From contig JAPLDF010000065.1 of the NCBI GenBank assembly GCA_026391835.1, forward strand, positions 62,001 through 126,000: DNA of 64,000 nucleotides. The letters run 5' to 3'. The notes under the pieces were generated by a model that was not told the origin of the DNA, made no database searches, and saw only the letters and a list, made by a program, of their open reading frames with translations. The DNA comes from Bacteroidota bacterium. GTDB lineage: Bacteria > Bacteroidota > Bacteroidia > Bacteroidales > FEN-979. A program made the position numbers and the translations under genes. Each line of letters starts with the position of its first letter. Within the stretch, counting starts at the first letter, position 1. Positions 1 through 64,000 of this stretch are shown piece after piece.

Positions 1-1436
1 ACAGCAAATATTTTGCCCAAATCGTTGCAGAAGTGCTTTCAGCAAATGGATTCAAAGTTTACCTGTTCGACGACCTCCGTCCCACCCCGGAACTATCATT
101 TGCCATCAGGAAACTTGGATGCCAGAGTGGCGTCATGGTCACGGCTTCGCACAATCCAAAGGAATACAATGGCTATAAAGCATACTGGGACGATGGTGCC
201 CAGATGATTGCCCCCCATGATGAAAATGTAATTAAAGAGGTGCAGAAAATCACGTCGATTGATGACGTTAAATGGGCCGGGGTAAAAGAAAACATCGTCA
301 GCATCGGTGCGGAGATTGACACCGAATACCTTAACTGTGTCCTGGGTCTTTCCCTTTCACCGGAATCAATCCGTCGCCACAAAGACCTTAAAATCGTTTA
401 TACCCCTTTGCATGGTTGCGGCCGGAAACTGGTTCCGGAAATCCTGGCAAAATTTGGATTTGAAAACATCCATATGGTAAAGGAGCAAGCCATTGCCGAT
501 GGCAACTTCCCAACAGTCCATTCACCAAACCCTGAAGAACACGATGCACTCGATATGGGCATCAACCTGGCAGAAGAGCTTCATGCCGACCTTGTGATGG
601 CAACGGATCCCGATGCCGACCGTGTCGGGATAGCTGTGCGAAACCATAAAAACGAAATGGTCCTTCTCAATGGCAACCAAACGGCGGCCCTGCTGTTTTA
701 CTATATTCTGAACCGCTGGAAAGAACTTGGAAAGTTCCGGGGCAATGAATTCATCGTTTCTACCATCGTAACAACCAAACTACTGTCTGAAATTTCCGGG
801 TCTTTCGGTGTCAAGTATTTCGAATGTCTTACCGGGTTTAAATTCATCGCTGATGTTATCAGGCAACATGAAAACAAAATGAAATACATCGTTGGCGGTG
901 AAGAGAGCTATGGCTACCTTATTGGCGATTTCGTGCGTGACAAAGATGCCGTCAGCGCATGTGCGTTGATTGCAGAAACTGCAGCCTGGATAGCCGATTC
1001 AGGAAAATCGCTGTTTGATCTCCTGATCGATATTTATCAAAAATACGACTTCTTTAAGGAAGGGTTGATCTCGGTGGTCCGCAAGGGAAAAAGCGGAGCC
1101 GAGGAGATTCAGCAAATGATGGTTGAATACCGCAACAATCCCCCGGTTGCAATAAACAATTCCAAGGTTGTCAAGATCAAAGACTACCTGCTTCTCAAAG
1201 CAAAGGAGGTGGCCACCGGCCTTGAATCACCTATCCAGTTGCCAAAGTCGAACGTCCTGCAGTTTATCCTGGAGGACGGGAGTATCATCAGCGTACGTCC
1301 ATCAGGGACAGAGCCGAAGATAAAGTTTTATTTTGGCGTTCGGGAACCGCTAAAGAATAAAGCCGAATTTGAGCAAACAGAACATCGCCTGGACGCAAAA
1401 ATCGCCGGGATTATCGCTTCAATGAAGCTAAAATAA
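1..1436 (+). CDS. Phospho-sugar mutase (phosphoglucomutase/phosphomannomutase), 5'-truncated by window edge
   Basis: Cytoplasmic alpha-D-phosphohexomutase that moves a phosphate between C1 and C6 of a hexose via an active-site phosphoserine. The frame is open from base 3, so the true start lies upstream of the window and the internal GTG at 33 is not the start. All four family signatures are visible: the phosphoserine loop TASHNP (bases 141-158), the metal loop DPDADR (606-623), the sugar-binding GEESYGY (about 898) and the phosphate-binding RPSGTEPKIKFY near the C-terminus (about 1296). Glucose versus mannose specificity cannot be told by eye. The stop codon is followed at once by the ATG of the next gene (TAAATG), suggesting translational coupling to an outer-membrane protein. 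Confidence 0.93.
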   Translation, partial: SKYFAQIVAEVLSANGFKVYLFDDLRPTPELSFAIRKLGCQSGVMVTASHNPKEYNGYKAYWDDGAQMIAPHDENVIKEVQKITSIDDVKWAGVKENIVSIGAEIDTEYLNCVLGLSLSPESIRRHKDLKIVYTPLHGCGRKLVPEILAKFGFENIHMVKEQAIADGNFPTVHSPNPEEHDALDMGINLAEELHADLVMATDPDADRVGIAVRNHKNEMVLLNGNQTAALLFYYILNRWKELGKFRGNEFIVSTIVTTKLLSEISGSFGVKYFECLTGFKFIADVIRQHENKMKYIVGGEESYGYLIGDFVRDKDAVSACALIAETAAWIADSGKSLFDLLIDIYQKYDFFKEGLISVVRKGKSGAEEIQQMMVEYRNNPPVAINNSKVVKIKDYLLLKAKEVATGLESPIQLPKSNVLQFILEDGSIISVRPSGTEPKIKFYFGVREPLKNKAEFEQTEHRLDAKIAGIIASMKLK

Positions 1437-3467
1437 ATGCTTGGTAAAAGGTTTGCTATTCGTTTGTTTTGTCATTCAAACCTGATTTTATTCAGACAAA
1501 TTCTCCTTCTTTTTGCAGGTTTGCTGCTTTTTTGCAGCTCTGGAACAGGCAACCCGTTTCACAATGAAGGACACGGACCATGTATCGTGGTCCAGGATAC
1601 GGTGTTCGTGAGGAAAGGACGATATTTACTGCTGAGAAACGCCTCTATTAACATCCCGCGTGATACATTTTATATCATTCATCAAAAAAAATCGAAAAAG
1701 GCATCCGCAGGTTCTTTCCAGAATTCACAAATTCTGTACGATACGGTTTATCGGAAATTTTCCCGCAATAAGATAACCCAGTTGCTTTATTACCTGGCAT
1801 TTGTGGCACCCAAAAAGTCGGAATTGCCGGATACACTGCAGGTGGTGAAAAGCACCCGCCCCTTTGAAGAATTTGAAGGAAAAGTAATCCGGAACATCCG
1901 GATAAACATATTACCCCCTTTCGGTACCAATGTTTATGATACTGCAAGCTATGTGCTGACCGGTATAGGCAAAACCCTCAACGGCGTGCATATGGATACG
2001 CGCAGATATGTCATCCGGAGAAATCTCCTGGTTAAAAAAGGCGACCGGTTGAATCCATTATTGCTTTCAGACAACGAGCGGTTGCTGAGGAATATGTCAG
2101 CCATTGACAATGCCCGCATCATCGTGGTCCTGGCAGGACAGGGTTCCGATTCGGTTGACCTTGTCGTCGTTGCAAAAGATGTATGGTCGATAGGCGTCGA
2201 TGTTCCTTCAATAACTTCCCGTCAGGTTAAATTTCGCATATATGATGCAAATTTCCTTGGCCTTGGAGACAAACTGATCACAAACATGTCACTGGGTCTT
2301 TACCGTGCTCCGTTTTTCATGTTTGAAGGACTCGCCTATACCTATTCAAACATAGGAGGTTCACTCATCAATGCCACATTTGGTTATATCAGCGACAATA
2401 CCGGGTACCAAAATTTGTTTTTCCGTGCCGACAGGCCCTTCCTGACCAATATGACAAAATGGGCAGGAGGAGCCCTTACCTCCCTGGAGACTGTGATCGA
2501 TAAACCACCGGGCCACAAAAAAATCACCCTCTACCTTAACAATGAGGGGCTTTGGCTGGGGCGGGCATTTTTCCTGAAAGGGCAAAAGGATGCTTCCAGG
2601 GTAGTGTTATCCGCAGCTGTCTACCGCAAGAATTACACCTCCAGGCCCATTGTAACCATAGATTCAAACAGGAGTTATTATAACCAGTTGCAGGTTCTGA
2701 CGGCCTTTTCTTTTTCCAGAAATAATTATTATCTCACAGACTATGTCCTGAATTTTGGAAAAACTGAAAACCTGCCGTATGGTCATTTGTTTCAAATAAC
2801 CGCCGGACCGGATAATAGCGAATTTTATACCCGGATATATTCAGGAATCCATATTTCAGCAGGAAATTTTTTTGAAAAAATCGGTTATATATCAGCCTAT
2901 TTAAAATTTGGCGGATTCTTCAATTATTCCTCTTTTGAAGATGCTGTTGTTAAATTCAATATTCATTATTTCACCCCGCTTCTGAAAACGCATGATTCAA
3001 GATATAAATTCAGGGTGTTTTATTCGACTGACTACCGGCGAGCCTTCAATATGCGGTCAAACAACCCCGACCAATATAATGCTAACCTTAATTTCAACAT
3101 TGACAGGGTTCAAAATTCAGAGGACTTTAACACATACAATTTAATTTCGGGTAAACTGTCATCTGTCTGTTTTCTCCCTGTTTATTTTTATGGATTCCGT
3201 TTTGCCGTTAAGATGGACATTCAAACCGGCCTGTTTGCCCAAAAGAAAACACCACTGTATAATGCTCCATTGTTTGGCAGTATCGGGCTCAGTATCATCA
3301 TTAAGAACGACAACCTGGTATTTCCTCCGGTGTCGATCTCTGCTTTTTACTATTCTCCCATCCGGAATTCTTACAATCAATTTCAGTTTTATATCAATTC
3401 AGACCTGTACATGCATCACGATGATTTTAATGTCGGGGCGCCGTATGAGGAAACACTTACGAACTAA
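1437..3467 (+). CDS. Predicted outer-membrane beta-barrel protein, Omp85/surface-antigen-like
   Basis: 676 residues with a long hydrophobic N-terminal segment (about residues 15-37) that looks like a signal sequence. Residues about 140-235 resemble a POTRA-type periplasmic region (a short strand 'KVIRNIRINIL', then a helix/strand unit with 'LLVKKGDRLN' and 'LVVVAKDVW'). The remaining 440 residues are rich in alternating aromatic/polar strands typical of a beta-barrel, with many Tyr, Phe and Asn. This layout fits the Omp85/TamA-like superfamily, but I do not recognise a named member. It starts directly after the mutase stop codon and is probably co-transcribed with it. It could assemble or export something at the outer membrane; the substrate is unknown. 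Confidence 0.6.
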   Translation: MLGKRFAIRLFCHSNLILFRQILLLFAGLLLFCSSGTGNPFHNEGHGPCIVVQDTVFVRKGRYLLLRNASINIPRDTFYIIHQKKSKKASAGSFQNSQILYDTVYRKFSRNKITQLLYYLAFVAPKKSELPDTLQVVKSTRPFEEFEGKVIRNIRINILPPFGTNVYDTASYVLTGIGKTLNGVHMDTRRYVIRRNLLVKKGDRLNPLLLSDNERLLRNMSAIDNARIIVVLAGQGSDSVDLVVVAKDVWSIGVDVPSITSRQVKFRIYDANFLGLGDKLITNMSLGLYRAPFFMFEGLAYTYSNIGGSLINATFGYISDNTGYQNLFFRADRPFLTNMTKWAGGALTSLETVIDKPPGHKKITLYLNNEGLWLGRAFFLKGQKDASRVVLSAAVYRKNYTSRPIVTIDSNRSYYNQLQVLTAFSFSRNNYYLTDYVLNFGKTENLPYGHLFQITAGPDNSEFYTRIYSGIHISAGNFFEKIGYISAYLKFGGFFNYSSFEDAVVKFNIHYFTPLLKTHDSRYKFRVFYSTDYRRAFNMRSNNPDQYNANLNFNIDRVQNSEDFNTYNLISGKLSSVCFLPVYFYGFRFAVKMDIQTGLFAQKKTPLYNAPLFGSIGLSIIIKNDNLVFPPVSISAFYYSPIRNSYNQFQFYINSDLYMHHDDFNVGAPYEETLTN

Positions 3468-3506
3468 AAAGCAATTGGATTAAGATTGATCCCGGAAAAT
3501 CGCAAA

Positions 3507-5366
3507 TTAGTCAGGTTTAAATTCCTCCTTCCAGTCAACATCGCTGGCAAATGGTTCCTGTGCTGATTTTTCGAACACATAATTTCCCAGTACCAGGTAA
3601 TCCATTTCTGTTCTCATAAAGCACCTGTATGCATCTTCAGGTGTGCATACAATCGGCTCCCCGCGCACGTTAAAACTCGTATTGACAATGATGCTATATC
3701 CTGTCTGGTTTTTAAATTCATTGATGAGTGCCCAATATTTGAAATTTGTCTTTTTGCCGACACTTTGTATTCTTGCCGAAAAATCAACATGGGTTATTGC
3801 AGGAATATCGGAACGGGAATAATACAACCTGTCGTAAAGAGCCATATCCTGGTAGCCTTCCGGCAGCGGTTTGATATGTTTTTCCCTCACAGGTATAACA
3901 TGAAGCATATAGGGCGAAGGCCGGTCCAGCTCGAAATACTCACCGATATCCTCCTCCAGAACTGTAGGGGCAAAAGGTCGGAATCCTTCACGAAATTTGA
4001 TTTTCAGGTTCATCCTTTTCTGCATTTCAGGGTTCCTTGCATCACCCAGGATACTTCTGTTTCCCAAAGCGCGGGGACCATACTCCATTCGACCCTGAAA
4101 CCAACCAACCACATTTCCTTCAGCCAGTTTCGAAGCAGCAACTGCAATCAACTCATCGAAATTCCCGTAATAATCGCTTTTGGCATTGTATTTCCTGATA
4201 GTGTTATGTATGTGATTGTCATAATATTCAGGGCCTAAAAATGCGCCTTTCATCGAATCAGGACTCGTATCGACGGTTCTTTTATTGCCCTGCCATAAGT
4301 ACCATCCCAGGAATGCCGCACCCAGTGCCCCGCCCGCATCACCGGCAGCAGGCTGGATCCAGATATCTTTAAACAACCCTGACTTCAGCAACTTCCCATT
4401 GGCTACACTGTTTAAGGCAACCCCACCAGCCATAACCAGATAATCGCTGTTGGCAAGCCTTTTGGCAGTTACCGCCAGTTTGAAGACTACATCTTCCAAA
4501 ACCTGCTGGATTGCCAAAGCCATGTTCATATACTCCTGGGTTACTGCAGACTCCGGACTTCGTGCAGGAATCCCGAAAAGGTTCAACCACTTTTTATTGT
4601 TGGTCATTTTCAATCCGGTTGCGAACTGAAAATAATTCATATTCAATACCATCGATCCATCATCCCGAACATCGACAAGTTCTGCAAGGATTTTCTCCTT
4701 AAATAATATTGTCTGGGGGGATGATGGATTGCCATACGGTGCAAGGCCCATCAATTTATACTCTCCACTATTCACCATAAAGCCAGTATAATAGGTAAAT
4801 GCGGAATAGAGGAGACCTATTGAATGTGGGAAGTGCAGCTCCTCGAAAATCTCAATATTATTTTCCCTGCCATAACCTATTGTAGTCGTAGCCCATTCAC
4901 CAACTCCATCAATGGTGAGTATGGCAGCTTCAGGAAATGGAGAAGGATAGAATGCACTTGCGGCGTGTGATAAATGGTGTTCGGGAAACAGGAGAGGAAC
5001 TTTCTTATTGCCGAATTTTTCAAATTCTTCACGTAGCATCCTTTTCATCAATAGTTTTTCCTTGATCCATAACGGGATGGCTGAAAGGAAACTTGTCAGT
5101 CCTTTTGGTGCAAAAGCATGATAGGTTTCAAGCATCCTTTCAAATTTGATAAAGGGCTTATCATAAAACGCTATTGCAGTTAAATCATTAAAATCGATGC
5201 CCGCTTCGGATAAAACATATTTCATGGCATGCCTGGGAAAGGAAGCATCATGCTTTTTCCTGGTGAACCGTTCTTCCTGGGCCGCGGCAATAATCTCCCC
5301 ATCACAGAGTATTGCAGTTGCACTGTCGTGATAGTATGCGGAAATACCTAATATATATGTTGACAT
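3507..5366 (-). CDS. Carbamoyltransferase (NodU/CmcH/TobZ family)
   Basis: 619 residues, normal for the family. These enzymes make carbamoyl-adenylate from carbamoyl phosphate and ATP in a Kae1/YgjD-like N-terminal domain, then transfer the carbamoyl group to a hydroxyl. Visible signatures: the start 'YILGISAYYHDSA', 'EHHLSHAASAFYPS' (about residues 129-142, metal/substrate histidines), 'TIDGVGEWAT' (151-160), and the C-terminal-domain motif 'GRMEYGPRALGNRSILG' near residue 435. It is the last gene of a minus-strand set after an SxtJ-like protein and a 49-residue membrane peptide. The acceptor is unknown; the neighbours suggest a glycan or lipid at the membrane rather than a soluble antibiotic. 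Confidence 0.93.
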   Translation of the reverse strand: MSTYILGISAYYHDSATAILCDGEIIAAAQEERFTRKKHDASFPRHAMKYVLSEAGIDFNDLTAIAFYDKPFIKFERMLETYHAFAPKGLTSFLSAIPLWIKEKLLMKRMLREEFEKFGNKKVPLLFPEHHLSHAASAFYPSPFPEAAILTIDGVGEWATTTIGYGRENNIEIFEELHFPHSIGLLYSAFTYYTGFMVNSGEYKLMGLAPYGNPSSPQTILFKEKILAELVDVRDDGSMVLNMNYFQFATGLKMTNNKKWLNLFGIPARSPESAVTQEYMNMALAIQQVLEDVVFKLAVTAKRLANSDYLVMAGGVALNSVANGKLLKSGLFKDIWIQPAAGDAGGALGAAFLGWYLWQGNKRTVDTSPDSMKGAFLGPEYYDNHIHNTIRKYNAKSDYYGNFDELIAVAASKLAEGNVVGWFQGRMEYGPRALGNRSILGDARNPEMQKRMNLKIKFREGFRPFAPTVLEEDIGEYFELDRPSPYMLHVIPVREKHIKPLPEGYQDMALYDRLYYSRSDIPAITHVDFSARIQSVGKKTNFKYWALINEFKNQTGYSIIVNTSFNVRGEPIVCTPEDAYRCFMRTEMDYLVLGNYVFEKSAQEPFASDVDWKEEFKPD

Positions 5367-5463
5367 TCTTGGAAATCAGTTAAATAAAGTTTCTGGCACT
5401 TCATGTGCGGGCGTTCGTTCGGAAACATCGTGTTCAAACCCCATCGCGATCATCCGATCGCAT

Positions 5464-5613
5464 TTAAAAAATGGTATAAATAAATGGTGCTATTGCCGTA
5501 CCGGATGTAAGTACAATGAGAACGCCAAATAAAAGCAGGATTAAGATAAGTGGCAGCAACCAGAATTTTTTCCTAACCCTTAAAAACGCCCATAAGTCCT
5601 TGATTAATTCCAT
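5464..5613 (-). CDS. Small membrane protein, DUF5989/SxtK-like
   Basis: 49 residues starting MELIKDLWAFLR, followed by one strong transmembrane helix (about residues 18-37) and a short C-terminus ending 'APFIYTIF'. An upstream in-frame start would add 19 residues that do not look like family sequence, so I place the start at 5613. From memory, DUF5989 proteins of about 50 residues with this 'ELW.FL..RKK(F/Y)WL.P' pattern sit beside carbamoyltransferases and SxtJ proteins, and the saxitoxin cluster has a similar tiny gene, sxtK, after sxtI and sxtJ. Function unknown; it may anchor or position the carbamoyltransferase at the membrane. Confidence 0.75.
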   Translation of the reverse strand: MELIKDLWAFLRVRKKFWLLPLILILLLFGVLIVLTSGTAIAPFIYTIF

Positions 5614-5666
5614 AAAAACATGATTAATTGTGTGATGCAATGAAAAATAGCTGGTATAGCTGAAAT

Positions 5667-6056
5667 TCAATAAGGGTGTTCCAAATCTTTGGCAGTAAAC
5701 TTGTGATTCCTTGTTTTCATGACTGAACCCCTTGATTTCTTAAATTCGCCAAGGAGCAATGCGTCTTTCCCAATAATTCGTCTGAAAAACCCTACCGGCA
5801 CGACAAACAGGAAAAAAATGAGAATTAATAAAACCTTCGAAATAAATGAACCTGAAAAGTTTGAAAGCCCAAACCAGAGAAAGGCAAACAGATAAAAAAA
5901 CTTTGGAATGATCATATTGACAACCAATACAGGCAGGGCAATTTTAAAGTAGATAACCGAATGGGTATACAACCCGGTAAAAATCAACATGAGAACGATT
6001 GCCATACCCGTGTCTGTGCATTGTTTTATCGTAATTTCCGTGGGGATATATTTCAT
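5667..6056 (-). CDS. SxtJ-family membrane protein
   Basis: 129 residues with two to three hydrophobic helices: about 17-33 ('MAIVLMLIFTGLYT'), 40-65, and 72-90 ('VLLILIFFLFVVPVGFFRR'). The pattern of membrane helices followed by 'PVGFFRRIIGKDALL' matches what I know of the SxtJ family, found next to carbamoyltransferases in many bacteria and in saxitoxin gene clusters. It is the first gene of the minus-strand trio and lies 53 bp before the small membrane peptide gene. Biochemical role unknown; context suggests a membrane partner of the carbamoyltransferase. Confidence 0.75.
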   Translation of the reverse strand: MKYIPTEITIKQCTDTGMAIVLMLIFTGLYTHSVIYFKIALPVLVVNMIIPKFFYLFAFLWFGLSNFSGSFISKVLLILIFFLFVVPVGFFRRIIGKDALLLGEFKKSRGSVMKTRNHKFTAKDLEHPY

Positions 6057-6431
6057 GATTTTTTTTGTCTGTAATATCTAATATGTTATAAGGTACCTAT
6101 CGTTATTCTCCGGAATTCAGGATAAGGCCATCAACCCCGCAGAAAGTCTAAAACCTAATTTAGTCTTGATTTCAAAAGTAACATTTTTTTGCAACATACT
6201 GCAGGTTGATCACCGTTCAGGTTCATTTCAAATCACATTTATCTGCTGCCCGATCCCGCATATGACGGAATATTGTTTCGTGTCCGGCTCTTCAGGACAA
6301 CCAGTTACCCGAGTTATTTCCATGATATTAATTAACTTAATTTTCGAAAATACTCACAAAAGCAATATATTTGTAAAATTATGATTTACAGGTACATTTG
6401 GACTGTTTGAATTCAATCCTATTTTCGGTTT
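6057..6431. other. Intergenic region between divergent carbamoylation and SGNH genes
   Basis: 375 bp with no convincing gene; an open frame at about 6166-6384 has no recognisable sequence. It separates the divergent SxtJ gene and SGNH gene and should hold promoters for both. A minus-strand -7-like element (CAAAAGTA, reading TACTTTTG) lies at 6173-6180 and a plus-strand TATATTTG at 6366-6373. The region is AT-rich towards the SGNH gene. Confidence 0.5.
6366..6373 (+). promoter_or_regulatory. Candidate -7 element for the SGNH gene
   Basis: TATATTTG matches the Bacteroidota -7 consensus TAnnTTTG, 58 bp before the SGNH start codon. The expected TTTG about 20 bp upstream is only partly matched (TTTC at 6342-6345). 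Confidence 0.4.
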
Positions 6432-7556
6432 ATGAATGAAGTGACCAATAAAAAAAAGAAAAATATTTTTGAACGGAATCCCAAAATCACAATCACCTTC
6501 CTCCTGTTGTTTGTTTTTGTAATCCTCGATTGCATTATCGCCCAGTTAGTCAGCAAAAAGGAGAGCAAAAAGCACTACAGTAATTTTCACAGCTATTACC
6601 ATCATGCTTTAAAACCAAACCTTGATATAAAATACACCTGGGGAAAGGGAGAATATAAATTATCAACCAATTCGCTTGGGTTTAAAGACTCAGTGTCACT
6701 AGCCATTGACAAGCGAAGTAGCAAAAAGAGATTTCTGTTTATAGGCGATTCGTTCACCGAAGGAATTGGCATCGATTTTGGAAAAACGTTCGTTGGCATC
6801 CTCAAAAGCCACTACCCGGAATTTGACATCCAGAATGCGGGTGTCCGCTCCTATTCTCCAAAACTTTATTACCTGAAAACCAGGTACCTTATCGAGGAAG
6901 AACATATATGGTTTGATGAATTAGTCGTTTTTATTGACATATCTGACATACAGGATGAACTTGTTTATGAAAATTTCATCCCGCACAAACCAGAAATGAA
7001 ATCATTTTTTACAACCCTTGCTGAGAATATTCTGACCTTTATTAAAGAGAATTCGTTTATCCTCTCCATTTCAACCAAAAAGAATGGAGGAAATTCAACC
7101 AATCAGGATAATAAACGTGCAGTCCCGGGGCGCCCCTATACCGAACCGGCTGCCAATGGTTTTTCATCGGATAAAGATTACCAGAGAGAAAGGCCCAGAT
7201 GGACATTTGATGACGAGATTTACCGTAAATGGGGAAAAAGGGGAATTGGTTTGGCTATCCGGAATATGCAAAAACTGTATGACCTGTGCACCAGGAATGG
7301 CATCAAACTAACAATTGCCGTATACCCCTGGCCTGATCAAATCAGGCAAAATGACCTGGAATGCAAAGAAGTCATCATCTGGAAGGACTTTGCACAACTA
7401 CATCAAATAAGGTTCATTGACTTTTTCCCGGATTTTATTACAGCACAAGACACCAGCGTAATTAAAAAATATTTTATCGAGGGGGATGTCCATTGGAACG
7501 AGCAAGGTCATAAAAAAATTGCGGACAAGATTATCCTCGAAAACTATATTCAATAA
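6432..7556 (+). CDS. Membrane-anchored SGNH hydrolase, AlgX/acyltransferase-like
   Basis: 374 residues. A basic N-terminus and one transmembrane helix (about 18-38) leave the catalytic domain outside the cytoplasm. The SGNH block I motif FIGDSFTEG is at about 103-111 (Ser107). The C-terminal catalytic Asp/His lie in 'EGDVHWNEQGH' (Asp352, His354), the DxHW form seen in AlgX/AlgJ-type O-acetyltransferase-like SGNH proteins rather than the plain DxxH of lipases. Such proteins often add or remove acyl groups on exported polysaccharides. It is divergent from the SxtJ/carbamoyltransferase genes, so a joint role in decorating an envelope glycan is plausible but inferred. Confidence 0.85.
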   Translation: MNEVTNKKKKNIFERNPKITITFLLLFVFVILDCIIAQLVSKKESKKHYSNFHSYYHHALKPNLDIKYTWGKGEYKLSTNSLGFKDSVSLAIDKRSSKKRFLFIGDSFTEGIGIDFGKTFVGILKSHYPEFDIQNAGVRSYSPKLYYLKTRYLIEEEHIWFDELVVFIDISDIQDELVYENFIPHKPEMKSFFTTLAENILTFIKENSFILSISTKKNGGNSTNQDNKRAVPGRPYTEPAANGFSSDKDYQRERPRWTFDDEIYRKWGKRGIGLAIRNMQKLYDLCTRNGIKLTIAVYPWPDQIRQNDLECKEVIIWKDFAQLHQIRFIDFFPDFITAQDTSVIKKYFIEGDVHWNEQGHKKIADKIILENYIQ

Positions 7557-7580
7557 TAACCTGCAAGGCAAAATGAGACG

Positions 7581-7624
7581 CCCATATTAACAACGTCAAT
7601 GCAAACCGTTAATGAGAATATGGG
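7581..7624. repeat. Inverted repeat after the SGNH gene
   Basis: CCCATATT at 7581-7588 is the reverse complement of AATATGGG at 7617-7624, with a partial inner TTAAC/GTTAA pairing. There is no T-run, so it is a weak terminator candidate or an operator before the DUF5063 gene. Confidence 0.4.
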
Positions 7625-7661
7625 TATTCCATGTAACCATTAAAAAACAAATTATTACAAT

Positions 7662-8207
7662 ATGAAAACGAAAACAGCAAATCCTGAAGATGATCCCTTA
7701 TACTCTGTAAAAGTACTTGAGATGATTACGGTTGCCAATGAATTCTGCCTGTTTCTGGAGAAAGCGGAAGCATATGATTTGCAGATCATGCTAAATTTCC
7801 TGCAGAAAGTCACACCGCTGATCTACCTTAAAAGCTCCCTGCTTCCTGATATTGAGGTGACCGATGAGGATGCGGTTGAGCATTACGTTACGGAAGAGCA
7901 GTGGGAAGCAATGTTTAACCTGCTTTACAACAAGTTCGGGCCTGCCGACGAGTTTTATTTTGTAGATATCCATGAAAAGAGCCACCACGATCCTGTAAAA
8001 GGCAGCCTCGCCGAATGCTTTACCGATGTATACCAGGACATGAAGGATTTTTTAACATTGTACCAGAATCCCCTGAGAACCTTTAAAGAAAATGCTGTCA
8101 GGGAATGTAAAAGGTTGTTCGAGACGCGATACGGGTACAAGCTGATCAATGCCCAGTCTGCCATTCACTGTGTTCTCTACCCGGCAGATGACGATATGAT
8201 CTTCTAA
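7662..8207 (+). CDS. DUF5063 family protein
   Basis: 181 residues, acidic, with no signal peptide or membrane helix. It begins 'YSVKVLEMITVANEFCLFLE' and ends 'AIHCVLYPADDD', which fits the DUF5063 family as I know it from Bacteroidota: small all-helical cytoplasmic proteins of unknown function. It stands alone, 105 bp after the SGNH gene and convergent with the TPR lipoprotein gene (9 bp gap). No catalytic motif is evident. Confidence 0.75.
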   Translation: MKTKTANPEDDPLYSVKVLEMITVANEFCLFLEKAEAYDLQIMLNFLQKVTPLIYLKSSLLPDIEVTDEDAVEHYVTEEQWEAMFNLLYNKFGPADEFYFVDIHEKSHHDPVKGSLAECFTDVYQDMKDFLTLYQNPLRTFKENAVRECKRLFETRYGYKLINAQSAIHCVLYPADDDMIF

Positions 8208-8216
8208 CCCGCCAAA

Positions 8217-9254
8217 TCATTTTTTAACGTTGACCTTATCTAGCCTGTTAAGTCCTTCGATGGCCTTATCGTAATTAACTTTGATTTTTAGCGATTTCTG
8301 ATAATCATCATATGCGTTCCTGAAATCACCCGACAATTCGTAGGCATATCCCCTGTTAAAAAAAGCTTCAAAGTAGGTGGGATCCTTTTTTATTGATTCG
8401 CTGAAAAACTGGACTGCTTTTTTAAAGTCTTTCAGGTAAACCAGGTAAATATACCCGGTGTTATAGGATGCTTCACGAAAGGCAGTATCTGATATGGCCA
8501 ATTGATGATAAGTAGCAATGGCTTTATCGTACATTCCGGTTTCCTGGTAATAAAGCCCCAGGATATAGAGTGCTTCCCTGCTTGATGGACGCAGGGTCAG
8601 TGCATTTTTCAGGTACAACTCAGCCACCGGATCTTTCTTCATCGAATAGAGTTCACCAAGCTGGACAAAAGCTTCAAAGTATTGCTGGTTTTTATCCACA
8701 GCCTGTTTAAGGTCGTTCACAGCATGGATGGTATCTCCCTGCTCAAGCAACCCGATGGCCCTTGTGAAATACGCTGATGCGTTCCCATTATCAATGGCAA
8801 GCAACTGCTTCACCGTAGCGTAACAGTTTTTATAATCCTTGATAATCAGGTAAAGTTTCGCCAGTTTAAGAAGTGCATCGGTGTCGCGGGGATTTTTACT
8901 GATCGCCTTGTTTAATGCGTCTTTGCTCTCCCCGGGTTTCCCCATTAGAAGGTATATGTCGGACAGTGTGACAAACGAAGCTGATTTGTTATTATCCAGA
9001 GAAATTGCTTTGTTAACATCCTTCAGTGCATTGTCGAAATCGTGATCAAGCAGGTAACATTTGGCCCGCAGGTTATAAAGGTCCGGATTTGAAGCATCAG
9101 CTTCAATTTGCTTATTCAGAATTTCGAGTTTCTGATGCATCGTATCCCCGGTTTGTTTTTGCCTGTTTGCAGTATCTCCTCCATGGTGGCATGAAGACAT
9201 GGCAAACAGGCAAAGCAGAAGACAACTGACAACGATTTTAATCATATTATACAT
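8217..9254 (-). CDS. TPR-repeat lipoprotein
   Basis: 345 residues. The N-terminus has a hydrophobic stretch ending in a lipobox-like 'LFAMSSC' (Cys at about residue 22), so it is probably a lipoprotein exported by Sec and lipidated. The rest is a run of tetratricopeptide repeats of about 34 residues from residue 50 to the end ('[20 protein letters not shown]', '[20 protein letters not shown]' and similar). TPR arrays bind other proteins; the partner is unknown. The first ATG overlaps the recA stop by 8 bp; a second ATG at 9245 is equally possible. It is the last gene of the nth-bcp-recA run. Confidence 0.85.
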
Positions 9255-10251
9255 GGCTGCTTAATGCTACCCGGATTTTACCTTCAAGTTCATCTGCCAG
9301 TTCGGGATTGTCCTGCAGGATCTTCTTAACAGCATCTCTTCCCTGTCCCAGTTTGGTATCGCCATAACTGAACCATGAACCACTTTTTTTGATAACATTC
9401 AACTCCGTAGCCAGGTCAATGATCTCGAATGCCCTGGAGATCCCCTCTCCAAAGATGATATCAAATTCAGCTTTCCTAAATGGCGGTGCAACTTTATTTT
9501 TAACTACTTTGACCTTCACGTGGTTTCCCACAACCTCATCCCCCTCCTTCAACTGAGTCTGCCTGCGAATATCAAGCCTGACGGAGGCATAAAACTTAAG
9601 GGCATTGCCACCAGTGGTTGTTTCGGGGTTGCCGAACATGACTCCGATTTTTTCCCGCAGCTGGTTGATGAAAATACAGCAGGTCGCTGTTTTACTGATG
9701 GTGGCTGTCAATTTCCGGAGTGCCTGAGACATCAGGCGGGCCTGCAAACCCATTTTGGAGTCACCCATCTCCCCTTCAATTTCACTTTTGGGAGTAAGGG
9801 CTGCCACTGAGTCAATTACAATGATGTCGATGGCCCCTGACCGGATCAGGTTTTCGGTAATTTCAAGCGCCTGCTCCCCGTTGTCCGGTTGGGAAACCAA
9901 AAGATTTTCAACATCAACGCCAAGTTTTTGCGCATAAAAACGGTCAAAAGCGTGCTCAGCATCGATGAAGGCAGCGATGCCCCCGGCTTTCTGAGATTCA
10001 GCAATTGCATGCAATGCCAGGGTCGTCTTTCCCGATGACTCAGGGCCGTAGATTTCAATGACACGCCCTTTTGGAAGGCCACCGATCCCCAGTGCCGAAT
10101 CCAATCCGATCGATCCTGTTGAGATGAACTCGACTGCTTCAATGGCGTTATCGCCAAGCCGCATGATGGTACCCTTCCCGTAGGTCTTTTCCAGCTTATC
10201 CAGCGTAAGCTGCAAGGCCTTTACTTTTTCCTTATTCACTTCGATTGCCAT
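9247..10251 (-). CDS. recA: Recombinase RecA
   Basis: 334 residues. RecA forms ATP-dependent filaments on single-stranded DNA, drives strand exchange and activates SOS cleavage. The Walker A motif GPESSGKT is at about residues 69-76. The central core with '[22 protein letters not shown]' (L2 region, shown in part) and the C-terminal 'ELEGKIR' segment are intact. The acidic C-terminal tail found in E. coli is short here, common in this phylum. A near-perfect Shine-Dalgarno precedes the start. Neighbours are bcp upstream and a TPR lipoprotein downstream. Confidence 0.98.
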
Positions 10252-10259
10252 TGTTTTGT

Positions 10260-10266
10260 CCTCCTT
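10260..10266 (-). promoter_or_regulatory. Strong Shine-Dalgarno of recA
   Basis: On the minus strand the sequence reads AAGGAGG, 8 nt before the recA ATG. A full anti-16S match is unusual in Bacteroidota, which generally rely little on SD pairing. Confidence 0.7.
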
Positions 10267-10276
10267 AAATTAAATA

Positions 10277-10741
10277 TTAATAACCCATTGCTTTCAGGAT
10301 CTGGGCTGTGTGGTTCTTTGTATCGACTTTTGTAAAGATATGCGCTATCTTCCCTGCTTCATCAATGATAAAGGTCATCCGGTTGATCCCGTCATACTCT
10401 TTTCCGTATAGTTTCTTTTTCCCCCACACACCATAATCCGTGATGATTTGTTTTGCTTTATCGGGTATGAGGGTAAAAGGTAATACATATTTTTCAGAAA
10501 ATTTTTTGTGCGACTTCTCATCATCAGCACTGATCCCGATGATTTTAAATCCTTTATCGCTGAGAATCTGGTAATTATCCCTCAAATTACATGCTTCTGC
10601 CGTGCACCCGGGTGTGTTGTCCTTCGGATAGAAGTAGATAATCACCTTTTGGCCTTTGAAGGATCCCAGTGAAAACGGGTTTCCATCCTGGTCAACAGAC
10701 TCTATCGCAGGGGCGGCATCCCCAATGGTTAATTGTGCCAT
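10277..10741 (-). CDS. bcp: Thioredoxin-dependent thiol peroxidase (Bcp/PrxQ)
   Basis: 154 residues, full length for the Bcp/PrxQ subgroup of peroxiredoxins, which reduce peroxides with electrons from thioredoxin. The peroxidatic Cys46 lies in 'PKDNTPGCTAEAC' and the resolving Cys51 is five residues on, the classic PrxQ spacing. No signal peptide, so cytoplasmic. It lies 25 bp upstream of recA on the same strand; the 94-bp gap to nth may hold a promoter. Confidence 0.95.
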   Translation of the reverse strand: MAQLTIGDAAPAIESVDQDGNPFSLGSFKGQKVIIYFYPKDNTPGCTAEACNLRDNYQILSDKGFKIIGISADDEKSHKKFSEKYVLPFTLIPDKAKQIITDYGVWGKKKLYGKEYDGINRMTFIIDEAGKIAHIFTKVDTKNHTAQILKAMGY

Positions 10742-10835
10742 AATCAGTTAAATAAAAATTGGTTTCAATAAAAATGATGAGCCCTCAAAATTAGAAATTA
10801 TGAGCGGACAACCTTAAGAATCAAAAATTGAGTTA

Positions 10836-11489
10836 TCAACAACTTTTTGTTGCCTTATTCGTCATAAAATATTTACAGCAGGCCGTCAGTCCGCAGGAGT
10901 CACACTTGGGTTTGCGGGCCTGGCAAATATATCGCCCGTGAAGAATGAGCCAGTGATGCGCAATCGATCTTAAATTTTCCGGGATATATTTAACCAGCTG
11001 CTGTTCTGCCTGAAGCGGATTCTTTGCATTGCTGGTCAACCCGAGGCGCGCGGAAACACGAAAAACATGGGTATCAACAGCAAGGGCAGGTTTATTAAAA
11101 ATTACCGATGCCAGTACGTTGGCTGTCTTCCTGCCAATTCCCGGAATTTTCTGCAATTCGTCCACGTCGGATGGCAAGATTCCCCCATATTGTTCAACCA
11201 GCGTTTTTGCCATTCCGATAAGGCTCCTGGTCTTGTTGTTGGGATAGGAACAACTCCTGATCAATTCAAACACGCTCACCGGATCTGCGGCAGCAAGGGA
11301 ATTCACATCAGGAAACATGCTGAAAAACGGTGGAGTGATGATATTCACCCGCTTATCTGTGCATTGGGCCGAAAGGATCACCGCAACCACAAGTTCATAC
11401 GGGGCAGTATAGGTGAGCTCGGTTTCAGCCACAGGATGGTTTTCAAGGAAATAGTCCAGGACAAGCCTGAAACGCTCTTCTTTTCTCAT
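10836..11489 (-). CDS. nth: Endonuclease III
   Basis: 217 residues from the ATG at 11489. An upstream ATG at 11516 would add nine residues not found in the family, and the chosen start aligns with E. coli Nth. It is a bifunctional DNA glycosylase/AP lyase that removes oxidised pyrimidines. The helix-hairpin-helix reads '[14 protein letters not shown]' with catalytic Lys121; the catalytic Asp is Asp139 in 'AVDTHVFRV'. The C-terminal [4Fe-4S] ligands Cys189, 196, 199 and 205 keep the CX6CX2CX5C spacing. First gene of the minus-strand run towards recA. Confidence 0.96.
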   Translation of the reverse strand: MRKEERFRLVLDYFLENHPVAETELTYTAPYELVVAVILSAQCTDKRVNIITPPFFSMFPDVNSLAAADPVSVFELIRSCSYPNNKTRSLIGMAKTLVEQYGGILPSDVDELQKIPGIGRKTANVLASVIFNKPALAVDTHVFRVSARLGLTSNAKNPLQAEQQLVKYIPENLRSIAHHWLILHGRYICQARKPKCDSCGLTACCKYFMTNKATKSC

Positions 11490-11577
11490 TTGCCGGCGTT
11501 TCGGGCAAAATTGCAAAAAATACGGGATTATTCAAGTAAGTTTGTAGTCTTTGTTTTTATTCAGCTAGTAATTTACC

Positions 11578-12810
11578 ATGGCTCATTATGAATTTGACCT
11601 CCTGGTTGCCGGGGCCGGGCCTGCAGGCTGTACCCTTGCACTGCACCTTGCAGCCAAAGGATTCCGGATCGGGATCATCGAAAAGGATATTTTCCCCAGG
11701 CAAAAAATCTGCGGAGATGCCCTGAGCGGCAAAGTACTGAATGTCATGAAACGTATTCCCGGAGGGGTTTATGAGGACTTTATCGCCAATGTCGAAAAAA
11801 TTCCATCCTGGGGCATTCGTTTCATCGCCCCAAACCACAGGGAGATCGATGTCCCTTTTATACTGCACCGCACCGGGGAGCAACCCCCACCCGGCTATGT
11901 GTGTAACCGGGATGATTTTGATAATTTCATGTTCGGGAAACTGTCGGATTACCCGAACGTACAGGTATTTCAGGGTGAACGAGTGGATAAGGTTGTTACC
12001 CACACCGATCATGTTTTTGCAAGAACGCAGAACCATGAATTCCGAGGGAAAATTATTGCCGGGGCCGACGGTGTCCACTCCACGGTAAGGAAATTTCTCA
12101 AGGGTGAAAGGGTGGATAAAAAACATTTCTGCATCGGAATTCGCGGCTATTATGAAAATGTAACCGGTCTTCACCCCGAAAACTATATTGAGCTTATTTT
12201 CCTGAAGAGGCTCCTCCCGGGATACTTCTGGATATTTCCTTCAACGGGGGGCCGTGTCAATGCAGGATTAGGTATTATGCAGGACCGGATCAGCAACCGC
12301 AGGGAAAACCTTTCACATCTGCTCGATGATATCATTGCAAACGATCCCCTGGTTGCCCCAAGGTTCGCCCATGCGAGGCTCATTGGGAAGCCCGGGGCAC
12401 ATGTACTTCCGCTGGGTACATACAAATTCAACCGTTCTGGTAACCGGTTTATTCTCCTCGGGGATGCAGGTTTCCTGGTTGATCCGTTCAGCGGGGAGGG
12501 CATTGGCAATGCCATGGCCAGTGGTGAAATTGCTGCGGGTATCCTGGAAAAAAACTTCAGTGAAAATGATTTCTCAGCCTCTGCACTGGCAACCTTTGAT
12601 GCCCGTTTGCAGCGCAGGTTTTCACAGGAATTCAGAACAATGTCGGCCCTTCAGCGCCTTGCGGGTTCCGAAAAACTATTTAACCTGGTGGTGGGAAAAG
12701 CACGTAAAAACAAGGAAATAGCTGAATTGCTGTCGGCTATGTTCACCAGTGAAAAAGAAAGGAATAAACTGTCGCAACCGGGATTCTATATGAGGCTGCT
12801 CTTCAAATAA
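11578..12810 (+). CDS. FAD-dependent oxidoreductase, geranylgeranyl-reductase family
   Basis: 410 residues. The N-terminal FAD-binding Rossmann motif is 'LLVAGAGPAGCTLA' (about 8-21). 'GADGVHSTVRKFL' (about 161-173) and 'FILLGDAGFLVDPFSGEGI' (about 289-308) are the DG and GD motifs of the PHBH-like flavoprotein fold. This combination fits the geranylgeranyl-reductase group, which reduces prenyl chains or acts as a general FAD dehydrogenase/monooxygenase. Substrate unknown. Divergent from nth by 88 bp and convergent with the type IX cargo gene. Confidence 0.85.
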   Translation: MAHYEFDLLVAGAGPAGCTLALHLAAKGFRIGIIEKDIFPRQKICGDALSGKVLNVMKRIPGGVYEDFIANVEKIPSWGIRFIAPNHREIDVPFILHRTGEQPPPGYVCNRDDFDNFMFGKLSDYPNVQVFQGERVDKVVTHTDHVFARTQNHEFRGKIIAGADGVHSTVRKFLKGERVDKKHFCIGIRGYYENVTGLHPENYIELIFLKRLLPGYFWIFPSTGGRVNAGLGIMQDRISNRRENLSHLLDDIIANDPLVAPRFAHARLIGKPGAHVLPLGTYKFNRSGNRFILLGDAGFLVDPFSGEGIGNAMASGEIAAGILEKNFSENDFSASALATFDARLQRRFSQEFRTMSALQRLAGSEKLFNLVVGKARKNKEIAELLSAMFTSEKERNKLSQPGFYMRLLFK

Positions 12811-12820
12811 GCCGGGACAA

Positions 12821-13978
12821 TTATTTGATACGGAGAATGGCCACAGAACCCTTTTTGACCTGGTCCCCAAATTGTCCGGTCAGTTTCAGGATATAGAAAT
12901 AGGTTCCATCTGAAAGGTGATCGCCATCCCAATCTTCACTTTTGTAATTAACCTCGTTGTACACTTTTCGTCCCCACCGGTCAAACACCAGGAATTCATT
13001 GGCCAGGTAAGCCTTACGAAAGTCCTTTTCAGTGTCATTCTGAATCTGGATGACGAATTTATCATTTACCTTGTCATCATTGGGCGTAAAGACATTGGGG
13101 ATATCAAGGATTGCATGTTTAACGGTAAATTCATTCAGAATTGTCGTATCACAGCCATTTACATCGGTATAGGTAAGCCGGATACGGATATGTCCCTGTT
13201 TAAGGGTGTCACTGTAGGTTTCCATCCGTTTGTTTAAAAAATCCTCTCCGTACGTGTGGGAAACCGGGTTCAAATCGCGGATTGTAATACCGTCGCCAAA
13301 ATCCCAGGTCCAGTTCATCAAATGCTTTTTCATCGAATCCGGAAAAACTACCTCGATGGTGGGGTTTGTAAAATAGATCAGGGTGTCGGGCTGGATTTCA
13401 AAAGTAACCTTGGGCGATTTTAAAAAATCGACAAAATAGGTTGTGTCCAGCGAACATCCCAATGAATCCGTTACCCTGAAGGTATAAGGAACAAGTTTCG
13501 GACAGAGGCCGAATACGATGGTATCCTGCGAATGCCCGCCATTCCATTCATAAATATACGGAGGATCATTTTTGAAAGGTGTTCCGCCGGAAACATGCGT
13601 TTTGAACTGCCCTTTGCATTCCCCAAAACATCCGAGCGGGTTATAGCGATACAAAGTATCAATGAACATCCGGGGCTTCATCCATAACTGAACGGAGTTG
13701 ACGGGAACAATGATCCCGGCAGCAGTAATGGTGCAATGATACACACCCGGAGAGTTGCTTGTTACGGGATCGATGATATAAATGGAATCGGTTGCACCAG
13801 AGATATCGTCGATTCCCTTTTGCCACTGGTATGTAAGCGGTCCAGCCGTAGTTACAGTGGCAATGAATGTAATACTGTCGTGAAAGCAAACGGTATCATT
13901 GGGCTGTACAACAACGGGGTCCTGGCTCATGGCCACTACGCTGCAAAAAACAAATAGTACAAGAAGGAAATGTTTCAT
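12821..13978 (-). CDS. Secreted surface protein with Ig-like, PKD and type B gliding/T9SS C-terminal domains
   Basis: 385 residues from the ATG at 13978; an ATG four codons upstream would leave almost no leader after the -7 element at 13999-14006. Order: signal peptide (about 1-19); Ig-like domain ('LTYQWQKGIDDISGATDS' region, about 20-105); SprB-like repeat ('GCFGECKGQFKT' to 'LGCSLDTTYFVDF'); PKD domain ('NWTWDFGDGI'); and the CHU_C/gliding C-terminal domain starting 'IPNVFTPNDDKVND' with 'FDRWGRKVY' and 'WDGDHLSDGTYFYIL'. This domain directs type IX secretion (type B signal). At under 400 residues it is short for such adhesins. Partner unknown. Confidence 0.88.
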   Translation of the reverse strand: MKHFLLVLFVFCSVVAMSQDPVVVQPNDTVCFHDSITFIATVTTAGPLTYQWQKGIDDISGATDSIYIIDPVTSNSPGVYHCTITAAGIIVPVNSVQLWMKPRMFIDTLYRYNPLGCFGECKGQFKTHVSGGTPFKNDPPYIYEWNGGHSQDTIVFGLCPKLVPYTFRVTDSLGCSLDTTYFVDFLKSPKVTFEIQPDTLIYFTNPTIEVVFPDSMKKHLMNWTWDFGDGITIRDLNPVSHTYGEDFLNKRMETYSDTLKQGHIRIRLTYTDVNGCDTTILNEFTVKHAILDIPNVFTPNDDKVNDKFVIQIQNDTEKDFRKAYLANEFLVFDRWGRKVYNEVNYKSEDWDGDHLSDGTYFYILKLTGQFGDQVKKGSVAILRIK

Positions 13979-13998
13979 CTGGAGTTTCAATGCTGCCG

Positions 13999-14006
13999 CA
14001 AAAATA
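13999..14006 (-). promoter_or_regulatory. Candidate -7 element for the type IX cargo gene
   Basis: Reads TATTTTTG on the minus strand, matching TAnnTTTG, 20 bp before the preferred ATG. No clear -33 TTTG. Confidence 0.35.
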
Positions 14007-14088
14007 AGAATTTCTTTGATTCCGGCTACTTATTACATAACGCTCCATTGACCATGGTTATTATTGAACCATCAAACTCATTTGCGGA

Positions 14089-14451
14089 TCAATAGAGATT
14101 GTTGGAAATCATGATCAGCGTACAGGCGTGAACAACTTCAATTCCTGCTGACGAAAGCCGTTCTGCAAATGCGGGTGACTCGGTTCCCGGGTTGAAGATC
14201 ACGCGTTTGGGATTCAGGCCCAGGATATAGTCATAATAGGTTGTCAGGTTTTTCGGACCAATATAAATGGTTACCGTGTGAATATCCTCGAATTTCGGAA
14301 AAGGCTTTTCAATCCTGACGCCGCTGATCTCCCCTTCCCTGAGCCCTACCGCAACAACCGGTATGTTTCCATATTTCAACTTCCTCACAGCCATATATGA
14401 GAATCGTTCCGGGTTGGTACTGGCTCCAAGGACCAAGGTTTTCTTCTTCAC
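14089..14451 (-). CDS. CoA-binding domain protein (YccU-like)
   Basis: 120 residues forming a single Rossmann-like CoA-binding domain: 'KTLVLGASTNPERFSYMA' at the N-terminus, then 'VVAVGLREGEISG', 'DIHTVTIYIGP' and 'RVIFNPGTESPAF'. The family resembles the CoA-binding half of succinyl-CoA ligases; the stand-alone proteins bind CoA but have no settled function. Monocistronic between the type IX cargo gene and clpB. A CAAAAATA (minus-strand TATTTTTG) at 14476-14483 could be its -7 element. Confidence 0.88.
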   Translation of the reverse strand: MKKKTLVLGASTNPERFSYMAVRKLKYGNIPVVAVGLREGEISGVRIEKPFPKFEDIHTVTIYIGPKNLTTYYDYILGLNPKRVIFNPGTESPAFAERLSSAGIEVVHACTLIMISNNLY

Positions 14452-14610
14452 GTGTTAACAAATTCACAGAAAGGACAAAAATAATTAAAATCAGTCAAAA
14501 CGGCGGATTATTTAATGGCCTTATGCCATTTTTTCAGTGCAAAACCTGTAATTCCTGTTTGGATACAAATTTGCGGGCTTCCAAACATACTATAAAAAGG
14601 AAGCAAAACT

Positions 14611-17202
14611 ATGAATTTCAACAATTTCACACTTAAAGCCCAGGAAGCGGTCCAGAAAGCACAGGATCTGGCTGCGGCTTTTCAAAACCAGTCTATTGAA
14701 AACATCCACATACTCAAGGGCATACTGACAGTGGATGAAAATGTGATTCCTTACCTTCTGAGGAAGATGAATGTCAACACCGAAATCGTTGGTAAGGCAC
14801 TTGACAAGATGATTGAATCATTGCCAAAAGTGAGCGGCGGCGAGCAGTTCCTGTCGGCAGATGCCAATAAAGCCCTGCAGAAAGCTGTGGCGGTGTCCCG
14901 CGACATGAAAGACGATTTTGTGTCCATTGAACATCTTGTACTTGGAATTATTTCCGGAAACGACCAGGCAGCCCGCCTGCTCAAAGACAATGGTATTACC
15001 GAACCCGACCTGCGGACTGCAGTGAAGCAGCTGAGGCAGGGCAGCAGTGTCAAAAGCCAGACGGCGGAGGAGACTTACCATGCGCTCAACAAATATGCAA
15101 AAAACCTGAATGACCTGGCCCGTGAAGGAAAACTTGATCCTGTAATCGGCCGGGATGAAGAGATCAGGCGGATTTTGCAGATCCTCACCCGGCGGACAAA
15201 AAACAATCCGATCCTGATCGGGGAACCTGGGGTGGGAAAAACAGCGATTGCCGAGGGCCTTGCCCACCGCATCATCGATGGGGATGTACCTGAAAACCTG
15301 AAAACCAAGCAGATTTATTCGCTCGACATGGGCGCATTAATTGCCGGGGCCAAATACAAAGGCGAATTTGAGGAACGGTTGAAAAGTGTTGTCAAGGAAG
15401 TTATTTCAGCCGATGGTGAAATTATCCTATTTATTGATGAGATCCATACGCTGGTAGGTGCCGGAGCCAGCGAAGGCGCCATGGATGCGGCGAACATCCT
15501 CAAACCTGCGCTCGCACGGGGTGATTTGCGTGCTGTCGGTGCCACAACGCTGAAAGAATACCAGAAATATTTCGAAAAAGACAAAGCACTTGAACGCCGG
15601 TTTCAACCTGTCATGGTCAATGAACCAGATACTGTCGATGCAATTTCCATCCTCCGGGGATTGAAAGAAAAGTACGAATCACATCACCATGTAAGGATCA
15701 AGGATGAAGCCATCATTGCCGCGGTTGAACTCTCCCAGCGGTATATCACGGAGCGGTTCCTGCCCGACAAGGCCATTGACCTGATCGATGAGGCTGCTTC
15801 AAAACTCCGGCTCGAAATAAATTCGGTGCCCGAAGATCTTGAAAAAATTGACCGGAAAATCCGCCAGATGGAAATAGAGCGGGAAGCGATAAAACGCGAA
15901 AATGATGACATCCGGCTGAAAGCCCTGAGTGCCGAGATTGCCAATCTCAAAGACGAACAGCAGGATCTGCGTGCCCGCTGGAAAGCTGAGAAGGACCTGG
16001 CAGATTCCATTCAGTTGCGAAAAAACGAGATTGAAACGCTTAAACTTGAAGCCGACCAGGCCAACAGGAGCGGCGACCTGGGAAAAGTGGCCGAGATCAG
16101 GTATGGCCGGATACCACAGGCAGAAAAGGAAATCGAGGGGCTCAAAAACAACCTGTCTGAGATCCAGAAAGACACCCCCCTGGTCAATGAGGAGATCGGT
16201 GCCGAAGAGATTGCCGCAATAGTTTCAAGATGGACGGGAATCCCGGTAACCCGGATGCTGCAGGGTGAACGCCAGAAGCTGATGGAACTCGAAAATGAAT
16301 TGCACCGGCGAGTTGTCGGGCAGGATGAGGCTATTGGGGCGATTGCCGATGCTATCCGCCGGAGCAGGGCCGGCCTCCAGGATAGCCGGCGTCCGATCGG
16401 ATCCTTCATTTTTCTCGGAACAACCGGTGTCGGAAAAACAGAACTGGCCAAAGCACTTGCCGGGTTTCTTTTCAACAATGAGAACAACATGATCAGGATC
16501 GACATGTCGGAGTACCAGGAACGACACACTGTTTCGCGTCTTATCGGGGCTCCTCCCGGCTATGTGGGTTACGAGGAAAGTGGCCAGCTTACCGAGGCTG
16601 TAAGACGAAAGCCCTATGCCGTGATCCTGCTGGATGAAATAGAGAAAGCGCACCCCGATGTTTTCAACATCCTGCTTCAGGTGCTTGACGACGGGCGGCT
16701 GACAGACAACAAGGGGCGGACAGTCGATTTTAAAAACACGATCATCATCATGACTTCTAACATCGGGTCAGCGATTATCCGTGAGAACATGGAAAATGAC
16801 CAGGGTGAAAACCGGGAGGCGCTGTTCCAGAAAACAAGGGAAGCTGTTTTTGAACTGCTTAAAAAGAGCATCCGGCCGGAGTTCCTGAACAGGGTGGATG
16901 AAATCATCATGTTCAAGCCACTGTCAATGGAGGAAATCACCAGGGTTGTGGAGCTGCAGCTGGAAAATGTACAGCAAATGCTCGCGAAAAACAACATCTC
17001 CTTTTTAACGACACCCAAAGCGATCGCTTTCATTGCACGCCTCGGGTATGATCCGCAATATGGCGCAAGGCCCATTAAAAGAGTGATTCAGAAGCAGGTG
17101 CTCAATGAACTCTCAAAAATGATCCTTGCCGGTAACGTTGACCGTGATTCGGAGATTGAGATTGATGAAAAAGATGGTGCACTGGCGTTCAGCAACAGGT
17201 GA
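14611..17202 (+). CDS. clpB: Disaggregase chaperone ClpB
   Basis: 863 residues, normal length. Hexameric AAA+ chaperone that pulls polypeptides out of aggregates together with DnaK. Order: Clp N-domain (1-150); NBD1 with Walker A GEPGVGKT at about 204; coiled-coil middle domain (about 400-525, rich in Glu/Lys/Arg heptads), which separates ClpB from ClpA/ClpC; NBD2 with Walker A GTTGVGKT at about 603; C-terminal D2-small domain. The start '[15 protein letters not shown]' is typical. No CIRCE element is visible upstream, so heat control is not evident in the sequence. Confidence 0.98.
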
Positions 17203-17205
17203 GCC

Positions 17206-17907
17206 TCATTTGCCGGGGGGGACTGTTTTTAACAGTTTCCCCTTTTCGTAGATCTCTTTTTTTGAAACAACACCTTTTTCGTCGTAATAGGTCCATGTTC
17301 CATCCTGGTGCCCCTGGGAATACTGGCCGGATATGAACAGGCGGCCCGAATTATAAAAGACCGTAAAAGCGCCCTGCTTCTCACCTTCCCTGAATGCGCC
17401 GCGCAATTTCAGCTTGCCGTCAAGAAAATACTGTTCCCAAAGGCCATCTTTGATGCCATGCTTATAATAAACCAATTCGGATAATCCGCCTTCCGGAAAA
17501 AATATTTTGGACAAACCGCTGATCATACCGGCCTGGTAACTTTCCGTGGAAACAAGGGTTCCGTCTGATTCGCTGAAAAACTGCCAGGTGCTGTCTTTTT
17601 TTTCGTCGAGGTAATTGCCTTCGGCCATCTTCCTGCCGCCTGGAAAGTACGAAACCGTTGTGGCGCGCCTGCCTTTATCGGATATTGACGAAACTGTTTT
17701 CAGCTTTCCATTGGGATAGTAGTAGCGAAAAGATCCCGTCGGCACCCCATCCCTGAACCGGCCTTCATAAACCATCCTGCCTGCCGAGTCAAGTTTTCGC
17801 CAGTAACCCTGCCGCAGCCCCCTGCTGTCTTTAATATTTACAGTATCCTGTCCATAGAGGATACAGGAAAAAAAAGTAAGCAGGGTGATGATGGAAATTC
17901 GAAACAT
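17206..17907 (-). CDS. Secreted MORN-repeat protein (YwqK-like)
   Basis: 233 residues with a signal peptide (about 1-19). The mature part is a chain of MORN_2-type repeats of about 23 residues with the pattern 'G.(W/F)..Y...G.L....(Y/F)..G', for example 'DSTWQFFSESDGTLVSTESY' and 'DGTWTYYDEKGVVSKKEIY'. Such periplasmic or surface beta-strand repeats are common in Bacteroidota and are often labelled YwqK antitoxin-like, a label I do not support here because no toxin is adjacent. Convergent with clpB (3 bp gap) and divergent from recR. Confidence 0.8.
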   Translation of the reverse strand: MFRISIITLLTFFSCILYGQDTVNIKDSRGLRQGYWRKLDSAGRMVYEGRFRDGVPTGSFRYYYPNGKLKTVSSISDKGRRATTVSYFPGGRKMAEGNYLDEKKDSTWQFFSESDGTLVSTESYQAGMISGLSKIFFPEGGLSELVYYKHGIKDGLWEQYFLDGKLKLRGAFREGEKQGAFTVFYNSGRLFISGQYSQGHQDGTWTYYDEKGVVSKKEIYEKGKLLKTVPPGK

Positions 17908-17920
17908 AATCCTTAAAAAA

Positions 17921-17937
17921 TTACTTTTGCAAAGTAA
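17921..17937. promoter_or_regulatory. Near-palindromic -7 region shared by recR and the MORN gene
   Basis: TTACTTTTGCAAAGTAA holds TACTTTTG on the plus strand (perfect TAnnTTTG, 21 bp before the recR TTG) and TTACTTTG on the minus strand (one mismatch). It may fire in both directions. Confidence 0.45.
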
Positions 17938-17950
17938 ATAATTATTTCAG

Positions 17951-18574
17951 TTGCAATCCTATCCTTCAAAACTTCTTGAACAAGCGGTTAACGAACTCGC
18001 GAAACTGCCGGGTATTGGCCGGAAAACCGCCCTGCGCATGGCTTTGCAACTGCTGAAGCGGAATGTGCAGGAGGTTGAGTCCCTTGGTAACGCAGTAATC
18101 AGAATGCGGAATGACATCATTTATTGTAAAGAGTGCCGGAATATTTCCGACCAGGATGTGTGTTCCATCTGTGCAAACCCGAAACGGGACCATGCCCTGG
18201 TGTGCGTGGTGGAAGATATCCGGGATGTGATGGCCATTGAGAATACCGGCCAGTTTGGAGGCGTTTACCACGTACTGGGAGGTATTATCTCACCCATGGA
18301 AGGCATCGGCCCGCAAAACCTTCACATTGATGCCCTGGTGGCAAGGGTGGCAACCGGAACAGTCGGCGAGGTGATCCTGGCGCTTCCGACCACCATCGAA
18401 GGGGATACAACAAATTTTTATCTTTTCAGAAAACTTGCTGAATTCAATCTTAAACTTACCACCATCGCACGCGGCGTGTCAATTGGTGACGAGTTGGAGC
18501 ATACAGATGAAGTGACACTCGGACGGTCTATTTTGAACCGGACCCCCTATGAGTCGGGTTTAAGCCGGAAATAA
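17951..18574 (+). CDS. recR: Recombination mediator RecR
   Basis: 207 residues. RecR works with RecO/RecF to load RecA at gaps. Seen: N-terminal helix-hairpin-helix ('[15 protein letters not shown]'), the Cys4 zinc finger (Cys59, 62, 71, 74), and the Toprim domain ('[15 protein letters not shown]'). The start must be TTG: an in-frame TAA lies at 17939-17941, and the next Met (residue 30) would cut away the helix-hairpin-helix. The TTG-start protein begins '[23 protein letters not shown]', as expected for the phylum (quoted across two segments). A -7 element sits at 17922-17929. Confidence 0.95.
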
Positions 18575-18585
18575 AGCAGGGCACC

Positions 18586-18813
18586 TTAAAAAAGCTGAAG
18601 CTGGTTAAGCTTTTCCTGTTTGTTCACCACCACAACCAGATCGGAATAGTTTTCAAGATAGGGGCGGATTGCCTTTTTAATCAGCTTATTGGGGGTAGTG
18701 TGGCGCGATTTACAGTAATTCACCAGCGATTTCTTCTGCCTTGCTGTCACCTTTATCGTGACTACCTTGAATTTTACAGCTTTTCTCGCTTTCTTTTTTT
18801 TCAGGGGGGACAT
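18586..18813 (-). CDS. Small basic protein, ribbon-helix-helix-like
   Basis: 75 residues, very basic at the N-terminus (SPLKKKKARKAVKFK). Residues 18-55 have a strand ('VVTIKVTARQ') followed by two helices ('KKSLVNYCKSR', 'TPNKLIKKAIRPYLENY'), the order of a MetJ/Arc/CopG-type ribbon-helix-helix DNA-binding domain. The start is 4 bp after the glmM stop, so it is very likely co-transcribed with glmM. No toxin partner is adjacent. The family call is by pattern only. Confidence 0.6.
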   Translation of the reverse strand: MSPLKKKKARKAVKFKVVTIKVTARQKKSLVNYCKSRHTTPNKLIKKAIRPYLENYSDLVVVVNKQEKLNQLQLF

Positions 18814-18817
18814 GGGA

Positions 18818-20212
18818 TCAAAGGTCTTTTAAAATATCCTTGAAGTCGTTGATTATTTTCCTGGCTAGGTTATCGGCCTTGACCATCATATCGCTTTCCG
18901 CATAGATCCTGACGATCGGTTCGGTGTTGGACCGGCGCAGGTGCACCCATTCGTTGTCGAAGTGGATTTTGATTCCATCAATGGTGGAAATTTGATGTGC
19001 CTTGTACTTCTTTACAATGGTGGCAAGTATTTGCTCAATATTCATTTCGGGTGAAAATTCAATTTTGTTTTTCGAAATGTAGAAGTCGGGAAACTGGTCA
19101 CGGAGCGCCGAACATTTTTTTCCTGATTTTACCAGGTATGTCAGAAAGAGGGCGATCCCAACCAGGGCATCACGGCCGTAATGCAGTTCGGGATAGATGA
19201 TACCGCCATTTCCTTCACCGCCAATCACCGCTCCTGTTGCTTTCATCATTTCAACAACGTTCACCTCGCCGACCGCGGATGCAAAATACGCACCGCCCGC
19301 CCGTTCCGTGATGACTTTGAGCGCCTGGGTTGATGAAAGATTTGAAACGGTATTTCCTTTTTGATGCTGCAGGATATAATCAGCCACAGCAACCAGGGTA
19401 TATTCTTCGCCAAATGGCTCCCCGATCTCATTGATGATGGCCAGGCGGTCAACATCGGGATCGACAACGAATCCCAGGTCGGCCCTGTTTTTCACCACCG
19501 CATCACAGATATCGCCCAGGTGCTCGGGCAGTGGTTCGGGATTGTGGGGAAAATGGCCGGTTGGGTCACAATAAAGCCTGTCAATTTTTTCAACGTGCAG
19601 TGCCTTGAGCAATGCGGGAATTGCAATGCCTCCCGTGCTGTTTACCGCATCGATCACCACCCGCAGATGCGCCTGCCTGATGGCTTCCCGGTCGACAAGC
19701 GGCAGGGCCAGCACCTTGTCGATGTGTTTTTGTATATATGAATCATCCGTTTTATAGTTGCCCAGTTCATTGACTCCGGCATAATCAAATTCATTCTTTC
19801 CGGCAATTGCCAGCACCCTTTCACCATCGGTAGCAGAAAAAAACTCCCCCCTGTGATTCAGCAGTTTAAGTGCATTCCACTGTTTTGGATTGTGGCTAGC
19901 AGTGAGGATGATCCCCCCGGTGGCATGCTCTTCAACAACGGCAATTTCGGTGGTTGGCGTTGTGGTCAGCCCAATATCAAGAACATCAACTCCCATTCCC
20001 ATCAACGTCCCGACAACCAGGTTGTTCACCATTAGCCCTGAGATGCGGGCGTCACGGCCTACAACAACATACAGTTTCTCCCCCGGGTGTGTTTCAAGCA
20101 AAAATGCTGCATAAGCTGCAGTAAACCTTACAAGGTCGGCCGGTGTAAGACCTGCCCCCTGCTTCCCACCAATGGTTCCCCTGATGCCTGAAATCGATTT
20201 AATAAGTGCCAT
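18818..20212 (-). CDS. glmM: Phosphoglucosamine mutase
   Basis: 464 residues from the ATG at 20212; the ATG six codons upstream falls inside the -7 element at 20228-20235 and is rejected. Converts glucosamine-6-P to glucosamine-1-P for peptidoglycan and LPS. The start 'MALIKSISGIRGTIGG' is the usual Bacteroidota form. The phosphoserine is Ser106 in TASHNP; the metal loop is DPDVDRL; the sugar loop is 'GGEGNGGI'; the phosphate loop is 'RRSNTEPIVRIYAE'. The last two features separate it from the general phospho-sugar mutase at the window start. A ribbon-helix-helix-like gene follows. Confidence 0.92.
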   Translation of the reverse strand: MALIKSISGIRGTIGGKQGAGLTPADLVRFTAAYAAFLLETHPGEKLYVVVGRDARISGLMVNNLVVGTLMGMGVDVLDIGLTTTPTTEIAVVEEHATGGIILTASHNPKQWNALKLLNHRGEFFSATDGERVLAIAGKNEFDYAGVNELGNYKTDDSYIQKHIDKVLALPLVDREAIRQAHLRVVIDAVNSTGGIAIPALLKALHVEKIDRLYCDPTGHFPHNPEPLPEHLGDICDAVVKNRADLGFVVDPDVDRLAIINEIGEPFGEEYTLVAVADYILQHQKGNTVSNLSSTQALKVITERAGGAYFASAVGEVNVVEMMKATGAVIGGEGNGGIIYPELHYGRDALVGIALFLTYLVKSGKKCSALRDQFPDFYISKNKIEFSPEMNIEQILATIVKKYKAHQISTIDGIKIHFDNEWVHLRRSNTEPIVRIYAESDMMVKADNLARKIINDFKDILKDL

Positions 20213-20227
20213 ACGATTATTTTCAGG

Positions 20228-20235
20228 CAAATGTA
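20228..20235 (-). promoter_or_regulatory. Candidate -7 element of glmM
   Basis: Minus-strand TACATTTG matches TAnnTTTG; an ATTG lies about 21 bp upstream at 20257-20260. The implied leader before the 20212 ATG is about 10 nt. Confidence 0.5.
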
Positions 20236-20321
20236 TAAGATTTCCAAGTGATCGGTCAATTCTGTTTATAAAAAAAACAAAATCCTGCCTTCATCCCACT
20301 TTCTGTCATCAGTTTTTTTCG

Positions 20322-20329
20322 TAATTTTG
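20322..20329 (+). promoter_or_regulatory. Candidate -7 element of the TPR gene
   Basis: TAATTTTG, perfect TAnnTTTG, with a partial -33 (TTTC) about 19 bp upstream. It gives a leader of roughly 100 nt before 20433. Confidence 0.45.
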
Positions 20330-20432
20330 CAAAAAGCATCGCGGTAAACCTGGTAATTTTCCTGGTAATTCAACCTGGATATGGAATTCTGCGAGGAAAA
20401 TAAAAATTAAGGCCGTCTTATCAACCATCTGA

Positions 20433-21845
20433 ATGGAAGAACCTTTTGAATCATATTTTGACGGCGAAACGCTCTCTCTTGTGGGGCGGTTTGAGAAGAT
20501 GATCCAGCAGGACCAGCATTTCTTCTTTGATGTTGACGAATTCGAGGAGATCATCGAATATTATTTTTTCAAGAACGAGCAGCGGAAAGCCTTCCTGACC
20601 ATAAACCAGGCCCTGGAGCAACATCCGGGATCCACCTCCATTCTGGTTAAGCTGGCACAATTCCAGGTGAATGCGAAAAAAGATCGCGAAGCCTTGCGCA
20701 TCCTGAAGGAGATTGAACATGCCGATTCCTCCGACAGCGATCTGCATCTCGCCAAGGGAAATCTATACAGTCAGCTCGAAAAACCGGAAAAAGCAATTGA
20801 AGAGTACAAGAAGGCTGTCGAGGGCGCCGATTACCTCGACGATATCTTCTCCAGCATTGCCTTCGAATACGAAAACATGGGCAAATATGACCAGGCCATT
20901 GAATATTTGCTCAAAGCGCTTGAACTGAATCCCGAAAATGATGCAGCACTCTATGAATTTGCGTTTTGCTGTGAAGTTTCCCAGCAAACCGAACGCTGCA
21001 TCGAATTTCTGCACACCTTTCTTAACCGCCAGCCATATTCTGTCGCCGCCTGGTTTAACCTCGGCATCGCCTTCAGCAACATCGACCTGTATGAAAAGGC
21101 CATTGATGCCTACGATTATGTCCTGGCCATTGACGATACTTTTTCATCCGCCTACTTCAACAAAGCCAATTGTTATGCCAACATTGGCAATTATGACAAG
21201 GCGATTGAAACCTACGTTGAAACATTTTTTTACGAAGATGCGGAGCCTGTAACCTATTATTATATTGCAGAATGTTACGAAAAGCTCAGGAAATTCGACG
21301 AATCGATCTCCTATTACAACAAGGCTGTTGAGCTGGATCCCGAGTTTGCAGATGCCTGGCTTGGCCTTGGCGTTTCGCATGACGAACTGGGAAAACCACA
21401 GGCGGCGCTGCCGTTTATACTCAAAGCGATCAAATTAACACCTTCCATCCCCGAATACTGGTTTATCCTTGGTGATATCCAGATCAAGCTTTCAAAAATC
21501 GAGGAGGGGATCAGCTCCTACAGGAAAGTCATTGAACTTGATCCTGAAGATACGGATGTATGGCTTGACCTTTCGGTGGTGTACGCCGACCTGAAAGATT
21601 ATGAAAAAGGGTATGCTGTTCTTCAGGATGGCTTGCAATACCATGAAACCCATTCCGATTTTTATTTTGGCATGGCCTATTACCTTTTCATGATGGGAAA
21701 ACCGCAGGAAGGAAACGAAACGATGCTGAAGGCCCTTGCGATGGACAGTGACGGCCATAAACGGCTTTTCACTACTTTCCCCGACGCACAGAATCATCCG
21801 CAGATTGTTGACCTGATAGGATCATATCAAAAAAGTGACAAGTGA
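20433..21845 (+). CDS. Cytoplasmic TPR-repeat protein
   Basis: 470 residues with no signal peptide or membrane helix. It is made almost wholly of tetratricopeptide repeats from residue 50 on, with the canonical A/G-Y-A-P positions ('AFEYENMGKYDQAIEYLLKA', 'AWFNLGIAFSNIDLYEKAID'). The N-terminus is acidic ('EPFESYFDGETLSLVGRFEKM'-like, shown in part). Probably a protein-binding scaffold of unknown partner. The coding sequence ends inside a TGACAAR tandem array, whose second unit supplies the TGA stop. Upstream glmM is divergent. Confidence 0.88.
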   Translation: MEEPFESYFDGETLSLVGRFEKMIQQDQHFFFDVDEFEEIIEYYFFKNEQRKAFLTINQALEQHPGSTSILVKLAQFQVNAKKDREALRILKEIEHADSSDSDLHLAKGNLYSQLEKPEKAIEEYKKAVEGADYLDDIFSSIAFEYENMGKYDQAIEYLLKALELNPENDAALYEFAFCCEVSQQTERCIEFLHTFLNRQPYSVAAWFNLGIAFSNIDLYEKAIDAYDYVLAIDDTFSSAYFNKANCYANIGNYDKAIETYVETFFYEDAEPVTYYYIAECYEKLRKFDESISYYNKAVELDPEFADAWLGLGVSHDELGKPQAALPFILKAIKLTPSIPEYWFILGDIQIKLSKIEEGISSYRKVIELDPEDTDVWLDLSVVYADLKDYEKGYAVLQDGLQYHETHSDFYFGMAYYLFMMGKPQEGNETMLKALAMDSDGHKRLFTTFPDAQNHPQIVDLIGSYQKSDK

Positions 21846-21891
21846 CAAATGACAAGTGACAAGTGACAAGTGACAAGTGACAAATGACAAG
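21836..21891. repeat. Tandem heptad array TGACAAR, 8 copies
   Basis: Eight units of TGACAAG or TGACAAA in perfect 7-bp register. The first unit codes for the last residues of the TPR protein and the second begins with its TGA stop. The same unit recurs at 38410 and 53212. Confidence 0.95.
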
Positions 21892-21903
21892 TAAGACAGC
21901 CAT

Positions 21904-22692
21904 ATGACCCAATTCAACCTCCCATTCTTACCCGACCGCACCGCCAAACCACGACAAAACGGGATTGCGATGGTTATGGACAAAGGCTTAAGTGTGCGCG
22001 AAGCAGAAGACTTTGTTGAATCGGCAGGCCACCTGGCTGATTTTGTCAAACTTGGGTTTGGAACATCCATGGTTGGCAATAAGGTTAAAGAGAAGGTGAA
22101 GGTATACCACCAGGCCAACATCAGGGTTTATGTCGGAGGGACACTGTTCGAAGCCTTCGTCATCCGCAACCAGTATGATGAATACCTGAAGTATATTGAC
22201 CAGTTGGGGCTCGATACCATTGAAGTTTCCGATGGCTCAATGCTTATGGAACATGATGTGAAATGTGAGTATATTCACAAATTATCAAAAAACTACACGG
22301 TTCTTTCTGAAGTTGGTTCCAAGGAATCAGGAATTATCATCGCCCCCGGGCGATGGATCGAAATGATGCAAAAAGAGTTGCAGGCCGGCGCCTTAAAAGT
22401 GATCGGGGAGGCAAGGGAAAGTGGAAATGTGGGGATATACCGTGCAACCGGTAAGGCACATGTGGCCCTGATCAAAAAAATCCTGGCAAAAGTCCAGGGG
22501 GATAAACTGCTTTGGGAAGCCCCGCTGAAAGCACAGCAGGTTTGGTTCATCAAAAACTTTGGCGCCAATGTGAATCTTGGTAATATAGCCCCGGCAGAAC
22601 TTATCCCGCTTGAAACGTTACGGCTTGGATTGAGGGGTGATACTTTTTTCAGCTTCCTGCCGGCTAAATACGGGAAGTTTCAGCCAAAATAG
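21904..22692 (+). CDS. comA: Phosphosulfolactate synthase family protein
   Basis: 262 residues. The family adds sulfite to phosphoenolpyruvate to make (R)-phosphosulfolactate, first step of one coenzyme M route. It is a TIM barrel; visible family segments are 'KPRQNGIAMVMDKGLS', 'FVKLGFGTSMV', 'VYVGGTLFEAF', 'TIEVSDGSM' and 'EVGSKESG'. In Bacteroidota the product is unlikely to feed coenzyme M; a sulfolactate or sulfonolipid role is possible but not shown here, and no comB/comC neighbours are present. It starts 12 bp after the heptad array and is probably co-transcribed with aroE. Confidence 0.88.
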   Translation: MTQFNLPFLPDRTAKPRQNGIAMVMDKGLSVREAEDFVESAGHLADFVKLGFGTSMVGNKVKEKVKVYHQANIRVYVGGTLFEAFVIRNQYDEYLKYIDQLGLDTIEVSDGSMLMEHDVKCEYIHKLSKNYTVLSEVGSKESGIIIAPGRWIEMMQKELQAGALKVIGEARESGNVGIYRATGKAHVALIKKILAKVQGDKLLWEAPLKAQQVWFIKNFGANVNLGNIAPAELIPLETLRLGLRGDTFFSFLPAKYGKFQPK

Positions 22693-22694
22693 GA

Positions 22695-22718
22695 AACGGC
22701 GAAATAGCGAAATGGGGA
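22695..22718. repeat. Degenerate 8-bp repeat at the aroE start
   Basis: Three units in 8-bp register (AACGGCGA, AATAGCGA, AATGGGGA) fill the gap between the phosphosulfolactate synthase stop and aroE; the aroE ATG lies inside the third unit. A related AGCGAAAT run occurs at about 63906-63924. Confidence 0.5.
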
Positions 22719-23470
22719 AAGGCATGGTGATATTGGGGCTGATCGGATTTCCGCTCGATCACTCGTGGTCGCCTCAGTGGTTTCAGGAAAAATTCCGGTC
22801 AACAGGCAACAACCATGCTGAATACAGGCTCTTCCCATTAAAAAACGTGAGCGAATTCCCAATTCTGCTTGCAAAGTATCCCGAGCTTGCCGGACTCAAT
22901 GTAACAATCCCCCATAAAGAAAAAATTTTACCATACCTGGATGAACTGGACGCAACAGCCAGGCTTATCGGTGCTGTAAATACAATTCAAATTACCAGGA
23001 TGAACGGGATTGTCCTCACAAAAGGATTCAATACCGATGCCCCGGGTTTCAGCAGGACACTCACAGACCATGTACCTCGCGGCCCTGCCCTGGTACTTGG
23101 AACAGGAGGCGGATCGAAAGCCGTTGCCCATGTTTTACAAGAGAAGAATATCCCGCATATCTTTGTTTCACGCAATAAAACCGGCCCCGGGATCATTTCC
23201 TACGAGGATCTTACCTTCGAAGTGATCAGCAATCACCTCCTCATTATCAATACAACTCCTGTGGGTATGTTCCCCGACACGCATCTGTTTCCGCCTATCC
23301 CCTACCATATGCTTACAGGAGCTCATTGTTTGTATGATCTGATCTATAACCCGGCAGAGACAGAATTCATGAAGCGTGGAAAAACAATGAAGGCCCGGGC
23401 AGTGAACGGCATGCAAATGCTGGTCAACCAGGCGGAGTTATCGTACAACATCTTCTTTGGCAAAGACTAA
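22712..23470 (+). CDS. aroE: Shikimate dehydrogenase
   Basis: 252 residues from the ATG at 22712; an earlier start would overlap the previous gene by 56 bp and add non-family sequence. An ATG four codons on is also possible. It reduces 3-dehydroshikimate to shikimate with NADPH. Substrate-site features: 'DHSWSP' (16-21), catalytic Lys69 in 'NVTIPHKE', Asn90 in 'GAVNTI' and Asp109 in 'GFNTDA'. The NADP motif is 'LVLGTGGGSKAVA' (about 128-140). A hairpin terminator follows at 23506. Confidence 0.95.
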   Translation: MGKGMVILGLIGFPLDHSWSPQWFQEKFRSTGNNHAEYRLFPLKNVSEFPILLAKYPELAGLNVTIPHKEKILPYLDELDATARLIGAVNTIQITRMNGIVLTKGFNTDAPGFSRTLTDHVPRGPALVLGTGGGSKAVAHVLQEKNIPHIFVSRNKTGPGIISYEDLTFEVISNHLLIINTTPVGMFPDTHLFPPIPYHMLTGAHCLYDLIYNPAETEFMKRGKTMKARAVNGMQMLVNQAELSYNIFFGKD

Positions 23471-23505
23471 TTTGCTAGGTATCAATATTTAGAAGCATTC
23501 TCAAT

Positions 23506-23537
23506 AAGAGGGAATTACAAATTTAAGCCCTCTTTTG
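23506..23537 (+). terminator. Terminator after aroE
   Basis: AAGAGGG (23506-23512) pairs with CCCTCTT (23528-23534) across a 15-nt loop and is followed by T residues. It separates aroE from the electron-conduit genes. Confidence 0.6.
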
Positions 23538-23539
23538 CT

Positions 23540-23547
23540 TAATTTTG
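23540..23547 (+). promoter_or_regulatory. Candidate -7 element of the electron-conduit cluster
   Basis: TAATTTTG matches TAnnTTTG directly after the aroE terminator; no clear -33 TTTG. A GGAGGAG follows at 23550-23556. Confidence 0.45.
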
Positions 23548-23572
23548 CCGGAGGAGATCATTGTCCGTCGCA

Positions 23573-24475
23573 ATGATTCACGAGACTCTTCCAGATATCC
23601 AGGCAATGTCAAAAATCGCACACATCCTTTATATTTTCGTTCTGTCCGCGATTGTATTGTTCGTGTTCATTACAATTTCGTACATCGGGTATTCCTATTA
23701 CAGCCTGGGAATTGAAGATCGGTTCTTTCATCCCGGTCACTTAAACCTGAAGCCGAGCGGAGTCTGGGGGCACGGGTTTGGTATCATCGGATCCCTACTG
23801 ATGATCATCGGTGTTGCCTTCTACATGGCACGCAAGCGGTTCAGGGTTTTTAACCGTGTCGGCATCCTTAAACACTGGCTCGAGTTTCACATATTCCTTT
23901 GTTCACTTGGGCCCATCCTGGTGCTGTTTCATACCTCTTTCAAATTCGGGGGGCTTGTGGCAATCAGTTTCTGGAGCATGGTGGCTGTCTTTGTGAGTGG
24001 AATTATCGGCCGGTTTATCTATATTCAAATCCCCCGTACAATAGAAGGCCGCGAATTAAGTTTAAATGAAGTACGGGAATTGAAGAGCGGCATCGGCGAT
24101 AACATCCAGAAACTTGTATCCCTGGATGCTGAAAGCTACAATGTAATTGTAGAATCAACAAAGAAGAAAGTTGAACTATATCATAAAAACTTCCTGGTGC
24201 GCTATATCAGAAAATACAGCGACGACCGGAGAACACTTCTCAACGTAAAAAAGGTCCTCAGGCGAAACAAAATTACCAAACCGCAGCAAAAACAGGTACT
24301 GGACCTTGTGAAAAGTGATATCTCACTCAACAGAAGGATCGAAAGGCTTGTGATCATGCAGAACCTGTTCAAATACTGGCATGTAGCCCATTTGCCTTTT
24401 GCACTCGTGATGCTGATCATCATGATCATACACGTTACGGTAACAATCGTTTTTGGATATCGCTGGATCTTTTAA
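23573..24475 (+). CDS. Cytochrome b-like integral membrane protein
   Basis: 300 residues from ATG 23573 (a TTG at 23561, 4 nt after GGAGGAG, is the alternative start). Four helices lie in the first 160 residues and one at the C-terminus, with a basic, helical cytoplasmic stretch of about 100 residues between. Several His sit in or beside helices: 'WGHGFGIIG', 'LKHWLEFHIF', 'VLFHTSF', 'WHVAHLPF' and 'MIIHVTVTI', a pattern expected for b-haem ligands. It is not a standard cytochrome b family I can name. It begins a gene set with an FeS flavoprotein and two multihaem cytochromes, so quinone/haem electron transfer in the inner membrane is the likely role. Confidence 0.7.
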   Translation: MIHETLPDIQAMSKIAHILYIFVLSAIVLFVFITISYIGYSYYSLGIEDRFFHPGHLNLKPSGVWGHGFGIIGSLLMIIGVAFYMARKRFRVFNRVGILKHWLEFHIFLCSLGPILVLFHTSFKFGGLVAISFWSMVAVFVSGIIGRFIYIQIPRTIEGRELSLNEVRELKSGIGDNIQKLVSLDAESYNVIVESTKKKVELYHKNFLVRYIRKYSDDRRTLLNVKKVLRRNKITKPQQKQVLDLVKSDISLNRRIERLVIMQNLFKYWHVAHLPFALVMLIIMIIHVTVTIVFGYRWIF

Positions 24476-24477
24476 CC

Positions 24478-25812
24478 ATGGAATTACTGTTTGAAAAATT
24501 TGCAGCTTACTCGGTGGCGATCCTTTTCTGCCTGATCGTGGTCATCATTTACCTTCGCAAACAAAAACGGGATTCGAAGAAGGTTGAGGAGAAAATTGTC
24601 AAGGCAAAACTGGAAGGAATGTATGAGCCTGTTTCCCTTCATCCTGTGGTTGATGAGGGAAGTTGCATCAGGACCGGGGCCTGCATTGCTGCCTGTCCCG
24701 AAAAGGATATCCTTGGAATAAGGAATGGCAAAGCCACAACCATCAATGCCTCGCAATGTATCGGGCACGGTGCCTGCTTTCATGCCTGCCCCACCCAGGC
24801 TATTACACTGTGTATCGGTACTGAAAAAAGAGGGGTCGAACTCCCCCATATTGACCAGAACTTTGAGTCAAATATCCCTGGAATATTTATTGCCGGTGAA
24901 CTGGGAGGCATGGGGCTCATCAAAAACGCCGTGGAACAGGGCAGGCAGTCGGTTGAAAATATTGTAAAATCACTGAAAAAAAACCACCAGGCCACCTACG
25001 ACCTGATCATCGTAGGGGCAGGACCCGCCGGGATTTCGGGATCGCTTACAGCAAAAAAACATCAGCTCAGGTTTCTCACCCTGGACCAGGACACCCTGGG
25101 TGGAACGGTTTTCACCTTTCCAAGGTCTAAAATAGTCATGACTTCAGCCATGGACCTGCCGCTGTACGGTAAAGTAAAGCTCTATGAAACGAGCAAGTCG
25201 GAATTGCTCGATTTGTGGAAGACTGTCCTGAAAAAGAACGACATCACCATCCGGGAAAATTCAAAGGTAGAAGCCATCCTATCCGAAAACGGCCATTTTA
25301 AAATTGAAACGCTGAGCGGAGAACAATTTACGGCGAAAACCGTACTTCTTTCGATCGGACGTCGCGGTACCCCAAGAAAACTGGGCATCCCCGGAGAAAC
25401 ACTTGAAAAGGTAGCCTACAAGCTTATGGAACCCGAAGCAATATCAGGAAAAGCGATCATGATTGTCGGAGGGGGTGACTCCGCGATTGAATCCGCGCTT
25501 TCGCTTGCCGATCAGAACGATGTGACAATTTCATATCGCAGCGAGGTTTTCAGCCGGTTAAAACCAAAAAACAATGAAAAAATAAATGAAGCCATCTCCT
25601 CCGGGAAAATTAAAGTGCTTTTCAACACCACCCCGGTGAAGATTGACAAGGAATTCGTTTTGCTTTCGCCAACAACGGGCAGTGAAGAGATAAAAGTCAA
25701 AAATGACCTGATCTATATTTTTGCCGGAGGCGAACTCCCAACCCAGTTCCTGAAGAAGGTAGGTTTGGAGATCACCAAAAAATTTGGTGAAGCGATTTTA
25801 AAACATAAATAA
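24478..25812 (+). CDS. Membrane-anchored FeS/FAD NAD(P)-binding oxidoreductase
   Basis: 444 residues. One N-terminal helix (about 10-26) anchors it. Then come two ferredoxin-type motifs, each lacking the second Cys: Cys63-x2-Thr66-x2-Cys69-x3-Cys73-Pro and Cys94-x2-His97-x2-Cys100-x3-Cys104-Pro. A segment 'GIFIAGELGG' (135-144), normally the C-terminal FAD motif of this fold, comes before the first Rossmann motif GAGPAG (180-185); a second dinucleotide motif GGGDSA is at 331-336. No TrxR-type CxxC pair is present. It starts 2 bp after the cytochrome b-like gene. Likely moves electrons between NAD(P)H, flavin and FeS at the membrane, feeding or draining the cytochromes downstream. Confidence 0.82.
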   Translation: MELLFEKFAAYSVAILFCLIVVIIYLRKQKRDSKKVEEKIVKAKLEGMYEPVSLHPVVDEGSCIRTGACIAACPEKDILGIRNGKATTINASQCIGHGACFHACPTQAITLCIGTEKRGVELPHIDQNFESNIPGIFIAGELGGMGLIKNAVEQGRQSVENIVKSLKKNHQATYDLIIVGAGPAGISGSLTAKKHQLRFLTLDQDTLGGTVFTFPRSKIVMTSAMDLPLYGKVKLYETSKSELLDLWKTVLKKNDITIRENSKVEAILSENGHFKIETLSGEQFTAKTVLLSIGRRGTPRKLGIPGETLEKVAYKLMEPEAISGKAIMIVGGGDSAIESALSLADQNDVTISYRSEVFSRLKPKNNEKINEAISSGKIKVLFNTTPVKIDKEFVLLSPTTGSEEIKVKNDLIYIFAGGELPTQFLKKVGLEITKKFGEAILKHK

Positions 25813-25936
25813 CAGGGAGTTGTTCTCGCAGATTTACGAGGAAAAGACAGCAGATTCGGGCAGAATTCATTAAAGATATTATGATCGGGTCCATTTAAAA
25901 ATTTGTGGGATAACCTCAACCAGTATAATCAGGCAC

Positions 25937-27553
25937 ATGAAATTAAGGGAAGGGCATATTTATTTTATTATTTTTCTCGTCCTGATGGGCAGTTATCATG
26001 GTTTTGCCCAAATCTCACCGGGGGAACTGGCAAAAGTTCATACCCAGCTTGAGGGAATGACGAATTGTACCAAATGTCATATCCTGGGGAAAAAAGTTTC
26101 CAATCAAAAATGCCTGGACTGCCATACGGAACTGAAAGCCAGGGTCGTGTTAAAAAAAGGATATCATGCATCGTCTGATATTGCGGGGAAGGAGTGTGTT
26201 ACCTGTCACAGTGATCACCACGGATTGAATTTTCAAATTATACGGTTTGTAAAGGAAAAGTTTAACCACAGTTTAACAGGGTTCAACCTGACCGGTGCGC
26301 ATGCAAAAAAACTCTGCATCGACTGTCATAAACCTGAATTCATCAAGGATCAGAAAATAAAGAAGAAAAAGTTCACCTACCTGGGGTTAAACACAACCTG
26401 TTTAACGTGCCATGCGGATTATCACCAGCAAACGCTTTCTTCCAACTGTACAGATTGTCACGTTGCCGAAGCATTCAAACCGGCAAAAAACTTCGATCAT
26501 GGCAAGGCGAAATTCCAACTGGCCGGCAAACACCAGCAGGTCGCCTGCGTGCTGTGCCACAAGACGGGGGTACAGAATGGGCAGAAATTCCAGGAATTCA
26601 AAGGAGTCAGATTCGACAATTGCTCCAGTTGCCACAAAGACGCCCATAACGGCAAATTCGGGACTAACTGCACGCAATGCCATAGTGAACAATCATTCAG
26701 CATAATCAAGGGTGCTCAGAATTTTGATCACAACAAGACGGATTTCATACTCGAAGGAAAACATCTTAAGGTTACCTGCAATGCCTGCCACAAAACAAAA
26801 CTTACCAATGCCTTAAAATTTGGCCGCTGTGTTGACTGCCACGCCGACTATCATAAAACCCAATTCGAAAAACAAGGCGTTTCTCCCGACTGTTCACAAT
26901 GTCATACCGTGAACGGATTCAACGAATTCACCTTTACCATAGAACAGCATAATGCGGGGGCTTTCAGGTTGAAGGGAGCGCACCTGGCAACACCTTGTTT
27001 TGCCTGCCATAAAAAGGAGATCACCCGGGGTGATACGAACTGGCATTTCAGGGAAATCGGAAAGCGGTGCGTTGATTGTCATACCAATATTCATCAAACC
27101 ATTATCAGTGACAAGTTTTATCCTGATGCCGGTTGCGAAAACTGCCACAATGAGAGCAAGTGGAACTCAATAGCTTTTGATCACAAAACAACCAGCTTTG
27201 AACTCGCCGGGGCGCATACAAAGAAAACCTGCCGCGATTGTCATTTCAGGAAGGGAAGCGACGGGACCGTTCGTCAGCAATTCAATGGCCTGCCCACCAG
27301 GTGCGCATATTGCCACAACGACATGCACGCAAACCAGTTTGAACAGAATGGCGAAACAGATTGCAGCAGGTGTCACGACCTTGTCTTATTCAAACCCGCT
27401 GCAAAATTTGATCACAATAAAACGCTGTTTCCACTGGATGGAAGACATAAGGATGTTGCCTGTATCAAATGTCACAAGGTAAAACAGGAGAAAGATATTG
27501 CTTTTGTTCTATACAAAATAAAAGAATTCAAATGCGAAAACTGTCATCATTAA
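25937..27553 (+). CDS. 20-haem c-type cytochrome
   Basis: 538 residues with a signal peptide (about 1-24, 'FIIFLVLMGSYHGFAQ'). I count 20 CxxCH motifs, about one per 27 residues, from Cys44 to the last residues (CENCHH). A repeated module is obvious, of the type 'FDHNKT.F.L.GKH..V.C..CHK', seen at least six times; the extra His could be the distal haem ligand. Periplasmic or cell-surface electron transfer is the expected role. No lipobox. The following cytochrome gene starts inside this one. A 124-bp gap separates it from the FeS flavoprotein gene, without a convincing promoter. Confidence 0.95.
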   Translation: MKLREGHIYFIIFLVLMGSYHGFAQISPGELAKVHTQLEGMTNCTKCHILGKKVSNQKCLDCHTELKARVVLKKGYHASSDIAGKECVTCHSDHHGLNFQIIRFVKEKFNHSLTGFNLTGAHAKKLCIDCHKPEFIKDQKIKKKKFTYLGLNTTCLTCHADYHQQTLSSNCTDCHVAEAFKPAKNFDHGKAKFQLAGKHQQVACVLCHKTGVQNGQKFQEFKGVRFDNCSSCHKDAHNGKFGTNCTQCHSEQSFSIIKGAQNFDHNKTDFILEGKHLKVTCNACHKTKLTNALKFGRCVDCHADYHKTQFEKQGVSPDCSQCHTVNGFNEFTFTIEQHNAGAFRLKGAHLATPCFACHKKEITRGDTNWHFREIGKRCVDCHTNIHQTIISDKFYPDAGCENCHNESKWNSIAFDHKTTSFELAGAHTKKTCRDCHFRKGSDGTVRQQFNGLPTRCAYCHNDMHANQFEQNGETDCSRCHDLVLFKPAAKFDHNKTLFPLDGRHKDVACIKCHKVKQEKDIAFVLYKIKEFKCENCHH

Positions 27554-29691
27554 TTCTGCTGTTGGCACTCTCTGTCAGCCTGTTTTCACAATCATCACCG
27601 CATGGTGATGGTTTTGCCGTCAACTGCATGGATTGCCACAATACCGCCGGGTGGACCATCGACATGAAAACCCTGGTGTTCGACCATAGTACGACGAAGT
27701 TTCCGCTTACCGGGCAGCACCAGGCGGTGAACTGCAAATTATGCCACACATCCCTGGATTTTACAAAAGCGGGCACAGAGTGTGTTTCTTGTCACACCGA
27801 CATGCATAATCAGACTCTGGGTCCCGATTGCGGAAGATGCCATACACCTGTTTCGTGGGTAGTGAACAACATCACGGAGCTGCACCAGAAAAGCCGGTTC
27901 CCGCTGGTTGGAAAACATCTTGCCACCGATTGTTTTGCCTGCCACAAGAATGCGTCCGCTTCCTTGCTCAATTTTGCCCCGCTTGGCGTGGAATGCATTG
28001 ATTGTCATAAAGCTCCGGTTCCGCCACAAACGGACCATTCGAAATTTTCCACCAACTGCACCGAATGTCATTCCATGAACGCTTTTTCATGGACGGGTGC
28101 ATCTATAAATCATGGTTTTTTCCCGCTCACCGGCGGTCATAAAATCAGCAATTGTCAGGAATGTCATAAAAATTCGAATTATTCTGAAGCTTCACCTATA
28201 TGCTTTACATGCCATGAACCAACATACAACGGCACTTCAAACCCCAATCATAACACCATCGGGTTTTCAACAAGTTGTAAAGATTGCCATACCACGAACC
28301 CGGGATGGAAACCTGCCGAATACCGTGAGCATGATGCCAAATCATTTCCTATTTACTCGGGAAAACACAATGGTACCTGGAACAGTTGCGCCGAATGCCA
28401 TACCAACCCGGCCAGCTACGCACAATTCACCTGCATCGATTGCCACGATCACAACCAGCCCGATATGAACGGACAGCATGGTGACGTCCAGGGATATGCC
28501 TACAACAGCCCGGCCTGTTTCGCCTGTCACCCGACCGGCTCCAAGGAGGGGTCATTCTCCCATAATTCTTCCCCTTTCCCATTAACCGGGGCACATTCAA
28601 CAACCGAGTGTATCAAATGCCATGCGAACGGGTATCCCAATACCCCAACCACCTGCGTCAGCTGCCACATGCAGAATTTCAATCAATCTGTAAACCCAAA
28701 CCATGCCGCAGACAATATTCCCACTGATTGCGGAACCTGTCATACCACACAACCTGGCTGGAAACCGGCGACCTTCCCGATCCACGACAACTATTACATT
28801 ATTGCAGGTGCACATATTCCAATTGCAAATGATTGTGCCAAATGCCACCAGGGTAATTATGCCAACACCCCGAAATTATGTTTCGGCTGCCATTCAGAAA
28901 AATACAACCAGTCGACAAACCCTAACCATATAACGGCCAACTTCCCCACAACCTGTGAAACATGTCATTCACAAACAGCATGGTCCCCTTCGACGTTCAA
29001 TCATAACATCACCTACCCGCTCACCGGCGCCCATGCAACCATCGCCAACAATTGCTTTGCATGCCACCAGGGAAGCTACGTCAATACCCCCAATACATGT
29101 GCAGGATGCCATACCCCGAATTACAATGCTTCGACAAACCCAAATCACGCAGCCATCAACATTCCGACAACCTGCATTACCTGCCACACCACGAATCCAA
29201 ACTGGACACCCGCCACTTTCCCGATCCACAGCAATTATTATGTACTGGCTGGCGCGCATGTCACGGTGAGCTGCATCGATTGCCACAACGGAAACTATAA
29301 TGCAACACCCAATACCTGTGTCGGATGCCACCAGACAAATTATAACCTGACAAACAATCCACCGCATGCGGCATCACAGTTTCCGACCACCTGTGCCGAT
29401 TGTCATACACAAACTGCATGGTCTCCCGCAAACTGGAATCACGACGGCCTCTATTTCCCGATTTATTCCGGAAAGCATAAAAACAACTGGAGTACATGTT
29501 CCGACTGCCATACAAACCCGGCCAACTATGCCGTTTTCACCTGCACAACATCTTGTCATCCTCAGTCATCGATGAACAACAAACACCAGGGTATCAGCGG
29601 GTACTCCTACAACAGTGTCGCCTGTTTAAGTTGCCATCCGCAGGGAAATACGCCTAAATTGATGAAAAGTACAATCGACAGCAAAGAGTAA
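27532..29691 (+). CDS. 28-haem c-type cytochrome
   Basis: 719 residues from the ATG at 27532, which gives a clean signal peptide (about 1-19) and overlaps the previous gene by 22 bp; an earlier in-frame start lacks a signal. It has 27 CxxCH motifs and one CxxxCH (CTTSCH, bases 29542-29559), so up to 28 haems. From residue 229 there are five copies of a 73-77-residue three-haem module (about 229, 380, 455, 528, 601), each with 'NPNH' and ending in a CxxCH. The C-terminus after the last haem is short and has no sorting domain. Probably the outer wire of the conduit, periplasmic or surface-exposed. Confidence 0.95.
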   Translation: MRKLSSLILLLALSVSLFSQSSPHGDGFAVNCMDCHNTAGWTIDMKTLVFDHSTTKFPLTGQHQAVNCKLCHTSLDFTKAGTECVSCHTDMHNQTLGPDCGRCHTPVSWVVNNITELHQKSRFPLVGKHLATDCFACHKNASASLLNFAPLGVECIDCHKAPVPPQTDHSKFSTNCTECHSMNAFSWTGASINHGFFPLTGGHKISNCQECHKNSNYSEASPICFTCHEPTYNGTSNPNHNTIGFSTSCKDCHTTNPGWKPAEYREHDAKSFPIYSGKHNGTWNSCAECHTNPASYAQFTCIDCHDHNQPDMNGQHGDVQGYAYNSPACFACHPTGSKEGSFSHNSSPFPLTGAHSTTECIKCHANGYPNTPTTCVSCHMQNFNQSVNPNHAADNIPTDCGTCHTTQPGWKPATFPIHDNYYIIAGAHIPIANDCAKCHQGNYANTPKLCFGCHSEKYNQSTNPNHITANFPTTCETCHSQTAWSPSTFNHNITYPLTGAHATIANNCFACHQGSYVNTPNTCAGCHTPNYNASTNPNHAAINIPTTCITCHTTNPNWTPATFPIHSNYYVLAGAHVTVSCIDCHNGNYNATPNTCVGCHQTNYNLTNNPPHAASQFPTTCADCHTQTAWSPANWNHDGLYFPIYSGKHKNNWSTCSDCHTNPANYAVFTCTTSCHPQSSMNNKHQGISGYSYNSVACLSCHPQGNTPKLMKSTIDSKE

Positions 29692-29701
29692 AGCCAGAGC
29701 C

Positions 29702-31336
29702 ATGAAAAATTTCCCCCCTGTCATACTGTTAATGCTTATTGTTCCAATCCTTAAAGGACAAACAACCTATGAGAATAAGGAAGGAAAAGTATCCTATGTA
29801 ACCACACAGAATGTATATGTTAAATTTCAGTCAACAGAAAACATTTCAGCCGGGGACACACTTTTCTCCATCCAGAATGGCGTTCGGGTTCCGGTGGTCG
29901 TAGTCAGGGAAATCTCCTCCATTTCATGTGTTTGCGTTCCAATATCCGCTGAAAAGCTGGCTGTGGGTGATTTGATTTATTCCACGCAAAAAGCCCTACA
30001 GACAGCCTCCACCTGGAACAAAAATGCCGCGGCAGACGTTCCTGTTGTTGCCGCAAGCCAGGATTCAACTGTAACGAAAGCCGGGCAGCAAAAAAAACGG
30101 ACCCAGATCGTGACCGGAAACCTGTCGGTCGCTTCCTATCTGAATTTTTCAAATGCCACAGCCAATTCCCAGAGGATGAAGTATACCTTTTCCCTGGGGA
30201 TTCAAAACATTGGAAATTCGAAACTATCGGCAGAAATCTACATTGCATTTGCGCACAAGCTGGGTGATACCGCTATTCGAACCGACATATTCAACGGGTT
30301 GAAAATATACAGCTTCGCGCTGGATTATGCGTTTAACAGGCACCACACGATCTGGCTGGGCAGAAAAATCAACCCGAGAATTTCCAATGTTGGGGCAATA
30401 GACGGGCTCCAGTATGAAGCGAAGGCCGGTGCTTTTACAATTGGTGTTATTGCCGGGACGAGGCCTGACTACCGGAATTACAGCTTTAACGCAGCTCTTG
30501 TGCAGGTGGGTGCATATCTTGGCCATGACCTTGCGGGAAAAAACGGTACCATGCAAACGACCGTTGCCTTTCTAGATCAAACAAACAACGGTAGCACCGA
30601 TCGCAGATTTGCCTATTTGCAGCACACCAACTCACTGATACGCAATTTGTTTTTCTTCGGATCGGTTGAAGTTGACATGTATAAACAAACGATGAATCCG
30701 CTGGATACTGCTGTAAGCAAGGAGGCAACCTATAAAAAAGACAATTCCCCTACCCTTTCCAACCTCTATTTATCCCTGAGATACAGGCCTTTCAGGAAGT
30801 TGTCCCTGTCTGTTTCATACAGTACCCGGCAGAATGTCATCTACTATGAAACCTATAAGGATATTGTCAGTACGCTGCTCGCAGCTGCAAGTGTGCAGGG
30901 GTTGACGTTCCAGGTCAATTACCAGCCTGTCAGGCTGATATCCCTTGGCGCCAACGCTGGGTACAGGAACAGTAAAAACGATCCCCGGCCAACAAAAAAC
31001 ATTTACGGTTACCTGACATTCAACAATATTCCAGGTATAAACGTGGCAGCCACCCTTTCGGCTACCATCCTGGAAACAAGTTATATGTCGGGACAGATCT
31101 ACAGTCTTGGACTTACCCGCGATCTTGTTCCGGGAAAACTATCTGCGGGATTGGACTATCGCTATGTGAGCTATAAGTTTTACAGCGGGGAGACAAAACT
31201 GGTCCAAAATATGGGGGAAGTGAATTTTACATGGCGCATTTTAAAGAAACTTTCATGCGGCCTTTATTATGAAGGAACCTTTGATAAGACATCCACGTTT
31301 AACCGTATTTACATCAATATAACTCAAAGGTTTTAG
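29702..31336 (+). CDS. Predicted outer-membrane beta-barrel of the cytochrome cluster
   Basis: 544 residues with a signal peptide (about 1-19). An N-terminal region (20-100) looks like a small beta domain. Residues about 140-544 are amphipathic strands with the aromatic girdle and final 'YINITQRF' (C-terminal Phe) typical of outer-membrane barrels. It lies 10 bp after the 28-haem gene. By analogy with MtrB/PioB-type porin-cytochrome conduits it may let a multihaem protein pass through the outer membrane; no sequence similarity to MtrB could be tested. No CxxCH motif in this protein. Confidence 0.7.
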   Translation: MKNFPPVILLMLIVPILKGQTTYENKEGKVSYVTTQNVYVKFQSTENISAGDTLFSIQNGVRVPVVVVREISSISCVCVPISAEKLAVGDLIYSTQKALQTASTWNKNAAADVPVVAASQDSTVTKAGQQKKRTQIVTGNLSVASYLNFSNATANSQRMKYTFSLGIQNIGNSKLSAEIYIAFAHKLGDTAIRTDIFNGLKIYSFALDYAFNRHHTIWLGRKINPRISNVGAIDGLQYEAKAGAFTIGVIAGTRPDYRNYSFNAALVQVGAYLGHDLAGKNGTMQTTVAFLDQTNNGSTDRRFAYLQHTNSLIRNLFFFGSVEVDMYKQTMNPLDTAVSKEATYKKDNSPTLSNLYLSLRYRPFRKLSLSVSYSTRQNVIYYETYKDIVSTLLAAASVQGLTFQVNYQPVRLISLGANAGYRNSKNDPRPTKNIYGYLTFNNIPGINVAATLSATILETSYMSGQIYSLGLTRDLVPGKLSAGLDYRYVSYKFYSGETKLVQNMGEVNFTWRILKKLSCGLYYEGTFDKTSTFNRIYINITQRF

Positions 31337-31429
31337 CCGGTCTTCTCCCTAAAGTACTCTGTCTTACAACCTATTATCCTCCCGGGAACCAGATATCATT
31401 ATGAAGGGAACCATGTGAAATGATTATTA

Positions 31430-31437
31430 TATCTTTG
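31430..31437 (+). promoter_or_regulatory. Candidate -7 element of the OB-fold gene
   Basis: TATCTTTG matches TAnnTTTG, 36 bp before the ATG at 31474, suggesting the gene can be transcribed apart from the cytochrome cluster. No -33 seen. Confidence 0.35.
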
Positions 31438-31473
31438 TGCCCTGAAAATCTAAAATTTTTAACACCTGTTTTT

Positions 31474-32199
31474 ATGAATAGAAACAAGATAATAGTAACC
31501 GCCGTCTTATTGGTCCTGGGTGTTTTTTTTATCGTGACAACCTGCTACAGAAGCGGGGGAAAAAGCAATGCAAGGGTTCTGCCCCCGGGTACACATGGAG
31601 TTGTTGTCAAAGAGGTCATACAAACATCCAATTACACCTATCTGCAGGTGCAGGAAAATGAGAACAAGTTCTGGATGGCAATTGTGAAACATGATTCAAA
31701 GCCCGGCGATTCGGTATATTACAGCCAGGCCTTCGAAATGAAAGCGTTTGTAAGCAAAGAGTTAAACCGCACCTTTCCTTCCATATTTTTTGTCCAGGAT
31801 CCCAAGGGCAGCCTTGAAGTTGCAAATACTGAACAGCAGCCAAAAACTCCCCAAAAAGTTGAAATAAAACGCTGGACTGATGTATCAATCACACCCCCCA
31901 AGGGTGCCATTACCATCGCCGATCTTTATAAAAACCCGGGCGGGTATGCCGGGAAAACAGTTACCATCAGGGGCATTGTTGTCAGGTACAACGATCAGAT
32001 CATGAATAAAAACTGGGTTCATTTGCAGGATGGAACTGACTTTTCCGAAAAATTCGACCTGACCGTAACCACCACCGACAAACTCGTTCTCGGCACAACG
32101 GCAACATTCACAGGGATCATATCCCTGAACAAGGATTTTGGCTCAGGCTACTCCTATGATGTAATCATGGAAGAGGCCAAAGCTACGGATATTAAATAG
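31474..32199 (+). CDS. Exported protein with two OB-fold-like domains
   Basis: 241 residues from the ATG at 31474. A hydrophobic N-terminus (about 5-23) ends in 'IVTTC', a poor lipobox; it may be a lipoprotein or simply anchored. Two beta-rich parts follow: residues about 38-115 ('GVVVKEVIQTSNYTYLQVQ') and 150-241 ('YAGKTVTIRGIVVRYNDQI', 'WVHLQDGTD', 'TATFTGIISLNKDFGSGYSY'), the latter a nucleic-acid-binding-type OB fold in shape. In an exported protein this probably binds something else. It follows the conduit cluster by 137 bp; its last 8 bp overlap the DUF4342 gene tail-to-tail. Confidence 0.6.
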   Translation: MNRNKIIVTAVLLVLGVFFIVTTCYRSGGKSNARVLPPGTHGVVVKEVIQTSNYTYLQVQENENKFWMAIVKHDSKPGDSVYYSQAFEMKAFVSKELNRTFPSIFFVQDPKGSLEVANTEQQPKTPQKVEIKRWTDVSITPPKGAITIADLYKNPGGYAGKTVTIRGIVVRYNDQIMNKNWVHLQDGTDFSEKFDLTVTTTDKLVLGTTATFTGIISLNKDFGSGYSYDVIMEEAKATDIK

Positions 32200-32467
32200 C
32201 ATCCTTTTTTTCCGGGGCAGGGGGCTCCTCGTCCCTGACAACTTCAACTTTCAGATTCGCCACCATCGCTGCAACTGCGCCGACTGCTGCCAGCATTGGT
32301 GCAAAAATGGCGCCTATCAGTCCGAACGTGACCGGGATCTCAAGGTAGACCTTGCCATCTTCATCTTTGATGATGAGCCTGCGCACATTTCCTTCGTGGA
32401 TGAGTTGTTTGACCTTTTCGACCAACTCTTCACCCTTAACCCTGAATTCTTCTTTGATATTTTCCAT
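32192..32467 (-). CDS. DUF4342 family protein
   Basis: 91 residues. An N-terminal helix ('EEFRVKGEELVEKVKQLIHEG'-like, shown in part), a strand pair ('RRLIIKDEDGKVYLEIPVT'), a Gly/Ala-rich hydrophobic segment (about 47-69) and a charged tail fit DUF4342, a small family of unknown function with one membrane-associated helix. It is 5 bp downstream of the aldehyde dehydrogenase gene on the same strand. Confidence 0.8.
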   Translation of the reverse strand: MENIKEEFRVKGEELVEKVKQLIHEGNVRRLIIKDEDGKVYLEIPVTFGLIGAIFAPMLAAVGAVAAMVANLKVEVVRDEEPPAPEKKDAI

Positions 32468-32472
32468 AATCG

Positions 32473-33849
32473 TTATTTTATGATCATTTTAAGAAGCCTG
32501 ATCTTGTTTTTATAAGGGGCATATCTGATTGGAATATCAATAAAATTAGCCTTTTTCATGATAGAACGGGCATGTGAGAACACCTCAAAACTGTATTTCC
32601 CGTGGTAATGTCCAATTCCGCTGTTGCCGACACCGCCGAAAGGCAAACGATCATTGGCAATATGCATCAATACATCGTTGATACATCCACCTCCAGATGA
32701 GGTCGTTTTGAGGATCTCTTCCTGTTTTGCCCGGCTGTCGGAAAAATAGTACAGGGCGAGTGGCCTGGGATGCGCATTCACATAATTTACCACCTCCGAA
32801 ATATCCCCGAATTCCATCACCGGCAGGATGGGGCCGAAGATCTCTTCCTGCATCACCGGGTCGTCATGTTTCACGCCATCAATGATTGTCGGTGCGATGT
32901 AGCGCAATTCAATGTCAACTTCGCCACCCGTGACCAGGTGTGCCCCCTGCAGCAATCCGGCAAGGCGTTCGGTTTTGGGAATGGTGGCAATATGCACATA
33001 ATCAGGACTTGTTTTGGGATCTTCGCCAAAGTATTCCCGTATTTTCAATTTCATCAGCTCCATCAACTCGATTTTCACCGATTGATGCACATAAAGATAG
33101 TCGGGTGCAATGCAGGTTTGCCCGGCATTGATATATTTCCCCCACACAATCCTGCTGGCCGCGATTTTCAGGTTGGCATCCTTGTCGACGATGCATGGAC
33201 TTTTCCCTCCCAGTTCCAGTGAAACAGGTGTAAGGTTTTTTGCCGCCGCTTCCATTACAACCTTGCCAACGGCAGGACTTCCGGTGAAGAAAATATAATC
33301 CCATGCCTGGGAGAGCAACGCCTGGTTTGCTACTCGTCCTCCGCCAAAAACAGTAATATATTCAGGCGGAAAGAACTCCGCGATCATCCGTCCCATTACT
33401 TCTGCCACATGGGGTGTGTATTCCGACGCCTTCAGTGTTGCACAATTCCCGGCGGAAATGGCACCAACCAAAGGGTTGATCAACAACTGAAACGGATAAT
33501 TCCAGGGGGCAATGATCAAAACAAGGCCATAGGGCTCCTTGTAGATCCGGCTGGTCGCCCAGAAATGCACCGCCTGGTTCGTATAGACCCGTTCGGGCTT
33601 CGACCATTTGCGCAAATGGCGGATGTGCTCGCCTATCTCTGTCAGTACCAGCCCTATTTCGGTTGCATATGTTTCAAATTTTGATTTGTGCAAATCCGTC
33701 CAGAGCGCCTCATACAGCCGGTCTTCATAGGCTAAAATTGCCTTTTTTAATGTTTTCAGCTGGGAAATCCTGAAACCTGTTTCCTTTGTTTTATGCGTAT
33801 TGAAAAACGCCCGTTGTTTCTCAGTTGCCAATCTCACCTGCTCATTCAT
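32473..33849 (-). CDS. Aldehyde dehydrogenase (class 3-like)
   Basis: 458 residues, the short form typical of class 3 and fatty aldehyde dehydrogenases. It oxidises aldehydes with NAD(P). Key residues: Asn117 in 'APWNYP', Glu212 in 'LELGGKSP' and catalytic Cys246 in 'NAGQTCIAPD'. No signal peptide, though the C-terminal 'NKIRLLKMIIK' is basic and hydrophobic. Probably co-transcribed with DUF4342. The upstream SDR is on the same strand, 45 bp away with a TTTTGCA repeat between. Substrate unknown. Confidence 0.93.
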   Translation of the reverse strand: MNEQVRLATEKQRAFFNTHKTKETGFRISQLKTLKKAILAYEDRLYEALWTDLHKSKFETYATEIGLVLTEIGEHIRHLRKWSKPERVYTNQAVHFWATSRIYKEPYGLVLIIAPWNYPFQLLINPLVGAISAGNCATLKASEYTPHVAEVMGRMIAEFFPPEYITVFGGGRVANQALLSQAWDYIFFTGSPAVGKVVMEAAAKNLTPVSLELGGKSPCIVDKDANLKIAASRIVWGKYINAGQTCIAPDYLYVHQSVKIELMELMKLKIREYFGEDPKTSPDYVHIATIPKTERLAGLLQGAHLVTGGEVDIELRYIAPTIIDGVKHDDPVMQEEIFGPILPVMEFGDISEVVNYVNAHPRPLALYYFSDSRAKQEEILKTTSSGGGCINDVLMHIANDRLPFGGVGNSGIGHYHGKYSFEVFSHARSIMKKANFIDIPIRYAPYKNKIRLLKMIIK

Positions 33850-33864
33850 ACATCACCCCCTTTT

Positions 33865-33895
33865 TTTTGCATTTTGCTTTTGCATTTTGCATTTT
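33865..33895. repeat. TTTTGCA tandem repeat
   Basis: About four copies of TTTTGCA (one short by a base, one ending in T) directly after the stop codon of the minus-strand SDR gene, another case of a 7-bp array flush with a stop. Confidence 0.7.
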
Positions 33896-34725
33896 CAACT
33901 ATTCTTACCTTTTTCATGCCCCCTGAATCCCTTCATCGAACCATACACACCCAGCCATCTGCCCACAATTAGGTCGAACCAGCGAACCGGCATAATTCCT
34001 TTCGTAAATGGCACAAGTTTTACCATGAAAGGCGACCTTACAAAGAGCCTGTTGCCCTGGATGGCCCTGACAACTCTGGCCGCAAGTATCTCAGGTTTGA
34101 GCAGCGGCATGACAGGGTTAACCTTAACACCTGCGAACATGCCGGTATCAATGTAGGAAGGATTGACCGTTGTTACATGCACCCCGCTGCGCGATGCCTC
34201 AAGTTCGATTCTCATAGACTCGGACCATCCGGATACAGCCCATTTGCTGGCACAATACACCGACATCATGGGGTTTGACAGCATCCCGGCCGCAGAAGAG
34301 ATATTTACAATGTGCCCGGATCCTTTCCTGATCATGCCGGGTAAAAATTCGAGGGTGACATGCATCAGCGCATTTGAATTAACTGCCATGATCTTGTCAA
34401 CTTCAGCGTGGGTGAAATCCTTGAAATCCTTATTCCCGGTAATTATTCCGGCATTGTTTATTAAAATGTCGACTTCTCCCACTTCATTTTTCACTTTCCC
34501 GGCAATTTCCACTACCTGTGAAACATCTGCAACATCAACTAGCCATGGGTGAACAATGAAATGCAAAGCCCTTAATTCACGGGTTGTCTCCTCCAGCTTT
34601 TCCTTGTTTATATCCCAGATTATCAATTGTTTCGCACCATCATGCAGACACATACTACCCATCAGCCTGCCTATCCCGGCAGCTCCGCCGGTAATAAGTA
34701 CCGTCGAACCTTTTATTTTTGTCAT
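33895..34725 (-). CDS. Short-chain dehydrogenase/reductase
   Basis: 276 residues from the ATG at 34725; an upstream ATG would add 16 unlikely residues. Classical SDR: cofactor motif 'TGGAAGIG' (12-19), 'NNAG' (90-93), catalytic Ser143/144, Tyr157 and Lys161 in 'YCASK'. The acid residue after the second strand (Asp38 in 'IIWDIN') points to NAD rather than NADP. Reminiscent of SDRs acting on lipids or retinol-like alcohols, but the substrate cannot be inferred. Lies upstream of an aldehyde dehydrogenase, so an alcohol-aldehyde-acid relay is possible. Confidence 0.92.
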   Translation of the reverse strand: MTKIKGSTVLITGGAAGIGRLMGSMCLHDGAKQLIIWDINKEKLEETTRELRALHFIVHPWLVDVADVSQVVEIAGKVKNEVGEVDILINNAGIITGNKDFKDFTHAEVDKIMAVNSNALMHVTLEFLPGMIRKGSGHIVNISSAAGMLSNPMMSVYCASKWAVSGWSESMRIELEASRSGVHVTTVNPSYIDTGMFAGVKVNPVMPLLKPEILAARVVRAIQGNRLFVRSPFMVKLVPFTKGIMPVRWFDLIVGRWLGVYGSMKGFRGHEKGKNS

Positions 34726-34807
34726 AATTTTACTATTTTTGCAAAGGACATGACCAAAATACGATTTTTTCATCAGACAGAGAAATATTGTTGGTGATAA
34801 AGAATTA

Positions 34808-34839
34808 TTTGGTTATATCAAAAGAAATACATAATTTTG
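34808..34839 (+). promoter_or_regulatory. rpsO promoter
   Basis: TTTG (34808-34811), 20 bp, then TAATTTTG (34832-34839): a full match to the Bacteroidota TTTG/TAnnTTTG promoter. Leader of about 45 nt before rpsO. Confidence 0.7.
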
Positions 34840-34889
34840 CAGCCCGTTTAAAAGGCCTATTAAGTTAATCAGAAACAACACTTACAGCA

Positions 34890-35159
34890 ATGAATTTAGC
34901 ACCTGAAGTAAAAAAGAAAGCATTCTTAGAACACGGAAAATCAGAATTTGACAGTGGCTCAACCGAAGCACAGGTCGCCCTGTTTACCATGAAAATCCAG
35001 CATCTTACCGAACATCTGAAGATCAACAAGAAAGACATGGTTACTGAGCGTTCGCTTGTAATCATGGTAGGCAAACGCAGGAAATTGCTGGATTATCTGA
35101 AAAGCAAAGAAATTCAACGTTATCGTGACATCATAAAAAAACTCGGTATCCGTAAATAA
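34890..35159 (+). CDS. rpsO: 30S ribosomal protein S15
   Basis: 89 residues, exactly the usual length. Binds 16S rRNA central domain and helps assemble the small subunit platform. Typical sequence features are 'GSTEAQVALFTMKIQHLTEHL', shown here only in part ('GSTEAQVALFT'), 'KKDMVTERSL', and 'GKRRKLLDYL'. Followed by a hairpin and then pnp, the same order as in many bacteria. Confidence 0.98.
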   Translation: MNLAPEVKKKAFLEHGKSEFDSGSTEAQVALFTMKIQHLTEHLKINKKDMVTERSLVIMVGKRRKLLDYLKSKEIQRYRDIIKKLGIRK

Positions 35160-35185
35160 ATTAACTATTTTCTTTATAAATCAAG

Positions 35186-35213
35186 AAAGAGGCAATGTGA
35201 TAATTGCCTCTTT
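35186..35213 (+). terminator. Hairpin between rpsO and pnp
   Basis: An 11-bp perfect stem: AAAGAGGCAAT (35186-35196) and ATTGCCTCTTT (35203-35213) around a 6-nt loop, followed by T-AA. It fits a partial terminator or processing site between rpsO and pnp. Confidence 0.8.
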
Positions 35214-35237
35214 TAATATCTGAAAGAGACCAAACAC

Positions 35238-37475
35238 ATGAATGGAATAACAAAATCCTTTACCCTGGCCGATGGCAGGGAAATCTCAATTGAAACCGGC
35301 AAACTCGCCAAACAGGCCGATGGGTCTGTTGTTGTCAAGATGGGCGACACAATGATCCTTGCTACGGTTGTAGCCATGCAGGAAGCCAAAGAGAACGTTG
35401 ACTTTATGCCCTTGTCGGTTGAATATCGTGAAAAATACGCAGCCGCCGGCAGGTTTCCCGGGGGATTTTTCAAAAGAGAAGCCCGTCCGTCCGATTACGA
35501 AATCCTTATCTCAAGGCTTATTGACAGGGCGCTCCGCCCGCTGTTTCCTGATGACTACCATGCCGAAGTCCAGGTAATTGTCACCCTGATCTCGGCCGAC
35601 ACCAATGTATTGCCCGATGCACTTGCCTGTCTTGCCGCATCCGCAGCACTTTCAGTGAGTGACATCCCCTTCAACGGCCCCATTTCAGAGGTCAGGGTTG
35701 CAAGGATCAAAGGGCAGTTCGTCATCAATCCGAATATCGATGCCATGGTTGACGCCGACATCGACATGATTGTGGCAGCCTCCATTGACAACATCCTGAT
35801 GGTTGAAGGAGAGATGAAAGAGGTATCCGAAGAGGATATGGTCGAAGCGATCCGTGTGGCGCACGATGCCATCATTGTCCAGTGCAAAGCCCAGCTCGAA
35901 CTTGCTGACATGATTGAAAAATCAAAAGTCAAACGTGTTTACTCCCACGAATCGAACAATCCTGAATTCAAGGAAAAGGTTAAAACAGCCACCTACCAGA
36001 AGGTTTATGACATGGCTTCCAGCGGAAACGCAAACAAACATGATCGCAAAAAGATCATCGAAGCCATCAAAGCTGAGTTTGTTGCCACATTGACCGATGA
36101 GGAAAAAGAGGCCAACAAGAACCTGATTGGCCGCTATTACCATGAAGTTGAAAAAGATGCCATCCGCAATGCCACGATGGACAATCGTCAGCGTTTGGAT
36201 GGCCGCAAACTTGATGAGATCCGCCCGATATGGAGCGAGATCGACTATTTACCGGCAGCGCACGGTTCGGCCATCTTTACCCGTGGCGAAACCCAGTCGC
36301 TGACCACAGTCACCCTTGGTACAAAACTTGACCAGCAGGCCATCGATGGAGCCATTATCGAAGGAAAAGTGAACTTCATCCTGCACTATAACTTCCCTTC
36401 ATTTGCAACCGGTGAGGTAAAACCTATCCGCAGCACCGGCCGTCGTGAAATCGGCCACGGGAACCTAGCACTTCGCGCACTGAAAAACATGATCCCACAG
36501 GGAGCCGATAATTTGTACACCATCCGCATTGTTTCCGACATCCTTGAATCCAACGGAAGTTCTTCCATGGCAACAGTTTGTGCCGGAACCATGGCACTGA
36601 TGGATGCCGGCGTGAAAATTGCCAAACCTGTTTCCGGGATCGCAATGGGACTGATCACGGATAACAAGCGTTATGTTGTTTTATCCGACATCCTAGGTGA
36701 CGAAGATCACCTGGGCGATATGGACTTCAAGGTTTGCGGTACCCGCGATGGAATCACCGCCTGCCAGATGGACATCAAGGTTGACGGCTTATCATTCGAC
36801 ATTCTCCGTGAGGCATTGACACAGGCCCGCCAGGGACGCATGCACATCCTTGGAGAAATGGCAAAGACCATCTCTGAGCCACGTCCCGACTTTAAACCAT
36901 TTGTTCCCCGCATCTTCCAGATGAAGGTTCCCAAGGAATTCATCGGTGCGATCATTGGCCCCGGTGGAAAAGTAATCCAGGAAATGCAGCGTGAAACAGG
37001 GACCACCATCGTTATTGAAGAAGTTGGCGAATTTGGCATTGTCGACATTGTTGCCGACAATATGGAAGCCCGCGACAAGGTGATCGAAAAGATCAAACGT
37101 ATCGCTTCAGTAGCCGAAGTTGGCGAAATCTACAAAGGAAAAGTAAAGAACATCCAGTCATTTGGCGCTTTTGTTGAAATCCTTCCCAACCAGGACGGTC
37201 TTCTTCACATTTCGGAAATTGACTGGAAACGATTGGAAAAAGTTGAAGACGCCCTCAAAGTCGGCGACGAAATCGAAGTCAAACTGATCGAGGTGGACCC
37301 CAAAACCGGAAAACTCAAATTATCACGCAAAGCATTGCTCCCGAAGCCCGAAGGTTACGTTGAAAGGACTCCAGAACCACGTACTGACCGCCCTGATCGC
37401 GGGAATGACCGGGGAGACCGGGGTGACCGCGGAGGCGACCGTCGTGGAGGCGATTATCGCGGTCCAAGAAGGTAA
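35238..37475 (+). CDS. pnp: Polyribonucleotide nucleotidyltransferase (PNPase)
   Basis: 745 residues. Phosphorolytic 3'-5' exoribonuclease of mRNA decay. Two RNase PH domains flank a helical region; the second holds the catalytic/metal acidic loop '[16 protein letters not shown]'. A KH domain ('[18 protein letters not shown]', about 565-582) and an S1 domain ('[17 protein letters not shown]', about 634-650) follow. The C-terminal tail of about 35 residues is very rich in Arg, Gly and Asp (repeats of DRG), an extension often seen in this phylum, possibly for RNA binding. Confidence 0.98.
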
Positions 37476-37544
37476 CCTGTTGTAACCTTAAGTTAATTTT
37501 TACGTAAACCGACCCTTAGCAACGGTCTAAATAATTTGGTTCGC

Positions 37545-38408
37545 ATGAGGCAGTTAAAAATTACCAAACAGGTTACAAACCGTGAAACCGCATCACTGGA
37601 CAAATACCTTCAGGAGATCGGCAAAGTTGAACTGATAACAGCCGATGAAGAGGTTTCACTCGCCCAGCGTATCAAGCAGGGCGACATGGCTGCTTTGGAA
37701 AAACTCACAAAAGCCAACCTGCGTTTCGTGGTGTCGGTATCAAAACAATACCAGAACCAGGGGCTTAGCCTCCCCGACCTGATCAACGAAGGCAATCTTG
37801 GGCTGATCAAAGCCGCCCAGCGGTTCGACGAAACACGTGGATTTAAATTTATCTCCTACGCGGTATGGTGGATCCGCCAGTCGATCCTCCAGGCACTGGC
37901 CGAACAGTCCCGGATTGTCCGTTTGCCGCTGAATAAAATAGGCTCGATCAACAAAATCAACAAGGCTTACGCCCAGCTGGAACAAAAGTATGAGCGGGAA
38001 CCCAATGCCGGCGAAATCGCCCTTTTACTCGAAGTTTCAGAAAATGAAGTAAAGGAGTCGATGCGCAATTCCGGCCGTCATGTTTCAATGGATGCCCCGC
38101 TGATCCAGGACGAAGACAATACCATGTACGATGTGTTGCGGAGTGAGGAAAACACCACCCCGGATAACGGACTGTTATATGAATCCCTGAAAAAGGAGAT
38201 CGAGCGTGCTGTTTCTACACTCACACAGCGTGAAGCCGACGTTATCAGGCTTTATTTCGGACTCAACGGCAGCCATCCCATGACACTTGAAGAGATTGGT
38301 GAGAAATTCGATCTTACCAGGGAACGTGTGCGCCAGATCAAGGAAAAAGCAATCCGGCGGTTGAAACATACCTCACGGAGCAAGATTTTAAAGACGTACC
38401 TTGGATAG
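37545..38408 (+). CDS. rpoD: Primary sigma factor of RNA polymerase (Bacteroidota type)
   Basis: 287 residues from the ATG at 37545; a TTG nine bases earlier is rejected because 'MRQLKITK' is the standard start. Housekeeping sigma that recognises TTTG/TAnnTTTG promoters like those found throughout this window. It lacks the long region 1.1 of proteobacterial RpoD. Regions 2 ('[16 protein letters not shown]', '[13 protein letters not shown]'), 3 and 4 ('[19 protein letters not shown]') are intact. A heptad-repeat hairpin follows the stop codon by one base. Confidence 0.97.
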
Positions 38409-38409
38409 T

Positions 38410-38499
38410 TGACAAGTGACAAATGACTAGTGACGAATGACAAATGACTGGTAAAACGGCATTCGTCATTCGTCATTTTTAATTCGTAATTCGTAATTC
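38410..38499. repeat. TGACAAR/TGACGAA heptad array forming a hairpin
   Basis: Six direct heptads (TGACAAG, TGACAAA, TGACTAG, TGACGAA, TGACAAA, TGACTGG; 38410-38451), then inverted units (ATTCGTC twice, 38461-38474) running into TTTTT, then AATTCGT/AATTCGT. The two arms can pair and probably terminate rpoD. Confidence 0.8.
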
Positions 38500-38502
38500 C
38501 TC

Positions 38503-39153
38503 ATGTCCCATTTAGTCGCTCCATCGCTTCTTTCCGCAAATTTTCTCAACCTGGAAAAGGACATTGCGATGCTCAATGAGAGTGAAGCCGACTGGCTTCA
38601 CCTTGATGTGATGGATGGATTATTTGTGCCAAATATCTCTTTTGGCTTCTCCATCATCGAACAGATCAGGAAAGCAACCTCTAAAATACTCGATGTACAT
38701 TTAATGATCGTCGAACCTGAACGGTATCTTGAGCGGTTCAGAAAGGCTGGTGCCGATATCATCAGTATCCACCTCGAAGCTGTTAAAAATCCGGCTGAAG
38801 CTTTACAAAACATCAGGAACATGGGTGCAAAGGCCGGGATTGTCATCAACCCGGGCACACCGGTAAGTTCATTGTCCGGCGTGATCAGCATGGCCGACAT
38901 GGTCCTGCTTATGTCGGTAAACCCCGGATTCGGGGGACAATCCTTCATCCCCGGCACACTCCCAAAAATCGCCGAATTAAAGCAGATGATCGCTTCGCAC
39001 CAACTCAGCGTGATGATTGAAGTTGATGGTGGCATTGACCTTCAGAATGCGCCTGTCCTTATAAAGGAGGGTGTGGACATCCTGGTTGCTGGAAATACCA
39101 TTTTCGCCTCTCCCGATCCCCGCCACGTCATTCACCAGTTGAAAAACATCTGA
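38503..39153 (+). CDS. rpe: Ribulose-phosphate 3-epimerase
   Basis: 216 residues, full length. Interconverts ribulose-5-P and xylulose-5-P in the pentose phosphate pathway. TIM barrel with 'APSLLSANF', 'LHLDVMDGLFVPN' (metal His/Asp), 'LDVHLMI', 'MSVNPGFGGQSF' and 'IEVDGGI', all conserved catalytic or metal segments. Starts 4 bp after the repeat array that follows rpoD. Confidence 0.96.
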   Translation: MSHLVAPSLLSANFLNLEKDIAMLNESEADWLHLDVMDGLFVPNISFGFSIIEQIRKATSKILDVHLMIVEPERYLERFRKAGADIISIHLEAVKNPAEALQNIRNMGAKAGIVINPGTPVSSLSGVISMADMVLLMSVNPGFGGQSFIPGTLPKIAELKQMIASHQLSVMIEVDGGIDLQNAPVLIKEGVDILVAGNTIFASPDPRHVIHQLKNI

Positions 39154-39234
39154 TGAAATTCCTGCAGCCCTTTTCATAATATCCCTGCAGAGTCAAATTA
39201 TTTTTCCTATTTTTACAAAAAAAAGTTATCCTGC

Positions 39235-39834
39235 ATGGATTTCATCGCTGCCAGCGAGTACATTGTTCATCGCCTGCGACGGGAATTAAATCCGTTACTA
39301 TGGTATCATTGTGTAGAACACACTCTTGATGTGTTGGAAGCAACAAAACGGTTGGCTGATGCAGAAAAAATCGAAGCACATTCCCGGATATTGCTTGAAA
39401 CAGCTGCGCTCTACCATGATTCCGGCATGATTGTTCAATATAAGGATCATGAATCCGCTTCCGTGATGTTGGCGAAACAAATACTTCCCGGGTTTGGTTT
39501 TTCCGAACCCGATATTGAAAAAATAACCGGTCTGATCCTGGTCACCAGGCTGCCACAGCGCCCCTATGATCATCTTGAACAGATCATCTGTGATGCCGAT
39601 CTTGATTATCTTGGCCGTGATGATTTTTTCATCCACTCCTTCAAACTGAAGCTTGAATGGCAGGACAATGAAGTCCGAAACACCACCCTGGCTGAATGGT
39701 TTGATATCCAGATTAAATTTTTAACCGAACACCGGTATTTTACAAGCTCAGCCATGCTTCTCCGAAACAAGAAAAAATTGAAACACCTTGAAGAGATAAA
39801 ATATCTTGTGTCACAAAACATGGTCAAATCGTAA
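39235..39834 (+). CDS. HD-domain phosphohydrolase
   Basis: 199 residues. Metal-dependent HD fold: His29 in 'YHCVEHTLDVL', the His61-Asp62 pair in 'LYHDSGM' and Asp117-119 in 'ICDADLDYLG'. Similar small HD proteins cleave nucleotides or cyclic dinucleotides; the substrate is unknown. The stop codon TAA lies inside an AAATCGT tandem array. Probably in an operon with the universal stress protein 31 bp on. Confidence 0.88.
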   Translation: MDFIAASEYIVHRLRRELNPLLWYHCVEHTLDVLEATKRLADAEKIEAHSRILLETAALYHDSGMIVQYKDHESASVMLAKQILPGFGFSEPDIEKITGLILVTRLPQRPYDHLEQIICDADLDYLGRDDFFIHSFKLKLEWQDNEVRNTTLAEWFDIQIKFLTEHRYFTSSAMLLRNKKKLKHLEEIKYLVSQNMVKS

Positions 39835-39853
39835 ATCGTAAATCGTAAATCGT
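39826..39853. repeat. AAATCGT heptad array, 4 copies
   Basis: Four AAATCGT units plus a partial fifth between the HD protein and the universal stress protein. The HD stop codon (TAA at 39832-39834) is made by the junction of units one and two. Confidence 0.9.
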
Positions 39854-39865
39854 AAATATTTTCGT

Positions 39866-40747
39866 ATGTCTAAAGCAACACAGGAAAAAAAGTACAACAA
39901 TATCGTACTGATCCCGACAGACTTCTCTGAAGTTTGCGGCAACGCAATTTCTCACGGCGTCAAGCTTGCTAAGTTTCTTGGGTATAAGGTATTTATCCTC
40001 CATATCATCAATAAAGAGACCAAGACTGAATTGAAGAAGAAAAATGTCGGTGTTGATTATATCGATTCGCGGCTCAAAGAGTATAAAAAATATTACACCA
40101 AGAAATACGAGGTTGAAATCGACACCATGGCTGTTGAAGGATCAATTTTTTCAACCATCAACACCGTTGCCAGGGAGATCAAAGCGAACCTGATGGTGAT
40201 GGGTACCCATGGCAAAAAAGGATTGCAGCGTGTTTTTGGCAGCTACGCCATGAAAATTGTGGAAGAGTCGACGGTTCCTGTCGTTGTGGTGCAGAAGCGA
40301 TCTTTCAAATCGGGATACAGGAACATCGTTTTTCCTGTCAGCAATGATCTTGAGCCACGCCAGGCTGTCCATTGGGCAAAACTGATGGCTAAATTGTTCA
40401 ACGCAAAAATACATATCTACCTATCTCCCGAAAAAGAGACAGCAAGACGTACCTCCCTGGCAATTATCACAAAACAGATCACAACTGTTTTTGACACAGA
40501 AAATGTTGCCTGGACCATCACGACCGCCCCCAAATCAACAGGCTTTGCCGAACAGATTATTTCCCACAGTGTACTGCACCATGCCGATTTAATCATGATC
40601 ATGACGCGTCCGAATGTGGATGTTGTTGGTTTCAGCCTCTCTGCATGGGATGAAAAACTGATGTTCAATGAAGCACAGATCCCGGTGATGGGGATCAACC
40701 CGATTGAGTACGGGTATCATTATTACGAGTGGTCGGTGCTGGCCTAG
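39866..40747 (+). CDS. Universal stress protein, two Usp domains
   Basis: 293 residues. The first 150 residues are a complete UspA domain: 'IVLIPTDFSEVCGNAISHG' and the ATP-binding 'MGTHGKKGLQRVFGSYAMK'-type loop near residue 112 (G-x2-G-x8-G-S). Residues 150-293 look like a second, degenerate domain without the full ATP loop. Cytoplasmic. USP proteins respond to starvation and stress by binding nucleotides; the target is unknown. A GGACARGC array follows the stop by 8 bp. Confidence 0.9.
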   Translation: MSKATQEKKYNNIVLIPTDFSEVCGNAISHGVKLAKFLGYKVFILHIINKETKTELKKKNVGVDYIDSRLKEYKKYYTKKYEVEIDTMAVEGSIFSTINTVAREIKANLMVMGTHGKKGLQRVFGSYAMKIVEESTVPVVVVQKRSFKSGYRNIVFPVSNDLEPRQAVHWAKLMAKLFNAKIHIYLSPEKETARRTSLAIITKQITTVFDTENVAWTITTAPKSTGFAEQIISHSVLHHADLIMIMTRPNVDVVGFSLSAWDEKLMFNEAQIPVMGINPIEYGYHYYEWSVLA

Positions 40748-42889
<2,142 letters not shown>

Positions 42890-43066
42890 CTTTTCGTTAT
42901 TCATTTTTCGCATTTCAATAATAAATAATCACTTACACTGGGATTTGTCCTGTTTCCCTGTACAAATTAAGGATCGCCTGATTCCCGAAACTGCTCTCCA
43001 AATTCAGATCTGAAAATTTATCATAAAATATTTATTTAAATATTTAGTTTATGTTATAAACTAGTT

Positions 43067-43074
43067 TATATTTG
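43067..43074 (+). promoter_or_regulatory. Candidate -7 element of the membrane/winged-helix pair
   Basis: TATATTTG matches TAnnTTTG within a very AT-rich stretch, 30 bp before the ATG at 43105. The -33 (TTAG) is weak. The 215 bp between ligA and this gene hold nothing else I can recognise. Confidence 0.45.
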
Positions 43075-43104
43075 CAATGTATTTACTTTAACTCAACTTA
43101 TATT

Positions 43105-43695
43105 ATGGAAACACAAGAGAATTTCAATGGGCAAGACAGCCTGAAAATCATCAATGAAATGATCGGGACGGCAAAACACAGTATCGGCGATAAAAGTTTT
43201 CACTACCTGCTGTGGGGTTGGCTTGTTCTTATTGCCAGTGTCCTGGATTATTACCTGTTAACCATCCGTCAAACCCAGTATCATTGGCTTCCATGGCCAA
43301 TCCTGATGGGTACGGGAGGTATTCTTGCGTTCGTGTTTTTAATGTTTCAAAAACGGAAGGAAACCGTGAAAACATATTTCGAAACTTTTCTGGGCTATAC
43401 CTGGACAAGTGTTATAATTGCCTTGTTTCTGACCGCTTTCATCGGATCACGATTCGGGAGCGAGGCTGCGTACCCGGTCATTATGATTGTTTACGGGATG
43501 GGATTATTTGTTTCAGGGATGTCATTCCGGTTCACACCGCTGGTAATCGGCAGCATCTGCTGCTGGTGCTGTGCACTGGCTGCCAGTTTTGTAACCTACG
43601 ACAACCAGCTGATTCTTCTGGGATTATCGGTACTAAGCGGCTATATTATTCCAGGTCATATTTTAAAGATACAATTCAAACATGAGACAGCTTAG
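43105..43695 (+). CDS. Five- or six-helix membrane protein of unknown function
   Basis: 196 residues from ATG 43105; an earlier ATG at 43072 lies inside the -7 element. A soluble N-terminus (about 1-30, 'LKIINEMIGTAKHS') is followed by hydrophobic helices at about 33-52, 62-83, 95-118, 125-142, 146-165 and 172-190. No catalytic motif. Its end overlaps the next gene, a winged-helix regulator, by 14 bp. In Bacteroidota such membrane protein/short MarR-ArsR-like pairs are frequent; the regulator may respond to the state of the membrane protein. Confidence 0.7.
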   Translation: METQENFNGQDSLKIINEMIGTAKHSIGDKSFHYLLWGWLVLIASVLDYYLLTIRQTQYHWLPWPILMGTGGILAFVFLMFQKRKETVKTYFETFLGYTWTSVIIALFLTAFIGSRFGSEAAYPVIMIVYGMGLFVSGMSFRFTPLVIGSICCWCCALAASFVTYDNQLILLGLSVLSGYIIPGHILKIQFKHETA

Positions 43696-43978
43696 TGATC
43701 TTGACCCGTTGTTGCATTCGCAGCTTCGCCTCGCGGTAGTTTCGATCCTGATAAGTGTAGTTGAAGCAGAATTCACTTTTTTAAAGGAGAAAACAGGATC
43801 AACAGCCGGGAATCTTAGTGTTCAACTGGAGAAACTCAGCAGTGAAGGGTACATCTCGATGGAGAAATCCTTTCGGAACAAACGTCCTTTAACCACATGC
43901 CGGATAACGCCCAAAGGGATCGTGCAGTTTGAGAGGTACGTTCAGGCGCTGCAGGCCTATATTCAGCCCGGGCAATAA
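43682..43978 (+). CDS. Winged-helix transcriptional regulator
   Basis: 98 residues, all winged helix: 'LHSQLRLAVVSILISVVEAEF' at the first helices (shown in part), recognition region 'TAGNLSVQLEKLSSEGYIS' and wing 'NKRPLTTCRITPKG', the layout of the PF13601-type transcriptional regulators. It overlaps the membrane protein gene by 14 bp, so the two are translated together, and it probably regulates this operon. A strong hairpin terminator follows. Confidence 0.85.
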   Translation: MRQLSDLDPLLHSQLRLAVVSILISVVEAEFTFLKEKTGSTAGNLSVQLEKLSSEGYISMEKSFRNKRPLTTCRITPKGIVQFERYVQALQAYIQPGQ

Positions 43979-44003
43979 AAAAAGTATCTCAGATTTTTAT
44001 GGT

Positions 44004-44072
44004 AAAAGGCGCAGATCCATGCAGAATTCAAACCGATAGCTTGAGGTAACCTGCAAAACTCTGCGCCTTTTT
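44004..44072. terminator. Bidirectional terminator between convergent genes
   Basis: AAAAGGCGCAGA (44004-44015) pairs fully with TCTGCGCCTTTT (44060-44071), with a 44-nt loop and T/A runs on both sides. Confidence 0.7.
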
Positions 44073-44103
44073 CCGCGAAAATATGCGGGAAATATTTTGT
44101 TTG

Positions 44104-44838
44104 TTATTGTACTTTCTTGATAGAGCCAGCCCCAGATACACTCTGGTCAATGTCTGTTGGTGATCCCTTATACTTGACACTGCCTGCCCCGGAGATTTCG
44201 GCATGGAGTTTTTTGGAAACATTCACCTGGGCATTGCCCGCGCCACTGATATCGATGTCATAATTTTCGACAAGCATGTCATACCCGAAAATGTCGGAAG
44301 CGCCCGAAAGTTCCATGTTCACATCGGTGGCTGAACCAGAGAACTTTATCTTGCTGGCTCCGCTGCAATCCAATTTCAGCCTCTGCACCGCAATTTCCAT
44401 TTTTGAGTCGGTGGCTCCCGAGGCCTCGATGTTGAGTTCAGGAACTGATATCCGGCCATCCGTAGCGATATCCACGGCACCGCTGACATCAATCCTTTTA
44501 AGATCCTTCACCGTTATATAAACTTTCATGACCGTTACATGGTGAATGGGCTTTTTGGTTTCAATTTTCAGGGTTCCCCCAACAACCTCCGTACGTATGA
44601 TCGGAAGCAGGTTGGCATCTGACTCCACGGTTACCTCTTCGGTAGTACCCTGTTTCAGAATGATGTCGAATGCGCCGGATACTTCAATGCCATCAAAGCC
44701 GGATACCTTGCGGACTTCCTTTAATATATTTCCATCGCCGTGGGCTCCGCCAATGACATTGCAGCTGGCAACCAGGCTCGTCATACCCAGGAACAGGCTG
44801 ACCAGGAATAACACAGAAAAGAATCTTGTTGTTTTCAT
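44104..44838 (-). CDS. DUF2807 (head GIN domain) lipoprotein
   Basis: 244 residues from the ATG at 44838; earlier starts would translate the 8-bp repeat array. Lipoprotein signal with lipobox 'SLVASC' (Cys at about 26). The mature part is a right-handed beta-helix of repeats with the motif 'SGA.D' or 'SGAGS' every 18-20 residues (for example 'IDVSGAVDIAT', 'LDCSGASKIKFSG', 'ISGAGSVKYKG'). Family function unknown; likely surface or periplasmic. Last gene of the ECF sigma operon on the minus strand. Confidence 0.9.
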   Translation of the reverse strand: MKTTRFFSVLFLVSLFLGMTSLVASCNVIGGAHGDGNILKEVRKVSGFDGIEVSGAFDIILKQGTTEEVTVESDANLLPIIRTEVVGGTLKIETKKPIHHVTVMKVYITVKDLKRIDVSGAVDIATDGRISVPELNIEASGATDSKMEIAVQRLKLDCSGASKIKFSGSATDVNMELSGASDIFGYDMLVENYDIDISGAGNAQVNVSKKLHAEISGAGSVKYKGSPTDIDQSVSGAGSIKKVQ

Positions 44839-44888
44839 AGGTTTGGTTTTAGGTTGTTTGACGTTGTTGTTAGATTTGGTTACAAAAT

Positions 44889-44960
44889 AAGGGGACAGGC
44901 GGACGAGCGGACAGGCGGACGAGCGGACAGGCGGACAGGCGGACAAGCGGACAGGCGGAC
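44889..44960. repeat. 8-bp tandem array RRGCGGAC, 9 copies
   Basis: Nine units (AAGGGGAC, AGGCGGAC, GAGCGGAC and AAGCGGAC variants) between the transglutaminase stop and the DUF2807 start, same unit and same strand as the array at 40756, 4 kb away. Confidence 0.95.
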
Positions 44961-44989
44961 GGGTAATTGCATGGTTGACTGTTTATTGA

Positions 44990-46231
44990 TTAAGGGGCCT
45001 GCCAGAATAAGTCAGGGTTATTTGTTTTATAGGTAATCCATTTCATTCCGTTTTTTCCTTCAGATTTTTCGGTTAGCGGCGTTTGCTTGTAATTGTCGGC
45101 CGGTATGAGCGCAACATATTGAACCACTTTCCCTTTAAAGGTTGTTTCCGTATCGTATTCACTGTTTACGGAACATTCGAGTTTATACAGGTTTTTCGCC
45201 ATGTAATGAAACAAATATTCCTCCTTTGTGACGGACGATCTCCTGTTCCAGTTCGCATCCGGGTTTACAATCAGCGGCTGACCACTGATGATCCTGTTGC
45301 GTACCTCTTCAATACTCAGCAGGTCACCCCTTTCACTCATGACATAGGCATCGTTCGTGGGATCGATCCATAGCCACTTTTTCATTGCATCGCAATATAC
45401 CATGTTGATTACGTGGCAGTCCTGGTCAACGCCCAAACTATCCTTGGGAAAACAGGTAACAAACCTTGACTTGATGCCCATTGACAGATAACATTCATTT
45501 AAAACCGTTGCCAGTCCCCTGCAGTTTAACCCCCTGTGGTCCCTCCTGCATTCGGCGATCATGCTCACTGCGTTTTTAACGGCAGGATTTCCATGATTTC
45601 CATCGTGCGGAATCAGGTAATGGACCCAATGCAACAGGTTTATAATTTTTGAAACTTCATTCCCTGTTCCTGCAACAGAGTCGAGGTTAAACCCTTTGCG
45701 CAAGGCAGCCAGGTTCTTGTTGTCTGCCGGTTGATATGTAAATCCAGGGATTTGCCGGTTTTCAGTGGTATTATAGGTTCCTGATTTTTTTAAAACATAG
45801 AGGTAATCCCCGATTTGACGTGTCGGCTCCACCAGTATCTTAAACTCCTTGTCATTCCTGATATTATCCAGGTCCTTGTCCTCCTGCATGTGGCTGTAAT
45901 CGCAATAACCAGCTTTGATTGATTTTTCAAGGTAAGCAAGTGCCATTGCATGGTCGCCGTTCAGCGAATATGTGCAACAGAGGTTGTAATAGGCATTCAT
46001 GTAATATCCGCTGAATGGTTTTTTGGCAGAATCGGATAACTGGTTGTACTCCGTTAAAAATTCCGCCAGGAGCTTCTGGTACAAGTTGGTGTCTTTTTGC
46101 TTGTATGCCGCGGTAAACAGGCTATCCTGCCGGGCAGCAAATTTTTCAAACCTGTTTGCTGATGGAGTCTGGCCCATCGCACATATTCCCATGAAGATAA
46201 GCAGTGCGGGTAAAAGATGTCTGACGTACAT
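44990..46231 (-). CDS. Secreted transglutaminase-like protein with TPR region
   Basis: 413 residues with a signal peptide (about 1-20). The N-terminal half has TPR-like helices ('YYNLCCTYSLNGDHAMALAY'). The second half is a transglutaminase/protease-like fold with the catalytic triad order Cys ('RGLNCRGLATVLNEC'), His ('DQDCHVINMVYCD') and Asp ('WLWIDPTNDAYV'). Such bacterial proteins cross-link or cleave peptides. It lies between the DUF4097-like gene (19 bp) and the DUF2807 gene, so it probably acts in the envelope under the ECF sigma factor. Confidence 0.88.
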   Translation of the reverse strand: MYVRHLLPALLIFMGICAMGQTPSANRFEKFAARQDSLFTAAYKQKDTNLYQKLLAEFLTEYNQLSDSAKKPFSGYYMNAYYNLCCTYSLNGDHAMALAYLEKSIKAGYCDYSHMQEDKDLDNIRNDKEFKILVEPTRQIGDYLYVLKKSGTYNTTENRQIPGFTYQPADNKNLAALRKGFNLDSVAGTGNEVSKIINLLHWVHYLIPHDGNHGNPAVKNAVSMIAECRRDHRGLNCRGLATVLNECYLSMGIKSRFVTCFPKDSLGVDQDCHVINMVYCDAMKKWLWIDPTNDAYVMSERGDLLSIEEVRNRIISGQPLIVNPDANWNRRSSVTKEEYLFHYMAKNLYKLECSVNSEYDTETTFKGKVVQYVALIPADNYKQTPLTEKSEGKNGMKWITYKTNNPDLFWQAP

Positions 46232-46250
46232 GTTTCCGGGGTTAAAGGGG

Positions 46251-47303
46251 TTATTTCAGGCTTATTTTCCCGAACTCACTGTGAACAAACACCTTGCTAA
46301 CAGGGGCCTCTACCCCGCCTATGATGCCTTTATAGGAATTTGCGGTAGGGGTGGTTGACCTGAATGTAAATTTTGCCTTGTCCGCCGGAAAGTCAAGTTC
46401 GCAGAATTTCAGATCGGCATCCAGTGTGTATTTTGCCTGGTCGCTCAACCCGATCGAAACATCGCCATATTTATTGCGGATTACTACTGATGTAAAATCT
46501 GCCGGCATTTCATGCACATCGCATTTACCATACTGAATATCAAGGTTCAGGCTTTGCTCAATCCTTTGGATATCAATATCCGAGAATCTTGATTTGCTTT
46601 CCACCGCTGATGAATTTTCCATATTCAGCCTGCCACCTTCAAAAACAACGTTGAGTGCAATAATTTTTTCAGCATCCAGGTCGGAGAATTTTGAATCAAG
46701 ACGCAAACTTCCTGCATAATCCAGGCTCATCTCGGAGTATTTCAGCGACAAAACGGCACCTTTGATCCAGTTTACCCTTGCCTTGCTGAATTTGATATCC
46801 AGGAGGTTATCCGAATTTCCGAGTTTGTTTGCTTCCAGGTTGCCATAGCCAAGGTTTATTTTGGCTTTTCCCTGCAGTTCATTGATATAAATATCCCCGA
46901 ATTTGTTTGTTATGTCAAGGCTGACCGTAACCGGCATATTGATCATATAGTCAATGGAGAAGCGCCCCCTGCCATTGTTTTTCATCTCCTCCATGTTGGT
47001 TATGGCCGATACGGATGAGGGTGTACCGGCAAAATCGATCGAGATCCGGCGAAACTTTTTGTCCGCCTCTTCCTGGTCTGCGGCAGTAACAGTTATGGTT
47101 ACCACGATGGAAATAGCATTCTTTTCCCAGTTGGCGCAGTGCACCTTTCCGAAACGGTTGCTCACAGTAAGCTGGGCATCGGGGTTCACGGCATACTCTT
47201 TTTTAATCACCTGGGTATACTCTTCATGGGCCTTTGCTCCTTTTATTCCTAGGAGCAGGATAAGTACAAGGATGAAGAAGGTTATCTTTATTATTGTTTT
47301 CAT
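46251..47303 (-). CDS. Exported DUF4097-like beta-helix protein
   Basis: 350 residues with a signal peptide (about 1-25). The mature protein is made of short strands with recurring 'F(S/G)D' and 'KYGDV' turns ('RFGKVHCANWE', 'KFGDIYINEL', 'RFSDIDIQRI', 'KYGDVSIGL', 'EFGKISLK'), the pattern of DUF4097/adhesin-like repeats. No catalytic residues seen. It lies 16 bp after the anti-sigma gene and is probably part of the same operon. Role in the envelope unknown. Confidence 0.78.
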   Translation of the reverse strand: MKTIIKITFFILVLILLLGIKGAKAHEEYTQVIKKEYAVNPDAQLTVSNRFGKVHCANWEKNAISIVVTITVTAADQEEADKKFRRISIDFAGTPSSVSAITNMEEMKNNGRGRFSIDYMINMPVTVSLDITNKFGDIYINELQGKAKINLGYGNLEANKLGNSDNLLDIKFSKARVNWIKGAVLSLKYSEMSLDYAGSLRLDSKFSDLDAEKIIALNVVFEGGRLNMENSSAVESKSRFSDIDIQRIEQSLNLDIQYGKCDVHEMPADFTSVVIRNKYGDVSIGLSDQAKYTLDADLKFCELDFPADKAKFTFRSTTPTANSYKGIIGGVEAPVSKVFVHSEFGKISLK

Positions 47304-47319
47304 TTTTTCAAGTGGTTAA

Positions 47320-47859
47320 CTACTTATTAAATTGAGAAAGTTGCATTATAATGGTATTGAGCATCGTTTCCTTCACTTGCTGGTTGCGGACAATTGCATC
47401 CAGGATCTGCTCGTTTCCCGGATTTTCGGCAAGTGACTTCTTCAGTTCATCGGTTGCTGCATCCAGGCTTTGAATTTCATTCAGGGCTGATGCACTTACG
47501 GAACCGGCATCCTTGTGGTTTGATGCCAGCTTATGGATGGTAGCGATTTGTGTATTCGTTTGATTTTCATAATACTGAACAGCCTCCCTGATTTCGGCAG
47601 GCAACTCCGTTCCCTGTTTGTATGTAGCATACCGATCCCTGATCTCACGGGTTGCAAATTCGAACACGACAACGCTCCCGGTGATCAGGATCACGATCAA
47701 TGCTGCTATCTTCAACATCGGTGCGCGATGGTGACCCGGCGTTTTGAGCCCGGGCTGAGCCGCAAGCAAACCTTCAAACCGGTTTAGATGGCCAGGTTCA
47801 GGCTCATCCGAATCGAATTCGTCGCGGTGCACTTTAATATATTTTTCCAGGTTTGACAT
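47320..47859 (-). CDS. Probable anti-sigma factor, single-pass membrane protein
   Basis: 179 residues. A charged cytoplasmic N-terminus (about 1-45, with 'HLNRFEGLLAAQ'), one transmembrane helix (about 49-67) and a periplasmic helical C-terminus. Located 2 bp after the ECF sigma gene, the usual place of its anti-sigma. The N-terminal region lacks the HxxxCxxC zinc motif, so it is not a ZAS-type anti-sigma; the call rests on context and topology. Confidence 0.7.
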   Translation of the reverse strand: MSNLEKYIKVHRDEFDSDEPEPGHLNRFEGLLAAQPGLKTPGHHRAPMLKIAALIVILITGSVVVFEFATREIRDRYATYKQGTELPAEIREAVQYYENQTNTQIATIHKLASNHKDAGSVSASALNEIQSLDAATDELKKSLAENPGNEQILDAIVRNQQVKETMLNTIIMQLSQFNK

Positions 47860-47861
47860 GG

Positions 47862-48413
47862 TTAATTTGAACTAAAAATGTTACTGAAACTGGTTTCTTT
47901 CAATATCTCCAGCAGTTTGTGGCGTGCCCTGGAATAACGGGTGCGCGAGAGCTGGTTCGTAATTTTCAGGATCTGCGAAATCTCTTCATGGTCATATCCT
48001 TCCAGCAAAAAGAGCGATAACACCACCCTGTATTCATCAGGAAGCCGTGAAATTGCCCTTTTGACTTCGGTAACCTGGAATTGAATCTCATCTTCCCTGT
48101 TCTCTTCGGCGGTATTGGGTATGTCATATTCCACCTCATCAAATGGAATTGTCTCCTGCTCCTTCCGAAGGCTGTCGAGTGAACGGTTTATTACAATTCG
48201 CTTGAGCCAGGAACCAAAACTACCTTCTCCCGTGTAACTGTGCAAACGCCGGAATGCATCCAGGAATGCTTCCTGCATGATGTCTTCGGCTTCGGCAGTG
48301 TCGTTCACGATTCTGAGGCTTGTATTGTACATGGCTTTGTAATATAGTTTATAAATCCTGAATTGGGCAGTCCGGTCACCGGCGCGACAGGCATCGATCA
48401 GGTCCTGATGCAT
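47862..48413 (-). CDS. ECF-type RNA polymerase sigma factor
   Basis: 183 residues from the ATG at 48413; an ATG seven codons upstream is also possible. Region 2 ('YNTSLRIVNDTAEAEDIMQEAFLDAF', quoted in part: 'DTAEAEDIMQEAFL') and region 4 ('YRVVLSLFLLEGYDHEEISQ' and 'RTRYSRARHKLLE') are clear. It should direct transcription of the downstream envelope genes and perhaps its own. A hairpin with a T-run lies about 80 bp upstream. Confidence 0.93.
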   Translation of the reverse strand: MHQDLIDACRAGDRTAQFRIYKLYYKAMYNTSLRIVNDTAEAEDIMQEAFLDAFRRLHSYTGEGSFGSWLKRIVINRSLDSLRKEQETIPFDEVEYDIPNTAEENREDEIQFQVTEVKRAISRLPDEYRVVLSLFLLEGYDHEEISQILKITNQLSRTRYSRARHKLLEILKETSFSNIFSSN

Positions 48414-48490
48414 ATTGATGTATTTACCTTCCAATTCTCCGGATTTTTGACAATGGACTCGATGAATTCTGAAATGTTACAGTTTTAAAA

Positions 48491-48517
48491 AAAAACCGCA
48501 GATTTTCGCAGGTTTTT
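48491..48517 (-). promoter_or_regulatory. Hairpin with T-run upstream of the ECF sigma gene
   Basis: On the minus strand AAAAACC-T-GC pairs with GC-GGTTTTT with one bulged T around the loop, followed by a long run of T. It looks like a terminator placed in the leader of the ECF sigma gene, so attenuation is conceivable; equally it may end antisense reads. Confidence 0.35.
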
Positions 48518-48593
48518 CCTGGATGATTTATGCAATAAAATTAATCAACCTTATCAGAAAAGTCATTTTTAATTTGCTGTTCCGGTCACCCGA

Positions 48594-48624
48594 TTTGATT
48601 AATCCCCCCAAAGGTGTAATTTTG
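48594..48624 (+). promoter_or_regulatory. Consensus promoter of the first EamA transporter
   Basis: TTTG (48594-48597), 19 bp, TAATTTTG (48617-48624). A perfect Bacteroidota promoter. The TTG start codon is only 7 bp after the -7 element. Confidence 0.7.
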
Positions 48625-48631
48625 TACCTGT

Positions 48632-49519
48632 TTGAAAAAAATCCATATACCGGTCTATTTTTATCCGCTGGCGGCAATGCTGTTCTGGGGCCTGTCATTT
48701 ATATGGAGTTCCCTGCTGCTGAAATCGTACCAGCCGGTTACCCTGATTTTTATCCGGCTGATCATTTCCTCGGTATTCCTGTTTGCCCTTATTTTTCTCT
48801 TGGGCAAAAATGAAAAGGTGGAACGAAAGGATTACAAGTTGATCTTTCTGAGTGCCCTCTTCAATCCGTTCCTCTATTTTCTTGGCGAAAACTATGGACT
48901 AAAATATTCATCAGCCACGATTGCAGCGGTGATTATCGCAACCATCCCGCTGTTTTCACCAGTGATCGGCTACCTGACTTTCAGGGAAAAGCTGACTCCA
49001 TTGAATTTTATTGGCATAGCCGTTTCGTTTGCAGGAGTCATCCTGATGCTGGTTACACCTGACCTCTCCCTTGCGGCAGACATGAAAGGAGTCTTTTTTC
49101 TGTTCGGCGCGGTGGTTGCTGCATTGTTATATACAGTTACCTTGCGTAAACTTACCATGAAATATTCCGCCCTGGTGCTGGTTGCCAACCAGAACCTCAT
49201 CGGGATATTCCTGTTTTTGCCCTTCTTCCTTGTTTTTGAGGCAAAGACGGCCCTGGCAGTGCCTGTTACCCGCGAGATTGTTACATCGATGCTGCTCCTC
49301 GCCATTTTTGCCTCCTCCATCTCGTTTGTCTTTTTTGCTCATTCAGTAAAATTACTGGGAATCAGCAAATCAAATATTTTTTCAAACCTCATCCCGGTAT
49401 TTACGGCTGTCTTCTCCTACTTACTTCTGGCTGAACTGTTTACCGTTCAAAAAATAGTGGGCATTGGACTCGTGATCGGCGGGGTCTACCTTTCGGAAAG
49501 GACAAGGAAACGACTATAG
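48632..49519 (+). CDS. EamA/DMT-family transporter
   Basis: 295 residues with ten hydrophobic helices in two EamA repeats ('LFWGLSFIWSSLLL' start, 'VIIATIPLFSPVIGYLTF', and second-half 'NLIPVFTAVFSYLLLAEL'). Inner-membrane exporter of small metabolites; substrate unknown. In-frame TAA at 48617-48619 limits the start to TTG 48632 or ATG 48677. I prefer TTG, because the ATG would remove half of helix 1, though the promoter position implies a leaderless or nearly leaderless message. Confidence 0.88.
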   Translation: MKKIHIPVYFYPLAAMLFWGLSFIWSSLLLKSYQPVTLIFIRLIISSVFLFALIFLLGKNEKVERKDYKLIFLSALFNPFLYFLGENYGLKYSSATIAAVIIATIPLFSPVIGYLTFREKLTPLNFIGIAVSFAGVILMLVTPDLSLAADMKGVFFLFGAVVAALLYTVTLRKLTMKYSALVLVANQNLIGIFLFLPFFLVFEAKTALAVPVTREIVTSMLLLAIFASSISFVFFAHSVKLLGISKSNIFSNLIPVFTAVFSYLLLAELFTVQKIVGIGLVIGGVYLSERTRKRL

Positions 49520-49535
49520 TTAGAAGCATTTAGAG

Positions 49536-49543
49536 TATCTTTG
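49536..49543 (+). promoter_or_regulatory. Candidate -7 element of the hydG operon
   Basis: TATCTTTG matches TAnnTTTG, 18 bp before the ATG at 49562 and overlapping an upstream TTG, which therefore cannot be the start. No clear -33. Confidence 0.5.
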
Positions 49544-49561
49544 CCTACCAATTGTTTTATT

Positions 49562-50992
49562 ATGATTTTCAGGCCCGAAAAATTAAAAATTAAAGATCAG
49601 CGGATGGTCCCATTCATCGATTCGGATGAATTGTGGGGGTACATCAACAACACGCCTGCGACCAGGGAACGGGTGCGGGAAGTCATTGCCAAGTCGCTCG
49701 ACAAAAACCGCCTGACACTGGCCGAAACTGCCATCCTGATCAATGCAACTGATCCGGACCTGATTGAAGAGATCAAGCAGGGAGCAAGGGCACTCAAGGA
49801 AAAAGTATATGGACAGCGCATCGTACTGTTTGCACCTTTGTATATCGGGAACCTCTGCACCAACAACTGCTCATATTGCGGATTTAAAGCATCAAACAAA
49901 AAGGTAAAAAGGGTCACCCTCAACCATGAAGAACTGGTATCACAGGTGAAGGCGCTGGAAGACTCAGGTCAGAAGCGGCTCATACTTGTATACGGCGAGC
50001 ATCCCAGTTATGACGCAAAATTCATCGCTGATTCAGTCAGGACCGTATACTCAGTAAAAAGCGGCCCGGGCGAGATCAGGCGGGTAAACATCAATGCGGC
50101 ACCTATGGACATTGACGGGTTCAGGATCATCAAGGATGCAAAAATCGGGACCTACCAGATCTTCCAGGAAACCTATCACCAGGAAACCTATGCCAGGTTT
50201 CATCCGAGCGGACAGAAACGCAACTATGACTGGAGGCTGACAGGTCTTGACCGTGCACAGGAAGCCGGTATCGACGATGTGGGTATCGGCGCATTGTTCG
50301 GATTGTATGACTGGCGTTTTGAAGTACTTGGCCTTGTAAGACATACCAACCATTTTGAAGCCGTTTACAATGTCGGTCCGCACACCATCTCGTTTCCGCG
50401 GATACAGTACGCTTCTGAACTGAACCTTGACAAATCCCACATGGTCAGCGATGCAGAGTTTACAAGGCTGGTAGCCATTTTGCGCCTTGCCGTCCCCTAT
50501 ACCGGTCTCATCCTCACTGCAAGGGAATCGGCTGCAATACGCGACGAAATTATGCAATTCGGCGTGTCGCAGATTGACGGGGGAACAAACATTGAAATGG
50601 GCGGATATTCCAAACGTAAGGAAAACGAAGACCAGGACATTGATCTCGAGCAATTCCAGATCAACGACAACCGGAGCCTGAATGAAATCATGGACGATCT
50701 GATTGAACACAAATATATTCCTTCTTTTTGTACTGCCTGTTACCGCCTGGGAAGAACCGGGGAACACTTCATGGAATTTTCCGTTCCCGGGTTCATCAAA
50801 CGCTTTTGCCAGCCCAATGCCCTGATGACCATGGTCGAATATCTTGAAGATTATGCACCCGAAGAAACTAAAATCAAGGGATACCAGCTGCTCCGGGAAA
50901 AGCTGGATGAAATTGAAGACGAAACTTTCAAAGCAACATTGACCGGGAAGATCGAGCAGATAAAAAACGGGAAACGTGACCTCTATTTCTGA
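49562..50992 (+). CDS. hydG: [FeFe]-hydrogenase maturase HydG
   Basis: 476 residues. Radical SAM tyrosine lyase that makes the CO and CN ligands of the H-cluster iron. The radical SAM cluster motif is CTNNCSYC (from Cys99, CX3CX2C). What separates HydG from ThiH is the C-terminal CX2CX22C auxiliary cluster: Cys390, Cys393 and Cys416, spacing exactly met. No hydE, hydF or hydrogenase genes are in the window. It heads an operon with a TM1266-type regulator 12 bp downstream. Confidence 0.95.
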   Translation: MIFRPEKLKIKDQRMVPFIDSDELWGYINNTPATRERVREVIAKSLDKNRLTLAETAILINATDPDLIEEIKQGARALKEKVYGQRIVLFAPLYIGNLCTNNCSYCGFKASNKKVKRVTLNHEELVSQVKALEDSGQKRLILVYGEHPSYDAKFIADSVRTVYSVKSGPGEIRRVNINAAPMDIDGFRIIKDAKIGTYQIFQETYHQETYARFHPSGQKRNYDWRLTGLDRAQEAGIDDVGIGALFGLYDWRFEVLGLVRHTNHFEAVYNVGPHTISFPRIQYASELNLDKSHMVSDAEFTRLVAILRLAVPYTGLILTARESAAIRDEIMQFGVSQIDGGTNIEMGGYSKRKENEDQDIDLEQFQINDNRSLNEIMDDLIEHKYIPSFCTACYRLGRTGEHFMEFSVPGFIKRFCQPNALMTMVEYLEDYAPEETKIKGYQLLREKLDEIEDETFKATLTGKIEQIKNGKRDLYF

Positions 50993-51004
50993 AACCAGGA
51001 AATT

Positions 51005-51262
51005 ATGAAAGAACTCAGAATCATAGGATTGTTGATCACCGACCGCATCAAGGAAGCGGGCCGCACCCAGCAAGCACTCACAAAATATGCCCACGTCATC
51101 AAATCAAGACTTGGGTTCCATGAAGTCACAGAGGACGTTTGCAGCCGTGTCGGCGTTGTCATTTTACAACTTGCAGGAAGCTCCGAAGAATGCAATAAAC
51201 TTGAAGTTGAACTGGGTGCGATTGGCGGCCTCGAGATTCAGCGGATGATCTTCTGCCTTTAA
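51005..51262 (+). CDS. TM1266-type iron-only hydrogenase system regulator (copy A)
   Basis: 85 residues with a ferredoxin-like (ACT/NikR C-terminal) fold pattern: 'RIIGLLITDRIKEA', 'YAHVIKSRLGFHEV', 'VVILQLAG', 'LEIQRMIF'. The family is found beside [FeFe]-hydrogenase maturation genes and is thought to regulate them; the ligand is unknown. It has no DNA-binding extension, so it probably acts through a partner. About half the residues are identical to copy B at 52957. The gene is followed 10 bp later by a histidine kinase. Confidence 0.9.
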   Translation: MKELRIIGLLITDRIKEAGRTQQALTKYAHVIKSRLGFHEVTEDVCSRVGVVILQLAGSSEECNKLEVELGAIGGLEIQRMIFCL

Positions 51263-51272
51263 CATCCATTCA

Positions 51273-52952
51273 ATGATCGATCAACAGGGAAAAGAGCTGC
51301 GTAAGGAATTCCAGGAGTTTTTTATGATTTCATCGTTGCCAAGCATGCGCATCGGGCTTTTTCTTACGCTTGTGATGTTCTCCTGCTTTGCCATATTCAA
51401 TGTCATCTTCTTCCCCGATTCCCCTGAACAACTCTATTACAACCGGTTCTGGGTTATCTCGCCCGTGATGATCCTCTCGATTGCGGTAACCTATATCAAA
51501 CCCCTCTACAAATGGCTTCACCTCATATACATCATCCTGAACCTGATGATAAGCCTGGCGGTATTTTATGTCGGCATCAACTCCGACCTGGCCAACAAAG
51601 GTTCAGAATATTATTATGCCTGGGTGATGCTTGTGGTGATAGGGCTTTTCGTGTTTTACAAGATGCCTTTCCTCACCATAATCTCCATCGGGTTTGTCCA
51701 GATCACTGCCTTTACCCTGGCAAACGTTCTCAATCACACCCTGGAACATCAGCCGTTTTTCTTCTTTAACAATCTCTTTTTTGTCATTGCCATCTACTCC
51801 ATCGGTTTCATGATGGCCTATATGTTCAGAAGCCTCAACTGGAAAAATTTCTTACATCAGAAAGCCCTTTCAAAAAACAACCTGCAGCTGCTCGATGAGA
51901 TCAGGGAGCGAAAACAGGCCGTCGAAGCCTTTCAGCGGTCTGAAATTCAATACCACAATACGCTCGACTCGATTCCTGACTGGATCTATGTTGTTGACCG
52001 CAAGTACAACATTGTGATCATCAATTCTGCGTTAAAGGACGGGCATATCGGGAACGGTCTGCCTGTTGAAGTAGTCGGAAAGAACATTGTGGAAATTTAC
52101 CCGTTCCTGACCTCTGCAACCAGGGGTGAACTTCAATATGTGTTCGATCATGGTATCATGCTGGTCACAGAACAGAAAATGCAGTTCGGGGATTCCGAAA
52201 TCTACATGGAAATCAGGAAAGTCCCCATATATAAAGACCATGAAGTAATCCAGGTAATGACCATTCTCCGCGACCGTTCGAAAGAAAAGGAAGTTGAAGG
52301 ACTGAAACAGAAAAATGCGGAGCAAAAGGAGATCATGTTGCGGGAGATCCACCACCGGGTGAAAAACAACCTGGCCATCGTGATAAGTCTTCTGAACCTG
52401 CAACTCCGCAACAATACCGACGGTGAACTCCGCCGGATTATTCGTGATATCGAGATGAGGATCCGCTCCATGGCCCTGATCCATGAACATCTTTACCGGT
52501 CGGAAAACCTTGACCGCATTCCGCTGGCTACATACCTTCAGTCGCTGGCTACCATCATCACCGGAACCTTCAGCGGTCACAGGATAAACCTGGTAACTTC
52601 ACTGGATGCAACCGATGTAAGCATTGAAACAGCGCTGCCTTTGGGCCTCATAGCGAATGAATTGCTTACCAATGCATTCAAATATGCCTTTCCAGGGCAG
52701 CAGGACGGCGAAATACAGGTTCACCTTCATAAAGAAAATGAAGACGGGTTCACCCTCCTGATCAGGGACAACGGCGTCGGGCTGCCGGATTCATTTTCGC
52801 TGGATTCGGAAAAATCGCTTGGCATGTTCATCGTCAAACTGCTGGTAGAACAGCTGGATGGCCATATTGATATCGCGCGCCAAAACGGGACCTGCTTTAC
52901 CATTCATTTCCGGAACCTGTTGTCAAAAAAACAAGATATTCCTTTGAATTGA
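51273..52952 (+). CDS. Membrane sensor histidine kinase (HisKA_2/HWE type)
   Basis: 559 residues. About six helices in residues 22-190, a linker, a PAS domain (about 225-350, 'YHNTLDSIPDWIYVVDRKY'), then the HisKA_2 dimerisation region with 'LREIHHRVKNNLAIVISLLN' (phospho-acceptor His361) and an HATPase with 'ANELLTNAFKYAF' (N-box) and 'DNGVGLPD' (G-box). Kinases of this class often act on a separate response regulator; none is next to it. It is sandwiched between two TM1266-type genes in the hydG operon, so hydrogen or iron-cluster status is a likely input. Confidence 0.92.
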   Translation: MIDQQGKELRKEFQEFFMISSLPSMRIGLFLTLVMFSCFAIFNVIFFPDSPEQLYYNRFWVISPVMILSIAVTYIKPLYKWLHLIYIILNLMISLAVFYVGINSDLANKGSEYYYAWVMLVVIGLFVFYKMPFLTIISIGFVQITAFTLANVLNHTLEHQPFFFFNNLFFVIAIYSIGFMMAYMFRSLNWKNFLHQKALSKNNLQLLDEIRERKQAVEAFQRSEIQYHNTLDSIPDWIYVVDRKYNIVIINSALKDGHIGNGLPVEVVGKNIVEIYPFLTSATRGELQYVFDHGIMLVTEQKMQFGDSEIYMEIRKVPIYKDHEVIQVMTILRDRSKEKEVEGLKQKNAEQKEIMLREIHHRVKNNLAIVISLLNLQLRNNTDGELRRIIRDIEMRIRSMALIHEHLYRSENLDRIPLATYLQSLATIITGTFSGHRINLVTSLDATDVSIETALPLGLIANELLTNAFKYAFPGQQDGEIQVHLHKENEDGFTLLIRDNGVGLPDSFSLDSEKSLGMFIVKLLVEQLDGHIDIARQNGTCFTIHFRNLLSKKQDIPLN

Positions 52953-52956
52953 AGCT

Positions 52957-53214
52957 ATGAAACAGATTTGGATTCTCGGTATTCACATCACCGACAGGGT
53001 GCTGGAAGTTTCGGATGTTCAGGCAGTCCTGACAAAATTTGGCTGCACCATCAAAACACGCCTGGGACTTCACGAAGTGAAAGACGACTTTTGTTCGCGC
53101 AGCGGCATTATTCTCCTTGAACTCACCGGCAACCGGGAGGAGTTTGAAAAATTAGAAAACGAACTCTTTAAAATTGACGGGCTGGAAGTAAAAAAAATGG
53201 TGTTTGTGGAATGA
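52957..53214 (+). CDS. TM1266-type iron-only hydrogenase system regulator (copy B)
   Basis: 85 residues, same fold pattern as copy A: 'IWILGIHITDRVLEV', 'FGCTIKTRLGLHEV', 'IILLELTG', 'LEVKKMVF'. Conserved between the copies are ITDR, TK, IK.RLG.HEV, D.CSR.G and the terminal M.F. It starts 4 bp after the kinase stop. Its TGA stop codon is also the first TGA of a TGACAAR array. Confidence 0.9.
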   Translation: MKQIWILGIHITDRVLEVSDVQAVLTKFGCTIKTRLGLHEVKDDFCSRSGIILLELTGNREEFEKLENELFKIDGLEVKKMVFVE

Positions 53215-53284
53215 CAATTGACAAATGACAAGTGACAAATGACAAGTTACGCGTTATTTGTCATTTGTCACTTGTACTTTGTCA
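53212..53284. repeat. Inverted TGACAAR heptad array between two convergent stop codons
   Basis: Five direct heptads (53212-53246), a 10-bp centre, then four inverted heptads (TTTGTCA type, 53257-53284). The left end is the TGA stop of the TM1266 copy B; the right end abuts the TAA stop of arcC (53285-53287). Read along either gene the array begins at the stop codon. The arms can form a long hairpin, a likely bidirectional terminator. Confidence 0.9.
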
Positions 53285-54229
53285 TTATACAAGTGTTACC
53301 CTCGTCCCCCCATTGTCAATCCCCAGCATGGTCGTCTTTGTAATGATAGTATCTTTTCCGGAGTGCTCAACAAAATGGATGGCTGCGCGAACTTTGGGTC
53401 CCATGCTCCCATCAGGGAATTGTCCCTCTTCCAGGTACCGTTTTGCCTCGGCAATGGTCATGCGGTCGAGTGATTTTTCCTGGGGAGTGTTGTAATTGAT
53501 GCAGACCTTGGGAACATCGGTGAGGATAAAAAACTTATCGGCGTTGATTTGCGATGCCAGCAATGCCGAAGCAAGATCTTTATCAATCACGGCATCTATC
53601 CCCTGCAACTTGTTTGGTTCAACGTAATAAACCGGAATCCCGCCGCCGCCCACCGCAATGGCAATCTGGCCGCCACGCGCGATCGATTCGATGGTTTTCT
53701 TGTTGATGATCACCAAGGGTGTTGGTGAAGCAACGACCTTTCTCCAACCACGGCCGCGGGGATCTTCCCTGAAAACCGATTTGGAATCACTTGCCATCTG
53801 GTCGGCCTCCTCTTTGGAATAATAAGGCCCGACAGGTTTTGTTGGGTTCAGAAAGGCAGGATCATCTTTGTTTACTAGGACCTGGGTGGTAATGGTGATG
53901 ATGTCACGCTCCATGTCATGGATCTCAAGCACATTTTTCAGCTGCTGTTCAATAATATAGCCAATAAACCCCTGTGAATAGGCAACACAGATATCCAGCG
54001 GCATCTCAGGGATGCCAAACATCTTGAAGCCGGCCGAGTTTGCCAGCATGATATTCCCCACCTGCGGACCATTTCCATGCGTGATTACGATGTTGTAATC
54101 GCGTTTGATAAGTTTTATCAGGCTTTCGGCAGTAGCATTGGCATTTGCCTCCTGCTCATCGATGGTTCCTTTCTGATCTCCGCGCAACAGGGCGTTCCCC
54201 CCAAGGGCAACAACAGCAAGCTTTTTCAT
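53285..54229 (-). CDS. arcC: Carbamate kinase
   Basis: 314 residues, full length. Interconverts carbamoyl phosphate plus ADP and carbamate plus ATP, giving ATP in arginine or agmatine catabolism. Amino-acid kinase fold: 'VVALGGNALLRGDQ', 'ITHGNGPQVGNI', 'AVGGGGIPVYY', 'VIDKDLASALLA' and 'GSMGPKVRAAIHFVE'. No arginine deiminase or ornithine transcarbamylase gene is next to it. It could also affect the carbamoyl phosphate available to the carbamoyltransferase 48 kb away, but that link is speculative. A -7-like element on the minus strand is at 54250-54257. Confidence 0.97.
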   Translation of the reverse strand: MKKLAVVALGGNALLRGDQKGTIDEQEANANATAESLIKLIKRDYNIVITHGNGPQVGNIMLANSAGFKMFGIPEMPLDICVAYSQGFIGYIIEQQLKNVLEIHDMERDIITITTQVLVNKDDPAFLNPTKPVGPYYSKEEADQMASDSKSVFREDPRGRGWRKVVASPTPLVIINKKTIESIARGGQIAIAVGGGGIPVYYVEPNKLQGIDAVIDKDLASALLASQINADKFFILTDVPKVCINYNTPQEKSLDRMTIAEAKRYLEEGQFPDGSMGPKVRAAIHFVEHSGKDTIITKTTMLGIDNGGTRVTLV

Positions 54230-54249
54230 ACAGTTTTCGGTTTAGGCGG

Positions 54250-54257
54250 CAAAATTA
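54250..54257 (-). promoter_or_regulatory. Candidate -7 element of arcC
   Basis: Minus-strand TAATTTTG, 20 bp before the arcC ATG. The divergent EamA gene has only an imperfect TACCTTCG at 54280-54287 in the same short gap. Confidence 0.45.
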
Positions 54258-54294
54258 GAAAATTTTTCCGATCTTTAAGTACCTTCGCACCGTG

Positions 54295-55194
54295 ATGAAA
54301 CCCCAGAAAAAAGCCTATTTGTTTGCCTTCGCTGCAATTGCCTGCTGGTCTACCATCGGATCGGCATTCAAATTATCCCTGCGGTATCTCGAACCACAGG
54401 GATTGTTATTCATTTCAACACTTGTTGCCTGCCTGGTCCTGTTCACCATTTTGCTTGTGCAGGGTAAGGTGCAATTACTTCGCTCCCTGACGGTTAAAGA
54501 GGTATTGTTATCTGCCTTCATGGGATTCCTGAATCCTTTTCTCTACTATTCCGTCCTGCTCAAAGCGTACGACCTGCTCCAGGCCCAGGAGGCAGGGACA
54601 CTCAACTACATCTGGCCGCTGGTGCTGGTGCTGCTGTCGATCCCGATGCTTCATCAAAAGATAAGTTTCGTGAGCATCATCGCCATTATGATCAGCTTCC
54701 TTGGGATTATCCTCATTTCCACGCACCCCGAAACCGCCGGCCACACAGGCGCCCCACGCATCGGCGGAGTGGCTCACACAGCCGGGGTGATGCTGGCTTT
54801 GGGAAGCGCCATACTGTGGGCGCTCTACTGGATATTCAATGTCAAAGATCAGCGGGAGCCGGTAGGAAAACTATTCCTTAATTTTTCCTTCGGACTTTTA
54901 TACAGCTTTATTTCAATGGCCGTATCAGGAAAATTCCACCTACCTCCCTGGCAGGGTTTCGCCGGCGGGATCTACATCGGCCTGTTTGAAATGGGCATTA
55001 CTTTTGTACTTTGGCTCTATGCCCTCGAATATTCATCCACAACGGCAAAGGTGTCAAACCTCATCTACCTCTCCCCTTTCATCTCCCTGATCATCATCCA
55101 TTTTACCATCGGCGAAATGATCCTTCCTTCAACGGTTGTCGGGCTCATGCTGATCGTCGGGGGAATCGGATTGCAGCAATACCTGAAACAGTAG
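54295..55194 (+). CDS. EamA/DMT-family transporter
   Basis: 299 residues from ATG 54295 (a GTG just before is possible). Ten helices in two EamA repeats: 'AFAAIACWSTIGSAFKL' begins the first, 'MGITFVLWLYALEYSSTTAK' and 'LIVGGIGLQQYL' close the second. Inner-membrane metabolite exporter of unknown substrate; not closely similar to the EamA protein at 48632. Divergent from arcC. An inverted repeat with a T-run follows. Confidence 0.9.
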   Translation: MKPQKKAYLFAFAAIACWSTIGSAFKLSLRYLEPQGLLFISTLVACLVLFTILLVQGKVQLLRSLTVKEVLLSAFMGFLNPFLYYSVLLKAYDLLQAQEAGTLNYIWPLVLVLLSIPMLHQKISFVSIIAIMISFLGIILISTHPETAGHTGAPRIGGVAHTAGVMLALGSAILWALYWIFNVKDQREPVGKLFLNFSFGLLYSFISMAVSGKFHLPPWQGFAGGIYIGLFEMGITFVLWLYALEYSSTTAKVSNLIYLSPFISLIIIHFTIGEMILPSTVVGLMLIVGGIGLQQYLKQ

Positions 55195-55242
55195 CCTGTG
55201 ATCAAGTGACGCGACGGCCGGTACCAGCCGGCAATTGCCAGT

Positions 55243-55345
55243 GCCACAAAGGCACGAGGGCACAAAGCTTCACAAAGTAGTTATTTTCAACTTGAAACAC
55301 TTTGTGACCCCTGGTGCCTTTGAGCCTTTGTGGCTATTTTTTTCC
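55243..55345 (+). terminator. Long imperfect inverted repeat, GCCACAAAGG type
   Basis: The left arm (55243-about 55278, GCCACAAAGGCAC... CACAAAGT) and right arm (about 55298-55334, ACTTTGTGA ... CCTTTGTGGC) pair at both ends with a few mismatches and are followed by a run of T. Probable terminator of the EamA gene. The rest of the 246-bp gap to the next gene is AT-rich with no clear promoter. Confidence 0.65.
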
Positions 55346-55440
55346 CGGCGATTTTCATCAAAATAAAAAAATTAACATGTTGGTAAATTAAAAAATGTAA
55401 TTTAGTTGATGAAATTGTAACAACCTGAACACAACAAGCC

Positions 55441-57099
55441 ATGAAACAATTCTCCAAAAAGATCAGGGGTATCGGGCTGATCCAACTCAACAATAGCTTC
55501 CTGATGTTTTGCCTGCTGTTGATCGCTGCATTTTACGGGTGCCGGAAAGATTTCCAGTTCGACAAGGTTAAAAACCTGTCATGGAACCCCGATTTTGCAG
55601 TTCCGCTGGTAAATGACACCATCACGCTGAGGAAAATCCTGACACAGGGCCACGCAGGCGACAACCTGAAAATTGACGAAAGCGGTGATATCTCCATTCT
55701 TTACTACTTCAACAGCGACGCCTTCAGGCTCAGGCCCGCAGATCTAATCAGGCTTTCACCTGCCTCTTTTGCTTTCCAGCACCAGATTTCACAGGTTGAG
55801 CAGGAAACACTGGGTATATCCGACCTCATCCTTCCGCCAGTAACCTTTAACCTTCCTCTTGTTATAAATAACCCGCAAATCACGGTGACCAAGTTAACTG
55901 TAAAAGTTGGCAGCATAATGGTGCGTACCAGCCACACCTTCAGCAATTCCGGATCCCTCACCACAACTTTCCTGAACGCAACGAAAAACGGGCTCCCCTT
56001 TTCCTTCAAAGTTGAACCATTTTCTGACGGGCCTAAAGAGACAAAAATTGACATTTCAGGGGTCACATTCGACCTCTCTTCCTCACCAAATGTTCTTTCG
56101 GCAAAGGTTGAAGGTGTATTGAAGCAATCGGGTGAGCCTGTTGCAGGTGACCAGATGCGTGCCGACTTTGAGGTTGCCATCGATACCATCGGCTGGTTTG
56201 AAGGGTACCTGGGACAACAAACCTTTGATAATCTTAAAGATACCGTTGATGTCCGTGTTTTCAACAATGCCTACACGCTGGGAGAGGTCTATTTCATGGA
56301 TCCGCAGGATTCCATCACCATCGTGAACTCGATCGGCGTTCCCGCTGAGATCACGATCGAAAAAATGGTTGCGATCAATGATGCCTCGGGCACTTCACTG
56401 GATATTGCAAACAGGCTGGGCTCCGGTTCTGTGCTGCCGGTTCCCTCCCCGTTGATTACCTCTACATTGCCTGCAATATCAACCCTCGCGCATACAAATG
56501 CAAATACAGGCAATGCAATGAATGATTTTTTCAATGTGAAGCCCGATCATGTTGCTTTCCAGGTAAAAACCGTCATCAACCCGGCTGGCAACAGGAACAA
56601 TTTTTTCTCGGATACCAGTTCGTTTTTCGGGGACCTTCGGGTGAAACTGCCACTATGGGGGCATTTTGATCACCTTACTTTCCAGGATACATTTGACCTG
56701 GTCATCAACAAGCCCGAGGAACTTGAACATCTTGAATTCCGTACCGATATTTCAAACGGGCTGCCGCTCACCGCGCTGATGCAGATATATTTTACAGATG
56801 AAAACTACAACAAAAAAGATTCCTTGGCCGGGGATGACATGATCCTCATCCGTGAAGCTCCCGTCGATCCTTCAACCTATCTTCCGTACCCTGATCAGTA
56901 TGGGGTGAAAGACACCACCTATATCCTGAACACCCAAAGGATGTTAAACCTGCAAAATGTCAAAAAGATGCTGGTCAAGGCGGTACTGAATTCTGCCGAC
57001 AACGGGCATGCGGATGTCAAACTCAGGGCAAGCCAGGCGCTTAAACTCAACTTTTCGGCCAGGGCGAAACTGCGGAAAACAATTGAAACAGGCAAGTAA
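55441..57099 (+). CDS. Predicted surface lipoprotein, unknown function
   Basis: 552 residues. Lipoprotein signal with 'LIAAFYGC' (Cys at about 35). The mature part starts 'RKDFQFDKVKNLSWNPDFAVPLVNDT', quoted in part, and is rich in beta strands and Ser/Thr/Asn throughout, with no enzyme motif. 'SWNPDFAVPLVND' resembles the start of a group of Bacteroidota lipoproteins I cannot name. The next gene, a DUF5723 barrel, starts 22 bp on, so the two are likely a surface pair. Confidence 0.65.
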   Translation: MKQFSKKIRGIGLIQLNNSFLMFCLLLIAAFYGCRKDFQFDKVKNLSWNPDFAVPLVNDTITLRKILTQGHAGDNLKIDESGDISILYYFNSDAFRLRPADLIRLSPASFAFQHQISQVEQETLGISDLILPPVTFNLPLVINNPQITVTKLTVKVGSIMVRTSHTFSNSGSLTTTFLNATKNGLPFSFKVEPFSDGPKETKIDISGVTFDLSSSPNVLSAKVEGVLKQSGEPVAGDQMRADFEVAIDTIGWFEGYLGQQTFDNLKDTVDVRVFNNAYTLGEVYFMDPQDSITIVNSIGVPAEITIEKMVAINDASGTSLDIANRLGSGSVLPVPSPLITSTLPAISTLAHTNANTGNAMNDFFNVKPDHVAFQVKTVINPAGNRNNFFSDTSSFFGDLRVKLPLWGHFDHLTFQDTFDLVINKPEELEHLEFRTDISNGLPLTALMQIYFTDENYNKKDSLAGDDMILIREAPVDPSTYLPYPDQYGVKDTTYILNTQRMLNLQNVKKMLVKAVLNSADNGHADVKLRASQALKLNFSARAKLRKTIETGK

Positions 57100-57121
57100 C
57101 AACGATTTAAAACAGACAAAC

Positions 57122-58540
57122 ATGAAAAATAGAGCAGTTTGTTATGCGGTCATCTGTTGTTTGCTTGGCCTCGCACCTGTCAGAATATTTGCACAGCATG
57201 ATCTGGGCCTGTACAACATGCAGATCATCCCCCAACGTATCTTCCAGAACCCGGCATTCATACCCGAACAACGTTTTTACATCGGCATCCCGGTGCTGTC
57301 GGGTATTCAATCGGCTTATACGATTCCTTTTTCATACAACGATGTGATTGAACGAGATTCCTACGATTCGGTCACCTTCAAGGTCGAAAATTTCCTGGGG
57401 AAAATTGCCAAAAACGACAAATTCAGGGTATATTCAAACGTGGAAATATTATCCCTGGGAACCCAACTCGCCAAAGGAAGGTTTTTCCTCGGTTTCAGCA
57501 TACGGGAAAGGATATCCCAGCACCTCATGATCCCTGAAAATTTAGGCAACCTGTTGTGGTATGGTAATGCAGCCCCCCAGCTTTTTGGTCAGTATGCCAA
57601 CATTTCTCCCTCTGTTGACTTTACGGCATTCGATGAATACGGCGCATCCTTTTCAGGTTATGCCATTCACAATAAGATGACCTGGGGAGCCCGGCTGAAG
57701 TACCTTGCCGGCAGGGTCAATGCCACAACCACCCGGTCGGAATTCGAGGTTTACACCGATACCGGCAGTTACCAGATCCGCATGCGGTCGGATTTTGAAA
57801 TGAAGACATCGGAAATCCACGACATTGAGCATTATATGGATAAGCGGGTATCTTCGCTTGTCTTCCCGGGGAACAACGGTTTTGGCATCGACCTCGGGGC
57901 AAGTTACCAGGTAAATGACCATATCGGTGTGAGTGCCAGCGTGCTGGACATTGGCTTTATCAACTGGAACTCAAACACAATGACGCTCGTCAGCCGCCAT
58001 CCCGGTGAAGAAGTTTCTTTCAATGGCCTGACTTTGAAGGATTTTACAGATATGATCGGTGATTTGGAATCCTTTGGTCGAAAACTCTCTGACAGTATCC
58101 TCGAACAGGCGAAAATTGATACGGTATACGGTCAGAAATATACCACCTGGCTGCCGGTCAGGTATAATATCGGCGGCACCTATGCACTCAATGATCACCA
58201 CCATTTCAACCTCCTGTTCAATGGTGTTTCATGGGATCATCATTTTTATCCCGCCATGTCGGTTTCCTATTATTACCAGCTTCCGCGCATCCTGGGAGTG
58301 ATGGTATCCTACAACATCTTCAACCGCCAGTTCACCAACATAGGCGCCGGGCTCAGCGTCAATGCAGGCCCGGTGCAGTTGTATATTATATCCGACAATC
58401 TTCCCGGGCTGATCTATTATCGCGGATCAGACAGCTATTCAATCCAGTTTGGGATCAACATTGCCATCGGCAAAAAGAAGGCGGTTGTCGCGGCAGAACA
58501 GGCACCACAGGCTGATCCTGCAAATAAAACACAGGAATAA
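57122..58540 (+). CDS. DUF5723 family outer-membrane protein
   Basis: 472 residues from the ATG at 57122, which gives a signal peptide (about 1-23); longer starts would overlap the lipoprotein gene. The mature start 'LGLYNMQIIPQRIFQNPAFI' with its 'NPAF' motif and barrel-like strands is typical of DUF5723, related in look to the PorP/SprF family of type IX secretion accessory barrels. It ends with a charged Ala-rich tail. Probably partners the upstream lipoprotein at the outer membrane. Confidence 0.8.
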   Translation: MKNRAVCYAVICCLLGLAPVRIFAQHDLGLYNMQIIPQRIFQNPAFIPEQRFYIGIPVLSGIQSAYTIPFSYNDVIERDSYDSVTFKVENFLGKIAKNDKFRVYSNVEILSLGTQLAKGRFFLGFSIRERISQHLMIPENLGNLLWYGNAAPQLFGQYANISPSVDFTAFDEYGASFSGYAIHNKMTWGARLKYLAGRVNATTTRSEFEVYTDTGSYQIRMRSDFEMKTSEIHDIEHYMDKRVSSLVFPGNNGFGIDLGASYQVNDHIGVSASVLDIGFINWNSNTMTLVSRHPGEEVSFNGLTLKDFTDMIGDLESFGRKLSDSILEQAKIDTVYGQKYTTWLPVRYNIGGTYALNDHHHFNLLFNGVSWDHHFYPAMSVSYYYQLPRILGVMVSYNIFNRQFTNIGAGLSVNAGPVQLYIISDNLPGLIYYRGSDSYSIQFGINIAIGKKKAVVAAEQAPQADPANKTQE

Positions 58541-58588
58541 GGGGGACGATGCCTTACGGCACAACCTGCCATTGTACCCAAAAACGTG

Positions 58589-58596
58589 TATTTTTG
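58589..58596 (+). promoter_or_regulatory. Candidate -7 element of mtaB
   Basis: TATTTTTG matches TAnnTTTG and ends 4 bp before the mtaB ATG at 58601, which would make the message leaderless. No -33 TTTG seen. Confidence 0.4.
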
Positions 58597-58600
58597 CAGG

Positions 58601-59974
58601 ATGAATTCAAAATCCATCGCATTCCATCATTTTGGCTGCAAGGTAAATTTCGCAGAGGCGTCCGCGCTGTCGAGGCAATTCCAGGAACACGGGTTCGAGG
58701 TAAAGGATTTTCACGATCCGGCGGATGTATATGTGATCAGCACCTGCGTGGTTACGACCGTTGCAGAAAAAAAATGCCGGGCTGCCATCCGCCAGGCGCA
58801 CAAGATAAATCCCAATGCCACGATCGCGGTCATCGGCTGCTTTTCGGAACTGAAACCCGGGGAACTGGCCAAAATGGAAGGTGTCGACCTTGTACTGGGA
58901 CACACCGCCAAATTCCGGCTTCTCGAAGAACTTGCCCGGCTATATCCTTCCGATACCATTGCACCTGCCAGTCACGTTGGTAATGAATCACATTCCAAGT
59001 TACCGGAACCTTCTGAACCCGCCAGCGAATACCACGGTGGGCTCACAGCCCCCGTCAAACCAGCCCGTGATGCTTTCATTCCATCCTTTTCATTTGGCGA
59101 CCGTACGCGCTCGTTTTTGAAAATCCAGGATGGATGCGACTATTACTGCACATATTGCACCATTCCGCTGGCCCGGGGCCGCAGCCGCAGCGATACGGTT
59201 GAAAATGCAGTGAAAAACACCCGTGAAATTTTATCGAACGGGATCAGGGAGATCGTGCTTACCGGGGTGAACATCGGCGACTTCGGAAGACACCAGGGAG
59301 AGACCTTCATCCAGCTCATCACTGCGCTTGACAAGGTGGAAGGGATGAACCGCATCCGGATTTCATCCATTGAACCCGATCTGCTCACCAATGAGATCAT
59401 CGGGTTTGTTGCTTCGTCGGCCAGTTTCCTGCCACATTTTCACATCCCGTTGCAGTCGGGATGCAACAAAATACTCAAGGCGATGCACCGCAGGTACACC
59501 CGCGAACTCTATGCTTCCCGCGTGCAGAAGATCCGGGAGCTGATGCCGGGGGCCTGCATTGCAGCCGATGTCATCGTTGGATTCCCGGGTGAGACCGACG
59601 AAGATTTTACCGACACGTTCGACTTCCTAAGCAACCTTGCTATTTCCTACCTGCATGTGTTCACTTATTCAAAGCGTGAGAACACGGCTGCTGCGGGAAT
59701 GGGAGCTCCTGTTCCTGAAAAGGTAAAGAAAGAACGCAGCGAAGCCCTGCATAAACTGTCGGATGCCAAGAAACACCAGTTCTACCTTGAAAACCGCGGC
59801 TCGGAAGCGATGGTCCTCTTCGAATCTGACAATTCGCAAGGATTTATGCATGGATTCACCGAAAACTACATCAGGGTAAAAACCGGTTTCAATCCGGAAT
59901 ATGTCAACCGCATCCTGCCTGTAAAACTTGAAAATTTAACGGAGGATGGCTACCTGGTGACCGTCAATTCTTAA
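58601..59974 (+). CDS. mtaB: tRNA t6A37 methylthiotransferase MtaB
   Basis: 457 residues. Adds a methylthio group to t6A at position 37 of tRNAs decoding ANN codons. N-terminal UPF0004 domain with cluster cysteines Cys13 ('FGCKVN'), Cys49 ('STCVVT') and Cys80 ('IGCFSE'); radical SAM motif CDYYCTYC (Cys179, 183, 186); and a TRAM domain at the end. 'GCKVN' points to MtaB rather than MiaB ('GCQMN'). ATG 58601 is preferred to a GTG at 58586, which lies before the -7 element. Confidence 0.93.
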   Translation: MNSKSIAFHHFGCKVNFAEASALSRQFQEHGFEVKDFHDPADVYVISTCVVTTVAEKKCRAAIRQAHKINPNATIAVIGCFSELKPGELAKMEGVDLVLGHTAKFRLLEELARLYPSDTIAPASHVGNESHSKLPEPSEPASEYHGGLTAPVKPARDAFIPSFSFGDRTRSFLKIQDGCDYYCTYCTIPLARGRSRSDTVENAVKNTREILSNGIREIVLTGVNIGDFGRHQGETFIQLITALDKVEGMNRIRISSIEPDLLTNEIIGFVASSASFLPHFHIPLQSGCNKILKAMHRRYTRELYASRVQKIRELMPGACIAADVIVGFPGETDEDFTDTFDFLSNLAISYLHVFTYSKRENTAAAGMGAPVPEKVKKERSEALHKLSDAKKHQFYLENRGSEAMVLFESDNSQGFMHGFTENYIRVKTGFNPEYVNRILPVKLENLTEDGYLVTVNS

Positions 59975-60117
59975 AAACCAATGGGAAGGATGTTGGAGTT
60001 GCAAGTGCGGGTAATTCAAACTCAATGTCAATCTCTCCCAATCGTAAATGTAAAGGAGATAAACAAGGGAAATTTCGTAAAATGAGTATTAAGGCGTTAC
60101 TTTGCAACCTGAAATAG

Positions 60118-60921
60118 ATGCACATGAACTTAGAAAAATTGACATACCAGGTTTGCGAATTGGTTGTAAAAACAGGGGAATTTCTGAAGGCGGAGATATC
60201 AAAGCTGAACACGACAGATATTCAGTCGAAGGGGCTTCATAATTATGTGACCTGGGTGGATAAGGAATCGGAGCGGCGCATTGTTGAGGAACTTTCAAAG
60301 TTATTGCCCGGCAGCGGGTTCATCGCCGAGGAGAACCAGGCGCTGCAACCCGGTGATTTTACATGGGTCATCGATCCCCTCGACGGAACGACAAACTTCA
60401 TCCATGGCGTTCCGCTCTATTGCATCAGTATCGGGCTGATGCACCAGGAAGAGACCATCCTGGGGATTATCTACGAGCCAAACCTTAAGGAGTGTTTTTA
60501 TACCTGGAAATCGGCCCCGGCATACCTTAACCGTGAGATCATCCATGTATCGCAGACGCCATTGATCAACGAGGCCCTCTTTGCCACCGGTTTCCCCTAT
60601 TATGATTACAACCGCCTTGACGATTACCTTGCTATTTTCAAACACCTGTTGCAAAACAGCGCCGGTGCCCGCCGCCTGGGATCTGCCGCAGCCGACCTTG
60701 CTTATACTGCCTGCGGCCGGTACGACGGTTTCTTTGAATATGGCCTGAGCCCCTGGGATGTAAATGCAGGCGGTTTGCTGGTCAAAAATGCAGGGGGCAT
60801 TGTGACTGATTTTCGTGGCACAGAAAACTATACCTTTGGAAAACAAATCATCGCTACAAACAACTATATTTATACTGAATTTTTTAAACTATTTGACGCA
60901 TGGAAACACGAATTGAATTAA
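60118..60921 (+). CDS. suhB: Inositol monophosphatase family protein
   Basis: 267 residues (ATG at 60124 also possible). Metal-dependent phosphatase of the IMPase/SuhB family. Metal ligands: Glu71 in 'FIAEEN', Asp86 and Asp89 in '[12 protein letters not shown]', and Asp214 in 'WDVNAGG'. Acts on inositol-1-phosphate or related sugar or nucleotide phosphates; in E. coli SuhB also affects RNA polymerase. Its last 22 bp overlap the next gene, a macro-domain protein. Confidence 0.92.
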
Positions 60922-61409
60922 TCCGGGGTGACATTACCAAACTTAAGGTAGATGCTATTGTAAATGCTGCCAACCCTTCCCTGCTGGGAGGCGGCGGTGT
61001 TGACGGAGCCATTCACAAAGCAGCCGGACCGGGTTTGCTTGAGGTGTGCCAGCTTCTCGGAGGCTGCAAGACCGGCGAAGCAAAAATCACAAAGGGATAT
61101 AAACTGCCTGCCCAGTTTGTGATCCATACCGTTGGACCGGTTTGGGGGGTCGGCGACCGTCACGAGGAAGAACTCCTGGCAAGCTGCTACCGCAAGAGCC
61201 TTGCGCAGGCAACTGTTCATGACTGCAAAATCATTGCATTCCCTAACATTTCAACAGGGGTGTACCATTTTCCAAAAGAACTGGCAGCCTCCATCGCCAT
61301 CCGCGAGGTAAAAGACTATCTGTCAGCCAATCCAGTGCCCGAAAAGGTGATCTTTGTGTGTTATGACGAGGACAATTTAGCAATCTACCAGCAATTGCTT
61401 AACCAGTAA
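60900..61409 (+). CDS. Macro-domain ADP-ribose hydrolase
   Basis: 169 residues, a single macro domain of the MacroD/YmdB type. '[20 protein letters not shown]' (about 14-33) and '[12 protein letters not shown]' are the ADP-ribose-binding loops; the members of this group remove the acetyl group from O-acetyl-ADP-ribose and take ADP-ribose off acidic residues. Translationally coupled to suhB by the overlap. Cytoplasmic. Confidence 0.93.
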
Positions 61410-61455
61410 TTTGCAGTGTTCGTCGATTAAATAGCCAGATTGCTGTAACTTCTCC

Positions 61456-61463
61456 TATTTTTG
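61456..61463 (+). promoter_or_regulatory. Candidate -7 element of the DUF5916 gene
   Basis: TATTTTTG, 16 bp before the ATG at 61480; no clear -33 TTTG. Confidence 0.4.
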
Positions 61464-61479
61464 GCTGTCTGTTGTCCAT

Positions 61480-63948
61480 ATGAAAGCATTTCTGCTCTTC
61501 TTCTGTATTTTTTTTTCCGGAATGGTTGTTTTCCCGCAAGCGGCAAAGAAAACTGTGAATGCTATTCCGGTAAATGAAGCAGTAAAGGTGGATGGTGTTC
61601 TTGACGAAATTATCTGGAAATCAGCCCCTGTAGCCACGGATTTTATACAGCGGGAGCCCTACAACGGTAAAGCGGCAACCTTTTCCACCGAGGTGAGGTT
61701 CGTCTACGATAACAGCGGCCTCTATATCGGGGCGACCATGTTCGACCCTCACCCCGACAGCATTCCAGCGCAACTTGGACTCAGGGATGCCACCTCGCTG
61801 AATGCCGATAATTTCATCTTTGTGGTAAGTCCGTTCAACGACGGGCTCAACGCTTTCTGTTTCCTGGTTTTTGCCTCCGATGTTCAGTCCGATTTCAAAC
61901 TAGCCGCCGACCGTGAAGACGATTTCAGCTGGGATGCAGTCTGGCTCAGCAAGGCACGAAAAAACGCACAGGGCTGGGTTGTTGAGATGAAGATCCCCTA
62001 CTCGGCAATCCGTTTTCCAATCAAGCCCATCCAGGAATGGGGCATCAATTGCCAGCGCCAGGTCAGGAGATTCAGGGAGGTCGATACCTGGAACCTTGTT
62101 GACTCAAAAGTTTCCGGTTACGTCAATCAGAGTGGCCGGCTCGAAGGTATCCGGGACATCAAACCTCCGCTACGGCTTTCGGTTTCACCCTATCTGTCGG
62201 GATACCTGCAAAACAGCCCGGGGGAACATGAATATGACTTTTCCTACAATTATGGCGCCGACCTCAAATACGGCATCAACCAGAGTTTCACCCTAGACAT
62301 GACGCTCATCCCCGATTTCGGGCAGGTGCGGTCGGATGACAAAGTATACAACTTCTCCCCTTTTGAAATCCAGTATGACGAACGCCGCCAGTTTTTTACC
62401 GAAGGAACAGAATTATTCAACAAGGGGGGCCTCTTTTATTCCAGGCGGATTGGTTCTGAGCCCAAAGGGTATGGAAATGCGGAGAGTGAATGCAAGACCA
62501 ACGAACAGGTCACGGATAATCCGAACCAGACGAAACTGATCAATGCTTCAAAAATTTCAGGCCGCACCAGCGGTGGCCTCGGGATCGGCGTGTTCAACGC
62601 CATGTCGGCAAACACCTGGGCAACCGTCAGGGACACTGTTACGGGCGTAAGCAGGCGCATCCTCACACAGGGTTTTACCAACTACAATAGTTTTGTACTC
62701 GATCAAAACCTGAAAAACAATTCGTACATCGATTTCCTCAACACCAACTATTTCATGCCAACAGAGGGTTATACGGCCAATGTTACCGGCACTTCATTCA
62801 AATTTGCCAATAAAAAGTACACCTATGCATTCATTGGTGATGGATTCATCAGCCAGAAATACTACAGCCACGATGCGCCCGAACTTGGGTACCACTACTC
62901 ACTGACCTATGGTAAAATCGCGGGAAACTTCCGGTTCAATTATGCCCAACTCCTGGAAACGAAAACCTATGATCCGAACGACATGGGATTCAATCCGATC
63001 AACAACCGTTTCAACAACACGCTTTCAATGCAGTACAACATCTATGAACCATTCTGGAAGGTGTTGAACTGGTACAATTTTTTCCAGGTCAGTTACAAAA
63101 CCCTTTATGACGGCTTCCGGTACACTTCGTTTGAATTCTATTTGGAGAGCAATACAACGACCAAAAAGCATTTGTCGATGGGAGTCTACACCAATTTCTC
63201 CCCGGTAGAGTCGCACGACTATTATGAGCCGCGGGTCGACGGCTGGATGTACATCTCCCCTGCCTATGGCAATTTTACCTACTGGATTTCGACGGACTAC
63301 CGGAAAAAATTCGCCCTAGATCTGGCGCTGACCGGGTACCTTGCGCCGAAAATAAAATCGTCGGCTTATGGGCTGAATATTGAACCAAGGTATCGTATCT
63401 CCGACAGGATCATGCTGTTGTATCATTTTTATTTCGAGAATATCCTGAATGATGTCGGTTATGTCGACACCATGACTGCCACCCCCGGCAATCCTGACAT
63501 CTATTTCGGTCGCCGCGACCGGCAAAGCATTACAAACATTCTGGAAGCGAATTACATGATCACCAGCGCCATGAGCATTGATTTGAGGGCCCGGCATTAC
63601 TGGGTTTCGGCACCTTACTACTCCTTTTCAATACTCCGGCCCGACGGGACGCTGGAGCCTGCCAGTTATCCAAACGATCCTGATGTCAACTACAACCTCT
63701 TCAACATTGACCTCACCTATATCTGGAATTTTGCCCCAGGAAGCCAGATCTCGGTCATGTGGAAGAATGCGATCAACACGTTTGATCACGATATTGAGCC
63801 TGATTTCGCCCGGAATTTTGGCAGAACAATCACATCACCGGCATCGAACAGTTTCTCAATCAGGATATTATATTATCTTGATGCACTCTACTTTAAGAAG
63901 AAACGAAGTAGCGAAATAGCAAAATTATCAGGGCAGGGTTTTGACTGA
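61480..63948 (+). CDS. DUF5916/CBM9-like outer-membrane protein
   Basis: 822 residues with a signal peptide (about 1-20). Residues about 27-215 form a CBM9-like carbohydrate-binding domain ('KVDGVLDEIIWKSAPVATDF', 'VRFVYDNSGLYIGATMFDP', 'WVVEMKIPYSAIRF'). The rest is a DUF5916 region: 'DFGQVRSDDKVYNFSPFEI' followed by strands that look like an outer-membrane barrel. Common in Bacteroidota and linked to carbohydrate or peptide surface handling; no function proven. The gene ends with an AGCGAAAT-like run, and the remaining 52 bp to the window edge show no gene. Confidence 0.9.
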   Translation: MKAFLLFFCIFFSGMVVFPQAAKKTVNAIPVNEAVKVDGVLDEIIWKSAPVATDFIQREPYNGKAATFSTEVRFVYDNSGLYIGATMFDPHPDSIPAQLGLRDATSLNADNFIFVVSPFNDGLNAFCFLVFASDVQSDFKLAADREDDFSWDAVWLSKARKNAQGWVVEMKIPYSAIRFPIKPIQEWGINCQRQVRRFREVDTWNLVDSKVSGYVNQSGRLEGIRDIKPPLRLSVSPYLSGYLQNSPGEHEYDFSYNYGADLKYGINQSFTLDMTLIPDFGQVRSDDKVYNFSPFEIQYDERRQFFTEGTELFNKGGLFYSRRIGSEPKGYGNAESECKTNEQVTDNPNQTKLINASKISGRTSGGLGIGVFNAMSANTWATVRDTVTGVSRRILTQGFTNYNSFVLDQNLKNNSYIDFLNTNYFMPTEGYTANVTGTSFKFANKKYTYAFIGDGFISQKYYSHDAPELGYHYSLTYGKIAGNFRFNYAQLLETKTYDPNDMGFNPINNRFNNTLSMQYNIYEPFWKVLNWYNFFQVSYKTLYDGFRYTSFEFYLESNTTTKKHLSMGVYTNFSPVESHDYYEPRVDGWMYISPAYGNFTYWISTDYRKKFALDLALTGYLAPKIKSSAYGLNIEPRYRISDRIMLLYHFYFENILNDVGYVDTMTATPGNPDIYFGRRDRQSITNILEANYMITSAMSIDLRARHYWVSAPYYSFSILRPDGTLEPASYPNDPDVNYNLFNIDLTYIWNFAPGSQISVMWKNAINTFDHDIEPDFARNFGRTITSPASNSFSIRILYYLDALYFKKKRSSEIAKLSGQGFD

Positions 63949-64000
63949 AAGGATGGGGTGGATCTCACGTCCGTTTTTTGCACATCCGCGCAGCCACCAG

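Follow-up and report, generated by a model that had tools for sequence, protein, structure and literature searches.

Known outer-membrane electron conduits are fed by quinol. A different route to membrane haems is used by NOX, STEAP and FRE, in which electrons pass from NAD(P)H to FAD and then to two b haems stacked across the membrane. Bacteroidota are common polymer degraders in lakes and sediments, and electron export has, to our knowledge, seldom been discussed for them. MtrA has 10 haems (PMC4245776). In the OmbB-OmaB-OmcB system of Geobacter and in a distant set from Ignavibacterium album (IALB_1838-1840), the barrels are described as having 18-22 predicted strands and the periplasmic cytochromes as having 5-14 haems; quinol-linked cytochrome b partners of conduits are discussed in the same source (PMC4245776). 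The candidates described in the phylum itself include a seven-gene cluster of Bacteroidetes_1, a barrel with six multihaem cytochromes (PMC8258643), and non-homologous porin-cytochrome candidates from Trout Bog, one of them with 51 haem sites and located on a contig left unbinned (PMC6344600).

The window analysed here, a stretch of 64,000 nt from a Bacteroidota bacterium, carries a five-gene locus that resembles these systems in part. It shares with MtrCAB, PioAB and MtoAB a proposed haem wire through an outer-membrane barrel, and its variable cytochrome, in the shortest form, has 10 haems as MtrA does; it differs from MtrCAB in that no MtrC-type lipoprotein was seen and the entry is unlike CymA. 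Compared by their descriptions, the Geobacter and Ignavibacterium sets also have a barrel adjoining multihaem cytochromes, periplasmic and other, whereas here the cytochromes carry 20 and 10-64 haems, and an inner-membrane cytochrome b and an NAD(P)-type flavoprotein belong to the operon. The Bacteroidetes_1 and Trout Bog candidates, likewise known to us by description only, share the phylum and the combination of a barrel with multihaem cytochromes; six such cytochromes are described in Bacteroidetes_1 against two here. The best reading of the set would be as a variant of the porin-cytochrome kind, as a predicted barrel adjoins multihaem cytochrome genes in all 57 named loci uncut by a contig end. 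No published description of the five genes was recognised in a literature search that did not reach preprints and most subscription papers.

Family searches bear out the initial annotation in its claim that the proteins are unlike MtrA and MtrB. The MtrB/PioB family (PF11854, TIGR03509) did not match g5, and PF11854 had no match genome-wide; g3 and g4 scored 51.4 and 42.1 bits against the MtrA/DmsE decahaem family (TIGR03508), for which the cut-off is 192.2 bits. The MtrC/MtrF-type family PF22113 (cut-off 30 bits) is passed by g4 (46.9 bits), with g3 below it (28.1 bits), but a 7-haem Alteromonas cytochrome passes as well (33.4 bits), so that this family looks generic for CxxCH repeats. No family named for OmbB, OmaB or OmcB came up among the Pfam and NCBIfam matches.

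Organization and conservation of the locus

Five genes lie on the forward strand, as first annotated, with gaps of 2, 124, -22 and 10 bp: g1 (23561..24475), for a membrane protein with five predicted helices and two predicted b haems; g2 (24478..25812), for a protein anchored in the membrane at its N-terminus, with FAD and NAD(P) domains and a pair of ferredoxin-type Fe-S motifs; g3 (25937..27553), for a 20-haem cytochrome c with a signal peptide; g4 (27532..29691), overlapping g3 by 22 bp, for a 28-haem cytochrome c with a signal peptide; and g5 (29702..31336), for a predicted outer-membrane beta-barrel with an N-terminal soluble domain and a C-terminal Phe. Downstream on the same strand is g6 (31420..32199), encoding a protein with a single hydrophobic anchor, which accompanies the five genes in a portion of the source bacterium's taxonomic order and also in Emticicia. 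Outside g3 and g4, the single frame in the window with at least two CxxCH motifs is a 62-codon stretch carrying 2. Promoter and terminator scans gave signals close to those of shuffled controls.

The five-gene set is a real unit. Among 61 genomes (the source and 60 relatives) g1 is present in 25 and g5 in 27, and every g1-positive genome (25/25) also has g5, which argues that the locus is not due to chance; several genomes of the same genus have neither. Eighty named loci were compared. The 57 uncut by a contig end have the five genes in a single order, and the other 23 stop at the locus end or within 600 bp of it, and are consistent up to there. The set is also common in the phylum, a point beyond the initial annotation: g1 has strong matches in 40 of 395 sampled species, about one in ten, with its partners nearly always present. 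The phylum set consists of 39 loci from 44 g1-positive genomes, the source genome and four weak partial matches being omitted, and brings the total with the window and the named loci to 120, in which species may overlap between sets. The complete set occurs in either of two orders in 31 of the 39 phylum loci: g1-g2-g3-g4-g5 in 16 and g1-g3-g4-g5-g2, complete though rearranged, in 15. The three phylum loci without g2 are a g1 on its own in a single-contig genome (L179), a decayed locus (L190) and a contig end; in L195, a 605-residue ORF with no match to the g5 profile takes the barrel position. Synteny in other Bacteroidota had been proposed as a check, and failure of the genes to be conserved together as grounds for rejection. 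The genes are kept together phylum-wide, in two orders and on a plasmid, and this joint conservation supports the candidate conduit as it was proposed, with an inner-membrane entry, a periplasmic wire and an outer-membrane exit.

Ligand patterns of g1 and g2

The description of g1 as His-rich is true only mildly (12 His per 304 residues), and the gene may start at an ATG at 23606 instead of the TTG at 23561. Four His residues stand out. H95 and H109 (nt 23888 and 23930) are present in all 122 homologues, and H262 and H276 (nt 24389 and 24431) in 121, with a gap in the remaining one; the pairs are kept in four Proteobacteria too. The spacing within each pair is 14 residues, which fits two stacked b haems, whose binding is predicted; the pairs fall on predicted helices 3 and 5, and the K/R-rich loops suggest that one pair lies close to each membrane face. 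Two candidate bis-His sites on predicted transmembrane helices are what is expected of a di-haem cytochrome b. No Pfam family is matched over cut-off and no NCBIfam family is matched by g1; neither g1 nor 17 homologues match the NOX, STEAP or FRE families in Pfam, and 13 of the 17 match DUF4405 weakly (best E 0.0029). A PDB search with the g1 profile returned noise only.

The Pfam domains of g2, for FAD and NAD(P), agree with its annotation as a membrane-anchored FeS/FAD protein with a second dinucleotide site. The two Fe-S motifs, CxxTxxCxxxCP and CxxHxxCxxxCP (24664..24789, forward strand), include C63, C69, C73, C94, H97, C100 and C104, each found in 113 of 113 homologues, and NAD(P)H binding is predicted from similarity. 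Assignment to YpdA (TIGR04018, 155.2 bits, cut-off 339.9) or thioredoxin reductase (TIGR01292, 74.3 bits, cut-off 343.45) was rejected; the flavoprotein part has no Cys pair, and reads GAGPAG where GGGPCG is expected.

The multihaem cytochromes and the predicted barrel

The count of 20 haems in g3 is confirmed by 20 CxxCH motifs, and the number is nearly constant, being 20 in 87 of 101 loci (L084 and L108, where the gene is split in two ORFs, were omitted; the single value of 14 comes from a fragment of the gene in L175, which is also split). In an alignment of 17 sequences all 20 CxxCH motifs and 21 more His are invariant, so that every haem could be assigned one or more such His beyond its own motif. 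The invariant His thus suffice for two per haem, and an open haem site is not evident. Both g3 (81.2 bits) and g4 (91.7 bits) exceed the 24.8-bit cut-off of the cytochrome c7/c3 fold family PF14522; against the trihaem nanowire domain TIGR04257, g3 scored 15.2 bits (cut-off 40) and g4 had no match at E 0.1. The window's own genes escaped genome searches with PF13435 and PF14522, which are thus too blunt for counting multihaem cytochromes per genome. Searched against the PDB, the g3 profile matched best (E 9e-6) to 3ov0, a Geobacter multidomain cytochrome built of serial modules with c7-type haem spacing; its haem number is fixed at 12, against 20 and 10-64 here. The g4 profile found nothing in the PDB.

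The signal peptide of g4, MRKLSSLILLLALS, starts at 27532, downstream of the start at 27469 in the ORF list. By haem positions and spacings, a lone leading haem motif (27625..27639) is followed by nine three-haem modules (27733..29637 from first to last motif), all on the forward strand. The last module contains a CX3CH motif (29542..29559), identified by motif count and alignment. The annotated 28 haems of g4 are therefore 27 CxxCH motifs and this one, and both that number and the total of 48 for g3 and g4 stand if CX3CH is counted but not by CxxCH alone. The motif is invariant across 17 aligned sequences, and any CX3CH is found in only 20 of 93 g4 sequences of the wider set. These 93 are the uncut genes, one per locus, from the 120 loci (59 from the window and named loci, 34 from the phylum), g4 being absent or cut in the rest; extra copies (e.g., L090, L118, L182, L197-199), Emticicia and a set of 20 relatives lie outside them, and CX4CH was included in all counts.

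Haem number in g4 ranges from 10 to 64 and equals 1+3n in 91 of the 93 sequences, so that, beyond what had been annotated, the protein varies by three-haem modules. The shortest form, with 10 haems, has the same end sequences. Assembly artefact was rejected as the source of the length change: L095 and L093 differ in g4 (34 and 49 haems) next to proteins that are 90-96% identical, and among the repeats found within the L093 g4 at E 1e-20 or better, DNA identity does not exceed 79%. The window's g4 has short and imperfect DNA repeats only. The number of modules probably sets the reach of the wire.

That g5 forms an outer-membrane beta-barrel is suggested by about 22 strands in a crude hand count from an alternation score. 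It has no match in Pfam or NCBIfam at E 0.1, and a PDB search with its profile gave noise only; among 17 homologues, MtrB_PioB was not found at E 1 and Porin_4 appeared twice, weakly (best 0.11). A redox role for the N-terminal Cys pair was rejected, the two Cys being kept in only 53/85 and 56/85.

Source and direction of electrons

On balance, we favor reading the five genes, from their sequences, as a single NAD(P)H-fed trans-envelope conduit that carries electrons outward to the cell surface. The NAD(P)H-linked entry, which the initial annotation did not include, is probable. The membrane-anchored flavoprotein g2 would oxidise NAD(P)H in the cytoplasm; by way of its pair of Fe-S clusters the electrons would reach g1, where two b haems would be stacked across the inner membrane. 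This step would work like the path in NOX, STEAP and FRE, except that g1 and g2 are separate proteins and the electrons would continue to c haems. The g3 wire in the periplasm would receive them and pass them to g4, which, seated in the g5 barrel, would span the outer membrane and reach outward. Such extracellular transfer may end on Fe(III) or Mn(IV) minerals, on humics or on partner cells. Emticicia is an aerobe and the source genome has three COX1-family genes, so mineral respiration is not obviously needed.

The same conduit might be fed by menaquinol, with g1 as a quinol dehydrogenase like CbcL or CymA; g2 would then act as a regulator, provide a side entry or be a dehydrogenase linked to quinone. 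Such feeding is the rule in known conduits, a di-haem b protein is capable of quinol oxidation, and in 15 of 39 phylum loci g2 comes last in the operon. We consider it rather unlikely, however, given that g2 is found in 36 of those loci, the exceptions being the three named above, and that, of four proteobacterial neighbours, the three examined are all NAD/FAD/Fe-S proteins. On Proteobacteria plasmids, the g1 homologue is flanked by a 7-haem cytochrome and an FNR-type FAD/NAD/2Fe-2S protein; this flavoprotein fills the seat of g2 though unrelated to it. Inward flow, in which Fe(II), reduced humics or partner cells would donate the electrons with which g2 makes NAD(P)H or reduced ferredoxin, would suit an aerobe and a genome with COX1-family genes, and conduits of similar kind are described as able to run both ways (PMC8258643). 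With Fe(II) as the donor, NAD(P)H formation would nonetheless be uphill and need an energy-coupled step, of which none was seen in the cluster, and we regard this direction as decidedly improbable.

It is also improbable that the cytochromes form a periplasmic electron store or a detoxifying reductase, the barrel being a separate channel for small substrates. Many electrons could sit on 48 haems, and no surface lipoprotein or T9SS-type signal was seen on g3 or g4, nor did visual inspection show a lipobox downstream of the signal peptide of g4. Copper-resistance or hydrogenase genes adjoin the proteobacterial relatives, but among the listed genes of those stretches, in an incomplete table, there is no adjoining barrel or long cytochrome, and their context need not apply here. 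The two His available per g3 haem, and the barrel gene in every uncut named locus, also argue against a store or reductase. A nitrite or sulfur enzyme, the other role raised initially, was set aside: none was seen by eye among the 25 most recurrent neighbour groups, and every g3 haem has a candidate distal His.

The NAD(P)H-fed outward conduit has a broader form, which we put forward tentatively: a quinone-free NAD(P)H-to-outside family in much of the Bacteroidota, in which a 10-haem core would span the outer membrane and lineages would gain or drop entire three-haem modules, up to 64 haems, thereby adjusting its reach outside the cell. If the five genes function as proposed, many presumed fermenters or aerobes could dump electrons on humics or minerals. 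For the study of charge movement along haem chains, the 1+3n rule of g4 offers a natural length series. Direct testing is feasible since a cultured, named strain, Emticicia oligotrophica DSM 17448, carries the five-gene set, on a plasmid, with cytochromes predicted to have 23 and 40 haems; in this strain a CcsA/ResB cytochrome c maturation gene lies 15 bp 5' of g1.

Conservation of the five-gene set

The ORF listing of the window bears out the five forward-strand ORFs and spacings of the initial annotation: g1 (23561..24475), a membrane protein; g2 (24478..25812), an anchored Fe-S/FAD/NAD(P) protein; g3 (25937..27553) and g4 (27532..29691), multihaem cytochromes c; and g5 (29702..31336), a predicted outer-membrane beta-barrel. 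Its haem totals (20 for g3, 28 for g4) also stand, with the refinement that g4 combines 27 CxxCH motifs with one CX3CH. Among 61 genomes (the window's own and 60 relatives), g1 is present in 25 and g5 in 27, including every genome with g1; the two with g5 alone hold fragments only. Both genes are absent from the other genomes, which include some nearly complete ones from the same genus as the window. The g1-to-g5 order is kept as far as contigs reach in 20 relatives' stretches, with a gene split or fused in assembly in L054, L056 and L057, and an extra g4-like gene in L048 and L058.

When 84,980 genomes, each representing a different species, were scanned, 451 stretches encoding a g1 relative were found. 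The record titles of the best 80 of the 451, here called the named loci, give 76 Bacteroidota taxa, three "uncultured bacterium" only and one Chlorobiota. Conserved synteny, proposed earlier as a check, was found: the order is g1-g2-g3-g4-g5 in 57 of 57 whole loci among these best 80 of 451, and 23 of the 80 end at, or at most 600 bp from, the locus end. The overlap of g3 and g4 in all 57 (-94 to -19 bp, with a median of -22 bp) suggests that their translation is coupled; neither the g1-g2 nor the g4-g5 gap exceeds 54 bp.

In a phylum-wide sample, g1 was matched at E 0.001 in 44 of 395 genomes (36 of 171 genera); 40 matches are strong (E < 1e-60) and four are weak and partial. Thirty-nine of these loci were taken out for comparison: 16 are ordered like the window, 15 read g1-g3-g4-g5-g2, and eight show neither order in full. 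Contig or assembly ends truncate five of the eight (L200, L202, L203, L206, L208). In L179, a genome in one contig, g1 stands alone (14304-15179), and the decayed locus L190 retains a fragment of g5; these two indicate that the set can be lost piecemeal. In L195 a 605-residue ORF (7076-8893) between g4 and g2 takes the barrel's place and does not match the g5 profile; it is perhaps a diverged barrel. That the order has been reshuffled, yet the set is complete in both orders, is the strongest indication that its components function together. The five-gene system is real, conserved and widespread; its function we infer from the features described below.

The membrane and flavoprotein components

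Two His pairs of g1, each 14 residues apart, lie on predicted helices 3 and 5. H95 and H109 occur in 122 of 122 homologues, four proteobacterial ones included, and H262 and H276 in 121, the remaining one having a gap; H56 and H259 are not conserved in Proteobacteria. The spacing is that of classical di-haem cytochromes b. With two bis-His sites on predicted helices, the g1 homologues are predicted to bind haem as di-haem cytochromes b. A hydropathy scan, which separates helices 3 and 4 poorly, together with the loop charges (one loop with 6 K/R and no acid, a long loop with 26 K/R and 14 D/E) suggests five helices, an internal N-terminus and one haem pair near each face.

The g2 protein has a single anchor helix and two Fe-S motifs, followed by FAD and NAD(P) domains. 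The second motif, CxxHxxCxxxC, whose second ligand position is His in every one of 113 homologues, likely binds a Cys3His cluster. In the first (24664-24696) that position varies by lineage (T 69, S 29, C 14, A 1; n = 113). The closest NCBIfam model to g2 is YpdA, with a score far under the cut-off, and g2 lacks the thiols found in YpdA and in thioredoxin reductase, so that electron transfer is a more likely role than disulfide reduction. As donor to the system, NAD(P)H would be preferred over quinol, mainly by analogy with Proteobacteria, where a different flavoprotein occupies the same seat beside the g1 homologue. Eleven plasmid records match g1, ten of them proteobacterial and seven of these from Alteromonas. 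In all four plasmid modules compared (L213-L216, from Methylophaga, Acetobacter, Alteromonas and Qipengyuania), a g1 homologue with 24-32% identity to g1 is flanked by a 2Fe-2S protein on one side and a 7-haem cytochrome on the other, and the three of the four 2Fe-2S proteins tested all have ferredoxin-reductase-type FAD, NAD and 2Fe-2S domains (Pfam). The modules adjoin copper-resistance or hydrogenase genes; their b-type protein has no annotation beyond "hypothetical".

Haem wires and the barrel

Across 101 loci, g3 has 20 haems in 87, 23 in 10, 19 in three and 14 in one (a split gene). In 17 aligned sequences, all 20 CxxCH and 21 further His are invariant, enough for two His per haem; g3 would thus act as a wire, with no catalytic site evident. 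Haem number in g4 ranges from 10 to 64. Among 93 uncut g4 sequences, one per locus from 120 loci, it is one plus a multiple of three in 91, over 17 distinct values, when CxxCH, CX3CH and CX4CH are counted alike (70 of 93 with CxxCH alone, 88 with CX3CH added). The exceptions are L066 (30 haems) and L206 (cut by Ns); the rule also holds for 60 of 64 g4-type ORFs, second copies included. From the count itself, needing no statistics across related genes, g4 gains or loses haems in units of three after one leading haem. At 24.4 residues per haem a module spans about 73 residues, and the window's g4 has nine. The g4 proteins of L095 and L093 are exactly five modules apart, the other four proteins being 90-96% identical.

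The shortest forms, with 10 haems (L184-L186 and L193), resemble the long ones in their start and end sequences, and L183 has one long and one 10-haem g4. MtrA also has ten haems and, with MtrB, moves electrons across the outer membrane (available text of PMC4245776). From this shared number we infer, by analogy, that a 10-haem core of g4 would cross the outer membrane and the remainder extend from it. The CX3CH of the last g4 module (29542-29559) is invariant in 17 aligned sequences; L101 and L133 have CxxCH there, and a CX4CH instead in a central module of that type. L197, L198 and L199 have, directly ahead of the barrel gene, an additional g4-like protein of nine haems that lacks the last haem motif.

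Neither Pfam nor NCBIfam gave a family above cut-off for g5, and a profile search of the PDB turned up no credible relative. An alternation score over 85 homologues, read by eye, gives a crude count of about 22 strands, preceded by an N-terminal domain some 115 residues long, and 77 of the 85 end in Phe. Such a count would agree with the 18-22 strands of Pcc porins (PMC4245776, available text).

Placement and genomic setting

As far as their available text goes, earlier studies report humic-bog Bacteroidetes porin-cytochrome candidates without known homologues and a 51-haem candidate on an unbinned contig (PMC6344600), a Bacteroidetes seven-gene cluster from an anode community, in which six multihaem cytochromes accompany a barrel (PMC8258643), and Pcc genes in Ignavibacteria (PMC7399161). 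The five-gene set is not described in the available parts of PMC5317091, PMC3669403 and PMC13374861, and the main text of PMC8805035, on the spread of Mtr, has no words beginning bacteroid, ignavibacteri or FCB. Our literature search found no publication that presents the five-gene set, describes an NAD(P)-type entry to it or states the three-haem rule. We would class the set as a variant among porin-cytochrome systems rather than as an Mtr family member.

The genome carrying the window (5.35 Mb, 86 contigs, 96.7% complete) has, by profile search, three matches each to COX1 and to the cytochrome c assembly family, and none to MtrB. The organism can therefore probably respire oxygen or NO. Two genes upstream of the cluster, a ComA-type phosphosulfolactate synthase gene (PF02679; 21904-22692) may hint at sulfonolipid synthesis. 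T9SS cargo exists in this genome, as the CHU_C type IX secretion signal of a PKD protein (12821-13990) shows; no CHU_C-type domain was found on g3 or g4.

Plasmid pEMTOL02 of a cultured strain, Emticicia oligotrophica DSM 17448, carries a CcsA/ResB cytochrome c maturation gene followed by g1 to g5, with 23 haems in g3 and 40 in g4, and then g6, which in the window (31420..32199) encodes a protein with one hydrophobic anchor. No other plasmid among the 72,556 records searched matches g5 at E 0.01 or g2 at E 1e-40. Adjoining this cluster on the opposite strand (L212:6905-11527) are genes for a c-type cytochrome, YceI, a DUF5777 barrel, a Rieske protein, a barrel and a sigma factor. Among 103 loci longer than 9 kb, g6 is the commonest neighbour besides g1, g2 and g5 (21 loci, 20 of them named loci), followed by a 211-residue protein, whose 16 loci all belong to the phylum sample; remaining groups occur in at most eight loci each. 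The 211-residue protein is anchored (for example L204:12629-13264), and an ORF resembling it by eye (L179:13671-14288) adjoins the lone g1.
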